A stretch of DNA of 64,000 nucleotides from Dichotomocladium elegans (lineage: Eukaryota > Mucoromycota > Mucoromycetes > Mucorales > Lichtheimiaceae), in NCBI GenBank assembly GCA_025716815.1, contig JAIXMN010000022.1, positions 62,001 through 126,000 on the forward strand, given 5' to 3'. Positions within the stretch are counted from its first letter, which is position 1. The number at the start of each line of letters is the position of its first letter. This document shows, piece after piece, positions 1-64,000 of the stretch. The notes under the pieces were generated by a model. It made no database searches. It saw nothing but the letters and a program-made list of their open reading frames with translations, and was not told the origin of the DNA. A program made the position numbers and the translations under genes.

Positions 1-217
1 TCTCGAGATGTTGGTTCCTAGAAAGAATGAGATAAACAGAACGTTTGACTGTCCCGATGTGTGTCCCAACCGAATGACAGAAACATAGGCAGATAAAAAA
101 AAAAGAGTCGGGCTGTGGGCACTTGCGGGGGGGGGTGGATCACTAATAGCGGGCATTTCCGGTTGCTCTTCATTCTCGTGCTTTGTGTTGCAACGCTTCC
201 CTTTTTTTCGCTCCACA

Positions 218-1052
218 ATGGTAAGATGGCGGCATTCGGAAAAAGTTATTTTATGTTTTAGCTTAGTCTTCAATCTCAATGTAGGCCAATTCATCGGCGA
301 AGAAGCAAGCTATTTCAAATACCCGTATTCTCGACAATTTACGAAAGGGATTTGCTGTAGTTCATGTAAGTGGCGTCTTTAATTCGGCAGAGGGATCGGG
401 GATGCTTAATAGGCCCAATGGGATGAATTCTTTCTGTCTCTTTTTTCATGCAGCTCTCGTTTCTCATATGGCGTGCAGGATACCATTGGGCGACATTCAC
501 GACAAGCCAAATGATTCTCTATGTTCTGACGTCGGGTTTGTCAATCTTTTTGTACAGTACGCTGGAAAGTTCTGGACGCCCTCGGTATGATGCTACTGGA
601 ACCTTAATTTCGGCTGGCGATGATATGAATGCCGAAGGCTTGACTGCGTAAGGAAGAAAAACAAGGACAGGGGGATGGCGGTACGAGCTAAACATGGAGC
701 GCGCTGATGATGAATGGTGGTTTTTGTTAGCTACATGTTTGATATCATTTACGTGACTTGGTTCACGCAGGTGATGGTTGCCTTTGTGTCAAGCAAATTT
801 TGGTACACTTACTTGGTGGTGCGTTCTGTCTCGGAAGGGGACGGGGAGGGAGAAAACCAAGCGGGCGGCTAGCTTACACCACGTTTGTAGATTCCTGCTT
901 ATGCAAGCTACAAGTTGGGGCCCATGGCATGGTCGTTCTTGCGACGCTCTTCGGCAGCTTCTCGCGATGCTCCCCCGGAAGCAGCCAAGTCGAAGCGACA
1001 ACAGAAGATGGAGAAACGTGGAAACAAGGGACAGGTGAAATATGTGCGGTGA
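218..1052 (+). CDS. SND2: TMEM208/SND2 (ENV10) family ER membrane protein
   Basis: Five exons (218-220, 285-365, 454-647, 731-818, 891-1052) join to exactly 528 nt, 175 aa, close to the usual length of about 173 for TMEM208. The family acts in the SRP-independent (SND) route that targets proteins to the ER membrane. Seen: a short basic N-terminus, two hydrophobic segments around residues 28-66, the hallmark stretch DATGTLISAGDDMN, two more hydrophobic segments around 94-125, then a Lys/Arg/Gln-rich cytosolic tail. All junctions are GT...AG (gtaaga, gtaagt, gtaagg, gtgcgt donors). The first coding exon is only the ATG; splicing it to GCC AAT TCA gives the expected family N-terminus. An AATAAA signal lies near 1195. 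Family assignment is firm; function is by homology. Confidence 0.88.
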
Positions 1053-1366
1053 AGCTTTTCCCGTTCTTCCTCCAGCTTCTATCTATTACAGCCTAAACGG
1101 AGCGTCCAAACACAATAGCGCGGCATCGAGTCTCTGTCTCTCTCTAAGCGTATGTGGGCACGCAATACTTGTAATCCAGAGACTCCTGTTCAAAAATAAA
1201 GCCTTGCGTTCTATGTCAATCGCACTAAAACATCCCTCTGCCCCATTACTTTCTGAGCCTGGACCGCACCCCCCCTAACATGCCACTAGCATAAAATTAG
1301 ATTCCATAAATAAGAGTCAGACCCTTGCTCCTTTTCCGGGTCTTCCAACAGTAAATACTTTCCGTC

Positions 1367-1669
1367 ATGCCCACTGTCATCCCTAAACCACACACAATGG
1401 CGCCCGCCGATTGCTACGGCCGTCTCGATGAGTTCCTGTACACTCACCAGAACAACGCTACAAGCTTTTCTGTCGATGACGATAACCACGGCATGGGGCT
1501 CCTCTGCGCTCATTTACCAAACAACGAGACTCGTGCAACTACAGTCGAACTGGATAAACATCAGATTGCCGATTTCATGAAGAGCCATGGGTTTGCATGC
1601 GAGCCACCTAATGCAGCCGAGGAGTCGACTGCGATTCGGTGTGTCCGGCCCCCCATGCGACAAGATTAA
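1367..1669 (+). CDS. Small uncharacterised protein (100 aa)
   Basis: An uninterrupted 100-codon ORF that I do not recognise. A second ATG at 1397 lies in a better context (cacaATGGC) and would give 90 aa. The protein is hydrophilic, with no signal peptide, membrane segment or known motif; it carries four cysteines without clear spacing. It lies downstream of SND2 and tail-to-tail with PCC1, whose stop is at 1853. AT-rich sequence and a T run follow the stop, as after other genes here. It could also be a chance ORF. Confidence 0.4.
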   Translation: MPTVIPKPHTMAPADCYGRLDEFLYTHQNNATSFSVDDDNHGMGLLCAHLPNNETRATTVELDKHQIADFMKSHGFACEPPNAAEESTAIRCVRPPMRQD

Positions 1670-1852
1670 CGTTTTTTTTTAAAAAAGTAAAGCGCTCAGT
1701 ATAATAAATTTCCATCGTGAAAGGGAGCTGATAGCATAGCATAAACTGGTGAAGGACAATGGTCTTATGAATGGTCTTGCCCGTCTGCCTTGGGTTCAGA
1801 AATAACAGTGATGTCGTCGAATAGAGAAAAAGAAAACTCGTCATCCATTTAT

Positions 1853-2241
1853 TCAACACACGTCGCACTGCTCCATTGTTCTAGTCACCATGGACAGCAT
1901 GTCGAAGAAGGAATTGACCGACACGCGCATCATTCGGGCAGAAACGCATTCAAATCGGCTGTGATATTTTTCATTGAGAGAGCGATCCAGTGCAGAGGGG
2001 CAACAGGCGAAATGAAGATGACTTACGCCTCAAGAATGGCACCCTTTGCAATGAGTGTGCGACAGACTTGATCGGTCTTTAATTCCTTGTCGACATTAAG
2101 GACCTGTTCTGCAATGGTTGCCAGACGCGGGCTGGGAAAGGGGATCTCTAGCTTGCTACAGGGGAGGGCAAGATTAAGACAGCCGCAAAGACCGGCAGGC
2201 CGTAAAGAGACGTTGGTCATAACTCACAGTGTATGGTCCAT
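1853..2241 (-). CDS. PCC1: KEOPS complex subunit Pcc1
   Basis: Three exons on the minus strand (2241-2228, 2155-2027, 1958-1853) give 249 nt, 82 aa (yeast Pcc1 is 88 aa). Pcc1 is the dimerising subunit of KEOPS/EKC, which makes the t6A37 modification of ANN-decoding tRNAs and affects telomeres and transcription. Seen: MDHTLKLEIPFPSPRLA at the start, the central NVDKELK turn, and a C-terminal RMMRVSVNSFFDMLSM helix, all as in Pcc1/LAGE3. Exon 2 alone continues upstream as an open frame, but the gtgagt...ctgtag intron restores the proper N-terminus. It is divergent from ATP16, with 411 bp between the start codons, so they probably share a promoter region. Confidence 0.85.
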
Positions 2242-2652
2242 GACAAAGCCGCTGCTGCTACTCCGCCAAAATCCTATCGCCCAGGTCTAAATTTGACCGG
2301 GATTATCCTCAACATACCAAGAGATGATTCTACGGCCTCCATCTTGTCATATCATCAGAATGCAGAGATTGTCCCCAGCTGGCTCCCGATAGGACCTATC
2401 GACCATCGAAAGTAATTTTGCCGACGTGATCTCCCCTACAGGAATCGTAACAAAAGGCCCAGTCGGTCCTGAGATTAGGGCGAAAAATGGGGGGTGGGGA
2501 TGGACTGTTTCGAAGAAGTAGTCACACGTAATGATGACATCGTAAACGCAACACAAAGGCCCGCCCAGCCGCCAGGGTACGGCTTGAGGCGAGGGGGCCT
2601 GCGCAAATTTTGTTCTGACCTTTTTTTTTTATACCTTTTGCTCTCTAACGAC
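2242..2652. promoter_or_regulatory. Divergent PCC1/ATP16 promoter region
   Basis: About 411 bp separate the start codons of PCC1 (minus) and the ATP synthase delta gene (plus). I see no coding exon here. A T run lies just before the ATP16 start codon. No obvious TATA box was found. Confidence 0.5.
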
Positions 2653-3581
2653 ATGAACGTCTTTGCCCGATCTGTCCGCGCCCTTCGACCTGCCCTTGGT
2701 ATGCTCATTGCATATTCTTCGCTATCTCTTCTACCTCTCTGCGTAGCACTGTGTCTCATTCGTCTTCCTACCTCCTCCCTTTTTGTAGCCAGAACCTATG
2801 CTTCCGAGGCTCCTGCCGGCGTTGCTGACAAGCTCCGTTTGACCTTTGTCTTGCCCCACAAGGTACACACCATAAACAAACCGAATTTTTTTTTTTTGCA
2901 CGCACGCGCACGCACACATAAAACACAGACATACGCACACACGCACACTCTTCTCTCTCGCACGCGTACGCATTCAACTAACTCAACGCAATACTTTTTT
3001 TTTTCCATCTTATGACAGACCCTCTACAAGGCTACTGATGTCCAGCAGGTCAACTTGGCCGCCACTTCGGGTGACATGGGTATCCTTGCCAACCACGTTC
3101 CTACCATTGAGCAGTTGAACCCTGGTGTCGTTGAGGTCATTGAGGCTGGCGATGTTTCCAAGAAGTTCTTTGGTAAGAAGTTAAAAAAAATGGGCCAGAT
3201 GTTGCGAAAGGAAAAGGACGAATGGGGAATGAAAGAAAGAAAGAGTATTTTTTTTATTGACATTGAACTGCATCATGTTTAGTCTCGGGCGGCTTTGCCA
3301 TCATCAACCCTGACTCTACCTTGAACATCAATGCTGTCGAGGCTGCTGCTCTTGAGGACTTCTCCCTCGAGGTAAACATTGTTGTTGTCATCATTCAGTT
3401 ACAGGAGGAAGGAAACGAAGTAGTATATTCATGCATTGTTTTTTCGTTCCTGTAGAACGTTCAGGCTGCTCTTGCTGATGCTCAGCGCATTGCCAACGGT
3501 GCTGGCTCCGAGGAGGAGAAGGCTGCCGCTAAGGTTGAAGTTGAGGTCTACGAGGCCATCCAGCACGCCTTGTCTAAGTAA
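2653..3581 (+). CDS. ATP16: Mitochondrial ATP synthase F1 delta subunit
   Basis: Four exons give about 162 aa (yeast Atp16 is 160). The subunit belongs to the central stalk (delta/epsilon) of F1F0-ATPase at the matrix side of the inner membrane. Seen: an Arg-rich mitochondrial presequence (MNVFARSVRALRPAL), then the beta-sandwich with MGILANHVPTIEQLNPG, GGFAIINPDSTL, and the C-terminal helical hairpin rich in Ala/Glu. Introns begin gtatgc (2699), gtacac (2862), gtaaga (about 3171) and gtaaac (about 3373). The second intron is unusually long (about 157 nt) and CA-rich with T runs; frames read through it look coding but are not. Confidence 0.93.
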
Positions 3582-3938
3582 ACGGACGTCAGCGGCCAGA
3601 AATCCTTTCAACGCTGAAACAATAACAATAAAAACATCATGTAAATCCTTGTAGAATTTTGTCAAAATCATTAAAAGTATGAATGGGAAAATGGCAAGCA
3701 GGTCCATTTGTATGCTATGAAACGGCTTTTCATGGTTGATAGAGGATGCAGAGCATTCTCATAGTTACCCCCTTTTCCTTTTTGAATGAGTAAGAGACTA
3801 TTTTCATTTTCCTTTTAAGACGGGTGGGGCAGTTGTTAGAAGCGGGGACAGGGATTGTACTGATTTCTATTGCTCCTACGCTGCTACTTTTTGTGCCAAC
3901 GTGATCTTATCACCTAATGCATAAATCAAACAAATCAG
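3582..3938. other. Tail-to-tail intergenic spacer ATP16/COPB1
   Basis: Convergent 3' ends. The stretch holds AATAAA-like and T-rich segments suited to 3' processing on both strands and no credible ORF. Confidence 0.5.
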
Positions 3939-6900
3939 TTACTCCTGCCTCGGTATGATCGAAGGAATTAACTTACCGAGACTCAAAGCAATGCCCTGTG
4001 TTTTGCTGCGGATGCGGATATGGCCAGCAATGGGTCCATCCCCGGGCTTCTCAATAGACAGGTTTGCTAGTGCATCCTCACCGAAGATACTTCGGGCATA
4101 CATATTAGCTGCAAGGAAACCGCAATCGCCTTCCAGCTGCTTCTCAGGTGTCAAACAGCTCATATTAGTTGACGCCATGATGTGCTTCAGGTAAACCCTC
4201 AGGTCGCTAAATTTTAAAAAGTATGCATTTGCGACGTTAATCTCCATGTCATCCAACATAAAGCATTTTCCAGATACTTGCGTAATATTCGTGTTCACGT
4301 TCACCTTGTTCTCCCATTCAAACTCGCTCCACATGCTACGGAACTTTTGTTGTACTTTCACTTTAGCACAGGAAACTACCACCATCATTGCCTCGTATTC
4401 TTTCACCTCACCTGAGTTTCTGTGCAGTAGGCAGGATTAATGTAATCCATGATATCGATGTGAATGTCGTTAAGGACGACAACACAACTGTTCTCATTGG
4501 CAGTATGCGAATCATACACGATATTACCAAAGATCACACCTGTTTCGGTCGACGAGACCTTGATGGGTACCTTAACAGTTAGGAATGAATGTGCTGCAAG
4601 GTTGTGAGCGACGGGTCGGTCCACTAGCTTAAGATCGCCTAATGTGGCGAATTCGACAGTCAAGTTCTGCAGTGTCTCATTCGTTTGATTCACAATAAGG
4701 ACGTCTAGAAGAAGCATGTTCAATCATACAAGTGTCATATCACACCCGGCTTCCGTGGCATACCCATCAAAATATCATATTGGTGGACGTTAACAACTGC
4801 TTCTGCGTAAACCGCGTCCGAGAACCCTGTAAGCTGAACAATACGGCTCAACTTGGACATCAAATCATCCTTGCTATCCAAAGCGCCGGTTGCACGAACC
4901 AGGTCTTGCTCGTACTTGAGAGATGAAATCAGTCTCACGTTCCCGTTTCGCGCGTCACTCCTCTTCCTCTGTTAAATCCTGCAATAAAATCTCTTACCTC
5001 GTCAACACCGGTATCACTAGCCTTCTTAGAAAACTGCCTAAAGGAAATGGCATCATCCACCTGCACTTCTGTGGCCTTATCTTTTTCTTTTTCAGCAGCT
5101 GCACGTGCCTATACGGATATCGGCAATCAGAAAATCTGTCCCTCACCGACTTGCCGCCCATGATCTTACCTCTTCAGCTTGAATCTGTTTAGCAAAAGCA
5201 TTGCGGCTGTCTTCCAAGTAAACCTTATTGACGACCTCAGGTTGCTGACGAACACCAATGACACGCAAGTCTTGCATGATGCGATCGTACGAATCCTCAT
5301 CAATGTGGTGTGTTACGAATTGGGATTGGCCAACACGGATGATGCTTGTCATGATAAGCATAGCTTCTGCACGACGCGCGTTTACCGCGGCTACATCAGA
5401 GACCAACTTGCTATATCGTAAGGCGAGTTTAACAAGTGTGGTTGCCAAGACGGTTCCCAGGAAGTAATCGCCGTTAAGGAGCAGTAAAGCTTCATGAATA
5501 TCGTATACTATGTCAGAAGAGCAGAAAAGAACGTCGAGTTGTCAATGTGCTTACATCGAAGAGGAGGCTTGGACGCTGATTTAACAGCGTCTAACTTTGC
5601 GCTTGAGGTGTGCTGAACAGTATAGCTGCTTTCTGTCGCATAAGTGCCATCTGGCAAAATTCGTCGAGGAGCTGCTGAGCCGGAGGGCACAGACTTTGCA
5701 TCTTCCGTAGGCTTCTCCTGCTCATCTTCAGCGGTCTCAAGTAGTCGCTGCTCCGAGGCCAGGATGGGTATTTCGCCAATTGCAGCGCGGATTTGAGCCC
5801 AGGCTTCATCGATTTCCTTGGCATCAAGACAATATTCACCAATGATCCACAGGGCACCGCGGAAAACCTTGCCTGACTTCATGTCCATGAATGTCTCAAG
5901 CAATTTCTCAAGTACAGATTTTCGGAGCTCGGGGAACTTCTCCATCACTTCACGCACGAAGGAGACCACGTCAACCGCCGAGGGGTTGTTGGAATCACCC
6001 AAGAATTCCATCAGTACGTGCACAACATTAGCAGCGACCTCAGAAAACTTGACTGCACATCCATGAATCGATTGGACAAGCAGCTGGCGATACTCGGTAT
6101 TCTTGAACCAAATATAGTTTGAGCATCTTCTATATTTGAAACCGCATCTTTATATACCTTTTCATACTCCTGATCGTGAGTCTTCACGAGTTCCTTCTTC
6201 AAAAATAGGATCACCTCCTGGACATTACGTGACGAGACGAGATCCATTGCAATCCGTAGCGCCTTTCTGCGCACGTCGATGTCAGGGCTGGTCAAAAAAA
6301 AAAGAACTAACATTGGTGATCTCGGGCGATAGCAGCACTTCCAGATGGTCAGATCAACAAATTACCTCGAGAGGATGCGCAAGATGTCCATCACAAGGTC
6401 ATCCAACTTGCGTTCCTGTTTTGATAATAGACTATCCAAACGATCCAACACGATGAGCTTGACATTATTATCCGATTCCTTGACAGCCAAATCAATGTAG
6501 CATTGCGCAGCAGCTGAAATTAAGCAAAATCAATTAGTCAACAGAATAGCGATGATTTGGCCCTTGTCTTTCACCTTTGACAGCAGCAGGGTTGGAAGTC
6601 AAGACCATAAGAATATTTGCAGCCTCGTATTTGACCGAATGGGAAGCGGCCGTTAATAACTCAGAGACGCAACGGATATAAGCGCCCTGTTTTGCCAACA
6701 TCACCACCTTGTCAGCAAAATTACACGTTGCGAAACTTCATCATCTTACCTTGTTTGCCAAGTTTGCCTTGCTATCTTTTCGGATGAGTTCAAGTACAGA
6801 GAGTTGGAGAAGCTCATCAAAGGATGGGACAAGCGCAAACACAGATTGAAGATACTCTACGGCAAGACCACGATCAATATTGCAAAGAACTGCAAAAGCA

Positions 6901-7685
6901 TTTCGACGGCAAGACATGTCTGCCTCCTGCGAAAAATTGTTGGTGATATTGTAATGCGTGCGTGTGCGCCCGAATGCATAAATACGTTACCCCGACCAGA
7001 AACTGCTGGATAATCTGCGGTGCATCAGGGAAGAGAAAGTCAAAGTGTCTGTAGATGGAGCCCACAGCAAAAACAGCATTCTTTCGCACATACGAATGGC
7101 GGTGTTCCTATTATCATTGCCGCAGGCGTCAACATCGAGATGTACAGGGCATACGATTGGACGGGGTCGATATCCATACCAAGCATGCTCGGACTGAAGC
7201 GATAAGTGGCTCGAGCACTTCAGCCTCTCGGATTTTGCAGAGGAAGCGCAGCGTTGCACCGCGGATGTACTCGTTCGGGTGTTGCAGGTCATTTCTAAGA
7301 GCGTTGCTTGAAGCGAAAGACCAAGGTGTGAGCAAAAAGCACAGAGTTATAGTAGAAACGCATCCATTCCCTCCTTCACTTACCATACTAAAATAAACTC
7401 CTCCTTGAGTTTCCCGTCAGGCTTAGTCTTGGGACAAATTTCCCAGTAAAAGTGGAGCAGTTTCTTGAGCTGCTTGTTCTTAGATGGTAGAACAAAACGG
7501 ATAACATGCAAAAGCAATTTCTCCATGGGATCACCGTTGAGCATGATGACAAGTAGCTTTTGCATGGTCTGAATCCGAACTTCATCAGAGCCCCTCTCGA
7601 GAGCGCGTTGAAACTCCTGGAGAGTCATGGCCTCGGTCGCGTCATCTTGATGAACAAGCGTGTAGCAAAGGTCGGTTGTTGCCAT
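3939..7685 (-). CDS. SEC26: Coatomer subunit beta (beta-COP)
   Basis: A multi-exon minus-strand gene of about 950 aa, the normal beta-COP length. It is a core subunit of the COPI coat for Golgi-to-ER and intra-Golgi transport. Seen in order: N-terminus [15 protein letters not shown], adaptin-like HEAT repeats including [19 protein letters not shown] (about 7230-7290) and [14 protein letters not shown], a middle segment with HVLMEFLGD and [13 protein letters not shown] (about 5800-6020), then the C-terminal appendage with [27 protein letters not shown] and [13 protein letters not shown] (about 4430-4720), and [10 protein letters not shown]. The start at 7685 matches the family N-terminus. It is divergent from RPS12. 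Confidence 0.95.
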
Positions 7686-8497
7686 CGTGGTAATATATTA
7701 CTCCAGTTCACAGATTAAAATTGATAGCTTGTGTGTTATTCTAGATAGTGGATTCGAATCCGGATTTAGTCGACTCAGAGCCCTTTGGTCTTTCGATTCT
7801 GCCCCTGTAGGTTCAAGGAAAAGGGCACGCACACCACACGTTGCAAAACGGGGAAGGCAGATACAACACTCACCTCCAGTTGGCGGGGATGGAAATTAAA
7901 TTGATGGACTGAACGGCAAAAAGACTTAAGGGATTAGTCGATCAAAGGCAACCCACGAAACAATATCGACGATGTGAATTGATGGTTTGTACATGAACAG
8001 GCCTTAGTGGAAATGTCGATTATAGCAATGGTGTTTTCGGTGATGATTAAAGAAGCCATTCACATCGTCAGTTTAAGTGATTCTTTGAAACTCCTTCAGT
8101 TCACTTCGACAGCTTCGTAATGTCTTGGTTAAGATTCCAAGGCTTTACAGACTGGAGCTACTGCTTGGGTATCAGGATACGAAGCATGAGGCCATGTACA
8201 CCTTATTCAGTCCCTCTGTTTGTCCTTCTGTGGGTGGTTCGTTGCCTTCAACGATTTTGGGCATCCACCGGGCAGAATTCAATCCGCGACACCGGGTCCG
8301 ATGGAGGACGATACACAGCGGCACGCAGATTATTCCGTACACACCCTCTCTTTTCCCTTTATTAAAAAAAGAACCCAATGTATGTCCGAACACAAACATC
8401 CCGCACATATGCGCAACACAATGTGGATGGATGGATGGATGGATGAGTGGATGGATGGGATGATGTTGGAGGCAGAATGCTGATTCATTGATTTAGT
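7686..8497. promoter_or_regulatory. Divergent SEC26/RPS12 promoter region with 5' leader
   Basis: About 810 bp between start codons. It holds a (GATG)n tetranucleotide tract at about 8424-8460. A possible acceptor (gatttag) sits one base before the RPS12 ATG, so a 5'-UTR intron is likely, as is common for ribosomal protein genes. GATTCGAATCC at about 7751 resembles a tRNA B box, but no cloverleaf surrounds it. Confidence 0.45.
8421..8460. repeat. GATG/GGAT tetranucleotide microsatellite
   Basis: Imperfect tandem GGAT units (broken once by GAGT) directly upstream of RPS12. Simple-sequence DNA, probably in the 5' leader or its intron. Confidence 0.8.
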
Positions 8498-9006
8498 ATG
8501 TCTGCCGAGGAAGATATCGTCATGGAGACCCAAGAGGTCGAAGTTGTCGCGGAGGCTGCCAAGGGTCAAATGTCTGTTGAGGATGCCCTCCAGGAGGTCC
8601 TCCGTCGTGCCCTCGTTCACGATGGTCTTGCTCGCGGTCTTAAGCAGGCTGTCAAGGCCCTCGATAGACGCCAGGCTCATTTGGCCGTCCTGAACGAGTC
8701 CTGCACTGAGGGTGAATACGTCAAGCTCGTCGAAGCTCTTTGCGCTGAGCACAACATCAACCTCATCAAGGTGTCTGACCCCAAGAAGCTTGGCGAGTGG
8801 GTTGGTCAGTGCAAGATTGATCGTGATGGCAATGCCCGCAAGGTTGTCGGCTGCTCCTGCGTCGCCGTCACTGATTTCGGAGAGGAGTCTGAGGCCATGA
8901 ACGTTCTCTTGGACTGTAAGTCAATTTCATTGGGTGGAAGTGCTTTGTTTATTTTCACGAAGACTAATGGAATTGCACTCTTTTCACAGACTTCAAGACC
9001 CGTTAA
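8498..9006 (+). CDS. RPS12: 40S ribosomal protein S12 (eS12)
   Basis: Two exons give 144 aa, the usual eS12 length. Seen: an acidic N-terminus, the eL30/L7Ae-like core with [39 protein letters not shown] and [10 protein letters not shown], then [11 protein letters not shown] and the final YFKTR. The junction is GAC T|gtaagt ... cacag|AC TTC; reading through the intron instead adds an unrelated tail of about 50 residues. A component of the small ribosomal subunit. An AATAAA lies at about 9066. Confidence 0.96.
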
Positions 9007-10378
9007 GACGGACACATGTTTGCTTTTGCGTAACTCATTGCACGATAGCTCACACGACTTTATCAATAAAGCATCCTGAACAGAAAAAGACACTATGTAT
9101 AATTGTATATGCAATTACCCGAAGAACAGCTGCCACACGCAGAGTACCGCATACATTGAATTAAGATGTTGCTCAATGCCTAGGCAAAATCATCGCGATA
9201 TCAATGCTTTAACTATTCTAAACTTTCTGATTCTTTCCCTAGCATGCGCATTCATCTTTCAAAATAAGTAAACAACTTGCCTACAAAATGGGGCAGAGAC
9301 CCATAGTCCATGATGATGGTTGGCCAAGAGGCGTTGACTGAAAAGACTTGTACTTGTAATTCTATTTGTTCGCACACAAAATACCATGATAATCTATCTT
9401 GCAATGGCAACTCTGGTATTATTGTCACGCATATCTCTAAACGAAAGGTTGCTGGCATTTTAATGAAAGAACCATGCCCCGCGCCCAGTTACACAACGTG
9501 CATTGACAACGACAGCGTCAGATCTGTTGAGCTAATTTTTGACACCTGCTACTACTGCAAACAAAATAGAAGTACACGTCCATCCAGCACAGCCTGAGTG
9601 TAGTGGCGTTTTATTAGACTCAAACTGACTCCCACATTCACTTGGCTAGACCTCTGGGACTATGCTGTTTAATTCAATAGCACCGCAAAACATGTTAATG
9701 TAGGGTTAAGAGATGCACGATCAGTATTTACAACAATGCAAAACAAAGAGTACGCTGTTATGTCACTATTTTGCATGTTTATCGATTTCGTTGTGATGCA
9801 AACGATTTGTCTCACAATGTAAATTTTGCTGAGCGTAAACGCTTGGGAACATTGAAGAGGACTGTGGCATAAAAAGTTCCTCCTTTTTTACGCGGGCTTC
9901 TTTACGTATTTCAGCAATAGTCGAGATCCCATTCCAACATCCCTATTCGACCTGTCCTAATTAATAACGAGCAGATGAAACGAATGTGAATAAAGTGGTA
10001 GTTGCTCTGCTGCCAAAAGAGTTGTGATAACTATCACCATCTCAAGTCAAATCCATTTGTGTTCGCCTCTTAACCCATTCCATTTTCATTTCTTCTTAAA
10101 GAATCATAGCAGCCCGCCAGCTGAGACTCGTAAAGAGCCCGTAACAGATCGCCGCGTGAAGGCCAGCTGCTGTGTATCTCCTCAAGTTATGTTGATAAAG
10201 TAAAATGATGAGTTGCAGATTCTGCACAATGGAGTTTTCGATTGGTTCGCTATTTTGTTTAGCCATGCCAGATTTAGAACAGGCAATGCGATATCCTATA
10301 CTTTTAGGAACCAATTCTTTTTTCTCTTTTCTCAACTTTTCTCTCAATCCCTTTTGATTCCAAATCAAACAAACAATC
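9007..10378. other. AT-rich intergenic region
   Basis: 1.37 kb between RPS12 and RTF2. Short ORFs on both strands (for example 9310-9597 plus and 9252-9458 minus) have no recognisable motif and lack the compact exon structure of the neighbours. Nothing else seen. Confidence 0.5.
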
Positions 10379-11504
10379 ATGGGTAATGACGGCGGATCTA
10401 TCCCTAGGCGCATCGAGCTTGTCAAAGAAAAACAGAAGGAAGTCAAGATAAATCCTGATCTTGAGCGAATTGCAGCTTGGTTCTATTGTGCTCTGTCAAA
10501 GGTAAGAAATGGACCGATCGATCGTGCATGCCAACACTTTTGCCATGTTGCTTAAATTCTCCTTTATCTGCAAATAGCAACCGCTTCAAACACCCATCGT
10601 TTCCGATGGACTCGGGAAACTTTATAATCAAGATGCCATTATAGAGTATTTTCTCAATAGAGCAGCCTACGGTGACGGTGACAAGATCTGTTCACATATT
10701 AAATCGACGAAGGATACGATAGAATTGAACCTCACCCGAAATCCAGCATATAATGAAAATGAGTCAACCAGAGATTCAACCACGATGGGCCATCTCGAAA
10801 AAGACATCCAGAGTCCATTTATCTGTCCCATTTCCATGAAAGAAATGAATGGCAAGCATCGTTTCGTCTACCTCGACACCTGCGGCTGTGTCTTCGCAGA
10901 GCAATCTCTCAAGGAGATCAAGACAAAAGAGTGTGTCTCTGTAAGCATGAAGAACCTGAGTGTGCTTCCAAGGGGGGGGGAGAAGCGTGCATCATAAATA
11001 ACTGTTTTCTGTCATTTTCTTTTAGTGCGGTAAGCCGTTCGACTCCGAAAATATAATTGTGATCAATCCAACAAAGGAGGAACTTGAAACGATGAAGGCT
11101 GTCATGAAAGAAAAAAAGGCAAAGGCGAAAGCGGAGAGGGTAAGAGAAGGAGGGTGAATGAATTTGTGTGCATAATATGAGATCAGGAACAGAGAGCTCA
11201 TACAATCAACATTTAGAAAGCGAAAAAATCCATGCGACAGGAACATGGCGAATCAGCAAAGGCGGACAATAAGCGCAAGCGTGAGGCTGTAGAGGGAGCC
11301 CGGGTGAGCGCAACTCCTCCGCCGCCTCAGAAGAAGTCAAACATCACATCGTCAGCGGCAGCAGCTGTCATGGGAAAGGTTGCCCAGGAACTTGCCGCGA
11401 AGCAAAAGAACACAGAAATGTCCAAAGCAATCAAGAGCATCTACGAGAAGAAAGAGGTGAAAGGCAATTATCTGACAATGGGAACGTTTAATCGATACGC
11501 TTAA
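10379..11504 (+). CDS. RTF2: Replication termination factor 2 (Rtf2), RING-like
   Basis: Four exons (10379-10501, 10578-10940, 11026-11139, 11217-11504), all phase 0, give 295 aa. Rtf2 is a nuclear PCNA-linked factor known for replication-fork pausing in fission yeast and fork restart in animals. Seen: the family start MGNDGGSIPRR, then at about residues 115-175 an atypical RING (CPISMKEMNGKHRF...CGCVF...CVSCGKPF) missing some zinc ligands, as is usual for Rtf2. A Lys-rich tail and a C-terminal SIYEKKEVKGNYLTMGTFNRY motif follow. Introns carry gtaaga, gtaagc and gtaaga donors. Confidence 0.93.
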
Positions 11505-12400
11505 TACATCAAACCATGTCTTTAAAATATCTGCGGTTATGACACACTGAATATCTAGTATATGTTGTGAATAGTTATCATACGAATAATGTATTATACC
11601 TGGCAGTTACGCCTTGGAAGCGTTCCACTTGGGCAATGTTCTCTAAGAACAGCATTGATACAGTATTTTTCAGAAATGATGAAACAGCTTATACTAGGCA
11701 ATGTCCAAATGCTAAAACTCTATATTCCACCTACAGTAAATAAAAGCTCTTTCAGCCTAATCTGAAGTTACCTACAGATCACTTTCAGGATAGGTGGTCT
11801 AACCATGTCGCTATACATGTATGACGAATAGAACTCGGATGTCCCTTTCTCTTCCATTCACAACTTTTATTACCAAACCATAGTCATGAGCAACATTAAC
11901 CTCCATCTCAACAAAAAAAGAAATGATCGACCTGAGAAAGTTTATCCTGATAATGGAACGAAGGTTTTATATGAGGAGATTGCCTTTATCCTCGATCATC
12001 TTGCGGAAATTATGATTTGGCCACTTGACTGAACATAGGTGCCTCCAGGCATGGTTCTTGGGTCCAATATCCACCCCCTCCCCCAAGGAGGTTCAGCTAG
12101 ACTAAACAAGGCGACAATCGCGCGTGAAATTGTGGTCAATCCCATCAATCTCACAGGTCAAGGCGATGAGGTGAAGACGCTGATAAGAAACTTGGCGCAA
12201 ACCGAGTAACGACTATCTGGCGCCAAATGCCCAAGCAGTACGCACAGCGAGGGATCTGCAGTACAAAGAGTATTACTGATGCTTATGTGATCGACTGATG
12301 CCATGTTTGCTGAGAAGGAGATTCGCCAAGCGGCCTACCGCAATGGACTTGGGTATAAACTACTGCTCCGTCTCAGTCTCTCCATGACCCTTTCCCAGGT
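11505..12400. other. Intergenic region, nothing recognised
   Basis: About 0.9 kb of non-coding sequence after RTF2, with a C-rich patch (12065-12085). No intact ORF or repeat identified; it may be decayed transposon DNA like the segment that follows. Confidence 0.4.
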
Positions 12401-12405
12401 GATTT

Positions 12406-12850
12406 TTGAAAGATTTTGGCGGTTTTATTTTTAACAAATGTGCAATGGCTTTAACGAACGGTACGGTGATGGCCGCTTCTGGTGCCTCTTACGGAAATGG
12501 TGATGCAGTCGTCTCTTCTGGTATTTCGCCAGGAGACGACGATCACCCCTTATTCACAGGGCAGAGATTGTCCTTCTCTGATCCCGAGGAAAATAGGCAA
12601 TCCGGGTGATCACTCCACGAACAGGAAGAGCAGGATGGAAACGAGGGAGAGGACGTTGAGGATCGGAATCGATCATCGGCGGAGCGCAAGAGAATGAAGC
12701 TTGAAGCGCGAAGCGCGAAGCGCGCACATTCTGTTGAACAGGATCTCGCAAGCACCACTGTGAGTTGGCAAATGAGCGACATGAGCTTAATAAGCAGAGG
12801 GACGAGAGAGAGAGAGAGTCCTCCTGGGAAAGGAGAGGATTAACAAAGAC
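12406..12850 (+). pseudogene. Degenerate unassigned ORF with acidic then basic segments
   Basis: A frame starting with an ATG at 12445 (MALTNGTVMAASGAS) reads to a stop at about 12607. A frame-shifted continuation is acidic (EQEEQDGNEGEDVEDRN), then basic (AERKRMKLEARSAKRAH). The switch suggests a frameshifted low-complexity protein or an unrecognised intron. A GAAGCGC unit is repeated about three times near 12706-12722. It abuts a Harbinger-like transposase remnant, so it may be transposon-derived; product unknown. Confidence 0.25.
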
Positions 12851-12964
12851 AGGACACAGTTTGCAGTGAATACCCTCCTCATTATAAGTAAGCATGGCCT
12901 CCTTTCGGTCGTTTTTGACATTATGGATCATACCAATGAGTTGTTGAAAAAATAAATTTATTGT

Positions 12965-13710
12965 CTTTTATGGTTTAGCATAGCATGCTTGATTTGATCT
13001 CGCCATGTTTTGTCAGTGAGCGAGTAGGTATCACTGAATGACTCCAAGTGTATCTTGTTGGGCGCTACTGGGCAGTCGTCGCCAGTCTTGATCATTATGT
13101 ATCGCGGTACTACATTAGCAAAAAATAAGCTTGCTTATCTCGATTACATCGTTGGGCGTGTTATATCGGCAATTGATCCTCAGAAGCGTCCGCCAGCAGT
13201 TCTGAAGAATATGGATCGCATCCTTGACAGCGACATGTGCAACGGCATGACGCTTGTTAGACGCCTTATAGATCCAGAGCGGCCGACCTGGCCAGTACAA
13301 ATACTGAAGCGCCAAGCCAACCAGGACCTCGCATACCGGCTTTGTAGACGGTGCCACAGCTCCCTTGCTGATCCCATAAGTGCGGGATAGTTCGAACACT
13401 GGGGCAAGAGTCTCATCATGTCCAAAACTCTCCAACCCACAAGCAAGCTGCATTGATACCTCGAGTTGGTTGAGTCCTCGCTTCTTGCAGTTCCCAAAAA
13501 TCTCGAGCAACCGGGGCTCTCGGCGCACGTGTAGCCTCCCACCAATGTTTTTTGTTCAGACCGCCACTTATCTTTCTTCCCGTCTCTCAGGTTGCTTCCG
13601 CTGTCGATGCTCCGGTTGACGTTGCCGCTCTGCAGTTGCTTCCACGGCCGATGCTCAACAGCTACAGTAATTCTTCTGCCATTGCCTGCTGCAACGGTAT
13701 ACACAGACAC
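12965..13710 (-). mobile_element. Harbinger/PIF-like DDE transposase remnant
   Basis: On the minus strand, two overlapping frames (13528-13115 and 13710-13180) carry pieces of a DDE_4-type transposase N-terminal half: QLEVSMQLACGLESFGHD, then FELSRTYGISKGAVAPSTK, VCEVLVGLALQYLYWPG. This is the helix-turn-helix pattern seen in fungal Harbinger elements. The catalytic half is missing apart from a short possible tail (VAPNKIHLESFSDTYSLTDKTW, read at about 13070-12985). Frameshifts and the deletion make it a dead copy. Confidence 0.6.
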
Positions 13711-13984
13711 ACACCTGGCTATTTTCTAGGTAGGTTAAAACATGTGGAGGGAGGATTTTCACATCAACTTTATCACTGTGCATGGAGCATGAGGATCTCT
13801 TATTTTAGCTACGTACAAAGCAGCTGACTTCTTTTTCTTCAGGGCAGCCATTGCACTATCATGTGTCTTTTTGACAGTTTCTTTTTTTCTGTGAAGGTGC
13901 AACAAATAAAGTTTTCGACGGGCATGCATTCATCTTCCGCCACCCCCACCTTCTTTTTTCGCTTTTATCTCATACAGCTGGGCG

Positions 13985-15229
13985 ATGTCCATCCTAGCCG
14001 ACTCCAATGACCAAGAGGTCTGGGCCTACTTTTTTGGATACGCGAGCATTGCCTGCTGGTTTGTTGTTTTTACTCCGTAAGTGCTGATGCTGAAAAGAGC
14101 AGACGAGCGAAAGGGGACAAAGATTGTCGACAATGGCGAGCGGATCTACAGCTGACACGGGGATGGGTTGCGGGGGGGGGAACCCGCATGTGCAGACAAC
14201 TGTATGAGAACTATACCCGGAAGAATACAGACGGCGTCTCTGTGCAGTTCTTGCTGTTCTGGATCTTTGGTGATATTTTCAACTTGCTTGGTGTTATTCT
14301 TGACGATCTTCTTTTCACCATGGTGAGTTCACCTCGTTGCGCACTTCCATACGCAAAAGGAAAAAAAAAATTTACAGAGGTGGGACAAGAGTCAGAGAGC
14401 ACGGATCGCCAACCGTTTTCTGTTTACATTAGCTATTGATTGCTGCTTATTACCTCCTTGCTGACTCCATGCTGATGGGCCAAGTGATTTATTACCGCCG
14501 TTATTATCGCAACGACAGCGGGGGCTTAATCGGTCGCACTAACAATGACACATCAAAGCAAGACCAGGACGATGAGACGACGCATCTCCTCGGCTCGACA
14601 GTCTCGGATGACGACGAGGACGGAGCAACCCTCAGATCGCGCTCCGACAACGGTGGATTCTCCACCCGTACTCGAAAAATCTTCCGTTATTTTGTCCTAT
14701 TTGCCACCATTTTCTCGATTGCTACTGTGGGTCTCTCCGCGCTCTTTTTCTTCGGCTCCGATGAACCAGTCGATCTGAGCCAGTGGCATCCAACTGCACA
14801 GATTCTTGGCTATCTCAGTGCCTTGCTCTACTGTGCGAGTAGAATACCTCAAATCATGCAAAACTTTAGAACCGAAAGCGTTGAGGGCCTGAGCTTTCTT
14901 ATGTTTGTCTTCAGCGTCACAGGGAACCTGACATACTGCGCGGTAACGTGTACACATATTCATATATCAGTTATCCTGAGTGATGTATTTTCGGAAAACA
15001 AGCTCACCGCTCAATATACAGTCCATCTTTTTGAAATCTCTCGACCGAACCTATCTGTTGGTCAACTATCCGTGGTTGCTAGGCAGCGGTGGCACTCTCT
15101 TTTTCGACTTCACGGTACTAGAAGCATTTCTTCCCATCGTCAAACAAAGCTGCTCTGTCATTAAATCTTCAACGTCTCATCTTGTAGATCTTTTTCCAGT
15201 TCTACACCTACAGAATCAAGTCCAAGTGA
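13985..15229 (+). CDS. PQ-loop vacuolar amino-acid transporter (YPQ1/PQLC2-like)
   Basis: Five exons (13985-14076, 14196-14322, 14433-14942, 15022-15114, 15188-15229) give 287 aa; yeast Ypq proteins are about 300. The family exports basic amino acids from vacuole/lysosome. Seen: seven hydrophobic segments and two PQ motifs. The first (TPQLYENYTRKNTDGVSVQF) is created across intron 1; the second is SRIPQIMQNFRTESVEGLS in exon 3. The cytosolic loop between the repeats is Asp/Ser-rich with an acidic dileucine-like DDETTHLL, a plausible vacuolar sorting signal. The C-terminus FQFYTYRIKSK ends at a TGA. An acceptor-like cag at 13978 suggests a 5'-UTR intron. Confidence 0.87.
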
Positions 15230-17128
15230 GAATCATAAAAGTTCCTTCGCCTTGGCTTTCCATCATCCTGGTTTCATTCCGTAGATTTGTTCCTCTCTCC
15301 AGAAAATACATACCTATAGTGCCGTCGTTGTGATGACAATGGATACTTGTTTCAGGTCATTGACCTCGTTATAGTTATCGGACGTACCTCAATCCCTTTG
15401 CTTTCTTTGGTTGCGTCGTTGCGGTACAATCTTGTGTGCTACGTCCTGCGATGTCGCGACGTATCTATCGTGTGCCATTGGACTGAATTTGTGAGCAAGA
15501 ATCACCCACATGCGGATCGGGAGATGTGCATATCACAATGCTATGTCCCAGACCACCAATATTATACGAACATATGTATGACGCAGCGATCCGATAGCCA
15601 TGGCAGCGGAGTAGAATAATATATACTAGAGTTATTCAGTTAGTAGATGGGGTTCTGCTGCATCAGAAATTTGTACGATAGAGGGTGTGTCTGCGTTGAA
15701 CAGCAAGCAAAGACACGACGAATCATAATCATTGGGGAGATTTTCTTTTTTATTGGAGTCTCGCTACCTTTCCTCTCTATGGGCTAGAGTTCACTTTGAC
15801 AGTACATAGTATTATGTAGGACAATTTATAAATAACACAAGACGATTCATACATACCTATTATCTTCTGCGAGGGAGCGGAGAAAAGGATATAGATGTCA
15901 TCTCGCAGCAGCTGAAATGGGTCTTGCCGATCCTTCTGTACAGTGAATCAAACATTCCGCAATGAGCCTATGGTTGCTTTCCTCTGAACATGGGGCAGTG
16001 TTCGTATTGTTGCAAAAGATGGCTGCCCTGAGCCTCTGGACGCGTCAGTAGGACTATATACTTTATTTTTCAACACACCAATGGCGATGACAGTATATAC
16101 AGTACGAGAAGAAGCCCGGAAGCAACTTTTTAAGAAACGCACAAGACAATGGAATCCCCCCCCAAACTCGTGCAGTCTATAGAGCAGGATCAATCCATCG
16201 TTTTAGCGGAATAGAGATCAACTGTTCCAGCAAAAATCTGAAAAAAAAAAGTCCAAGATTGAAAAGAAGAGAGGCTCGATATCAGACTCGATAGAACAGG
16301 GGGGAGTGGATAGTTATACACGCACAGAACGTGGCCATTGGATGCGCTAGATGGGACATGACGGACCGCTGATGCTCAAAGATACTGCGTCTTGCCTTGA
16401 TGAGTCTGTGCTCCACATATATCAACACGAAACGCATCGAGGCATAGTTTTGGGGAGAGAACGTTTGCGGTGATCACGTGCATACCAGGGACAGCATGCC
16501 ATCCTGGATACTACAGTACGTATCGAGGCCGTCAGGCACTGTTTATTGAACAGTGCGGGACTCCCGCAGCCACCAGCCAAGCAAAGAGAAGAGAGCAAGG
16601 TAAAGTATCAAGTTGCAAAGCTACCTTATCATTATATACACCTCTGTCTAACTCGATCGATAAAGTTTTCTTCCAAGACGTGAAGAGACGATTTCGATCG
16701 ACCCATAACACTTCTTATATAATCCATATCAAGCCGATGCCTGGGAAAGTCCGTATCTAACGTGGTTGCGGACATAATGAACAGTATCAGCACCCGATGA
16801 ACGCCGAGCATGGAACACACCAGGATAACACAGTTCTATGTACCCCAGCGCCATTCATGACAAAGAGATTATCCATATGTGTGCTTTTGGAATAGGTTCG
16901 TACTTTGAAAGTTTCCCTGTAAAGGACTGCTGTATCTACTGCAACATTAACTTCCTATAGGTAACGGACCATAAAGAGCGCTGGTCTCTCTGTAGTCCAC
17001 GCTCTTATCCAGTATGATCACTACAAGGTGAACAGCTCATCAAGAAATGTTTAGATAAGTTTCGCCGATTAACACACTAGCAGTATGTAGTTCACTACCC
17101 CACCCCTTTATTCAGCTTTGTAAACGGA
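15230..17128. other. 1.9-kb intergenic region
   Basis: Contains only short ORFs (for example 15347-15619 plus, 15948-16193 minus, 16470-16760 plus) without recognisable motifs. Sequence is mixed with several homopolymer runs. It separates the 3' ends of the PQ-loop gene and cullin-1. Confidence 0.4.
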
Positions 17129-20317
<3,189 letters not shown>

Positions 20318-20816
20318 GGTGCGTATTTTTTGAAATGGGAAGGGAGGGGAAAAAGAGTAACGGTAAGAGGGGAGTGCGGGAGGAGACCTCTAAGCGCAGT
20401 TGTAGAATAGAGAGAGAATGTGTGTGTGCACGCCCCCGACTCGGCATTTCGGCTTTTCAAACTTTCTCCTCCTGTATTGCTGATCCGGCAAGTCGTACGT
20501 ACTCCCTCATTTTTTTTTTCCTGTCTACAAGATGCTATTATGCCGGTCGTAGCTGTCAATAAGGGTTTTCACCATTTCTACTTAATAGCATGGCTATACG
20601 ATCGGGGATGTTAACAGAGACAAAGGCAACGGCTTACATAGGTAATATCCTGGACCCCGTTGCTGCGGCTCTCGAGTACGAAAAGAAAGAACACACATGA
20701 TGGCACTGTTAATTACTTTTTACTGCACAAGTTGTTATTTCTGTTCTAACCAGCACCCATCTAATGGCCTAGAGCCTCAGTCCCTGTACTCAGGGCCGAG
20801 GCTGGCGATCTATTTA
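20318..20816. promoter_or_regulatory. CUL1 upstream region
   Basis: About 500 bp between the cullin start and the stop of the next minus-strand gene. Holds a purine-rich segment on the plus strand (20330-20420) that would be CT-rich on the transcribed strand, a common fungal core-promoter composition. No ORF supported. Confidence 0.4.
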
Positions 20817-23033
20817 CTAAGGCTGCTCGATTGCGCCAGTGACAGTTATTATAGAACCCGTGTCCGCTGGATTCCCGCATCTGGCGCAGTGCGTGCGTTT
20901 GGCAAAATCTTTTTTCGTGCCATATAAATGAGAACCATGGAAACATAAAAGGCTGCAATAAAAACACTTACTATGAAAACCACAGGCTTCGTTGGAGCAG
21001 ATCCAGTCACCGGCTAAATACAGTTCGAATCAGTGTCGCATTCCTCTACACACTCCCTCTCCTCTTAGGCTATACGTTTGACATTTGGACTCCCGGAAGT
21101 TATGCTTGGTGATGACGAAGAGTGAGGTCGACCTATACCACAGTTAAGGCAAACCTGCCTCGTGGCAAAATTATGAGTGCTGCACGACGGACTACAATTC
21201 CATCAAAGAAAGAAAATATCAGTTGCACCAATTCCATACAAACAACAAGAGATCGAAAAAGTGCACACATACCATAACCAGTCGCCCGCTCTAAACTGTG
21301 CTTCAGGGTATTGGGATGCTGTGGGCGGTGTGTAGGTAGGATTTGGGTTGGGTGTATGACACCGATAACATGAAGTCCTGGATGCAAAGTTCTGAAAGTA
21401 ACACTCCTGGTTGGGGCAAAACCAGTCGCCTGGTCGGATACTGATCCTGCTTCTGTCTGAGTTGCACTTTAAGCAATGTGTGCGTGATGGATAGTTGTGA
21501 AATCCACATGTACATGTCCAGTCTCCCGGTGTAGAAGTAGGCACTGGGTTGGGATTCTCGGCGTTGCACTTGAAGCAGTTGCGCCTCGACGCAAAATTGT
21601 GGAACTGGCAATTGGGACAGTTCCAGTCGCCAGGTCGTACCCGTCGGCGGCTGTTGGCCTGGACAGGAAACTGGGTAAGAAGTCCAGCTGCGGCCTCTAT
21701 CACCCGTTCGTTGCTCACAGAGACTTCAATAGGTCTGTCCCCCAAGCATCTTCCATTCAATGCGAGACCACGCAGTGCGTCCTCATGGGACTGGAACATG
21801 GCAAAACCAGAGACGCTAGGCTTCGCATGATCGGTCGCTTGAATCATCCATGTCATGGCCGGCCGCAAGCCGTTCGATGAGAACCAAGCTTCCAACTCAC
21901 CCTGCGTTACTTCGTACGGTAGTCCTGCGAGTCGAACAATTTTAGATGACTCTGTCTTGAACTGCTGGAGATCAGCTCCGTAGTCGATCGGTCGCACAAA
22001 GATGTCTTGATACCGAAAGGCCGCAAGATAGCGAATCACGTTTACAATTGTCAAGCATGCATCCACTCCGATCGACTTCTTACTCGTGACCCTTTCCAGC
22101 TGGAAAGTCTCGCATAGATCCGCAAGAGACGTCGTTCTCAGGCTGACTTCGGGATGATGATGCATCTGCCAGCGTTGCACCTCTTGTTTGAGATCGAACA
22201 TTTGATAATACGCCAAGTAGCCAGGCAACTCAATGTTCTTATCGCGTGCCTCCCTCGATATTTGGATCCGCAAAATCCATCCACCATGGGTCACAAAACA
22301 AAAGCTCAACTTTTTCGCCACCATCTCATTCTGAATGTACTTGTCCAGATCCTTGATTGCATCCTTGAAAGTCCCTGCTTCGCTCAACTGGCTCCACGTA
22401 ATCCCAGTTATTTGTGTGCAAAATGGTGTTAGTGGCGTTCTCTCTGGGCGGACTAAGATGCGTTGCTCGTGTACGAGCTGCATAGTGGTCGTGTCGATGA
22501 CTACAAATGTAAGCTCTATAGACATCCCATATTACCGACTGAGATATGACCGGTTCACACGCTACCATCTTCCTCGCAGCGCAGATACCCATAGCTACTT
22601 ACCAATCACCTCGGCATTTTCCTGGAAAAGGAGAGCACAATGTTAAGTACAACGATCTACAAAGAAGAGTGAGATCTAACCTTTGTAACTTGAATCGCAG
22701 CAGGATTGGTGAGATTTTCGTCGCACGTCGCCTCCAAATGCAGTACGATTAATCGATCAAAGGGAATAATAGACGCGGGTGTAGCGAATGACGCAGAAGC
22801 CGGAGTGATCTCGTACGGATCTTGGTCCATTGCATTGTGTGTCTAGAACCGCCCTTATTTCAGTTGATTGCACGCGCGCGCACGGCAGTGTGAAAAGTAG
22901 CACGTACCTTGTAAACTGACCGCCCTGATCCATCGGTGCCATATATGCCGATGGCCTCGTCGATCTGTTGCTTCTTGCTCTCATTTAGGCAACCGGGCTC
23001 GTCAGCTTTGCGTTTTCGACTGAAGTCCTCCAT
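20817..23033 (-). CDS. Exonuclease-like, RRM and five RanBP2-type zinc-finger protein
   Basis: About 600 aa from seven exons. N-terminal leader MEDFSRKRKADEP (start 23033), then a RNase T/ERI1-like DEDDh domain (about 75-270: VLHLEATCDE, TPFCTQITGITW, FVTHGGWILRIQ, SIGVDACLTIVNV). An RRM follows (about 295-380: IVRLAGLPYEVTQGELEAWF, SGFAMFQSHEDA), then five zinc fingers of the W-x-C...C...N-F-x-x-R-x-x-C-x-x-C type. Fingers 4 and 5 lie in small downstream exons (about 21200-20817), missed if the big exon is read alone. Domain order matches fungal proteins often labelled asparagine-rich protein. Probably nuclear/RNA-binding. Three of the five DEDDh residues look replaced, so nuclease activity is doubtful. 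It starts 62 bp after the UFL1 stop. Confidence 0.85.
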
Positions 23034-23095
23034 CCCAAGAAAGGTAATACGTTCCCCCAAATTTCATTTCATTTTTTTTACTAAAAGTCTCTGGA

Positions 23096-25858
23096 TCATT
23101 TCTTTATTTTTTCAAGGCCAAGCGTGTGCACCTTTTGAAATAGATCAAGGTCGATCTCCCTGGAATTCTTCAAACTTGCCATGGCCAAGGCTTCCTTCAA
23201 TAACTCTGCATCGGTCTCATTGATTGCTTGAGTGATCTGCTTAATAATATGGGGAACAAACTTGCCAGACACGTAGAGCGGCTGATGATATAAAGTCTGA
23301 AAATACAGTATGCTCGTCAGATGCAAGATAGATGCGGCGGTGTGTTGGGTGACTGGTGTAGCCTCGAGTTGTTCGCCCAGTCTTGATTGGATTTCCTCAT
23401 TGACTCGTCTATCAGTAGTTTATGGTTTTGTTAGGTATCCACACAGAAGATATGATGCTTCACATACTCCAATTTGTCCTCGTGCATCTCGTCCCGAAAA
23501 TGAGGCTGGCCCTGGATAAAATTAATAAGCAGGTTTGCTTTCTATATGGATCTCGACATGAGTGCTATGATCACAATAACGTTTATAAAGTCACTTGCCT
23601 TGCCAGTAATAATAGTAGCAACAAGATCAGCATTTTCCGCTTCGAAATAGGTGGAAAGTAGTTCCTTCTTCTTCTCATCGTTATTACCCGGGTTGAATTT
23701 CTTGGCAGTAGTTTGCCTGTCTCCGGTCTTCTCCAGTTCTTCCAGCTCCATGAATGAATATAGAAATTGGAGTCCCAGCTGACGAACAATGTATTTTTCG
23801 ATGCTCTTTCTTGCCGCTTCATCTGGTTGCAGTACAATGATTGATTTCCCTTTTTATGGTAAAGGACCATCTCATAACCCATACCTTCAAAAACACTGAT
23901 GGCCTTGTAAGTAAAATATATCTTTCGCGCCATGTCGATAAGGTTAGCCCGCTCCAGATGTGTCTCTGGGTTTTCCTCTGAAGCGATCAAAGAAGGCGCA
24001 ACATACACAGTCCTTGTTGCCCTCAACAGTACGTCTTTCATGGGTCGTCTCAAAAGAGGAACAAGGTTTTCTGCAAACTCACTAGGTAGACTCTCTTCTG
24101 TGAGAAACGTATAGATCTACATCAATTCACAACTGAGTGAATGTTCGCCCTTTTCCCCAAATTCTTTTCCCCGTCAAGGTTGTATGTACCTCCTCGTTTT
24201 TAAGTTCCACATCTGCTCCACCCGCTAGCCGCCTATTACCCTTGCTGCTATGTTGCTTTTTCTCCTGCTGGATTTCCTTGAGTGCCAGGCGCTCAAGGAA
24301 TCCTTGCGATACCTTCACAATTTTGGACAGGAAGTCAGAGGTCACAATAAACCTATTTGCAAGGACTTTTCGATCCCTCTTGGTCTGTCGATTCGACCGT
24401 GATATGATGAAATCAAGCGTTGATTCGATGTCTGATGTTGAAAACGCAAATGGAGCTAGGTGCTTGATTAATCATGTCAGATTATATACGTTCCCATCTC
24501 CTTCGGCCAGGTATAATCCCTTACTGCGACATCACACCAGCCTTTCGTATTCAGTTCCTGTTCCATCTTTTCCTCTAGGTTCTTGATCAATGACTGGGTT
24601 ACACCACATGTATCCAACAGCACAATATCCTGATCCTGCCGTTGTAGCAAATCCTTCGGATTCACGTACGCATAGTGCTGTTCTACCGTATCATACTCTG
24701 CCATATCTTTCGCTTAGACACTATTATCTTTAGCACTGCTGACTTAAATGCCTCACCAATATAACCAGCCGCCTCCAGCAAAGAATTAATCAACGATATC
24801 TGACGGTCCTTAAAAGAATGAGGAATAAAGATAGCCTTTTCACGTCTGCCGCGAAACGTTCCACTAAGCTGCTCGTCGCGAATAACGGTCTCCAGTATGG
24901 CTACAGGTGCCTGTTTAGGTTAATTCAATTATCGTCACAATAAAAGCCAGCGTGTCAACGAATATCACCATAAAACAACGCCTCCTGGACCCCACATTTT
25001 CGCTGCAGCTTAAGCATGGATAGGGGTCTTGAAATTTTCAACATACTTGAATAAGCAAAAATTCCTTTCCCCCTGCCATCAATCCTTTTCTTCTAGATGT
25101 TTTCATCATGCCTTACTCGGTTGTTTGTTCCAGTGCATCTGTTACGCCTTTTTTGGCTTCGTTCGCATAATGTTTCGTGAGGATCAGTTCTGACACTTGT
25201 GGATATCGAACATAGTGCTCGGCTATGGCAGGCTCGAGCACCTTCATTTGCAACCGGCATTGATGGTTAATTTATCAGACCATACCATACTGCGCAAATG
25301 CATTGTATACCTCGACTAGAAAGTGATACGGGAGCTTCAAATGCTGCGCTAGTGTGACGAGCGAGCCATACCCCGATGGCTCGAGAAACGTCGTTAGCTG
25401 TGAAGGGATCAAGCATAAATACTCGCTGCGTTTGGAAGTAATTAATCAAACGCCAGGACTGACAGGCCTTATTTATCATGATGTATTCGCATGCAGCTTG
25501 TATACCGTACCTCGTCATGAGAAGATCAGCTGTCATTGTCCAATGCTCCTGAGGTGCAAGCAAAGACCAAGCCTCGAGCACAGCTTGATGCTCAATGTTG
25601 AGAACATCTGCAACTTCTGCAACGGAGGCTCTCCCTATAATTCTCCAGAATAAGACAAAGGAAAAAGAAAACAGGAGAAAATAAGTGATCACCCTTAGAC
25701 GCCATAAAGTCCCGGATGGCGCTATTGATATGTTCTGAAGTGAGGAATGCCTGTTGATCGCGTGTTCTGACAAGGCCATCAAGGCGCCCAAGTCTCTGGC
25801 CTTGCTGCACAAGCTGGACAAATAGATCCTCAAGGACAAGCGGATCTAACAGTGTCAT
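23096..25858 (-). CDS. UFL1: E3 UFM1-protein ligase 1 (UFL1)
   Basis: A multi-exon minus-strand gene of roughly 700-750 aa (human 794). UFL1, with DDRGK1, attaches UFM1 to targets such as ribosomal protein uL24 at the ER. Seen: N-terminal MTLLDPLVLEDLFVQL, helix-turn-helix repeats (GRASVAEVADVLNIEHQ, LLAPQEHWTMTADLL), the winged-helix motif LSGTFRGRREKAIFIP with HSFKDRQI (about 24780-24880), then PKDLLQRQ...VLLDTCGVTQ, a Lys-rich middle with QQEKKQHSSKGNRR, and the C-terminal LYHQPLYVSGKFVPHII. Order and spacing fit UFL1 throughout. Its promoter is shared head-to-head with SHO1 (265 bp between starts). Confidence 0.85.
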
Positions 25859-26123
25859 TCAAAGGGGGGATGCTTTTTTAAATCAAGGGATAAAGCTAGA
25901 ACGTAGTGCCCGTTTTTTTTATTCCCTCGTTTAATGCTGTTTCCTAATGCGTCTGGTATGTAGAGCATGTGCGCGTGACGTGAAACCTGGATTGCTCATC
26001 CATTTATTAGGCTTCTGCAGCCAACTTTTTCATCCTTCCCTCTTCCTTCCTTCCATTTCTAATAATCAACTCGCATTAAGAGATACTATATCCAGCGCTC
26101 CCCTCCCACTCTTTTCACTTTTC
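25859..26123. promoter_or_regulatory. Bidirectional UFL1/SHO1 promoter region
   Basis: 265 bp between divergent start codons. CT-rich on the plus strand just upstream of SHO1 (26030-26120), T-run near 25915. No coding exon seen. Confidence 0.5.
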
Positions 26124-27208
26124 ATGGCTCTCAACTTCAAAAGACTCGGACAGAATCGATTCATCCTCGCGACTAGCTCACTCGCAGCAGTATGTAATTG
26201 TGCTTATCCCATCAGATGATATCTGACATGCAACACTAGGCCGGATGGCTCGTCACATTCTGCGGAGCTGTCGCGATAAGGACCCTGTATGGCGCCTGGT
26301 GGGTCGTTACCTATGAAACGTTGATCGTTTTCGGAGCTCTGCTTCTTTTCATGTCTGATTCGATGCAGCATTATCGTTTGGGCGTAGGATATCGAATACA
26401 GCCCATATCGTGAATAATCCTCTTTACTCACACCAATTTTGTAGTTTCTGACCTTCCTCGGAGCCAGCATACCCTTGCTTACCATCCAAGTCGACTATGT
26501 GGTTCAATATACCAAACTTTCTGCTCCACGTGAGCCGGCTAATGCGTACGCCGCGGGCTACGTTATTCTCATTTGTGTTCAGGTTTCCATGTCTCCTTGC
26601 CATACACGCATATGAAGATATATATAGCAAAAGGAGATAAGTGGAACTAACACTGTACCTGTTTTATGTTATATTAGTACATGTGGATTATTGTGTTTGG
26701 AAGCGATCCGGACAGTTCTTTGGGCCAGTGGGGATACATTGAAGCACTACCATCGCGACTGTCCACCGCTAAATATACATCTACGATCAGCTACACCGAC
26801 AAACATATTGATGTGTCTGGGTTCATGAATTGCCTCACCCCCGAGCCTCCTCTTCACGACCTCACCATGCTCGAGACAGTCGGTACGGAATATCGAGAAA
26901 AGGTCGAAGCCCTCCACTCATGTATGTGAATTTTGGATGGGATTTTGATTTCCTTAATCAGTGAAGTTAAATGCGCCCTTTTTTTTTCTTGCCCTATAGA
27001 TAAAGCCAACTCTGCTGATCCAAATGAGCTGAGCTTTGAGAAGGGAGAAGTCTTAGAAATCGTGGATAGAAAAGGCAGCTGGTGGCAGGCACGCAAAGCA
27101 ACAGGCGAAACCGGCATCATTCCTAGCAACTATGTAAGTATTAAGCTATTTCTCCAACTTCCCTTCCCTCCCTCCCATTCTCCAGGAGATTTGATTTGCA
27201 GTAACTAA
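26124..27208 (+). CDS. SHO1: High-osmolarity signalling membrane protein Sho1
   Basis: Several exons give about 255 aa. Sho1 is the plasma-membrane osmosensor/adaptor that binds Pbs2 through its SH3 domain in the HOG pathway. Seen: four transmembrane segments in the N-terminal half (starting [15 protein letters not shown]; then [51 protein letters not shown]), a linker, and a C-terminal SH3 ([38 protein letters not shown]). The 3' end is uncertain. After SNY comes a perfect gtaagt donor; splicing to the ctccag at 27185 gives SNYEI and a stop at 27194, whereas reading on keeps the consensus SNYV and stops at 27208. Confidence 0.9.
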
Positions 27209-27696
27209 AACGTTTGTTGCGCAAAGTTTGGTCAGCACTCGATAAACACAAATAGCAACACTATGGAGTCTCATCAGTATTAAACGGGTCACAGAAATAG
27301 ACCTTTCTATCTATACTATCGTGTAGTAATACCAGAACCGTAAACGTTTACTTCTATTTTACACTTGCAATAATAAAGTAGTCCTGCACAGAGAATGTAT
27401 GGAATCAAGCGTGAATTTTGACGCGTTATGTGCATTTCTTTTGTTAAAATTTTTTTTTTAATAAATGAGAAAGTATGAAAAATCTTCAATAGAGGAAGAA
27501 AAAAAAGGGGGGGGTGGAATCATGTAATTTCATCGAGGAGAGAAAGAGAGGCGATCCAGGGAGTAGTGATGCGGAGCAAAGGGGATAAAGAGAGTGGGAT
27601 TGAATAAAAGGGATAAAGAAATATTACATAAACGTGTAGCAGGATAAAATATGCAGATGAATGGCGGTGCCAAAAGTACAGTTCAAGATGACTCTA

Positions 27697-27888
27697 TTAA
27701 TTGTCTTCACTAGCGGTGAACTCTGGAAAAGAAACGTATGTGCGCTCAAAGATTGAGGGCCTGGAATTTGGGTCGTGGAGAATTTCTGGAGCCTTATTGG
27801 TGGTGTTTAATGCTGAGAGGCAAGCTACATAAGACCGAGGTCGTTCAAATGCGAATGTGAGGGACTGGAGCCATTGAATGAACTGCAT
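27697..27888 (-). CDS. Possible small protein gene (63 aa) with TATA box
   Basis: A 63-codon minus-strand ORF (start MQFIQWLQSLTFAFERP, end PEFTASEDN). A TATATAAA-like element lies about 70-80 bp upstream of the ATG (complement of about 27960-27968). The product is not recognised and has no clear signal peptide or motif. A competing upstream ATG in another frame lies between them. Weak candidate only. Confidence 0.25.
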   Translation of the reverse strand: MQFIQWLQSLTFAFERPRSYVACLSALNTTNKAPEILHDPNSRPSIFERTYVSFPEFTASEDN

Positions 27889-30643
27889 ATTGGATGTTGC
27901 GCTTGTGGCTGTGTAAAGTGTGTAGAGAACGTGAAGCGAAAAACATCTTTTTGAGTCTGGTTTATATAGCCCTTGGTTGGATAGGGTGACATTCTGTCAA
28001 GCCTCGGACACTCTCCCGAAGATGGTAAAACCATGGATTGTCCCAGGCTGAAGATATGCGGGTGATAAAGGCAGATGCACCTGCATGTAAACCATTGACA
28101 AATAATGCCTGTGACCGGATCACACGAACGACGTTTGTAAAACAACAACACGCCATTTGCCTATGGGTTATCAAGATTCCACCGCACAACTTGCGCCTTC
28201 TTTCAAACGAAAAATGCCGATATTCCCGAGGAGCATACCTCTGTCATTATCTCGATCGATGTCTGTTTTTTTACTGGTTATCGTTTAAGAAATGCAGTCT
28301 ACCAATGCCACCTTTTATTTGGTTGGACGCGTAAAGGTACATCCTTGTTTACGGAGATATACAGAGAGGCACTAATATTTCCGCTCGCAGGCCTCCCATA
28401 AAGATGACAGCTTTAAACGTTCAACTTTCAACGCCCACGATAAATCCTTTCGATGGATAAGCCAACTTGTTCCTTCCCTTGTGCTCCTTCGCCGCAACCT
28501 TTTTATTTTGAAAAAGTAACTTAAGAGTTATTGAAATTAGTATACATCCGCCTGAATGGTGGATGAACATAAGTTCATAGTGGTCATATAAAGAGCTCCA
28601 TTCTACAATCCATTATAGGGTGCAGATCCTGGAGATACTGTCTGATATAGATGAACTATTCGTACACATATATACATCCAGTCATTTATGCTAGTATATA
28701 CATTTTCGATGTCCTGATCCAATCTAGTAAGTCAAAGCTGATTCGCCCGTGTAACGTGATAGAATAAGATGTGCAACAGAAACGACTACGTGCTTGGGAT
28801 GGACATATCAACGGTTGGGGTTTCTAAAATTCCATCATTTGGATATCATCCTTAGTAATGTGTATGTGACACATGATCAGGGGCAAAGATCATCGAATGA
28901 TAAAATATGCATACTACAATTCGTACCATTGGCTTGTTTAGCATATGTGAGGTTTACAATGTATGGTCCTGTACGCAACCACGGGGAGCAAGATGCATGA
29001 CTCTAAGGATATCATCTACACAGTAATGAGGAGGACAAAGTAGAGAAGGAAGTTGTAAACATACATCCATGTAGCTGCTTCTGGGATCGTCTCATGTTAT
29101 GAATCTATACGAAACCACAGTTGCAGTCGAGATAGCTGGTTATTGATCCGCAATATTCTAGAACAATTAGCTAAAATAAGTGAAATATAGAAAAGAAATA
29201 CTCCCGATGCTGCCATCCATCGGTGGTACTCTGAAAATTGAGACAAGCTAATTATTGTCTTTAGCAATCTGTCACAAAGTGCTCAATCACTTTTACTCGT
29301 CTGAACCCTTTGTAATCTTGTTTCAGCTATCCAATAGTCCATTGAAGGAAATATTGGCGTTTACCTACAGTGGCCGATGATCATTCTCTCTTTTAGAAGA
29401 CAAGTTACATTCGACATTAATTAAGCTTTATACTAAAAAAAAGATGCAGCGATACGATTGCTGACGCGGATCCATTCTCTGCTTTCCGTCGATTATAATT
29501 TACGGTAGTGCACTTTATCATCAATGGAATCCAGAGGGTTAACCTATCCAGTGTATCTATTGTTTTTAAATCTTTAGCCAAGACTCGCTGGTGTTCAAAT
29601 CCATTGCGTTTTAAGCATTTCCAATACCGTTGTCATTCCTTTTTTTTTTGCACTTTCAAATATAGATGATCTATAGTAGTTTGAGGATATTCAGACAGAC
29701 ACCCGAGTCCGAACAAAAAGGGGGCTTTGCAACCGCACATTAATACTCCTTAGCTAAAATAATTTGTGTTCCAATGATTAAAAGGTAAGTGTCGCGCAAC
29801 GCATCTCATAACAGTACATGTCACAGTTGTGCAAGCACACGCAGAAACGTCTGATATAGAGAATGGAGGGTACGGGAGTGTGGCGGGACGAAGGATGGAG
29901 ATAACAATACGATTCGAGGACGTCTAATATGACACAGGTCATCCTCGTTTATAGAGTAATAGCAGCTTAATAATGATTAAGATACAGTAGACATGAAAGA
30001 TCAACATACAGACGTAGAAACATAAATGTAGGATATTATTTCGCCCACTGAAGATCCGCCTTTCATAATAATCGCTATCCTTGTTCTATCTGCCTTGGTT
30101 TCCTGTCAATCGGAACTTACCACTCTAGCTATGACCACGCATATCAATGATACACATGATTTATCAAAGCCCTACAAAGGGATTCTACCAAAACATTGAA
30201 ATCACAACATCAAACCAATTTGGCTGCATTATCAATTCGTAGTACATTACAGAGTAAAAAAAAAAATACGGTAGCCGTCCGGCCAATGCAGGCTATGTAG
30301 ACTTGAACGCATCATTACAGCTCGCCATTTGGCTATATATTCACCAAGAGAAAGGGTTGCAGCAGCTGGGAGGTCACAGATACGACTTTGTGTCATTCCA
30401 TCAGCTCTCCAATAACTGTGTGATGTCTGGGAAGGTACTATGTCCAGGTGGATGGAGGTGTGGGGCCGGTAGCGAATAGCTAACATCGAAACTCAAACGG
30501 CTCCAGGTCATGTCGTGTGTATCGAGTAGGCCGCCGCGTACCCTGTATCTTCAGCAAGGTACTTGTGAGAGCCTTACAAAGACTTCCATCTTCTTTGTCA
30601 ACCACATCGATTGAAAAACCCTGAGGTGGCCGCTTCTAAGGCG

Positions 30644-31061
30644 TTAAACAAGTGGATCGCATGTTCCTCGGAGTGCCCAAGCAGAGATGTCTGAATTTGA
30701 GTGTATGCATTGCCAATTCAGATCCACAAATGCGTGGCTTCCGTTTTTATAAATAAGGTACTTGCGGTCATCATCATCATCAGCAGCAGCAGCAGCAGTC
30801 CGGATAGCCTGATCGTCCGAATTCTTCTTGCTGTACATGCTTGCTCAAGTAGAAATGATGCTATATGCGTATTGATTTGATCTTTTGCTTGTTATCATCG
30901 GCTCGTTCTGCCCAAATCTTGCTGAGGCTATCTTCCATGAAACCTGGAACCCTTCTGCCAATACCATTGGATCGAGCGTAAGAAGTGTGTAATACTCTAC
31001 TTTCTGCGATCGATGGATCCCAAGCATGGTGTTTAGGCAAACGATCAATGCGTAGCATCAC
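30644..31061 (-). CDS. Weak candidate gene with poly-Ala/Asp tract
   Basis: Two minus-strand ORFs lie close together: 31061-30861 (ends ERADDNKQKIKSIRI) and 30838-30644 (MYSKKNSDDQAIRT, then Ala and Asp runs from the CAG/ATC trinucleotide tract). Both are hydrophilic and could be exons of one gene, but I cannot place a convincing intron or name a family. May be chance. Confidence 0.18.
30768..30797. repeat. CAT/CAG trinucleotide run
   Basis: Consecutive CAT then CAG units on the plus strand, encoding Ala and Asp runs if read on the minus strand. Confidence 0.8.
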
Positions 31062-32199
31062 TGATTATCGTACAGACCCTGTCCTATATACCTCTCATTT
31101 CCCCATAACTGATCCGGAAAAAGTGGCAGGCTTGGCCCCGACTAGTGCATATTTGGTATAAAGCGTGTTTGTAAAATACTGAGGTATGGGCAGTATTGCG
31201 AAAGTTGCCTAGCAGAAGATATATAGCCTACAAGGGCCAGTTTACTAACATTTATTAAAGACAACACGACCTTATACGTAATGGAGACCCTGCATCGATC
31301 CGTATCTCCTTGAGACGAATCCAAACCGGTAAATCGATAGTTCGTTCTGGATAGATGTCAGAGCTAATATGTATATCGCACTATTAGAAAGAAATTACGG
31401 GAATCTTCCAGCCGTCTTATAGCCCTTGTTATGGTAGGCACCTCCGCCCCGCACCACCCCCTCCCACAACTGGGTGGCGATGTCATAGAGAGTATGGGTG
31501 TCGCATTGCAAATTGGTTTGGCAAAATTAGACCTTATCATGTTGTCTTTTTTCTAAATATTACTCCTACAGAGATTAAAATGCTTTCCTGTTTTCTGTAT
31601 ATGGCGTCTGTTCAATGAGAGATATCTTCCCAGATTTTAGCTCTCTTCTGCCTTTTGGTTACGGTATATAGGACCATTCCGTTTTGAATTGTCGTTCCAT
31701 TTAATCCATGTAATGCTTCGCTTTCCCTTTTTGTTACACGTGAAAAATACTCGGACGAGCTATATTTTATAGTCAAAGCATCGTTTAAAGACATGATTGC
31801 ATGCAGCGCTCGAAAGAAGATAGGATAGAGCATTCGAGCCTTTCTGGTTAGGTTATCAACTCACCATAGGTTTATATATTCTACGTGGAAACAGCAGACC
31901 AAAGAGAATATGCACAGCCCTCGTCGAGGACATAATGCATATACTCAGGCGGCTGCCCACGATCACCAACAACATACTGGGAAAAAAGGAAATAATAACA
32001 ATAAACTACCCATTTTATAATACAGCACTGTGTAAGGAACGGAGGACAGCCCAATAGTTTGAACTGGCATGCTTTGTAGAGATAGACTCTTATGCGACTT
32101 CAAAATAGGTGGGTTGAGGAATATAGTGTATAAGCTCCTCGCTCTTTATACAAACAATATTAACAATGCTTTTACGCGTAGATACATTTCTCCTCGTTT

Positions 32200-32232
32200 A
32201 TGTGTGTGTGTGTGTGTATGTGTGTATGTTTG
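32200..32232. repeat. GT dinucleotide microsatellite
   Basis: TG repeated about nine times, then TATGTGTGTATG, just downstream of the threonyl-tRNA synthetase stop. Confidence 0.85.
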
Positions 32233-32257
32233 CATATACATGATCAACGCCTTTACC

Positions 32258-34668
32258 TCAGAGCTTGTTCTCAAGGCTCTTGGTCTCTTTGAGGTTCATG
32301 ACGCTCTTCAGAACCTCGTCCAAAGGCACAGTCTTGCCCTTGGCCTTGGTGCCCACATCGTCGCGGTTTCGGACATTGACCGAGTTCGTGCTCTCCTCCT
32401 CAGCACCGACCACGAAAATAAAGTTGTACTGCGCAAGCTCACTGTTACGGATCTTCTTGTTTAGAGTGTTGTCTGACAGATCCGCGTCTGCAAAGATGCC
32501 TGCCGCCACAAGCTTGTCGGTGATCTTCTTGGCATAGTCCGCAAAAGGAGCCGCAACAGGAATGACGCTAACTTGGCGGGGAGAAAGCCAGAAGGGGAAT
32601 TTACCACCAAAATGCTCGATCAAGATACCCATCATGCGCTCGACTGAACCAAGAATGGCACGATGGATGATGACCGGGCGGGCAAATGCGTCTTCAGAAC
32701 CAGTGCCCTCAGTGCGGTAGCTAAGTTCGAAGCGCTGAGGAAGCTGGAAGTCCAGCTGAATCGTGGCACATTGATGCTTGCGGCGCAATGCATCCGATAT
32801 GACAATATCGATCTTGGGTCCGTAAAATGCACCATCACCAGGATTGAGTTCCCAAGTGATGCCCTTCTTAGCTGCAAACTTGTTCAACGAATCTTCGAGT
32901 TTCTTCTCGGCATTGTTCCACACCTCAACCTCGCCGATGAAGTTTTCAGGACGAGTCGACAACTTCAAGTGGAATTCAAAGCCGAAGATACCATACACAT
33001 GGTTTAAAAAGTCGAAGCAGCCCTCCATCTCCTGCTCGATTTGGTCCTGTCGACAGAAGATATGCGCATCATCTTGCTGGAACCGGCGTACACGAGTCAA
33101 GCCAGACAACGCACCAGAGAATTCGTTACGATGAAGAACACCGAAATCTGCGAATCGAACGGGGAGTTCGCGATAGCTACGGTCCGTATGGCCAAACATC
33201 AAGCAGTGGCCAGGGCAGTTCATGGGCTTCAATGCAAACTCTTCTTTATCCACCTCCAAGCAGAACATGTTCTCCTTGTACTTAGCAGCGTGGCCAGATT
33301 GATTCCAGAGCTTAAGATTGAACATGTTGGGAGTGATGACCTCAGTAAAGCCACGGACTTGGTACTCGTTGCGGATTAAGTCCATCAGTGCGTTGTAGAT
33401 GCGCGTGCCGTGCGGAAGGAAGAAAGCAGAACCGGGTGACAACTCGTGGAAGAAGAAAAGTTCCTGCTCTTTGCCGATCTTGCGATGGTCACGCTTGGAC
33501 GCCTCCTCGATGAACTTCTTGTACTCAGACATCTGCTTCTTGTCGGGGAACGAGATACCGTATAATCGCTGAAGCGAGTCGTTCTTGGCATCACCCAAGA
33601 AATACGACGCGGAGTTCTTGGTGATAGAAAACGTCTTGACACGGCCAGTGTGGGGAACGTGCGGGCCACGGCACAAATCGATCAGCGGACCGCAGCGGTA
33701 GACGGTGGTCGAGGTTCCATCAGGAATCTTGTCGTTGATGATGTGGACCTTGTAAGGGTTGTGTTTGAACATCTCCAGCAACTCTTCCTTCGTCATCACA
33801 AGACGCTCAAAAGGCTGTTTCTCCTTGTTGATGGAACCAACGAGCTTCTCAAGCGACGCGTAGTCATGCTGCGTAACAACGCTATCCTCGATCGCGACAT
33901 AGATATACATAAGCTTTTGCTGTCCGTTCTTCTCATCCCATCTTGCTTCCTTACCGGTCCTTCAAGCCCATCTCATAGTAGAAACCATCCTCCAACGGGG
34001 GACCAATGCACAAATGGCAGCCGTAATGACGCTCGCAAGCCTCACCAAGCATATGGGCACTCGAATGCCAAAAGACTTTCTTGCCTTCTTCATTGTCAAA
34101 ATCGAGCAGCTCAAGAGAGCACGAACCTTCCAAGGGGCGTTCCAAATCCCAGAGCTCGCCATTGACCTTGGCAATCACCGTGCGCTCGGCAAGCGACTTG
34201 GCAATGCCGAGCGCAATATCCATAGGCGAAGTCTCGAAGGAAGTGCCTTCCTTCTTGGTACCGTCTGGAAGCGTAATGGTGATAGGAGTGCGAGGCATTT
34301 CTATAAAAGAGCCATGGTGAATGTCAAAAAAAAGGCGAAAATATACGGTTGCATATGACGTGTGTGTCTGGGTGTGCGTGCATTTGTGTGCGTGTATGTG
34401 TACACCAAATTACCCTTCAGCTTAGCATCAGCCTTGGCTTTGAGGCGTTCGAACATCTGAATGCGGTGCTGCAGATACTCGGGAGGGGGGTTCATCTAAA
34501 TGATATGGAAAATTCCCATTGGACGATGAGTTAGTGCGCGTCAAAAACACAGGGACATGAGCGAACCTCGAGGGGATACTGGTTTTCAGCCGCGCCGGCA
34601 TTGGCCTTTTTGCTCTTCTTCTCGTTCTTCGCCGGGGAGGGCTTGCCTTCTGCTGGAGGAGGGCACAT
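32258..34668 (-). CDS. THS1: Threonyl-tRNA synthetase, cytosolic type
   Basis: Four exons give about 718 aa (yeast Ths1 734). It charges tRNA-Thr. Seen: a Lys/Ala-rich N-terminal extension (start [18 protein letters not shown]), TGS domain ([15 protein letters not shown]), editing domain with [10 protein letters not shown] and [11 protein letters not shown], then the class II core: [14 protein letters not shown] (zinc/active site), motif 2 [19 protein letters not shown], motif 3 [18 protein letters not shown], and the anticodon-binding domain to [14 protein letters not shown]. The third intron runs from CG|gtaagg (about 33957) to gaggatag|C, giving KDRVVTQHDY. Stopping at the in-frame ATG at 33910 instead would add a false YIYVAIED start. 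Intron 2 is CA-rich in the sense strand. Confidence 0.95.
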
Positions 34669-35240
34669 TTTTCTTGGAAGTTGTAAGAAGGACCTCTCCG
34701 GCCGGCGCTTAGAGAGTTTTTTATTTGGCCAGGCTCCGCTCAGCCACCAATTCAGGTGAGAGAGTGGGGAAAGGGGTAAATTTTGACCGCAGCAGCAGGA
34801 AATGGGTTAAGACCAAGAATGAGTCATGCTATCCTTCTATCAAAAGCGCTTCGAAGCACAGTCCGGACCCTTTTCATTGGGAGTAAGACGTACGTTGTAG
34901 AGCATGGTTAGCATTATGCCTTGTCGTTTGTTGTCGCTCAGCTGCTTCTGAGAGCGTGGGTTCTAGAAAAAACGCATTTCGATCATGGCGATAGACAGGT
35001 CGAGCAGATGGGCTATCGTTTTCTTGGGTATAGGATGGTGCATTCTTCCGATTCAAAAAATGGACAAAGCTTTCTTTTTGTTTCCAAATAATTTTAATAC
35101 ACAAAGAAGAAAATGGTATACGAGGGTATGATTATGAAGCAAGAGTGAGTAAATTTCGATGGGAAGGGTGGGAGGGTGGGGATGGGGAGGATGGCGGGAA
35201 GACACGAATTAACAGCGAAGAAGGAGAACTAAAAATAAAA
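34669..35240. other. Spacer between ThrRS and SREBP-like gene
   Basis: About 570 bp upstream of ThrRS and downstream of the SREBP-like gene. The plus strand at 35155-35200 is G-rich (GGGAGGGTGGGGATGGGGAGG), giving several closely spaced G runs that could form a quadruplex in the non-template strand of neither gene's coding region. No ORF supported. Confidence 0.4.
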
Positions 35241-37203
35241 TTATACAAAACCGCGCAAAATACCCATGGCTCTGTCAGCTGGACTTTCTTCATTGTCTTC
35301 GACATCATCGTCGTCTTCCTCCTCGTCGATCGGACGTGCGACAAAGTAGCCAAGCCGAGACAGCCTGTCGACCAAGATATGATGGGCCGGCAAGCGTTCC
35401 AGAGACGAACACCGCATCATGCGTCGCAATGCTAGTGTGGCGCTCTTCACATGACTTGCGGCCCAGGTTTCTGTACGCCAGACGTCGATCCAGGCCTGGA
35501 GACCCTGCATGGACACAACGAATTCAGCAAGCGCAAGAACCTGAGACTCGAGACCGACAACCCGTCTGCGCTTCACGACGCGTTTCATGTAGAGTTGAGT
35601 CGCATCCGCATCGAGAAGATGGGCAATGGCCTGCTTGCGGTCGTTGCGAATGAGCGCTGCCGTGCCTTGCAGGACAGAGACCATCTTGTGGCCGAGTGTG
35701 CTACGCTCGGATGCCTCAATAATGATGCCGAGGGCGTCTTCGGCAGCCGCGTTGTCATGGCGCCAGAGAGCTTCTACTGCCACGCCAACCGCAGCGAGCC
35801 AGCGCGGGTTGGAGTCAGCAGGGGCAGCGACTAATATGGGATTAAAGGGATGGGTTGTGGACGACGGTGGCGGTGAGGTGATAGAGATGATTAAACGAGC
35901 AAATTCGGTCCGCAGGTTGTCGAGGAGGTGGAGATGGGCCAGATGGTCCAATGTGGCAGGATGGTGCGCTAAGGCCTCGGCCCAGGCTTCCGAGTCGAGC
36001 ATGGCGATGGTGTCGTCGTCGGGATGGTGAACATCGAATGCAAGCGATCGCAGCGGGTGATCATCGGTCATCTCGAACATGGCATTATTCCAGTACACCT
36101 GAGCAAGCCGGCGCGAGACGAAGCGGTCGAGCCGCATGGCTACGGTCGCATAGACAACGACCAGGTCAATATGTCCTTGGCATCCGACCGTCTCGGCAAG
36201 GTTGATAAGGCGAGCGCACGCGTACACTTGTGACAAAATATCATCGCCATCGAACTGGAGCCACGGCTCAAGCCAGCTCGGGTCTTGTGGGCCAGAATGG
36301 ATGTCAACATGCAAGGTGCGGCGGATAATAAGACGAAGAACCTGAAGACTAGCGTGCCAATGGAGGCAGCTGTTCGGAAGAAGGTCTTCATTCTGGTCTT
36401 TGTTAGATTTATTCTTCTTGTGGGCGGGCCAGACTAATAGTAGACCCATGATCACCAGGAGCACAAGACGTAAGACTGAGAGGCCATCCGACGACGCGGT
36501 AGCAGGAACGTCGGTTGCCTCTGGTAGCGAAAAAGACATGCAAAGAAAGAGTGCCATGAAAGTAGTGGTTGTCCGCAGCGAAGAGGAACTATTAGAAGGG
36601 CTCATGCTATTCGATGTGGACATCGTTTTATGTGGCTGCTGTTGTATACGATGCAGCTTCTGCGCGTGGTAGCGCGCAAGAGCAGGTTCTCCGCCTGGTA
36701 TGCGCTTGAGATAAGCCTGCAAAGTGTCGTTTTCTTCCTGGAGCGAGTCATTTGTTTTTCTTAGGTATTGTATATACTCTGTCGCTTTCTGAAGAATAGT
36801 GGCCTTGTTGAGTTTTGTAGCAATAGCTACACCATCAATGTATTCCTCTTCTCGCTGGTGCAGCTCGTCGTCGCCGTGGTCTTCGTCTGGTATCCGCCGC
36901 CTTTTGCCTGAATTCACATGGCAAAGGGCTGGCACGACGTTTCTCAGTTCCGCAATACGATCATTGATGTTGTTCCTATATCGACGCTCGATAATGTTGT
37001 GTGCCGAGTTCTTTGGTTTGTGAGGGGGCGATACTGGTGGCGTTACGGGGCCATCGACTATTAACATAATCACTCATGAGACTGAATTGCTCAGGGGAAG
37101 ACTCTATTGATATACCAATTGGAGGGGGGAGCAAGAGGTCGTCAAGCCAAGTATCGTAAAAGCTGGTTTCATTGGTACAGAAAAGCATATCAAACGGCTC
37201 CAT
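35241..37203 (-). CDS. SREBP-like bHLH-zipper transcription factor with membrane segments
   Basis: Two exons (37203-37116 and 37057-35241) give 1905 nt, 634 aa. The short first exon encodes an acidic/hydrophobic activation-type segment (FYDTWLDDLLLPPP). A 58-nt gtatat...aatag intron joins it to VDGPVTPPVSPP and the bHLH, whose basic region NIIERRYRNNINDRI has the Tyr typical of SREBPs. A 28-residue acidic loop and a leucine zipper follow. At about residues 200-255 lie two hydrophobic segments (FMALFLCMSFSLP and LRLVLLVIMGLLLVW), then a long helical C-terminal domain of about 380 aa. SREBPs are ER-anchored and released by proteolysis to control sterol and hypoxia genes. SCAP dependence cannot be told from sequence. 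Confidence 0.85.
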
Positions 37204-37225
37204 GATGAAACGACACGACGGCGAC

Positions 37226-37332
37226 GTTTGGTGATGTGGCGAGAGAGGGGAGTGAAAGAAAAAAGGGGGGAGGAGGAGGAGAGGGGGAGGAGGAAGAGGA
37301 GGAGGAGGAGGAAGAAGAAGAAGACGAAGAGC
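37226..37332. repeat. Long homopurine/homopyrimidine tract upstream of the SREBP-like gene
   Basis: About 100 bp almost pure purine on the plus strand (GAGAGG, GGAGGA, GAAGAA repeats), pyrimidine on the sense strand of the gene. It begins about 20 bp upstream of the start codon, so it is in the 5'UTR/core promoter. Such tracts can form triplex (H-DNA). Confidence 0.8.
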
Positions 37333-38198
37333 GTGGTTCGCAAAGTGTTTGCCTGATGTGTCTTTCTGTGTATGTTTTGCGACGACAAGAAAATCAGCCA
37401 ACATATTTCCACTTAATTTTTTGTCCGCTAAAAGTGGCCTGATTCTTTTTTTTTTTTTTAACAAGTGGGACCTTGATAAAGGACACCATTACTCAGACAA
37501 ATAGTCAGCGTCAGCCTTGCAGATGTTTTGCATCATTGTCTCGCAGTACATATTAAGACACCACGTACGTTCCCACCAACGAGCAGAGATCATATACACA
37601 TCCACCCCTGAGGTGCAACGTTCTCCACACGTTCCACTTTTAATGACCGTCGTAACACTATCAAGTGGACCGAACAAAAAGACTGCCCGCTGTCACCAGC
37701 CTACATGCCTTTTAGACAGATAGCTTCAGCGCCAGTGGAGATGACCTTCACCCATGCAAGGGTACTTTGCACTAGGATGTATGTTTGTCTCATGCCGACA
37801 TCATCGTCCGTTATTCTCATAATTATTGAATGCTCCGCCCCATCTCCCGTTCCAGACATCCGAACTCATTGCTCTGGAGAGAAGGCATGCAATCGCAATC
37901 GGTTTGCCCCAAAAATCTGCAGCTCTTCGTTAACTGCTGTCGGGACAGTTACCGGAGAAGACAGCAAACGGGTTGACTGTCATGCCGTTCACAGGGGATG
38001 CTCATGTGACCCAAGTCTCCACGCTCGTATTATTTTCGGTGAATTCGGCAGCGGGATTCAAATTCAATCAAACCCACATCCGAGTACTTTGCCCAATTTA
38101 GGAATTGTCCCGAGAACGACATTTTTTTTTTACTGTCAAGAAATCATACCACAAAAAAGCAGATAATAACAAAAATTAAGTGTATCCGAAATGCTCTT
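37333..38198. other. Intergenic region
   Basis: Between the SREBP-like promoter tract and the SDR gene 3' end. ORF 37705-38166 on the plus strand (153 codons) has no recognisable motif and is unlikely to be coding. Nothing else seen. Confidence 0.4.
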
Positions 38199-39543
38199 TT
38201 AGATCTCATACTTGTCATATGCTTCTAGCGCTGCAGCTAGTTCCTTCTTGGAATGAGCAATCTTGGCAGGAGCCATCTTTGTTACTAAAAAGTCAACAAA
38301 TGCCTCGTTCTTGTAGATTTCGGCTGACAACAGAAAAAAATGGGTGATGAGAGTTAGCTTTTGTTCATTTCTCGTATTTGGCAACTTACGAAGAGGAGGT
38401 AATGGCTCCTGCTCACGGACTACATCCCCAGGTAATACCAACATGGCTTTGCCTATGATTAATGTCAGTAAATAGGTCGAAAGCCGTCGTTTACTCCCGT
38501 CCTTACAGTTAGCAGTCTCGTCCTCGATCAAGCCGGTTACAGCGCGAACCACGGTATCAATGCTGGTCAACTCAATAAAGTCCGTTATTTCGGCCATAAC
38601 ATCTCGCATCTCCTCCGGGAAATCTGGATCAATGCTCGTTCGAACCCCGTGGGGACATATGGCATTCACGCGAACATTGCAAATAGCAGGCATCATCTGG
38701 AAGCTCTTGAGCCAGCCAATTACGCCGTGCTTAGAGGCATTATACGCATACGGGCCAAGGCTATCTCGTTATAAAAGTACTTTTAGCGATATCCATCATA
38801 CACACCCATACGCACACACACTCTCAAGTCCGGATTCTCGGGTTATGTGTAACGACCAAATTTACTCTGTATAGAAGCCGGTCACCGATGACGTGATGAT
38901 GATGACACCGCCACCACGCTTAGCAAGATGTAAAAGAGCAACCTTGGTCCCCTTGATGACACCCATCATATTGACGTTAACCACGCGGGCATCAGCCTCG
39001 TCTAGAAAATGAAGAATATCTAGTCAGTAATTGACCCACATGCTAGGCCCAGATTGGGTTGCCTTTGCGTACCGTCCAAGGACATGAAGATATTATCACC
39101 TCCCTTCACAATACCCGCATTCAAATGAGCAATCTATATAAGATGTATCTTAGAAAAGATGGATGAAACCATGATCCTTTTCTTTCAACTTGCATCAACA
39201 CCTCCAAACTCTTCCTCGGCCGCTCGGAACAGGGCAACATTATCCTTGTAGACGGACACATCAGTATGACGGTAGGCAGCTACTCTTGTTCCAGCTCTAT
39301 CAAGTACAAATGCGGCAGAGTGAGATCAAAAGTGTAGCGGTGAATGATGCTACGTATACCACTAATGAACTATACATACAAAGCATTGAGTTCTTTGACG
39401 GTCTCCTCGCCGTCCTTATCCATGACGTCTCCGATCATGACCTTAGCGCCGCGGTTCACCAGCTCGACTGCTACGGCCTTTCCAATGCCGCGTGCAGCAC
39501 CAGTGATAACAGCAACTTTCCCGTCCAAGCGCGACTTGGTCAT
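38199..39543 (-). CDS. NAD(P)-dependent short-chain dehydrogenase/reductase
   Basis: About 290 aa from several exons on the minus strand. Start [21 protein letters not shown] supplies the Rossmann TGxxxGIG nucleotide motif; then [12 protein letters not shown] (NAG motif), [20 protein letters not shown], the catalytic Ser in [13 protein letters not shown] and YNASK (catalytic Tyr/Lys, YxxxK), and [17 protein letters not shown] typical classical SDR, nearest in feel to 15-hydroxyprostaglandin dehydrogenase-like members. Substrate cannot be named. Introns are short; one near 38770-38860 is GT-rich in the sense strand. The C-terminus is Lys/Glu-rich ([20 protein letters not shown]). Confidence 0.88.
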
Positions 39544-42307
39544 TTTAAAAGAAGAAAAAGGGACAAGAAGACAAGGTATTTAATAGGAGTCGAACGGAGA
39601 CATGATGGGCACTTTTATATAGAGCAAGAAAAGAATTTTACGGGGGCCGGCCTTCCTGCTAAGCAGCTGTAATCCAGGATTCGGGGGATCTATCCCCGCG
39701 CATGTATGTCTGGTTATGCGGGGTCAGCATATCTGTGCTCCAGTGCGTCTGTGTGTGTGAATTAAACTATGGAGAGGGAAAGTCGCACATTGCGTGACTT
39801 TATCTGCAAAAGGCATGGAACAGGAACGGAAAATAGAATCGTAAATGATAGGAATTCTGTAATGGTTATTGTAAAGGGAAAACTTCATCGCAGTACGTAG
39901 ATTTTGGCGAATCTTCTGACGAGGATGGAGGAAAGCGGGTACCCGTACTGCAGGTGCTGGGAAATGGCTTGCCGGATCTTTCCACCAATTCGAAGCACAA
40001 ACATAAGACTTTATTAAGGTATGTAAGACAGATATTTGACCAACATCTCAGATCGATATACCCAAGCATTACGTACGGCGAAGAACAGAAATCAGCTACA
40101 TGTAGAAAGCACCTAATTAGATTCTATATTTACAGCTTCCACGACATTATTTGTATCAAATAAATAGATGGTCTTAGCACCCTTGTTTGGCGTACTGACC
40201 GTGTGAACTTTACAATGGGGAGGTACGATCATAGGACAGGGACTAACTTAGGGTGAGATACAATATTACTAGAAAAAAAACAATGTCGCTGCCACGTCAC
40301 CTGTTTCCTGTACCAAGTATACGGTAAAATCTTGAAACTAACAGCGTTCATTTGTACTATATTCTCATGTCTTCGTGATACTGAATGTTGCTCTTGTTTG
40401 TTACAAACAAGCTTTGAGTTGTCGATCAATGGCTTTGTGGAGTTTCTTTGTATCACTCGGCAATTCGCCTGGGCACTGACTCTGATGAACACTTCCACTA
40501 TTGAAAACATAAGCCCATCAGGATTTACAATCCAACGACTGCTAAACAGATGGAATGGGTGGTCAGTGAATGACCCTTGTTTGGAATAGGCATTGTGATC
40601 CACTCTCGAGTAACGCCACCTCGCAGAATCAGGGGCGCTTTTTTTTCTGGAAATATCATGGTTGCTAACGTAAGATGACAGAGCTTCCACGTTGAAAAGA
40701 GTGCGATGCGAGAATTCCATTCTACATAGTTGCTCCTTTGGCTTCAAATCAGGTCCTTCGCCACATAGATAGCGCAATCACGGGTGCGGCTGTCATATTT
40801 TTCTGCGTTCCAAGCGAAAACATCGCTCAAAGGGCTGGTCGATCACTGAATTGCGGATAAACAGTTCGCTATACCGAATGAATTCTGCATCCATGCACTT
40901 CGTAGGCAGGCCATTTTCGGTAATTCTCTATACTGAAATCCAAATGAAACTCTGCAATCCTTTTCGGTATGGGAAGGAGCCAATAAAAATGCGTAAACAT
41001 ACCTCTGCTTTATTGCATTGTGGTAAAACCAGCCCAAAGCTCTCCAGATTTCAGGCCATCTTGGTGGACAACAATTTTTCCAATCTAGCAAGCACGTCAA
41101 AGCGCGTCAGAATGGATCATTGCTGCAAAACTCCGATCAGACCAAATCAGCTTGTCCTCCATGTTGAGGGTGTCGCTGTTCATAGTAATACTACAACCAT
41201 TTCAAGTTTAAATTGCTCCTTAGCCGAGTTAGCAAGGATCCTGAGCTCGCTCACTAGTTGGGGTAGTGTTCCTGGATAGACATAGATCTACTTCTTCTGA
41301 GCATTGCTTAAAAATATCTCCGCTTGTCATGCATGTCTACTGGTCATTAAACCGTAATACCGAATGTTCGCTACACCGTATGATATCTGCTCCGACAGAG
41401 TGTGTCGGTATACCGACCGCTGACTGTGTGAGGTATTATTGCTGTGGTAACGTAGTGAGATTCTTGCAGATGAATAACCTGCATTGATATTCATGTTGCA
41501 AAGAGCCAGCATTAGTTCAGCTCTGAGATACGTACATATGCAAGCATGTGGCACCTGTCCAACACCAAACATTCATTCTGTCAGGTGAAAGAAGAGCCAC
41601 TTTTACCTTTCATCATTCCAATCGTATTAAAGCAATCACATGCTCGTCTTCTTAGTCTACACTCAAAGAAATTGATTATGTGATGAGCAGATACCATGTG
41701 CTTGAATAGGAACGTCTGTTCGCAAGAAGAAAAATGTGCCGTCCAAGGGACTGAATATCATGGCAGAATCAGTTATTACAGTATTCTCGCGTTTGATACA
41801 GATAATCTTTAACCACAGTCAACAATTCCATAGGAGCATATCATTCAGTCATCTTGCATCCACTCCACCAAAGACGCCTTCAGCCTTTATATTGTATATA
41901 CGAGTATAACACTACATTTGTCCGTAGAACGGATGCGATCTCCGTACACGGTCTTTCCCCATCCGCTCTTTCTTCAGCTCTCAGTAAAAACTATAAAACC
42001 TTTCTTTCCCACCTGAAAAATTCTCTCTTTATAAACGGTGCTGAGTTCATCGATAGTCTTCTCCATAGACCATATCACTCAATCATGATTTTATATCCGT
42101 AGCTGGCAATCTCTGCTGCGATAGCCTTTCTAGTTCCACGAGAGGAGAGCAAGAGAAGAAAAAGGCCGCAAGAATAGACGGTATGGGACGAGAATGGAGG
42201 ACTTATATATTTTTGTTTTCATCATTGAAAAAGATGGCAATTAAGGTAAGGGGTATGTGAAAAATATGAACCTATGCAAACATCTAAATTTCTTTTTTTT
42301 TTCTAAT
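39544..42307. other. 2.8-kb gene-poor region, possible decayed element
   Basis: No recognised gene. The longest ORF is 40777-40229 (minus, 182 codons), listed separately. Around 40860-41420 there are several related short motifs (GCTATACCGAATG, GCTACACCGTATG, TCGGTATACCGA palindrome) that look like fragments of a degenerate repeat. Confidence 0.4.
40229..40777 (-). CDS. Unassigned 182-codon ORF in gene-poor DNA
   Basis: Open for 182 codons without introns, but no motif recognised; His/Ser/Arg-rich composition unlike its neighbours. No signal peptide or membrane segment. It could be a remnant of a transposon-encoded protein, or chance. The region lacks the compact spacing of the real genes nearby. 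Confidence 0.2.
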   Translation of the reverse strand: MRYLCGEGPDLKPKEQLCRMEFSHRTLFNVEALSSYVSNHDISRKKSAPDSARWRYSRVDHNAYSKQGSFTDHPFHLFSSRWIVNPDGLMFSIVEVFIRVSAQANCRVIQRNSTKPLIDNSKLVCNKQEQHSVSRRHENIVQMNAVSFKILPYTWYRKQVTWQRHCFFSSNIVSHPKLVPVL

Positions 42308-43506
<1,199 letters not shown>

Positions 43507-44513
43507 GTTGTTTGTTTGTTTATAGGGGATATGAAATATAAAATGCTTGTTTTGTACAAAATAGAGAAGGAAAAAAAAAATTATAACCCCCGCTAAACTA
43601 AAGAGCGATTTTATGCCAGAAAATTCAGCAAAAGACAGTCAAGTGCTCATGATGACTCATTTTCCCTAATTCAAAAACACGAAGAGTTTCGACTTGTGTT
43701 GAGCAGAATGGTAGAAACCAGATGCCGATGTCGTATTTTGGATCCTACACCAAGAGCAGGAGTCATGTACAAACTTGATCTTCATATAGAGGACCCCGAC
43801 CATTTTTTTTTCTTCCATAATCAGTAGTAGCCTGATAAGGTTTCTACTCCCCATCTACACTTTGTCCATCTCTACAGTCCCACAATACGGACCGTCGAGT
43901 CTTTTTGACAATCGGAATCAGTGGGAAAATGTCAGGTTTTTAAGAGCCTACGTTGCTCCTTCCGCAATGCATACCCCTCGGGATCAGCTCATAATCTTCG
44001 CAGAACGTACGCCCAAGCACCCTCCCCTTCGGGCGCGCTGTCAATGTCCGCTTCGCAGTTGCAGGAGCACAGATCATACATAGTCATCCAGCCGTACCAT
44101 GGCTTACGCCCCCCCCCACACTCATAGGAAATGCTTACCCAGTTAAAGGCAAACCATTACCGCTCAGATGGCCCTATCCGCGTTCAACGAGTATTCGCAT
44201 GTACGAATATATCCCCAACCTTGATGGTCATGTCCTGACAGCGGCTATAAGAATTCCATCTTATCAAACCGGCTTTTATCCTTTCGAAGGGCGCCTCCTT
44301 TGTGTGTTTCCTCTCCCCCCCCGTACACAGTTTTTACCGCGACTTGTATGTTTTCTTTTTGAATGGTTTGTACAAGACGTTTGTTAAATTCATTTTTGGA
44401 ATGCTATGTTGGATTTGATAAATGCTTTGTCTGGTAGGGATGAAGAGATGGTATATGATGCAAGGGCGAGTTATGGTTTGTGGTAGAGAGGATGTGCGCG
44501 GGAGAGGAAAGGC
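43507..44513. other. Intergenic region
   Basis: About 1 kb upstream of DAHP synthase and downstream of the carrier gene. Several C runs (44105-44120, 44310-44322). No ORF supported on motif grounds. Confidence 0.4.
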
Positions 44514-45548
44514 TTAATACATGAGCGACTTGAGGGTTTCATATGTCGGAAAGAAAATTCCGCAGATGCCAAACCACCAGAAGGAGCGGGGCAGTGCGCC
44601 TGCGAAGAATTCGCGGTAAAGCTCGACAGGCATGCCGTTGACTCGCTTGTACATTGTCTTTGCGACTTGAAGGGCAGATGCACTACTGCTGCCATGCTGC
44701 TGTTTCTTTTCTGTGATCATGCGGGTCCGAAGGACATCCATCGGGGTCGTGAAGTATCCTGCCAAAAACCCACTTACACCGCCGTAAAGGACGGATCGCA
44801 TCGTTGGGATATCAGCTTCCCATTCCTCGTATGCGGCATGGGCAACTACCCGGTGCTGGTGCTGCATGCGTTCGATCCAATCTTTTCGTACTGATCGGTG
44901 ATGAAAGGCTTTGAAGTTTTCGTAGGATACCAGAAGGATCACCATGAAAGGAGAATCGCGTGCTGCAATGGCCCAGAAACCGCGAAAGAGACCCTTGAGC
45001 CCATCCTCTTTGATTGTTTGTCGGACTACATAGGAGGCTGTAGAGCGGCCAGCATAGTGGTCTGTCTGTAGCTTGGCTGTGACGACTTCGCGAGGAACTT
45101 TGATGACGCTCGACGCAAGATCGCCCAGAACGGCTGACAGTGCGGTTGCTGGAATCGCGTACTTTTTCTTATTACCGTCGCCTGACGGAACAAGCTGACT
45201 CTTGCAGAATTCATAGGTGCTAAACCGGGCACCGCCCTGACCCGCAGCCCCAAGAGCAGATACAAAGAAACCTTTGCCCAGGCTGCGGACTGTCTCGCGG
45301 GTGAAGATCTTGCGCCACGAATGCGTAGGATCGGCCTGAATCCGAGTTTTGATGGTATCTAGGGGGTGCATGCAAGAATACGATAGAGATAGACCGGTTG
45401 CTCCAGCAGCAAAATGATCTACGATTGATTTAGCAAATTGAAGGATCATCGGGATTGTTTGCTGCTTACATCGATAGAGCTCAAAGACTGTGTGTTGTTT
45501 CTTGGCAGGTACGGCGGCGACGCCTTGGACAGTAGTAGGAGAGACCAT
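44514..45548 (-). CDS. Mitochondrial carrier family (SLC25) protein, possibly SAM-carrier-like
   Basis: Open across 344 codons, or 327 aa if a canonical 51-nt intron (45469-45419) is removed. Seen: three carrier repeats with signatures HPLDTIKTRIQ, VPREVVTAKLQ and TPMDVLRTRM, and matching helix motifs such as GKGFFVSALGAAGQGGARF, GLFRGFWAIAARDSPFMVI and FFAGALPRSFWWFG. About six membrane helices. It sits in the mitochondrial inner membrane by family. Signatures resemble the S-adenosylmethionine carrier group most, but the substrate is not certain. The loop before the third repeat is longer than usual (HRSVRKDWIERMQHQH). The start lies 326 bp upstream-side of the NUP53 stop. Confidence 0.85.
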   Translation of the reverse strand: MVSPTTVQGVAAVPAKKQHTVFELYRCKQQTIPMILQFAKSIVDHFAAGATGLSLSYSCMHPLDTIKTRIQADPTHSWRKIFTRETVRSLGKGFFVSALGAAGQGGARFSTYEFCKSQLVPSGDGNKKKYAIPATALSAVLGDLASSVIKVPREVVTAKLQTDHYAGRSTASYVVRQTIKEDGLKGLFRGFWAIAARDSPFMVILLVSYENFKAFHHRSVRKDWIERMQHQHRVVAHAAYEEWEADIPTMRSVLYGGVSGFLAGYFTTPMDVLRTRMITEKKQQHGSSSASALQVAKTMYKRVNGMPVELYREFFAGALPRSFWWFGICGIFFPTYETLKSLMY

Positions 45549-45874
45549 TGATATGCGTTTTTAGATAGGGCAGAAAGAGTGATACAGAGAGAGATCGTTT
45601 GAACAAGGGTTTTCTTCGATTCAGAAAGAAGAAAAACGGATGCAGCTCCTTTTTTATATTGCTTCTGATGGCACAAGTGAGTCAGGGATTCATCCAATCG
45701 GAGGAGAGGAAGAAGTTATGTCAAAGATGGCTCACCGTCCACATGCAAAATTTGATTGGACATTACGAAATTCTCCGCTTAGACGCGATATCGCTTGCCG
45801 GGTTAATTCTATCCCCCCTTTTTTCGAATGCAATCACTTCCTTTTTTTATTGATTTCGTTTCATTCGCCAATTG
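45549..45874. promoter_or_regulatory. Carrier gene promoter region
   Basis: 326 bp between the carrier start and the NUP53 3' end, both on the minus strand. No ORF supported; T and A runs only. Confidence 0.4.
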
Positions 45875-47566
45875 TTACCCGGCCATGGTTTTTGCCAGGA
45901 TGACCCCCACTCTGCAGTTGTCATCGATAAGCTCGCCATGACATGCAAGCGCCTTCTTGGCATCACTATCTGACGTGTATCGGAATGTTATCCAGTTACT
46001 CGTAGACTGGAAACGTTCTTGCACGCGGCCGATCTGTGAAAAATATCTAACCACAGCGGATTTGTGATCTGGCAAGAACCCGAACACACGTACAATGGTG
46101 TTCGTCTGTGCTGGTCCACTGAATAATGCTGGTTGTTGCGGTGCAGTCGATTCTGGCCTTTGCATGCACCATCAGCATACTTGTCTTCTCTGACATTGTA
46201 CGGTTTCAGAATTACCTGTCAGTTGCAGAAATCGTTTTTGACTTATTCATTGGCGTCTGCGAATATCCCATAATCGATGCAGTCCATAAATCTAATTTGG
46301 GATTTGTCCTTAGCTGCGTTGGGTCGATCCGAGCTGCTGTTGAGGCGGTAATCATACCTGTGTGTGGTGCCACATCAACATCATTAATGCTGCCAGTATA
46401 TCTCTGCGGATTCACACCAATATCCCAAAGAGAAGCAGTGGGCGGCACCTCTTCGGCATCATTGTCTTCTTTCGCTTGTATTCGGGATCGATTACCAAAT
46501 ACATCACGCCCCGTTGTTCCACCGAAGATCCCCTCGTTGTTTATCGCGTCCTTTCCAGCGTCGATGGAGCGTGTATCTTGCTTACTTTCATCGACAATGA
46601 ATAAAACTGTTTTGATGATTCAATTCTTCTTTATAGCAAGCCGGGAATACTTACTTGTCGATGCTTCGTTTCGCTGGCCGCTCGCGAGAATTTGACTGTT
46701 TTTACGATGATGATTGTTAATGTACTGTGCATTCCGTCATATTCTCCTTTATTGCTTACTGCTGATTGGGTAGCAGTCAGAAAACGAGGCAGGGCCGTCC
46801 GCCGTCCACCAATGTGCAAAGTTGTAGAATTAAAGTCAAGTTCTTTAGCCTGCGCTTTTGGTTCTTTTTCAAACATGTTGGATGTTATCGGGTACCGTTC
46901 CACCTTGCCAGGTTTGACGATGAAATGCGGTACGCTTGTATCCGGAAAGACGGTGGATAGGCTCAGCAGCGAATTCTGTTGTTGCAGTGGTTGTGCCATT
47001 GCACCGGAGCTTGTGTTATTAGGCTTTGATCCAAAAGGACCCTGGGTATTAGTGGATGCTGCAAACAAACCTGTGGGTTGCTTGGTGGCCAGGCCAGATC
47101 CAGTAGCGTTTGAGCCAAAGAGACTAGTGGCTGCTGGTTTACTGGTTGTCCCAAATCCCACGGTAGTAGTAGTAGCTGTAGTTAGCCCTGGCTGCTGGCT
47201 GGGTGTGGTAGCCGCGGATGATCCAAAGAGAGCATTCGTCTGGTTCGGCGCCGACGTCGCGCCAGCACCACCACTGAACAATCCAGTTGCAGGTTGGCTC
47301 GTGGCTGTGCTGACGCTAGGAGATCCAGTGGATGTCTGGGTCACAGAGCCGAATAGATTCCCACCACCGCCACCGATCGATGGCTGCTGATTCTGAGTTG
47401 CCGATGTGCCAAAAGTTCCTGTACTATTTGCTGCAGCAGTGCCAAATCCGGACGACGGTGTTGCCGATGCGGGCGAAAATAGCGATGTATTGCTACGCTG
47501 ATGACCGAATCCCCCGGAGGGCGCCAAATTTGCGGCTGATGTGGTCGATCCAAACGTGAATGCCAT
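45875..47566 (-). CDS. NUP53: Nucleoporin Nup53/Nup35 (FG repeats plus MPPN/RRM domain)
   Basis: About 480-500 aa from several exons. A scaffold-linking nucleoporin of the nuclear pore inner ring. Seen: N-terminal half rich in Ser/Thr/Gly/Asn with FG, GLFG-like motifs (LFGS, GLFSGG, FGTTSKP, GLFAAS, GPFGS), a middle region with VPHFIVKPGKVERYP, a short motif GIFGGTTGRDVFGN, then SLWDIGVNPQRYTG, and the C-terminal MPPN RRM-like fold (TIVRVFGFLPDHKSAVVRYF, WITFRYTSDSDAKKALACHG, VGVILAKTMAG). An intron at the end of the first large exon is very short (gtaagcaataaa...gcacag, about 38 nt). The antisense 232-codon frame over the repeats is a composition artefact. Confidence 0.9.
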
Positions 47567-48160
47567 AAGTTTTACGAATGAAGAATTACCGTGTCAGAGC
47601 ACACTGCCTGTTGCGGTAGCGCGCTGGTCCCGTGACTGCGAATCAGAAAGCGGGCAGGGCGCTGCACCCCGTGAGCAGCGGAACCCGATCAGCCAACGGA
47701 ATAGGCGATTAGGTATTGGTAGCAAATCAGGGCAGGGCAGTGGATGATGAAGCAGACAATTTCTTTGCGATAAACAGGCTGCAGCCGATAACCTGCTCTT
47801 TTGTATACAGCACGCTTCCCATTATTGATACTACTCATTATACACCGTTTTGTAGATACTTGAACATTCTGACCCTTATGAATAAGTGCATTGTCCATTA
47901 TTGGATAAGAGCCCATCATACATTTATGCTTGTTTATCTCATCCACCATAGGCTTAAGGAAGCCGGGATAAGTATTGAAGAGACTGCGTCTCCTCATCAA
48001 CTGCATATCCCTGTCCGTCTGCTTAAATAAATAAATCGATCATTTCGGAATAGCAGGGACGAATTTGGCGAGATTCTGTGCAATGTATTATTTCCATGTA
48101 GATATGCGACTCTGATGCTAGGAGATTGAGTATGGGGCGACGGTGAAAGTGGAAGAAACG
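47567..48160. other. Spacer between NUP53 and RlmN-like gene
   Basis: About 590 bp, NUP53 promoter side. GC-rich near the NUP53 start, AT-rich farther away. The short ORF at 47689-48006 (minus) has no motif. Confidence 0.4.
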
Positions 48161-49622
48161 TTATGCTCTGGTTAATTTTTTATGTTCAGCGCTACTCTTC
48201 AATTGCCCACAGGCTGCCATGATGTCTATATAATAAAGGAACCTCAGGTCAACTTTTCTGACTCGCTTATGACGTTAAAATTACCTTGTCCTCGAGGTCG
48301 TCTGACCGTACAATGAACTCCACCCGCCATGACTGCTACTGCAAATGATTCAATCCGGTCCATCTTTGATGTTTTATAAGCACTTCCTGGCCAGGGGTTG
48401 AAAGGACTGTCCTATTGTGTAAGTCTCTAAAACAGACATAAATATGCAATAAAGCTTACATGAGATTCACATGAGCTGGAAGTTGCTTCAGGAGCCGAAC
48501 AAGTTCACGCGCGTCTGCAATAGAGTCATTGATACCATCCAACATAACATATCTAGGGTACAAAGATAGTTAGGGATAAATACAGACTTGGAGAGCTCAA
48601 CTATTTTCGTCTTGTATTACTCAAATGTGATTCTCCTTCCGCGAGTTCCCATCAAACGTGCATATCCATGGCATGCATCTAAGACCATCTCAAGCGGAAA
48701 AGTCTTGTTGAGAGGAACGAGCACATCCCGCGTCGCGTTGTTCACTGCATGAAGCGAGATAGCGAGCGAAACGCCTACATCAGTTGCAATGTTCGAAATA
48801 AGTGGTACTACACCCGACGTCGAGACGGTGATCTTGTGTTTTGGCATGTGAATGCCCGCAGGATCGGTCAAGATCTGGATGGCTTGGCGGACCTGCCGCC
48901 AGTTGTAGAGCGGTTCGCCTTGGCCCATAAATACCATATTGGATATTTTACGTTGTCGTTCTGTTGGCTTCAGCGGAAAGTCCCCCGCGTCATGAGCGGC
49001 GATCATATATTGTCCAAGGACTGAAGAGGAGGAATGAGATTTAACAATGGCATTTTATTTGGTTTACCTTCGCTGGAGTTTAGACTACGATAAAGCTTCT
49101 GTGTACCGGTATGACAAAAGCTGCATTGAAGCGAGCAGCCAATTTGAGATGACACACATAATGTCGATCGACCACTTTCAGGAATCAGGACGGTCTCGAC
49201 AACAGCCCGAGGATCATTGTTAAATTGGACAAGCCATTTCTGGGTCTCATCGATTGATTTTTTATGAAGCTATGGTGCATAAAGACTGGATCTCAGTTCC
49301 CGACCACAGAAACATCATTCCTTCGTACTTTAACATTGCCATATTGCACCATGTAACGTGCATCGAGTTCCGATCGCAACGACTTTGAAAGATTGGACAT
49401 GTCCTCGAAAGACACCAACCCTTTCGCATAAATATGTTCCCATAGCTGTCGCGCAGTGAACTTTTTTGTCCCGGGAACGGTCTCGAGCTCTTGCTGAAGC
49501 TGTGGAAGAGTCAGACCGAAAAGGTTTTTTTTTCTGCATTCTGATGCCACATGTGAGTAGCATCGCCTCAGGAGCATGGTCGAAGTGATATTAAAAGAGT
49601 AGCAGCTGAGTTTTGCCCACAC
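48161..49622 (-). CDS. RlmN/Cfr-family radical SAM rRNA adenine methyltransferase, probably mitochondrial
   Basis: About 400 aa. Bacterial RlmN makes 2-methyladenosine at 23S rRNA A2503 and tRNA A37. Seen: N-terminal extension with Arg/Ser-rich presequence ([11 protein letters not shown]... [10 protein letters not shown]), the RlmN N-domain ([24 protein letters not shown]), [18 protein letters not shown], the CX3CX2C cluster [82 protein letters not shown] and the C-terminal AACGQL containing the second catalytic Cys. Introns are short; the first uses a gtggtc donor (about 49307). The last exon ends at TAA 48161. Location in mitochondria is inferred from the presequence. Confidence 0.9.
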
Positions 49623-51071
49623 GCAGTTTTTTTTATCTTACTTCCGGTGATTGATTCCCGACAAAGAGCTGGAGGGTAATCAGTCACTGTCTCTGCAAAA
49701 CTCGTACTTTATTCAGCCGTGATGAGAGTGAAAATAGGAAAGGATGAGAATGAGAAAATGACCTTCATTTGTATTTTGACAGAAGATACCAAAGTAGGAT
49801 GGGTAAGATACAATAATAGGGCAATGATGGGGCTTGTTCGTTACGGTGTGCTCTTCCAGAAAACTTCTTGGATCTTGATGTGGGAGCTGTGCCTCCGAAA
49901 ACTCCCTTGATTACGACAATCATCGTAAGCGTTTACCCACTTGAAACGACCAGTTGAACAAATAGCTAATCTTTAGTTAACGTATCAAGATGGGCGTGCT
50001 CCACCGGAGTTAAAGCATTTGCTTTGTATACTAGGTTTCGATGTTTAAAGGTATCCGCAAAGTACAAAACGTAATCATTCGCTCTGTAGTGTCCCTGGCT
50101 GCATCTACCTCAACACTGAAGATTCCCATTGCCGCTTTGTATATTTTTTAAATCGATGAATCATCGTAGTATTCCAGGTTCATAATACTGCGTGGCTGCA
50201 TCATAAATACATTAGCTAGCGTGATCATGGAGTATGCACTGATGTTACTCCATATTCTTTGAGGATCGATTCACATGCGTACTGTAAATGCGGACGCATT
50301 TTGCCAGAGTGGCATGGATGTGTTAGGTAAGAGCCGCCCTCAGTCAGGTTAAATACTTCTTCACAGTATTGCCTGCTTGAGATCCCATCGATTCCAGAGA
50401 TCACCAAAACAGGCCATCATTTGGTACTTTCCGCAGGGTTGAGATAGTATCGGATTGCGCAGCCCATAAACGCTAGATAGACCTTCCGCTGAATCTCCAC
50501 AATCACAGGGGAATAAGTCTTTAAACTGCTTCAATGGCATTTACACACAAGCTATGTGGCACTCGCCCGTTTGTTCGTTGGAACCCAAGATATAGCCATC
50601 ACCAGAAAGTCCATGGCAAATCGTTGCACCAATGAAAATATTCTTGTTAGATTATTCAGGAGGTAATGCCTTTCTGAACGTATCCATACCAGGCGGCCAT
50701 GGTAACGTTGCTGTGAGAATGTCGTAGTCGTTTTCATCCTCGTTGGTGAAGCTCATTTTGTATGACTTTGCCAATTCACAAAAAAAAAGAAGAACATTGA
50801 TAGGCGTTTAACGCAGTTTGCGGACAGTGGGAATTACACTCTTCATATTCTTCACACTTCTGGCTAACCTTAAATATCCCAAAAATGATCAATTCGATTT
50901 AGATATGAACTCTGAGCGGGCCCGAAGTCAAAGTCTTTGATATTAGCATTCCACCAGGAAGCATATCCACCAGTATGCCGGCTCGCTCCGTCCTTTTGAA
51001 GGATGAACTCCTCCACATCCTCTTTTGTCAATTGGTTGAGTCACCGAAGGAAACTGTCGCTAAGACATTGC
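49623..51071. other. Intergenic region, partly decayed ORFs
   Basis: About 1.4 kb. A minus-strand ATG at about 50757 opens a frame starting MSFTNEDENDYDILTATLPW with stops further on; it could be a decayed gene on the edge of the transposon island. No family recognised. Confidence 0.35.
50405..50757 (-). pseudogene. Decayed unassigned ORF
   Basis: Minus-strand reading frame from ATG at about 50757 (MSFTNEDENDYDILTATLPW, then PPGMDTFRKALPPE) is broken by an in-frame stop after about 35 codons. Reading on gives IFIGATICHGLSGDGYILG and then another stop. The continuity of protein-like sequence through stops suggests a dead gene. Family unknown. Confidence 0.3.
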
Positions 51072-51712
51072 ACATACACTAGTTTTCTAAAATCAAAATC
51101 AAACCTTGCCAGCTTTAAAGTTGTAGGATCACAAAAATAAAAATCGCGTTTTGCCCAGAATACGCATGATGACAAAGCAAATGCCGCACAAAATATGTTT
51201 GGCAGATCCATCTCTTGCTGTTGGCTCTTCTTTCTTTATACACTTTTACATTCTGAAATGAGCAATCTATTTTCTTTTTTACAAAGATGGGCAAGAATAT
51301 ATCGTTGATGAGCATGGCTGTCCTAAACCTTTAGACTAGGTTGTTGATGAAGAAATGTACTCTCTGCAATCCGGTTATTCTCGCACTGAAAATCTGCGTA
51401 GCATATCTTGCAAAGATAGCTCTGAGCTTACTACCACTCACATTCCCCAGCGAAAAGATACAGACATTTCGGATGAAAGAAGCAGGGATCAAGCACAATT
51501 GCACATCGTACACTGACCAAGACAAGGTCAGGTTTTGCATACAGATGTCTGAGAAGGTCTTGAGTGCATCCGTTGCTGGGAACCCATGTTCGTTCAGCCC
51601 AGCGATATGGGCATTGCAGTGCGAGAAGGACCCTGACAGCATTTTAAGAAACGTAGAAGCAGAGGGCCGATCGTGTATTCTCAATGAAGAGCATTTATTG
51701 TTCTAGAATGCA
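51072..51712 (+). mobile_element. Tc1-like transposon fragment, copy R1
   Basis: About 640 bp that is closely similar to 60029-60720 (shared, for example, CTTGCAAAGATAGCTCTGAG and ACCTTGCCAGC). Near its right part, frames read TDQDKVRF, LSASVA and EKDPDSI, resembling the N-terminal helix-turn-helix of Tc1/mariner transposases. It is broken and, relative to the other copy, lacks about 35 bp near 51690. Confidence 0.55.
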
Positions 51713-52151
51713 ATTGTCGCTAAAAATAGCCGTACTCAAAAGAATCCTATATCGAGAAGACTAAGTTTATTCTTGGAAAGAACAAAGAACTATCAGAATG
51801 TGCTTGTCGCTTTTGTCAATGAGCCATTTAGCCTGGGGATTGTAACTCCGAAGCTGGTTATCAAATGGAATAATGAAGTAATGGCTTTCAGGAGACTCCT
51901 GTGTTCTCTGCAATATTCAGAGAAATTATTCATTATATACCTACATTTCCTGAACGTATGGATAAGGATGACAGCAGTGTCGTGTTTTGTTGCGTTGTAA
52001 GAAACTGAGAGAGTACGAAAAGAAGTACAATCTTCCTACACTACACAAGTGCCGGATATGTATCGAATTATTCTTGAGATGGTCTCTTGGAATTACTTGT
52101 TGGAATTGTTTGGGATTTCATTGTTGATTTCAGACCGCCCTCACGTCGATA

Positions 52152-52323
52152 CAGTGGCCGCCCGTTATAGTGATACCCTCGGTTCCAGGAAATCGCATCA
52201 CTATAATGAATTATCACTATAACGAATTGGAATAAGCCCTACCTGGCAATTTTGTTCTTCATAAAGTGTATCGCTATAATGAATTATCATTACAATGAAT
52301 ATCACTGTAACGAGCGGCCACTG
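52152..52323 (+). mobile_element. pogo/Tigger-like MITE, 172 bp
   Basis: Terminal inverted repeats start CAGTGGCCGCCCGTTATAG and end with the near-perfect complement (CGAGCGGCCACTG), flanked by TA on both sides (52150-52151 and 52324-52325), the target duplication of the Tc1/mariner superfamily. Inside are several TTATAGTGAATT/TTACAATGAAT-type subrepeats typical of pogo ends. No coding capacity. It lies 245 bp upstream of the Fanzor start codon. Confidence 0.8.
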
Positions 52324-52567
52324 TAAAACCACATTAAGGAACCCAGTGGGAAAATGAAAAGCACTGTGGAGATGGATCATTGTTGACACTATAAATAGTG
52401 ATGCTCAAGCAAACTGTCCCTTTCCATTATCCACATACAAAACTAGAGCCCATACAGCCTACAGAAAATAACACAGTACCACATTTACGGTTGAAGGTAA
52501 TACGGCCGCTTTCATACTCGTCTCTACGATACTAAGAAATAATATACCCTAGGTCTTCACCCACTAA

Positions 52568-54674
52568 ATGGCCCAACCCCACCGCCCCGTCATTCCCGAA
52601 GGCATGCGCACTGGCCACAACATTGACCGCACTGGCCGTATAATTGGGGTGAAATCGTCCATACGGGCATCGGCTGGCAACAGCAGTACCGTGAACGTCT
52701 GTATCATTTGGTCGACCTTGTCCACAACACCACAACACAGGCGTACGCGTTCGCCAAATATATTTTCATCAACGAGGCAGCGCGCGATCCAAATTTTTAA
52801 TATCCAGGAAAACATCACAGAGAAGTTCTTTTCAGAAGTTTGGCTCTCCATGGTTAACAAAGCCGAACGCCGCACCCAAGGCGAAACTGCCCGCATCCGA
52901 GAACTAATAAATTGCCACAAGGATGAGTACCTTCGGATATCCGAATACGACAGGCCTGCGTTCCCTTATTCCCAGCAATGTTCTTCTTATGAAGGCACCA
53001 AGATTTATACTGCTTACGTGAATAATGCCCACATGCGGTTCGGGCAACACCTTCGGCGTGTCATCAATGTCATCCTGAATCTTCGTCAGCGAAAAGCCGA
53101 CCGCAAGCGAGAGTTAATCGCACAGGGCCTAAGCCCCGATCAAGTACGCCAGGACCTTTATGAAACCATCACCCGGCATGCCACAAGATTCAAGCTAGCA
53201 ATTGCCCGTCGAGGTGTTTTGAGGGAAGACATTAATGCCGAACCTGGATTTCTTCGGGAAGCATACGATATCCTACAGCCTGTTTTAAGCGCTTACCCCC
53301 GAAACCATCAATTACAACACCAGAGTATCTATTACGACGCCAAGGCCAATCCTGTTAAGCATTTCAACGCCTTCTTCCAGCTTGCACGTGTTTGTCAACA
53401 GAACAGAATACGCGGATTCAACTGTTTTCCACTTCGTCGCTCGTGGTCACCATGCTACATGGAGATTGATACGAAAATCCTTTGCTACCATATCCTGGGC
53501 TGCAAAATGGAATCCCACACAACCAATATGGAGTACTGGAGACGTGTTGTAAACCTGAAATCAAGAGCTTCAAACCCCAAGAATCCGGACAGAGATTTGG
53601 CACCCAGAGCGAAGATATCGAGTACGTCACCCTACAGATAGTCCGGAACGAAGACTATAGAGGACAATGGGTCACCATTGATCCTGGCTGAAGGGACCTG
53701 TTGTATTGCGTTCATGAGAACTCTTCACCCGACAACCACCAGACGTTCCGATATACAAAGCAGCTTCAAGATCATACACGCAAGACCAAACGGTACCGCA
53801 GACTCCGAGAACGACTCAAGTTAGAGCGACCCGAGGTCGCGTTGGCTGAGCAGAATCTATCCCAATTTCAAAGTCATACGCTTTCCGTGCCCAACTACGA
53901 CGGATACCTCGCCGCCAAGAACAGGGTCTCTGTAGCTCTCAAGTCTTTCTACGCGACAACCACTACGAACCACCCGAACCCGCAATTTCTTTTTCGAAAA
54001 CTTCGCCTATCAGCGGTTTACAAGGAACAGCAAGCAGATGAAAAGCTTCTCGACTCTTTGAATGCGAAGTTTGGCAGTAGGTCCATTTTCGTGATGGGAA
54101 ATTGGTCTGCGCCGCATACAAGATATCACGAGCCTATCCGTGGTGTCGGCTTCCTGCGGCTGTTGAAGAAGAACAATTGCAATATTTATTTGATCGACGA
54201 GTACAAGACAAGCAAGTGCTGCCCTATATGTGACAATGAAAGCCTTGCTACCTTTAAAATGGTTCCTAATCCACGCCCCTATCGACGACCCGACAATCCG
54301 CTCACGATCTGCCATGGCCTGCTACGGTATGAAGGACGGGGATGTTGTGTTATATTTCCAAAAAGATTTTAATATTTTGACGTTTTAATAGATGCACAAA
54401 TCAAAACTGTACAGCAGGCATGGCAGAGGGTGTTTGTCAACCAAGGTTATGGAACCGGGATCTGGCGGCGGCTCTCAACATGCATCATATCCTCCGGGGT
54501 CTTCGGGAAGATGGTATCATCCCAGCAAGGTTCCAGAGAAGAAATGCTGCACAAGCGTCCGCAGCTGGTGGAAGACCACACTCACCTGAACCAGAGCAGT
54601 GCAGCGTGAGACCACGACGGGCAAGGCCAGGAAGGCCACGAGGTGCACGCTCTGGCGGGTCGAGACGACCGTAA
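52568..54674 (+). pseudogene. Fanzor (eukaryotic TnpB-related OMEGA nuclease), copy 1, broken
   Basis: Near full-length Fanzor, roughly 680 codons. Helical N-terminal part with RPAFPYSQQCSSYEG and MRFGQHLRRVINVILNLRQRK; then FNCFPLRRSWSPCYMEIDTK; RuvC-I VTIDPG (Asp at 53680); IFVMGNWSAPHTRYHEP; RuvC-II region YLIDEYKTSKCCPIC with the first zinc Cys pair; and after a 65-nt intron (54327-54391) the second pair CTNQNC and RuvC-III LWNRDLAAALNM (Asp at 54459). The tail is Arg/Pro/Gly-rich. Damage: frame changes near 52676, 52797 (T run) and 53560, and a TGA at 53689 directly after DPG. Fanzors cut DNA guided by an omega RNA encoded at the element's 3' end. This copy is probably inactive as it stands. 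Confidence 0.85.
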
Positions 54675-54790
54675 CCCCAACCAAGAATTTTCCGTGTCAG
54701 TTATCGCTGACGCACCCAGGATAACCACAGCCCTTCGGGGCAAGCCCCCTTCCTTTGGAAGGACGGTGTGTTGCAAGTCAACGGGATTGA
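54675..54790 (+). ncRNA. Candidate Fanzor omega-RNA scaffold, copy 1
   Basis: Directly after the Fanzor stop. Three hairpins: GTGTCAG-TTATCG-CTGACGC (54694-54713), GCCC-TTCG-GGGC (54730-54741, UUCG tetraloop), and CCTTCC-TTT-GGAAGG (54748-54762). Between the first two is ACCCAGGATAAC. The same hairpin, linker and tetraloop recur in copy 3 at 62527-62579 with base changes that keep pairing. Position at the 3' end fits known Fanzor and TnpB guide RNAs. Ends and any guide segment are not defined. Confidence 0.5.
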
Positions 54791-54794
54791 AGAA

Positions 54795-54923
54795 GGCGTA
54801 ATGTTTTCTGTTGACTAATAGGATTTCATCCATGGATGCGAAATCTTTTTACCTATTGATACGACAAATTTATATAATTCTATGCGACATTTTGCACGAC
54901 ATTTATTTTTGAAAATAAAGTAT
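54795..54923 (+). repeat. Fanzor element right-end block, copy 1
   Basis: Closely matches 62604-62770: both contain CCATGGATGCGAAATC, CCTATTGATACGACAAATTT and end TTTTTGAAAATAAAGTAT. The similarity stops abruptly at 54923, where Tc1 transposase sequence begins. This marks the likely right border of the Fanzor element. Confidence 0.7.
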
Positions 54924-55688
54924 TTGTCCTGGTCCACGTTCCCTTGCATTGTTACTAAGAGGCCCAGCCCTCCGGCATGGGAGCAACCCCAAATTATTAT
55001 TGCACCTATACCATACGTAGGAAGGATATGCTTGCTGTCAAACCTCTTCCCGTCCTTTCTGATGACTCTTACATCACCATCATTGCGATTGAGAAGGAAG
55101 CGAGACTCATCAGACCAAATCACTGTCCTCAAGACTACCATGGTCCACTCGAGCTCAGTACTAGCCCACTCAAGCCTCTCGCTCTTCTGCTAGTCAGTTA
55201 GCGCAGGTTTCATAGCTGGTCTGTAGGAGGAAAACCCGTTGTCTTTGAGCTACCGGCTAGTTGTGCTCATTCTTGCTTCTCCATTTGGAGCATTAACCTG
55301 ATGCGCCTGGTAAGGCTGTAATAAATCTCGACGAACAGAGTGGACCTAGTGGCGCGCAACTTTCTCTGTGAGGATCCTTGGACGTCCAGGAGGTGGTTTG
55401 GCGGGTTGTTTGATTATCAGCGAGGTGCTCGCCGACGATGCCACCAACTGTTCTAATAGGAATGTCAAGTTTCCTGTTGACCTCGGCTTTTGACCATCCA
55501 GCGGAGATTACTAGGGCGCAAATTCTACCCCAAGTAAATGCAACAGCCTTTTTTCGTTTCCTTCTGGGAATGTTCATAATGCTTTAAAGCGGCATGGTAC
55601 AGCGATGATTAAAATGTCGAGAAAAACCAATGGAAAGAAGGAGTGTTTTCAGTATTTGTAGGAATTGAAGTATCACCGGAGAGTACTG
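54924..55688 (-). mobile_element. Tc1-like transposon fragment with broken transposase
   Basis: Minus-strand frames read MNIPRRKRKKAVAFTWG with a helix-turn-helix (WSKAEVNRKLDIPIRTVGGI) and then TVIWSDESRFLLNRNDGDV and GIGAIIIWGCSHAGG, the DDE catalytic start of Tc1 transposases (first Asp in WSDESRF). Frameshifts separate the parts. The outer end at 55688 has a CAGTACTCTCCGGTGATAC terminus followed by TA. The C-terminal half is missing: it stops at the Fanzor right-end block. Confidence 0.75.
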
Positions 55689-56454
55689 TAAAGTAATCGA
55701 TTTCGGAAAGGAGGATAACTCATCATCAGGTATTTTTTTTTCTCACAGAACCTAGTATCTCCTGGGGAACCCCAGCGATATGTAGGTGTAACGTATACGA
55801 TAATGACAAAGTCCCATGCAAAGAAGACAAGGCATGCACGTCAAGAAACGGGAGCGTCAAATGCGATTACAAAATTCTGCATCTGGAGAGGAATAAAAGA
55901 CCAGCTAGGCTGTCCATAAGCGAGGAAGGGGGGCAGGGAGCTGCCAAAGGAAGAGAGGGGTTTTTTTCGAAATCAAGGTAAGACGGGTAATGTCATAAAT
56001 TAAGCTCCGCTTTGCGAGGTCTAATGTTTTCTTTGCATGATAGCCGCCCCTGATCTAATGTCCCAAAAGATGGTAAAAACTCGAGCCGCCAAAGGCGACA
56101 GACGAGGAGAATAGAAAGGAGAATTGAAGGACAAGGAAACTAACAGGACGATGGAACAGACGCCCAGGCGTGATCCCTTTTTCCGCCTTATACATGCGTG
56201 CAGAATCGTGTTCTACTCCTCCTCCTCTTTCCTTTCACCCTCTCCGTACAAGTGGATTAGAACTTGTGCTGGTGGTACGTTGCACCAAATGGAATTTTAA
56301 ATATCCATACATCTTGTTAAAAGAACTCTCGGAGCACACAAAAGCACACCACTCTTCTCCCTCTTGCTCAGAGCTCTTGTTGAGTTCCCCGTCCCATCGC
56401 CACACATCCACCCTCCTCCCTCTCTCGCTAAAACGATACTTCTCCGTACATACC
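55689..56454. promoter_or_regulatory. Upstream region of the RabGAP gene
   Basis: About 770 bp. CT-rich blocks close to the start (56215-56250 and 56395-56445) look like core promoter/leader sequence. An in-frame upstream ATG at 56170 extends the ORF but through this low-complexity leader, so the ATG at 56455 is preferred. Confidence 0.45.
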
Positions 56455-59400
56455 ATGCTGGTTGCCACACCGCCACCTGACTTGGCCCTCAATCGCGCCC
56501 AGAATGACTTGTCAAGAAACGAGATTGAGCCCGCCTTGTCATCATCCGACAATGGCCCAACATTAGCTGAGCGGCGACAGTTAGGATCAACGGAAAAATT
56601 GAGCCTTCAACGCCAGTCGTCGAAGCCGACGCTAGCTCGACTCGAAGAAGCGAATGCTGCTCTTTCGCCTCAGGTACAAAACCTAAAATCCCCCCCATCT
56701 TCTAAAAAAAAATAAACAATTATAAACACAGTCCACACATGAACTTTTTTGGTATGCAATCAGGCTTCAGAGGAGTATCTACTTGCCTGTCTCGAGCGAC
56801 GTCCCCGCAGCGAGCTTATTGACTGCGAAGGTCTCGATGCCGACTTCTTGGCGATCATGGCTGATGAACAACAAAGAGGATCATCTGCTATTGACTGGGA
56901 CTTTTGGCGCTTCGTCATTGACGACTTCAAGACCGCGGCTACACAACTGCCGCACCTCTTGACCACGACGCTGCTTCGCAGTGGAATTCCAGACTGCTTG
57001 CGTGGCGTCGTCTGGCGAGCCATGTCGCAGGCTTCCACAACTCATCTCGAGTCGCTTTACGAAACATTGACGCACGAGCCTTCCACGCCCTACGACCGAG
57101 TCATCGAACGGGATCTTTCGCGCACCTATCCCCAGATCGACCTCTTCAGAACAGACGGCGGCGAGGGCCAATTGGCAATGGGTCGCCTGCTTAAGGCCTA
57201 TAGTATCTACGATGCCCACGTTGGCTATTGTCAGGGTCTTGCCTTTTTGGTTGGGCCCTTGCTGATGAAGGTAATTGAAGTTTAATTACCTCGATCCCCG
57301 CCCCCTCTCCCTCCCCGCCCTCCCTCCACCCCGGCCCGCGCATCCAAACCCCCCAAAGGACCCTCCCCTTGATGACTCTCTCACTTTTCATTTTATTGGG
57401 ATTGACAGATGTCTGAAAAAGATGCCTTTTGTGTATTTGTCAGGTGAGAAAACTATGCCTCCACATGTTGATAGCTATATGGAAAGCCTAACCGCTTCTT
57501 TCACCCAGATTGATGGAGACTTACGGCATGCGGACTATGTTCACGCTCAACATGGAAGGTCTCCACCTCCGCCTCCATCAATTCTCCGTCCTCCTCCAGG
57601 AACTCTGCCCTGAGCTCTCGGCCCATCTCGTTGAGCACGGACTCCATCCGGCCATGTATGCCTCTCAGTGGTTCCTGACTCTTTTTGCTTACACTCTTCC
57701 GATTGATCTTGTGTTCCGTATTTATGACCTCGTCTTTGCAGAGGGCGCCATCGAGACAATCACCCGCCTTGCTGTTGCTGTTATGCTAAAGAACCAGAAA
57801 ACACTACTAGAGATTCGTGATTTTGAGTGTCTGATGATGTACCTATCTTCCCGCAAGCTGTACGAGGAGGCCTTTGACTCTCCTAATGCGGTCATTGAGG
57901 ACACAATGGCATTGTCAACCATCATTACTCGTGCCAAGGTCGATGCGATCCATCTCAACAAAGTTCCGACCGAGACCATCAAGCACCAGATTGAACAGCA
58001 TCAGCAGCAACAACCGCAGCAGCAACTGCAACAACCTAAGCGATCCGCCGTCAGCAAGCGCGAATCATGGTTTGGCTCTTGGCGCCGAACCAGTGGTGAG
58101 ACACATGCTCCTCCTGCGAACCTCACGTCGCCTACAAGCCCTTCCTTCAGCAGTCTCGGCAACGGCAGCAGCAGCAACTTGAGCATAACCAGCCATCATC
58201 ATCAACACAACAGCGATCAGGTTGTCTTGCATCAGCAAATCGAGGATCTCGTGATGGCGCTTTCGCAGCTCCAAAAAGATCATTCGAAGCTTTCGCAGGA
58301 GATGGTGGCAACGAAAATGGAGGCGCTCAATCGCGACACTGAGCGTCTTCGTCTGATCAAGCGCAACGAAATCCTCGAGAAGCGTATCAGAAAATACAAG
58401 TCGAAGCTTGCGTCGCCTAAAGCACCTATACAAGAGCAGGAAGAAGAAGAAGAAGAAGAAGAGCAGCAGGATCGTGAGTTCTCAACCTTCGTGGACTCGC
58501 TTCGCATGAGCGGCGACTTTGGCGCGCTGGTTGCTGGCGCGCTGGCAACGCCGCCGATGTCATCCGAGGAGAAGGAGTTGCTGCAACAACAGCGATCGTC
58601 GCTCACCACCACCACAGCAACGCATCCTGGCATGGCTGCGACTGGCGTTGCAAAGAATGACGGCAACAGTGGAGACGCAGAAGACGACCTAACTGACGAG
58701 CTCGTGAATTACAAGCTTGCGCATGAAGAACTCAAGCAACGGTTCGACGCCCTCTCCTCGCAATATTCCGATTTGATGAATCAAAAAGCAGCAGCTGATG
58801 CCAAAACCAATAGTCTGGCATCCCAGCTGGAAATGCTCCAAAGTGATCTCGAAGCTATTGGGCTGGCGCGCGACCAACTGCTTGAGGAACAGGAAGAGAT
58901 TGAGCAGGAGAATCATGACATGGAAGAGAAGCTGCTGGCGGCGAAAAAGACATCGGCCGAGCTGCAGAGCGAGAAGCTTGCGCTTGTCAAACAGGTCGAG
59001 GCGCTAGAGAAACGGGTAATGAGTCTCGAGCAGGAGAAGCGCGAGTATCTGATGCCGCGCGGTTCCTTCTCTGAAGAAGTATTTGCTGTGCACCATACCC
59101 TTTTTGGATCCAACGAACAGCAGCAGAAGCAGCAACAAGTCAATGGTCATCATAAGAAAGACGTCAGAGGCGAATATGAGCAAAAGTTCGTCGAGAGTGA
59201 ACTTCATTGCCGAGAGCTCGAAAAGCTTCTGGCAGAGACCAAGTTCAAGCTTGCAGAATACGAAGCTGGTATGGCTACCTCTCCCATAGTGTCATCCCAT
59301 CGTCTGTCTCAACCTCCACCTCCCCGTCGCCGGTCGATGCGCAACTCACTCCTGAGTACGATGAGCATGCCTTCTACGCCAAGCTTTGAGCCCAGGGAAT

Positions 59401-59591
59401 CCACCGACAGCATCGGGTCCTATGGGTCGAAGCGCTCGAGCATGTACTCGCGACTCTTTACTGCGCAGTCAATAACAGCCAACTCCAGCACAACAACGCC
59501 CGCATCGAGCGTAGCTATTAAGAGCCCTGTTCTATCATCCTCGCGACCAGAAGACTTGACGGAAGAGGAACTTCGACGCCAGATCCTCTGA
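56455..59591 (+). CDS. GYP5: Gyp5/EVI5-type TBC-domain Rab GTPase-activating protein
   Basis: Four exons (introns at about 56674, 57271 and 57443) give about 945 aa. It stimulates GTP hydrolysis by Rab/Ypt GTPases in ER-Golgi or exocytic traffic. Seen: a disordered N-terminus (start MLVATPPPDLALNR), the TBC domain at about residues 145-370 with the catalytic Arg finger in GIPDCLRGVVW and Gln finger in GYCQGLAFLVGPLL, then MRTMFTLNMEGLHLRLHQF, HGLHPAMYASQWFLTLF and YDLVFAEGAIETI. After it come Gln- and Ser-rich linkers and a long coiled coil (about 560-830). Exon 3 is tiny (MSEKDAFCVFV plus the start of RLMETYG). The C-terminus ends in a short acidic helix (EDLTEEELRRQIL). Confidence 0.93.
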
Positions 59592-60028
59592 AGCACGCAT
59601 ACCCCATTTTTTTATATATACATATATACACAGGCGCTGCTCCTCCTCTCCCCCCCCCGCTCGCTCATATACTATCCTATCTCTCTTTCTCTTTATTTAT
59701 ATAGCTTCTCTCTCTTTTTTCCCGCCCTCCCCTTATTTACTGCAAAAGCAATCTTCGCGTCGCTCATCTCGTATTGTATCCTTTAGCATCTTATGCTTTT
59801 TTCTTACTACTGCTGAAGAAAAAAATGAGTAAAGGTTTCGTATATTTAAGGAAAGGATGCTCCCGCCCAACGCCTTCCCCCCCCAAACTCCCCAAAAGCA
59901 AAAAGATCACATGCGAACCTAGCATGTTGCATGCATTATTTACATTAGACAACAGCAGAAAATACTTGGTGCAAAACCCATCGTTCTCTTAATACACCTT
60001 CTTATGGAGCGTCCTATATCTAAAGAAA
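59592..60028. other. 3' flank of the RabGAP gene
   Basis: TC-rich leader of the 3' UTR (59640-59730), then AT-rich sequence. No coding evidence. The transposon repeat begins at about 60029. Confidence 0.45.
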
Positions 60029-60905
60029 ACATGCACTATTTTCCAAAATCAAAAGTCGTACCTTGCCAGCTCTAAGTCGCAGGATCACAAAAATAAAAAT
60101 CGCGTTATGCCCAGAATACGCTTGATGACAAAGCAAATGCCACATACGGAAAGATGCCGCACAAAATATGCTTGGCAGATCCATCTCTAGCTGTTGGCTC
60201 TTTCCCTTTTATACACTTTTACATTCTGAAATGAGCCATCTATTTTTTTTTTTTACAAAGATGGGCAAGAATATGTCGTTGATGAGCGTGGCTGTCCTAA
60301 ACCTTTAGACTAGGTTGTTGATGAAGAAATGTACTCTTTGCAATCCGTTTGTTCTCGCACTCAACATCTGCGTAGCATACCTTGCAAAGATAGCTCTGAG
60401 CTTACTACCACACACATTCCCCAGCGAAAGGATACAGACATTCGGATGAAAGAAGCTGGGATCAAGCGCAGTTACACAGCATAAACTGAGCAAGACAAGG
60501 TCAGATTTTTCGGGCGGACGCTTGAGAAGATCTTGGGTGCGTCAGCTGCTAGGTCCCCATATTCGTTCAGCCCAGCGATTGGCATTACAGTACAAGAAGG
60601 ACCCTGACAGCATCTTTAAGAAATCTAACACGGGGAGACCGTTCGCGTATTCTCAATGAAGAGCATAAGCGCATTCTTTTAGAATGCGTTGATGAAGACC
60701 CATCTATTGTTCTAGAGTAGCTGCTTCAACGATCTGAGGGTCTCAAAGCATCTAATACGACGCTCCATCGATTTATGAAAAGGTATGCAACTTGTCATTA
60801 AAAATGGTTCGGTTTCAGCCTATAGACAGGAATAATGCTGCGAAGATCCAAGAGCGCCTTGACTGAGTATGTAGATGGGATAGAACCGACACCGACTTCA
60901 AAAGC
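60029..60905 (+). mobile_element. Tc1-like transposon fragment, copy R2
   Basis: Its first 690 bp match 51072-51712. The right part keeps more of the transposase: TDQDKVRF, LEKILGASAA, then NTTLHRFMKKVCNLS-like and FQPIDRNNAAKIQERLD, DRTDTDFKSC (60750-60905), all with frameshifts and stops. This is the N-terminal DNA-binding region of a Tc1-type transposase of the kind common in Mucorales. At about 60905 it runs straight into an inverted Fanzor fragment. Confidence 0.65.
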
Positions 60906-61582
60906 TGCCGGATGGCGTCGAAAGCTTCCTAAAGATAAGCTGGGTCGTCGGGGATGTCGTCTCTGGATGCGTTTCAACGAGCTACAATCTGCTTAAATGT
61001 TGTTGCGGGTGTAATGATTGTCTGTCGGATGCATTGACTGATTTGTGTCGAGTCCAGACCTTGGCCAATCAGCTGCTCTTCAAGCTCCTCTTTCCGCTGT
61101 CGAATATTCAGCAAGGCATTGATATATAGCCCCCCGAAAATGTTGGCCGAATCGCATTTGAATATTATTGGTGTAAACAACAACCATCTTGGCGCCTCCG
61201 TAATTTGCACATTGCTGGGAGTATGGAAAGGATGGTCGTTCATAATTTGTATATAAGAGGTATGAAGTCGAGTATTCATCAATCAGATTCAGGTATCGAG
61301 TCGTTTCCTCGCCACAGCCACGTCGTTTGTAATCGATCAATGCGAGCCAGACTTCAGCAAAGAATATTTCGTTGATAAAAGCCCTGATGTCAAATTTTCA
61401 TTGGCTTGGAACTCGTGGAGAAAAATGTATTTTGATAGTGCGTATGCATGCATTGTCGTTATATTCACAAGGTCGACCAAATGGTTCAACTTTTCGCGGT
61501 ACTCTTGTCTGTAGCCCATGCTGTCAATGGATGCTTTCACAACCATGGTACGATCGCGGGTTTCGGGTCGATGAACGTTCAT
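60905..61582 (-). pseudogene. Fanzor copy 2, 5' half only, inverted
   Basis: Minus-strand frames line up in order with the N-terminal half of copy 1: start MNVHRPETRDRTMVVKASID, YREKLNHLVDLVNITTMHAY, FAEVWLALIDYKRRG, ERPSFPYSQQCANYGGAK, MRFGQHFRGAI, NALLNIRQRKEELEEQL, ATTFKQIVAR and a further part with stops (DDIPDDPAYL). Frame changes occur near 61345 and 61130, with stops beyond 60974. Everything from before RuvC-I onward is missing at the junction with Tc1 DNA. Sequence divergence from copy 1 is large, so it is not a recent duplicate. Confidence 0.75.
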
Positions 61583-61761
61583 ACTTTGTTGATTGTTTTA
61601 GTATGATAGGTTGTCGATGAAACGAGTATATCAAAGAAAAAGAAAGAGTGAGAGTAAACAAGCGGTTTTCTACGCGAAAGTATATATTATCTATTCTTTC
61701 TTATTTGACTAGTCTCATACAAGCATTCAGATGGTAGGATTAACGGGAAATCAATTATGTA

Positions 61762-61900
61762 CAGTGGTCCCCCCTTATAATGGTAATTCATTGTAGCGAT
61801 ACACTTTACAGAACAAAATCACCAGGTAAGGCTTATTCCAATTCATTATAGTGATGCGATTTCCTGGAACCGAGGGTATCACTATAACAGGCGGCCACTA
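61762..61900 (-). mobile_element. pogo/Tigger-like MITE, 139 bp
   Basis: Reverse-complement relative of the 52152-52323 MITE (shared GATACCCTCGGTTCCAGGAA, read on the minus strand, and GAATTGGAATAAGCC). Termini CAGTGGTCC at 61762 and GCGGCCACTA at 61900, flanked by TA (61760-61761 and 61901-61902). It is 180 bp upstream of the Fanzor copy 2 start, in the same orientation relative to the gene as the copy 1 MITE. Confidence 0.75.
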
Positions 61901-62340
61901 TAACATAAATGCACATCCAATTCTTATCAAGCCGACCTCTGAATACGCCCAATACAGTTTCGTTTCTAACAGCATCACGGACGGTATGTCGATTGCTGAA
62001 ATACACTATGCGAACCGTGTAGGGCCAAAAAACACCAAAATAAACAGTATCAATAAATGATGGAAATCGTCAATGAAACGAGCATGTGACCCGCCGCTGT
62101 ATTTACTGCGGCATCGTTCATCACAAAGAAATTATGCAAGTACTCTCGAATGCAATAACAGGACGTTTCCAAGCTCCTGTACCGATTAAAGTATCAGCGA
62201 GTCGATGAAAAGAGCATATGATCCGCCGCTGTACCTACTGCAGCATGGTTTATCACAAAGAAATTTCTTCTGCTCCTCCTTGATTTCCTATAAATAATGG
62301 ACAACTGAGAAATCTCCTTTCTCCATCGACTTCATCCCGA
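61901..62340. other. Short stretch with a duplicated Cys-motif segment
   Basis: Between the MITE and the Fanzor copy 3 remnant. It holds two copies of a 66-70-bp segment 132 bp apart (listed as a repeat). No intact ORF. Confidence 0.45.
62068..62268 (+). repeat. Duplicated segment encoding a CxYC...HKEI motif
   Basis: Units at about 62068-62135 and 62200-62267 share CCGCCGCTGT and CACAAAGAAATT. Read in one frame they give RRCIYCGIVHHKEI and RRCTYCSMVYHKEI: differences leave the Cys pair, His, Lys and Glu unchanged. This resembles a zinc knuckle at the end of some transposases; source not known. Confidence 0.5.
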
Positions 62341-62348
62341 CCCTCTCT

Positions 62349-62595
62349 TCCATGGTCTTATCCGGTATGATTATTGCAACTAACATCCACTGTCCTTTAT
62401 AGATTAACCAATCGTACCCGTGCTTGATGAGCCATCGAAGAGAGGAGTTCCTGAACACCCTTCCGCTCCTTCCCTCCGCCGCCGCCTGTCCCTTCTGGTG
62501 TGCTGGCTCTCTCCTCCTGTCTCTCCGTCCCGGTTATCGCCGGGACTACCCAGGATAACTCCTGGGTCCTTCGGGGCCCTTGAATGTAAGTTAAA
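62349..62595 (+). pseudogene. Fanzor copy 3, 3'-end remnant with omega-RNA-like hairpins
   Basis: CATGGTCTTATCCG, then a 38-nt intron (62365-62402, gtatga...tttatag) and ATTAACCAATCG correspond exactly to the zinc-finger intron junction of copy 1 (HGLLR|CTNQNC becoming HGLIR|LTNRT). The RuvC-III segment is gone and stops follow. Downstream lie GTCCCGG-TTATCG-CCGGGAC (62527-62546), CCCAGGA-TAAC-TCCTGGG (62549-62566) and a UUCG hairpin with GG-T-CC/GGGCC arms (62565-62578). Confidence 0.65.
62515..62595 (+). ncRNA. Candidate Fanzor omega-RNA scaffold, copy 3
   Basis: Same order as in copy 1: 7-bp stem with TTATCG loop, ACCCAGGATAAC linker, UUCG tetraloop hairpin. Three stem pairs differ by double substitution yet still pair. 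In this copy the linker can itself form a 7-bp hairpin that competes with the base of the tetraloop stem. Confidence 0.42.
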
Positions 62596-62599
62596 GCGT

Positions 62600-62770
62600 A
62601 TGGTGGAGTAGTGTTTTTCTGTTCACTAACGGGTTTTAATCCATGGATGCGAAATCTTTTTTACCTATTGATACGACAAATTTATATAATTCAATGCGGC
62701 ATTTTTTCTTGTATTTTGCACGACATTGCTTTATCTTGTTTACGACATTTTATTTTTGAAAATAAAGTAT
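62600..62770 (+). repeat. Fanzor element right-end block, copy 3
   Basis: Matches 54795-54923 with an internal insertion of about 35 bp (a second GCACGACATT/ACGACATTTT unit). Ends in the same TTTTTGAAAATAAAGTAT at 62770. Confidence 0.68.
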
Positions 62771-63262
62771 AGCCACAGAGTACAAGGCATGTTCAGGATG
62801 CCAAAGATGGGAATGTACGTATCTCTAGAGTGGTTTTGGCTGGCTTTTGTTCAAAACATCGTATTTCCACGTAAATATGCGACGGTCGCTTTGCTACAAT
62901 ATTTTGTTTTCGCATCCTGCAAACCTTCAGAATGGCGGGCAATCCGACTTTGAGCGATGGAGGGAAGATGAATCGTGCAAATGCAATGGATTTGGGACAG
63001 CAGTTCATTGCAAGTTGAGTATCATCCAAGTCTTTTATATATATAATACAGTGGCCAAATAAAAGAACGATTAATAAAAAAGAAAGCGGGAAAACTGAGA
63101 GAGTCATATCCAGTGATGTGGCATGAAATTTGTGAATGCGAAAGAACAAGAGATGGTGGTAATAATGGTCGGAAGTGTACAGATTGTTGTATACATACAG
63201 GCGCTGGATTGGTGTTGTTGTTGTGATAGATGTGATTATAAATGCATTTAAAGGTATCATTT
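62771..63262. other. Spacer before the Nramp gene 3' end
   Basis: About 490 bp, AT-rich toward the Nramp stop. A minus-strand frame of 155 codons (62793-63260) has no motif. Nothing else seen. Confidence 0.4.
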
Positions 63263-64000
63263 TCAGTGGTCATCACGACTATTCCGTATTGGAATGGCGT
63301 CATTCGAGCTGCTACATCGATCCTCTTCATCGTCGAGTCTTTCAGCATCATCGTCTTCGTGCAGTGGCAGAATCATCCAACCGTCTTCACCACGGCCGCC
63401 GTACGTCGTCGGCTGATAGTCAATGGGTAACCAAACAAGCCATAGAAGGAAGCCCTGATATCAGAAATGATGTTTACCGTAGTCAGTTTTTGTGCATTCG
63501 GACATGCTTGCTAGGGACGGGCATGATATTTACCAGATACACCATGCCAAATACACCAAAGAGGATACTTGACCATACTGTAGTTGCATGTGAAATGAAA
63601 AGAAAAATGTCAAACCCGACGACAACGCAAGTCAATGCCCAGCAAACAGCTTGCATCAGCATGGACATCTTAAACTCGGATGACATGACCGCTGTCGACG
63701 CACCGAGCTTGATAATGGGAATAAGAACAGGAGGAAGGCAAACACTATCCATTCAATTGTCGTTAGCTCGAGAGAGAAAAGGACCGGTCCATTTCCATAT
63801 TACCTCTGCAACACATTCAGCAATTCACCCATGGTGTCGAAATGATCTACAGCAAATATAGCAACCAGCATGCTAGGGAGCAGCGAAATGCCTCGTGTGA
63901 TTGCGACACGGTGCCACTCGCGCTTAAAGATATTCCCAAAGAACCCTTCTGTCACGTATTGGCCCGCAAATGTACCTGTCATGGTGGAGCTCTGTCCAGC
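63263..64000 (-). CDS. Nramp/SMF-type divalent metal transporter, 3' part
   Basis: The 5' part lies beyond the window, so only about 190 C-terminal residues are seen. The family imports Mn2+/Fe2+ with protons. Seen: the conserved STMTGTFAGQYVTEGFF segment with Gln-Tyr/Phe motif (63930-63982), VAITRGISLLPSMLVAIFAV, MGELLNVLQ, LPPVLIPIIKLG, further helices (SMLMQAVCWALTCVVVGFDI, SSILFGVFGMVYL) and a last helix GFLLWLVWLPIDYQ, then an acidic Asp/Glu-rich tail (HEDDDAERLDDEEDR). Exons join with short introns (gtaaat...atatcag for the last). End at TGA 63263. Confidence 0.88.

Follow-up and report, generated by a model that had tools for sequence, protein, structure and literature searches.

The question raised by the window (the whole stretch of 64,000 nucleotides from Dichotomocladium elegans, order Mucorales, family Lichtheimiaceae, that was analyzed here) is whether the interrupted reading frames at positions 52568-54674 are the remains of an RNA-guided nuclease gene and, if so, what kind of mobile element carries this gene and how the element might profit from it. 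An earlier note had described the locus as a near full-length Fanzor gene that is either a recent casualty or subject to an unusual mode of expression. The reading that we favor, with a probability of roughly 85%, is that the locus is a dead copy of a Tc1/mariner-type element whose intact kin encode a two-exon Fanzor1 protein and a right-end omegaRNA with a flank-derived guide, and that the elements are probably retained by a cut-and-refill process.

The assignment of positions 52568-54674 to a Fanzor1 gene is firmly supported by sequence comparison. The C-terminal half (the piece 53692-54369) matches the Fanzor1 of Parasitella parasitica (PpFz1, PDB 9cf0; PMC11423790) with an E-value of 1.8e-39, far past chance, and SpuFz1 of Spizellomyces with an E-value of 7.1e-19. 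An intact relative on another contig (C24; L034:1501-3402), for which PpFz1 is the closest solved relative, gives 9.5e-120 against PpFz1 (residues 22-506 and 504-623) and 1.7e-43 against SpuFz1 (across residues 39-620), with the catalytic D of DPG and E of DEYKTS aligned between it and the solved Fanzor1 proteins. The match to PpFz1 skips chain residues 1002-1094, probably its FRI insertion, in the numbering that we infer. The identity proposed in the earlier note is thereby borne out, although the profile check suggested there is misleading here when made with Pfam: neither the window pieces nor the intact gene matched a Fanzor/TnpB family above cut-off, and the TnpB zinc-finger model PF07282 reached only 15 bits on the window piece against a cut-off of 26.3, so that the identity rests on the PDB and protein searches. 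The protein search, across 5.8 billion sequences, yielded 115 public relatives of the Fanzor, the best-scoring from Mucor mucedo (47% identity); all those with a named organism are fungal and presumably belong to Mucoromycota or Zoopagomycota. The description of Fanzors as the only RNA-guided nucleases native to eukaryotes holds for DNA endonucleases; as worded it is too broad, Argonautes being RNA-guided RNases.

The published Fanzor1 pattern, D-X(125,275)-[TS][TS]XX-[C4 zinc finger]-X(5,50)-RD (PMC3627910), is recognizable by eye, with no profile involved, as DPG, DEYKTSKCCPIC, CTNQNC and WNRD, the last two being encoded in exon 2; this motif order and the coordinates, from the ATG at 52568 to the last base of the exon-2 stop codon at 54672-54674, were both given correctly before. 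The window gene itself is unremarkable, a dead representative of a type described in 2013, Fanzor1 within Tc/mariner elements (PMC3627910).

Comparison with intact paralogues delineates a broken exon 1 (52568-54326, plus strand), a GT-AG intron of 65 nt (54327-54391) and an exon 2 (54392-54674) that contains the second zinc-ligand pair, CTNQNC, and the RuvC-III motif, WNRD. Exon 1 has an out-of-frame patch near the N-terminus, has lost about 28 residues and carries a nonsense codon immediately after the RuvC-I motif IDPG (53677-53688). The copy is near full-length, as previously noted, in that it covers 602 of the 630 residues of an intact relative, split over two frames: residues 1-341 align at 84% identity and residues 370-630 at 94%, residues 342-369 being missing. 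Because of the frame break, the loss of about 28 residues and the nonsense codon, this copy is unable to make a full Fanzor protein. The reported N-terminal frame changes are thus real, but the single stop codon is in fact two in-frame interruptions, one true nonsense codon and one stop within the intron. The notion of a recent casualty fits, the protein sequence of the C-terminal half being 94-96% identical to that of many intact copies, whereas an unusual expression mode is unneeded, because the second stop is intronic and the remaining lesions are plain decay.

By the criteria of splice borders and reading frame, the second stop, which lies between the two zinc-ligand pairs, sits in a spliceable intron. 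An in-frame stop occurs there in all 32 family copies examined, a non-random sample comprising the copies reached by the best 25 rows each of the C-half and N-half searches of the genome (the counts for intron and exon 2 leave out the locus L070 and include the window copy as L004). The intron starts with GT in 30 of these copies and ends with AG in all 32; exon 2 reads RCTNQNC in 30 and WNRD in 31. Recoding or read-through of this stop instead of splicing might draw on the intron length of 69 nt in 25 of the 32 copies, a multiple of three, but the six copies with 65 nt and the one with 64 nt would then lose the frame, and still WNRD follows in 31 of the 32. Moreover, the genome contains a separate intronless Fanzor family (L001 and L074-L077, on contigs C101, C47, C43, C112 and C37, respectively) that is near-identical and unbroken over the junction: the predicted joining of HGLLR to CTNQNC appears there as continuous HGLLRCTNLNC in L001, L074, L075 and L077 and as HGLLRCTKLNC in L076, and these genes continue to LWNRD with the exception of L077, which has a frame shift further on. 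Given these intron lengths and intronless relatives, recoding is rejected, and we regard it as extremely improbable. About 310 bp downstream of its intronless Fanzor, L076 also contains a frame (L076:3169-4293) that we take to resemble a pogo/Tigger-type DDE transposase.

The intact catalytic gene that the window copy lacks is found elsewhere in the genome. Searches with the C-terminal half gave at least 161 matches (150 of 467 candidates scored) and those with the N-terminal half at least 118 (114 of 547 scored); the best 47 C-half rows are 91-100% identical, the window's own copy counted and some rows being partial. The exon-1 frame is kept in 17 of the 32 copies examined, and in 15 of them the GT-AG borders and an open exon 2 are present as well, which answers the call of the earlier note for an uninterrupted copy. 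Mean dN/dS within the family is 0.224 (171 pairs among 19 open frames, two of them shorter), a low value that may partly mirror selection on source copies, the family copies being young; between subfamilies, the proteins are 57% identical with intact frames, dN being 0.36 against a saturated dS of 2.29. These coding-sequence comparisons demonstrate that the Fanzor protein of this family has been under selection. The identity profile along the element is no help in this respect. Compared with a recent copy, the window copy is 78-82% identical over its left 450 bases and 91-100% identical beyond them; from base 600 up to the ATG, non-coding DNA is conserved at 94-97%, the same level as the gene, and the low identity of the left 450 bases was therefore dropped as proof of selection. 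With the profile set aside, the case for protein-level selection draws on dN/dS and the intact subfamilies.

The element that carries the gene was delimited by copy alignment and by joining its flanks. It spans 3,844 bp (51077-54920, plus strand) between a TA on the left (51075-51076) and a TA on the right (54921-54922); its terminal inverted repeats are short and imperfect, the right one (54902-54920) being self-complementary and lying directly before the TA, and the TA duplication fits Tc1/mariner. The left backbone (51077-51711, plus strand) comprises the terminal repeat and what is left of a Tc1-type transposase, a truncated N-terminal helix-turn-helix (HTH) part after which a stop was read in each of the three copies translated. 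This remnant is the only transposase part in the window copy, which has no DD34E transposase; the element is a non-autonomous Tc1/mariner-type transposon in a dead copy. The backbone is collinear with a second related element in the window (84.7% identity) and with the left end of a large relative on contig C57 (77.3%). A segment upstream of the Fanzor (52150-52295, plus strand) moves with the gene as a cassette: element coordinates 1074-1219 match coordinates 1869-1742 of the second element in reverse at 81.5%. Repeated TATCACTATAATGAATT-like units occur upstream of the Fanzor at 52160-52330, inside this cassette-linked segment. A RabGAP reading frame (57492-59588) neighbours the element.

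When the flanks are joined minus one TA, they align at 75.6% through the junction to an uninterrupted Tc1-type transposase gene elsewhere in the genome (L056), and the minus-strand reading is continuous across the rejoined flanks, which represent the empty site. The element therefore jumped into the gene of another transposon, the decayed front part of which lies at 54923-55583 and the rear part at 50870-51074, both on the minus strand; these fragments were rejected as parts of the element itself. Across the family, TA follows the element at all 33 distinct recognized right ends (34 rows minus a chance reverse-strand match in L014; L016, L027 and L069 have no recognized right end), with a further T in 28 of them, TAC in four and TAA in one, so that a target duplication longer than TA is rejected. 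At the left, A precedes TA at all 27 distinct recognized ends (28 rows, in which the window copy appears twice). The left-end search demanded TA (as TACAC or TAGC near the core), and the TA there is accordingly not independent evidence; outside the 27 stand L007 (ATA by eye), the degraded L026 and L051, and the second element in the window (ATG). The excess of the left A (27/27) over the right T (28/33) gives P = 0.058, and the A could be a target preference of the transposase.

A full transposase is found in a relative of 6,874 bp flanked by TA on both sides (C57:1657823-1664696). Its transposase has an intact frame of 475 amino acids that matches Pfam DDE_3 with an E-value of 1.8e-30, and 34 residues separate the second D from the E, which makes it a DD34E enzyme; a second copy of this region, about 98.2% identical, is present on contig C44. 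The same relative has an intact Fanzor (a 609-aa frame plus exon 2) and a right-end candidate RNA, thus uniting all three components. Matches to the HTH of this type of transposase number at least 150 in the genome (of 1345 candidates, 150 were scored), implying a very large Tc1-type population; in the best 20 rows, the HTH remnant is open over the query stretch. The second element in the window (60034-62767, plus strand, 2,734 bp) has TG in place of the expected TA at its left flank, an HTH remnant on the plus strand and, on the strand opposite to its candidate RNA, an N-terminal Fanzor fragment (60860-61552, minus strand; tblastn E 7.4e-28 at 32.6% identity in a search of this element alone).

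We next consider the right end of the element, where, just past the Fanzor stop codon, the region 54683-54920 constitutes a candidate omegaRNA scaffold. Within it, a covariance model, R1, built from six sequences including this one, scores 84.2 bits at 54683-54744 (plus strand) and captures a 7-bp SL1-like stem-loop with a UUAUCG loop (54694-54713), followed by a UUCG-capped hairpin; the second element contains a corresponding candidate scaffold at 62516-62582 (plus strand, 63.6 bits), likewise a training sequence. In an alignment of ten sequences, 98.6% of the cells of the stem are paired and five of the seven pairs show double changes. No shuffle out of 500 did as well as the real alignment by percentage paired, by double-changed cells or by covariation score; 19 did so by double-changed pairs and 23 by pair types, and with the stem slid, pairing fell to 23-59%. 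For six sequences, counted first, 32 and 308 of 500 shuffles matched the weaker measures. The model shares sequences with these counts; when trained without L078, the right end of the C57 element, it located that sequence with an E-value of 3.3e-12. Furthermore, the exact pattern of loop and cap occurs 22 times in the genome and its reversed control not once. The 242-nt segment of the window folds with a z-score of -2.96 (1 of 200 shuffles as good). Weak R1 matches are found at the Fanzor stop codon in the intronless L001 and L074-L077 (E 7.6e-5 to 0.013), and other weak ones occur in L065 (4.5e-4) and L069 (0.015). A search of 50000-57500 against Rfam at gathering thresholds produced no match.

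The right-end structure is separable from the orientation of the Fanzor. The window element, the second element, the C57 element and L072 share a collinear left backbone and right end, and L068 has the left backbone together with a right-end region of the C57 type. The Fanzor cassette, in contrast, has the forward orientation in the window element and in L072 but the reverse one in the second element and the C57 element, the segment upstream of the Fanzor being reversed with it in the former; in the two reversed cases the RNA is therefore on the opposite strand and not downstream of the Fanzor. An R1 search of L070 revealed no second RNA copy downstream of its Fanzor. Outside the window family, 16 neighbouring pairs of Fanzor and HTH, among the matches listed, comprise 10 in tail-to-tail, one in head-to-head and five in one-strand arrangement. 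In the collinear elements, the candidate RNA keeps its place at the end of the transposon and the Fanzor cassette changes orientation, an arrangement of which we found no description in the portions of the Fanzor literature covered.

Such independence raises the possibility that the structure at the right end acts as DNA, as a binding feature for the transposase or as a transcript end signal, with the Fanzor as a passenger and its guide RNA encoded elsewhere or lost. The structure is present in an element whose Fanzor points away from it, and among the matches listed, with Fanzor rows on the same contig compared, 10 of the 22 pattern occurrences have no Fanzor within 4 kb (11 occurrences have one on the same strand and 1 has one on the opposite strand), and in L068, too, the structure occurs with no Fanzor detected; however, ghost elements of Spizellomyces, too, retain the omegaRNA without the Fanzor (PMC10432273). 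DNA cruciforms would likewise keep pairing, but the loop is kept in most sequences, G-U pairs occur, and the second hairpin is capped by UUCG or UUUG; moreover, no left end of the loci searched with the model gave a strong R1 match. In the full-length fold of the window copy the stem is poorly supported, with an SL1 pair probability of 0.02; in the six relatives folded the probability is 0.81-1.0, apart from two pairs of L025 at 0.39-0.40, and the folds often extend SL1 by an eighth pair, a G-U. Position and stem length, on the other hand, agree with the known Fanzor1 omegaRNAs, all three solved examples of which have a seven-bp SL1 (PMC11423790). Taking both sides together, we consider a DNA-level or terminator role quite unlikely and retain the structure as a candidate omegaRNA scaffold with a covarying stem.

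Under the favored reading, this scaffold would extend across the terminal repeat on the right and the TA duplication, and its 3′ guide would, by analogy, correspond to the neighbouring host DNA to the right of the element. This parallels the Spizellomyces omegaRNA, which spans the right repeat and continues into a variable extension of 14-15 nt (PMC10432273), and the element of the insect virus SfAV, in which the duplication is predicted to lie within the scaffold (PMC10711439). The implied scaffold length of 106-246 nt, counted to the end of the TA, is mostly above the 75-150 nt of known Fanzor1 omegaRNAs (PMC11423790). From the Spizellomyces and SfAV precedents, the guide region of the window copy is predicted at 54923-54942 (plus strand), in flanking DNA past the TA that is a piece of the Tc1 transposase gene (PMC10432273, PMC10711439). 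Such a guide would match the interrupted Tc1 gene, of which the genome contains diverged relatives. With respect to the proposed cycle, a DD34E transposase supplied by relatives would excise elements and insert them at TA; the Fanzor-RNA complex would recognize the emptied site as ATA followed by a match to the guide, and cut it; and repair templated by a chromosome that retains the element would restore the copy. The ATA preceding the insertion agrees with the target-adjacent motif (TAM) ATN of PpFz1, which also shares the seven-bp SL1 (PMC11423790), and resembles the CATA of SpuFz1, whose element has a conserved CA upstream of the left repeat (PMC10432273). RNA-guided activity is in this way predicted for the family.

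It is also conceivable, albeit fairly unlikely in our estimate, that the Fanzor is neutral cargo which is carried along by active Tc1 elements and plays no part in their spread. The elements do transpose at TA and have Tc1-type ends, no Fanzor was detected in many relatives, the HTH remnant keeps its open frame in those best 20 rows, and in the window copy the non-coding DNA ahead of the gene is as conserved as the gene itself. What a mere passenger would not lead one to expect is the dN/dS of 0.22 within the family and the intact frames of proteins that differ as much as those of the subfamilies; besides, the 47 close places among the best rows belong to a Fanzor-bearing family without a full transposase.

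More tentatively, and at somewhat less than even odds, we propose that the omegaRNA belongs to the right end as such and that the Fanzor is a separate cassette, present in either orientation or absent, so that one protein pool would serve in trans the RNAs of many elements, those with only a transposase included. If this is true, the Fanzor would be a genome-wide retention factor for the whole Tc1 population, not part of a cis unit of gene and 3′UTR.

One of the closest described parallels is Spu-1, the SpuFz1 element of Spizellomyces punctatus, which likewise has a Fanzor1 between inverted repeats with a TA duplication (PMC3627910, PMC10432273), conserved bases before the left repeat, an omegaRNA at the right repeat and many ghost copies that have the RNA without the Fanzor. 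In contrast to the D. elegans elements, with their spliced gene, transposase remnant and transposase-bearing relative, Spu-1 is about 2.1 kb long and has a single ORF and, in the published account, no transposase between its repeats, and the separability of the RNA from the Fanzor orientation also sets the D. elegans elements apart from it. The authors of the 2023 Nature study, who noted this lack of a transposase, thought trans help to other transposons possible (PMC10432273). PpFz1 differs in its shorter RNA of 75 nt (PMC11423790). The Mariner elements PGv-1 and PUl-1 are TA-flanked as well and combine a Mariner-like transposase with Fanzor1 in one element, an RNA being unmentioned in the portion of the text covered (PMC3627910). 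The SfAV Fanzor1 element is non-autonomous like the window element, but resides in an insect virus, is present in two copies and has no assigned transposon family (Yoon 2023, PMC10711439).

The family that surrounds the window copy is more interesting than the copy itself in that it combines high copy number, a transposase, a Fanzor and a covarying right end in one genome. How transposons benefit from Fanzor is an open question in the field. Here, a single group of elements offers an intact transposase and Fanzor with a covarying right end, intact Fanzor-only copies (15 of 32) and apparent ghosts, and, these element types being present within one genome, the retention model is directly testable. 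Finally, the arrangement of these elements suggests that the guide RNA goes with the end of the transposon, not with the gene for the nuclease.
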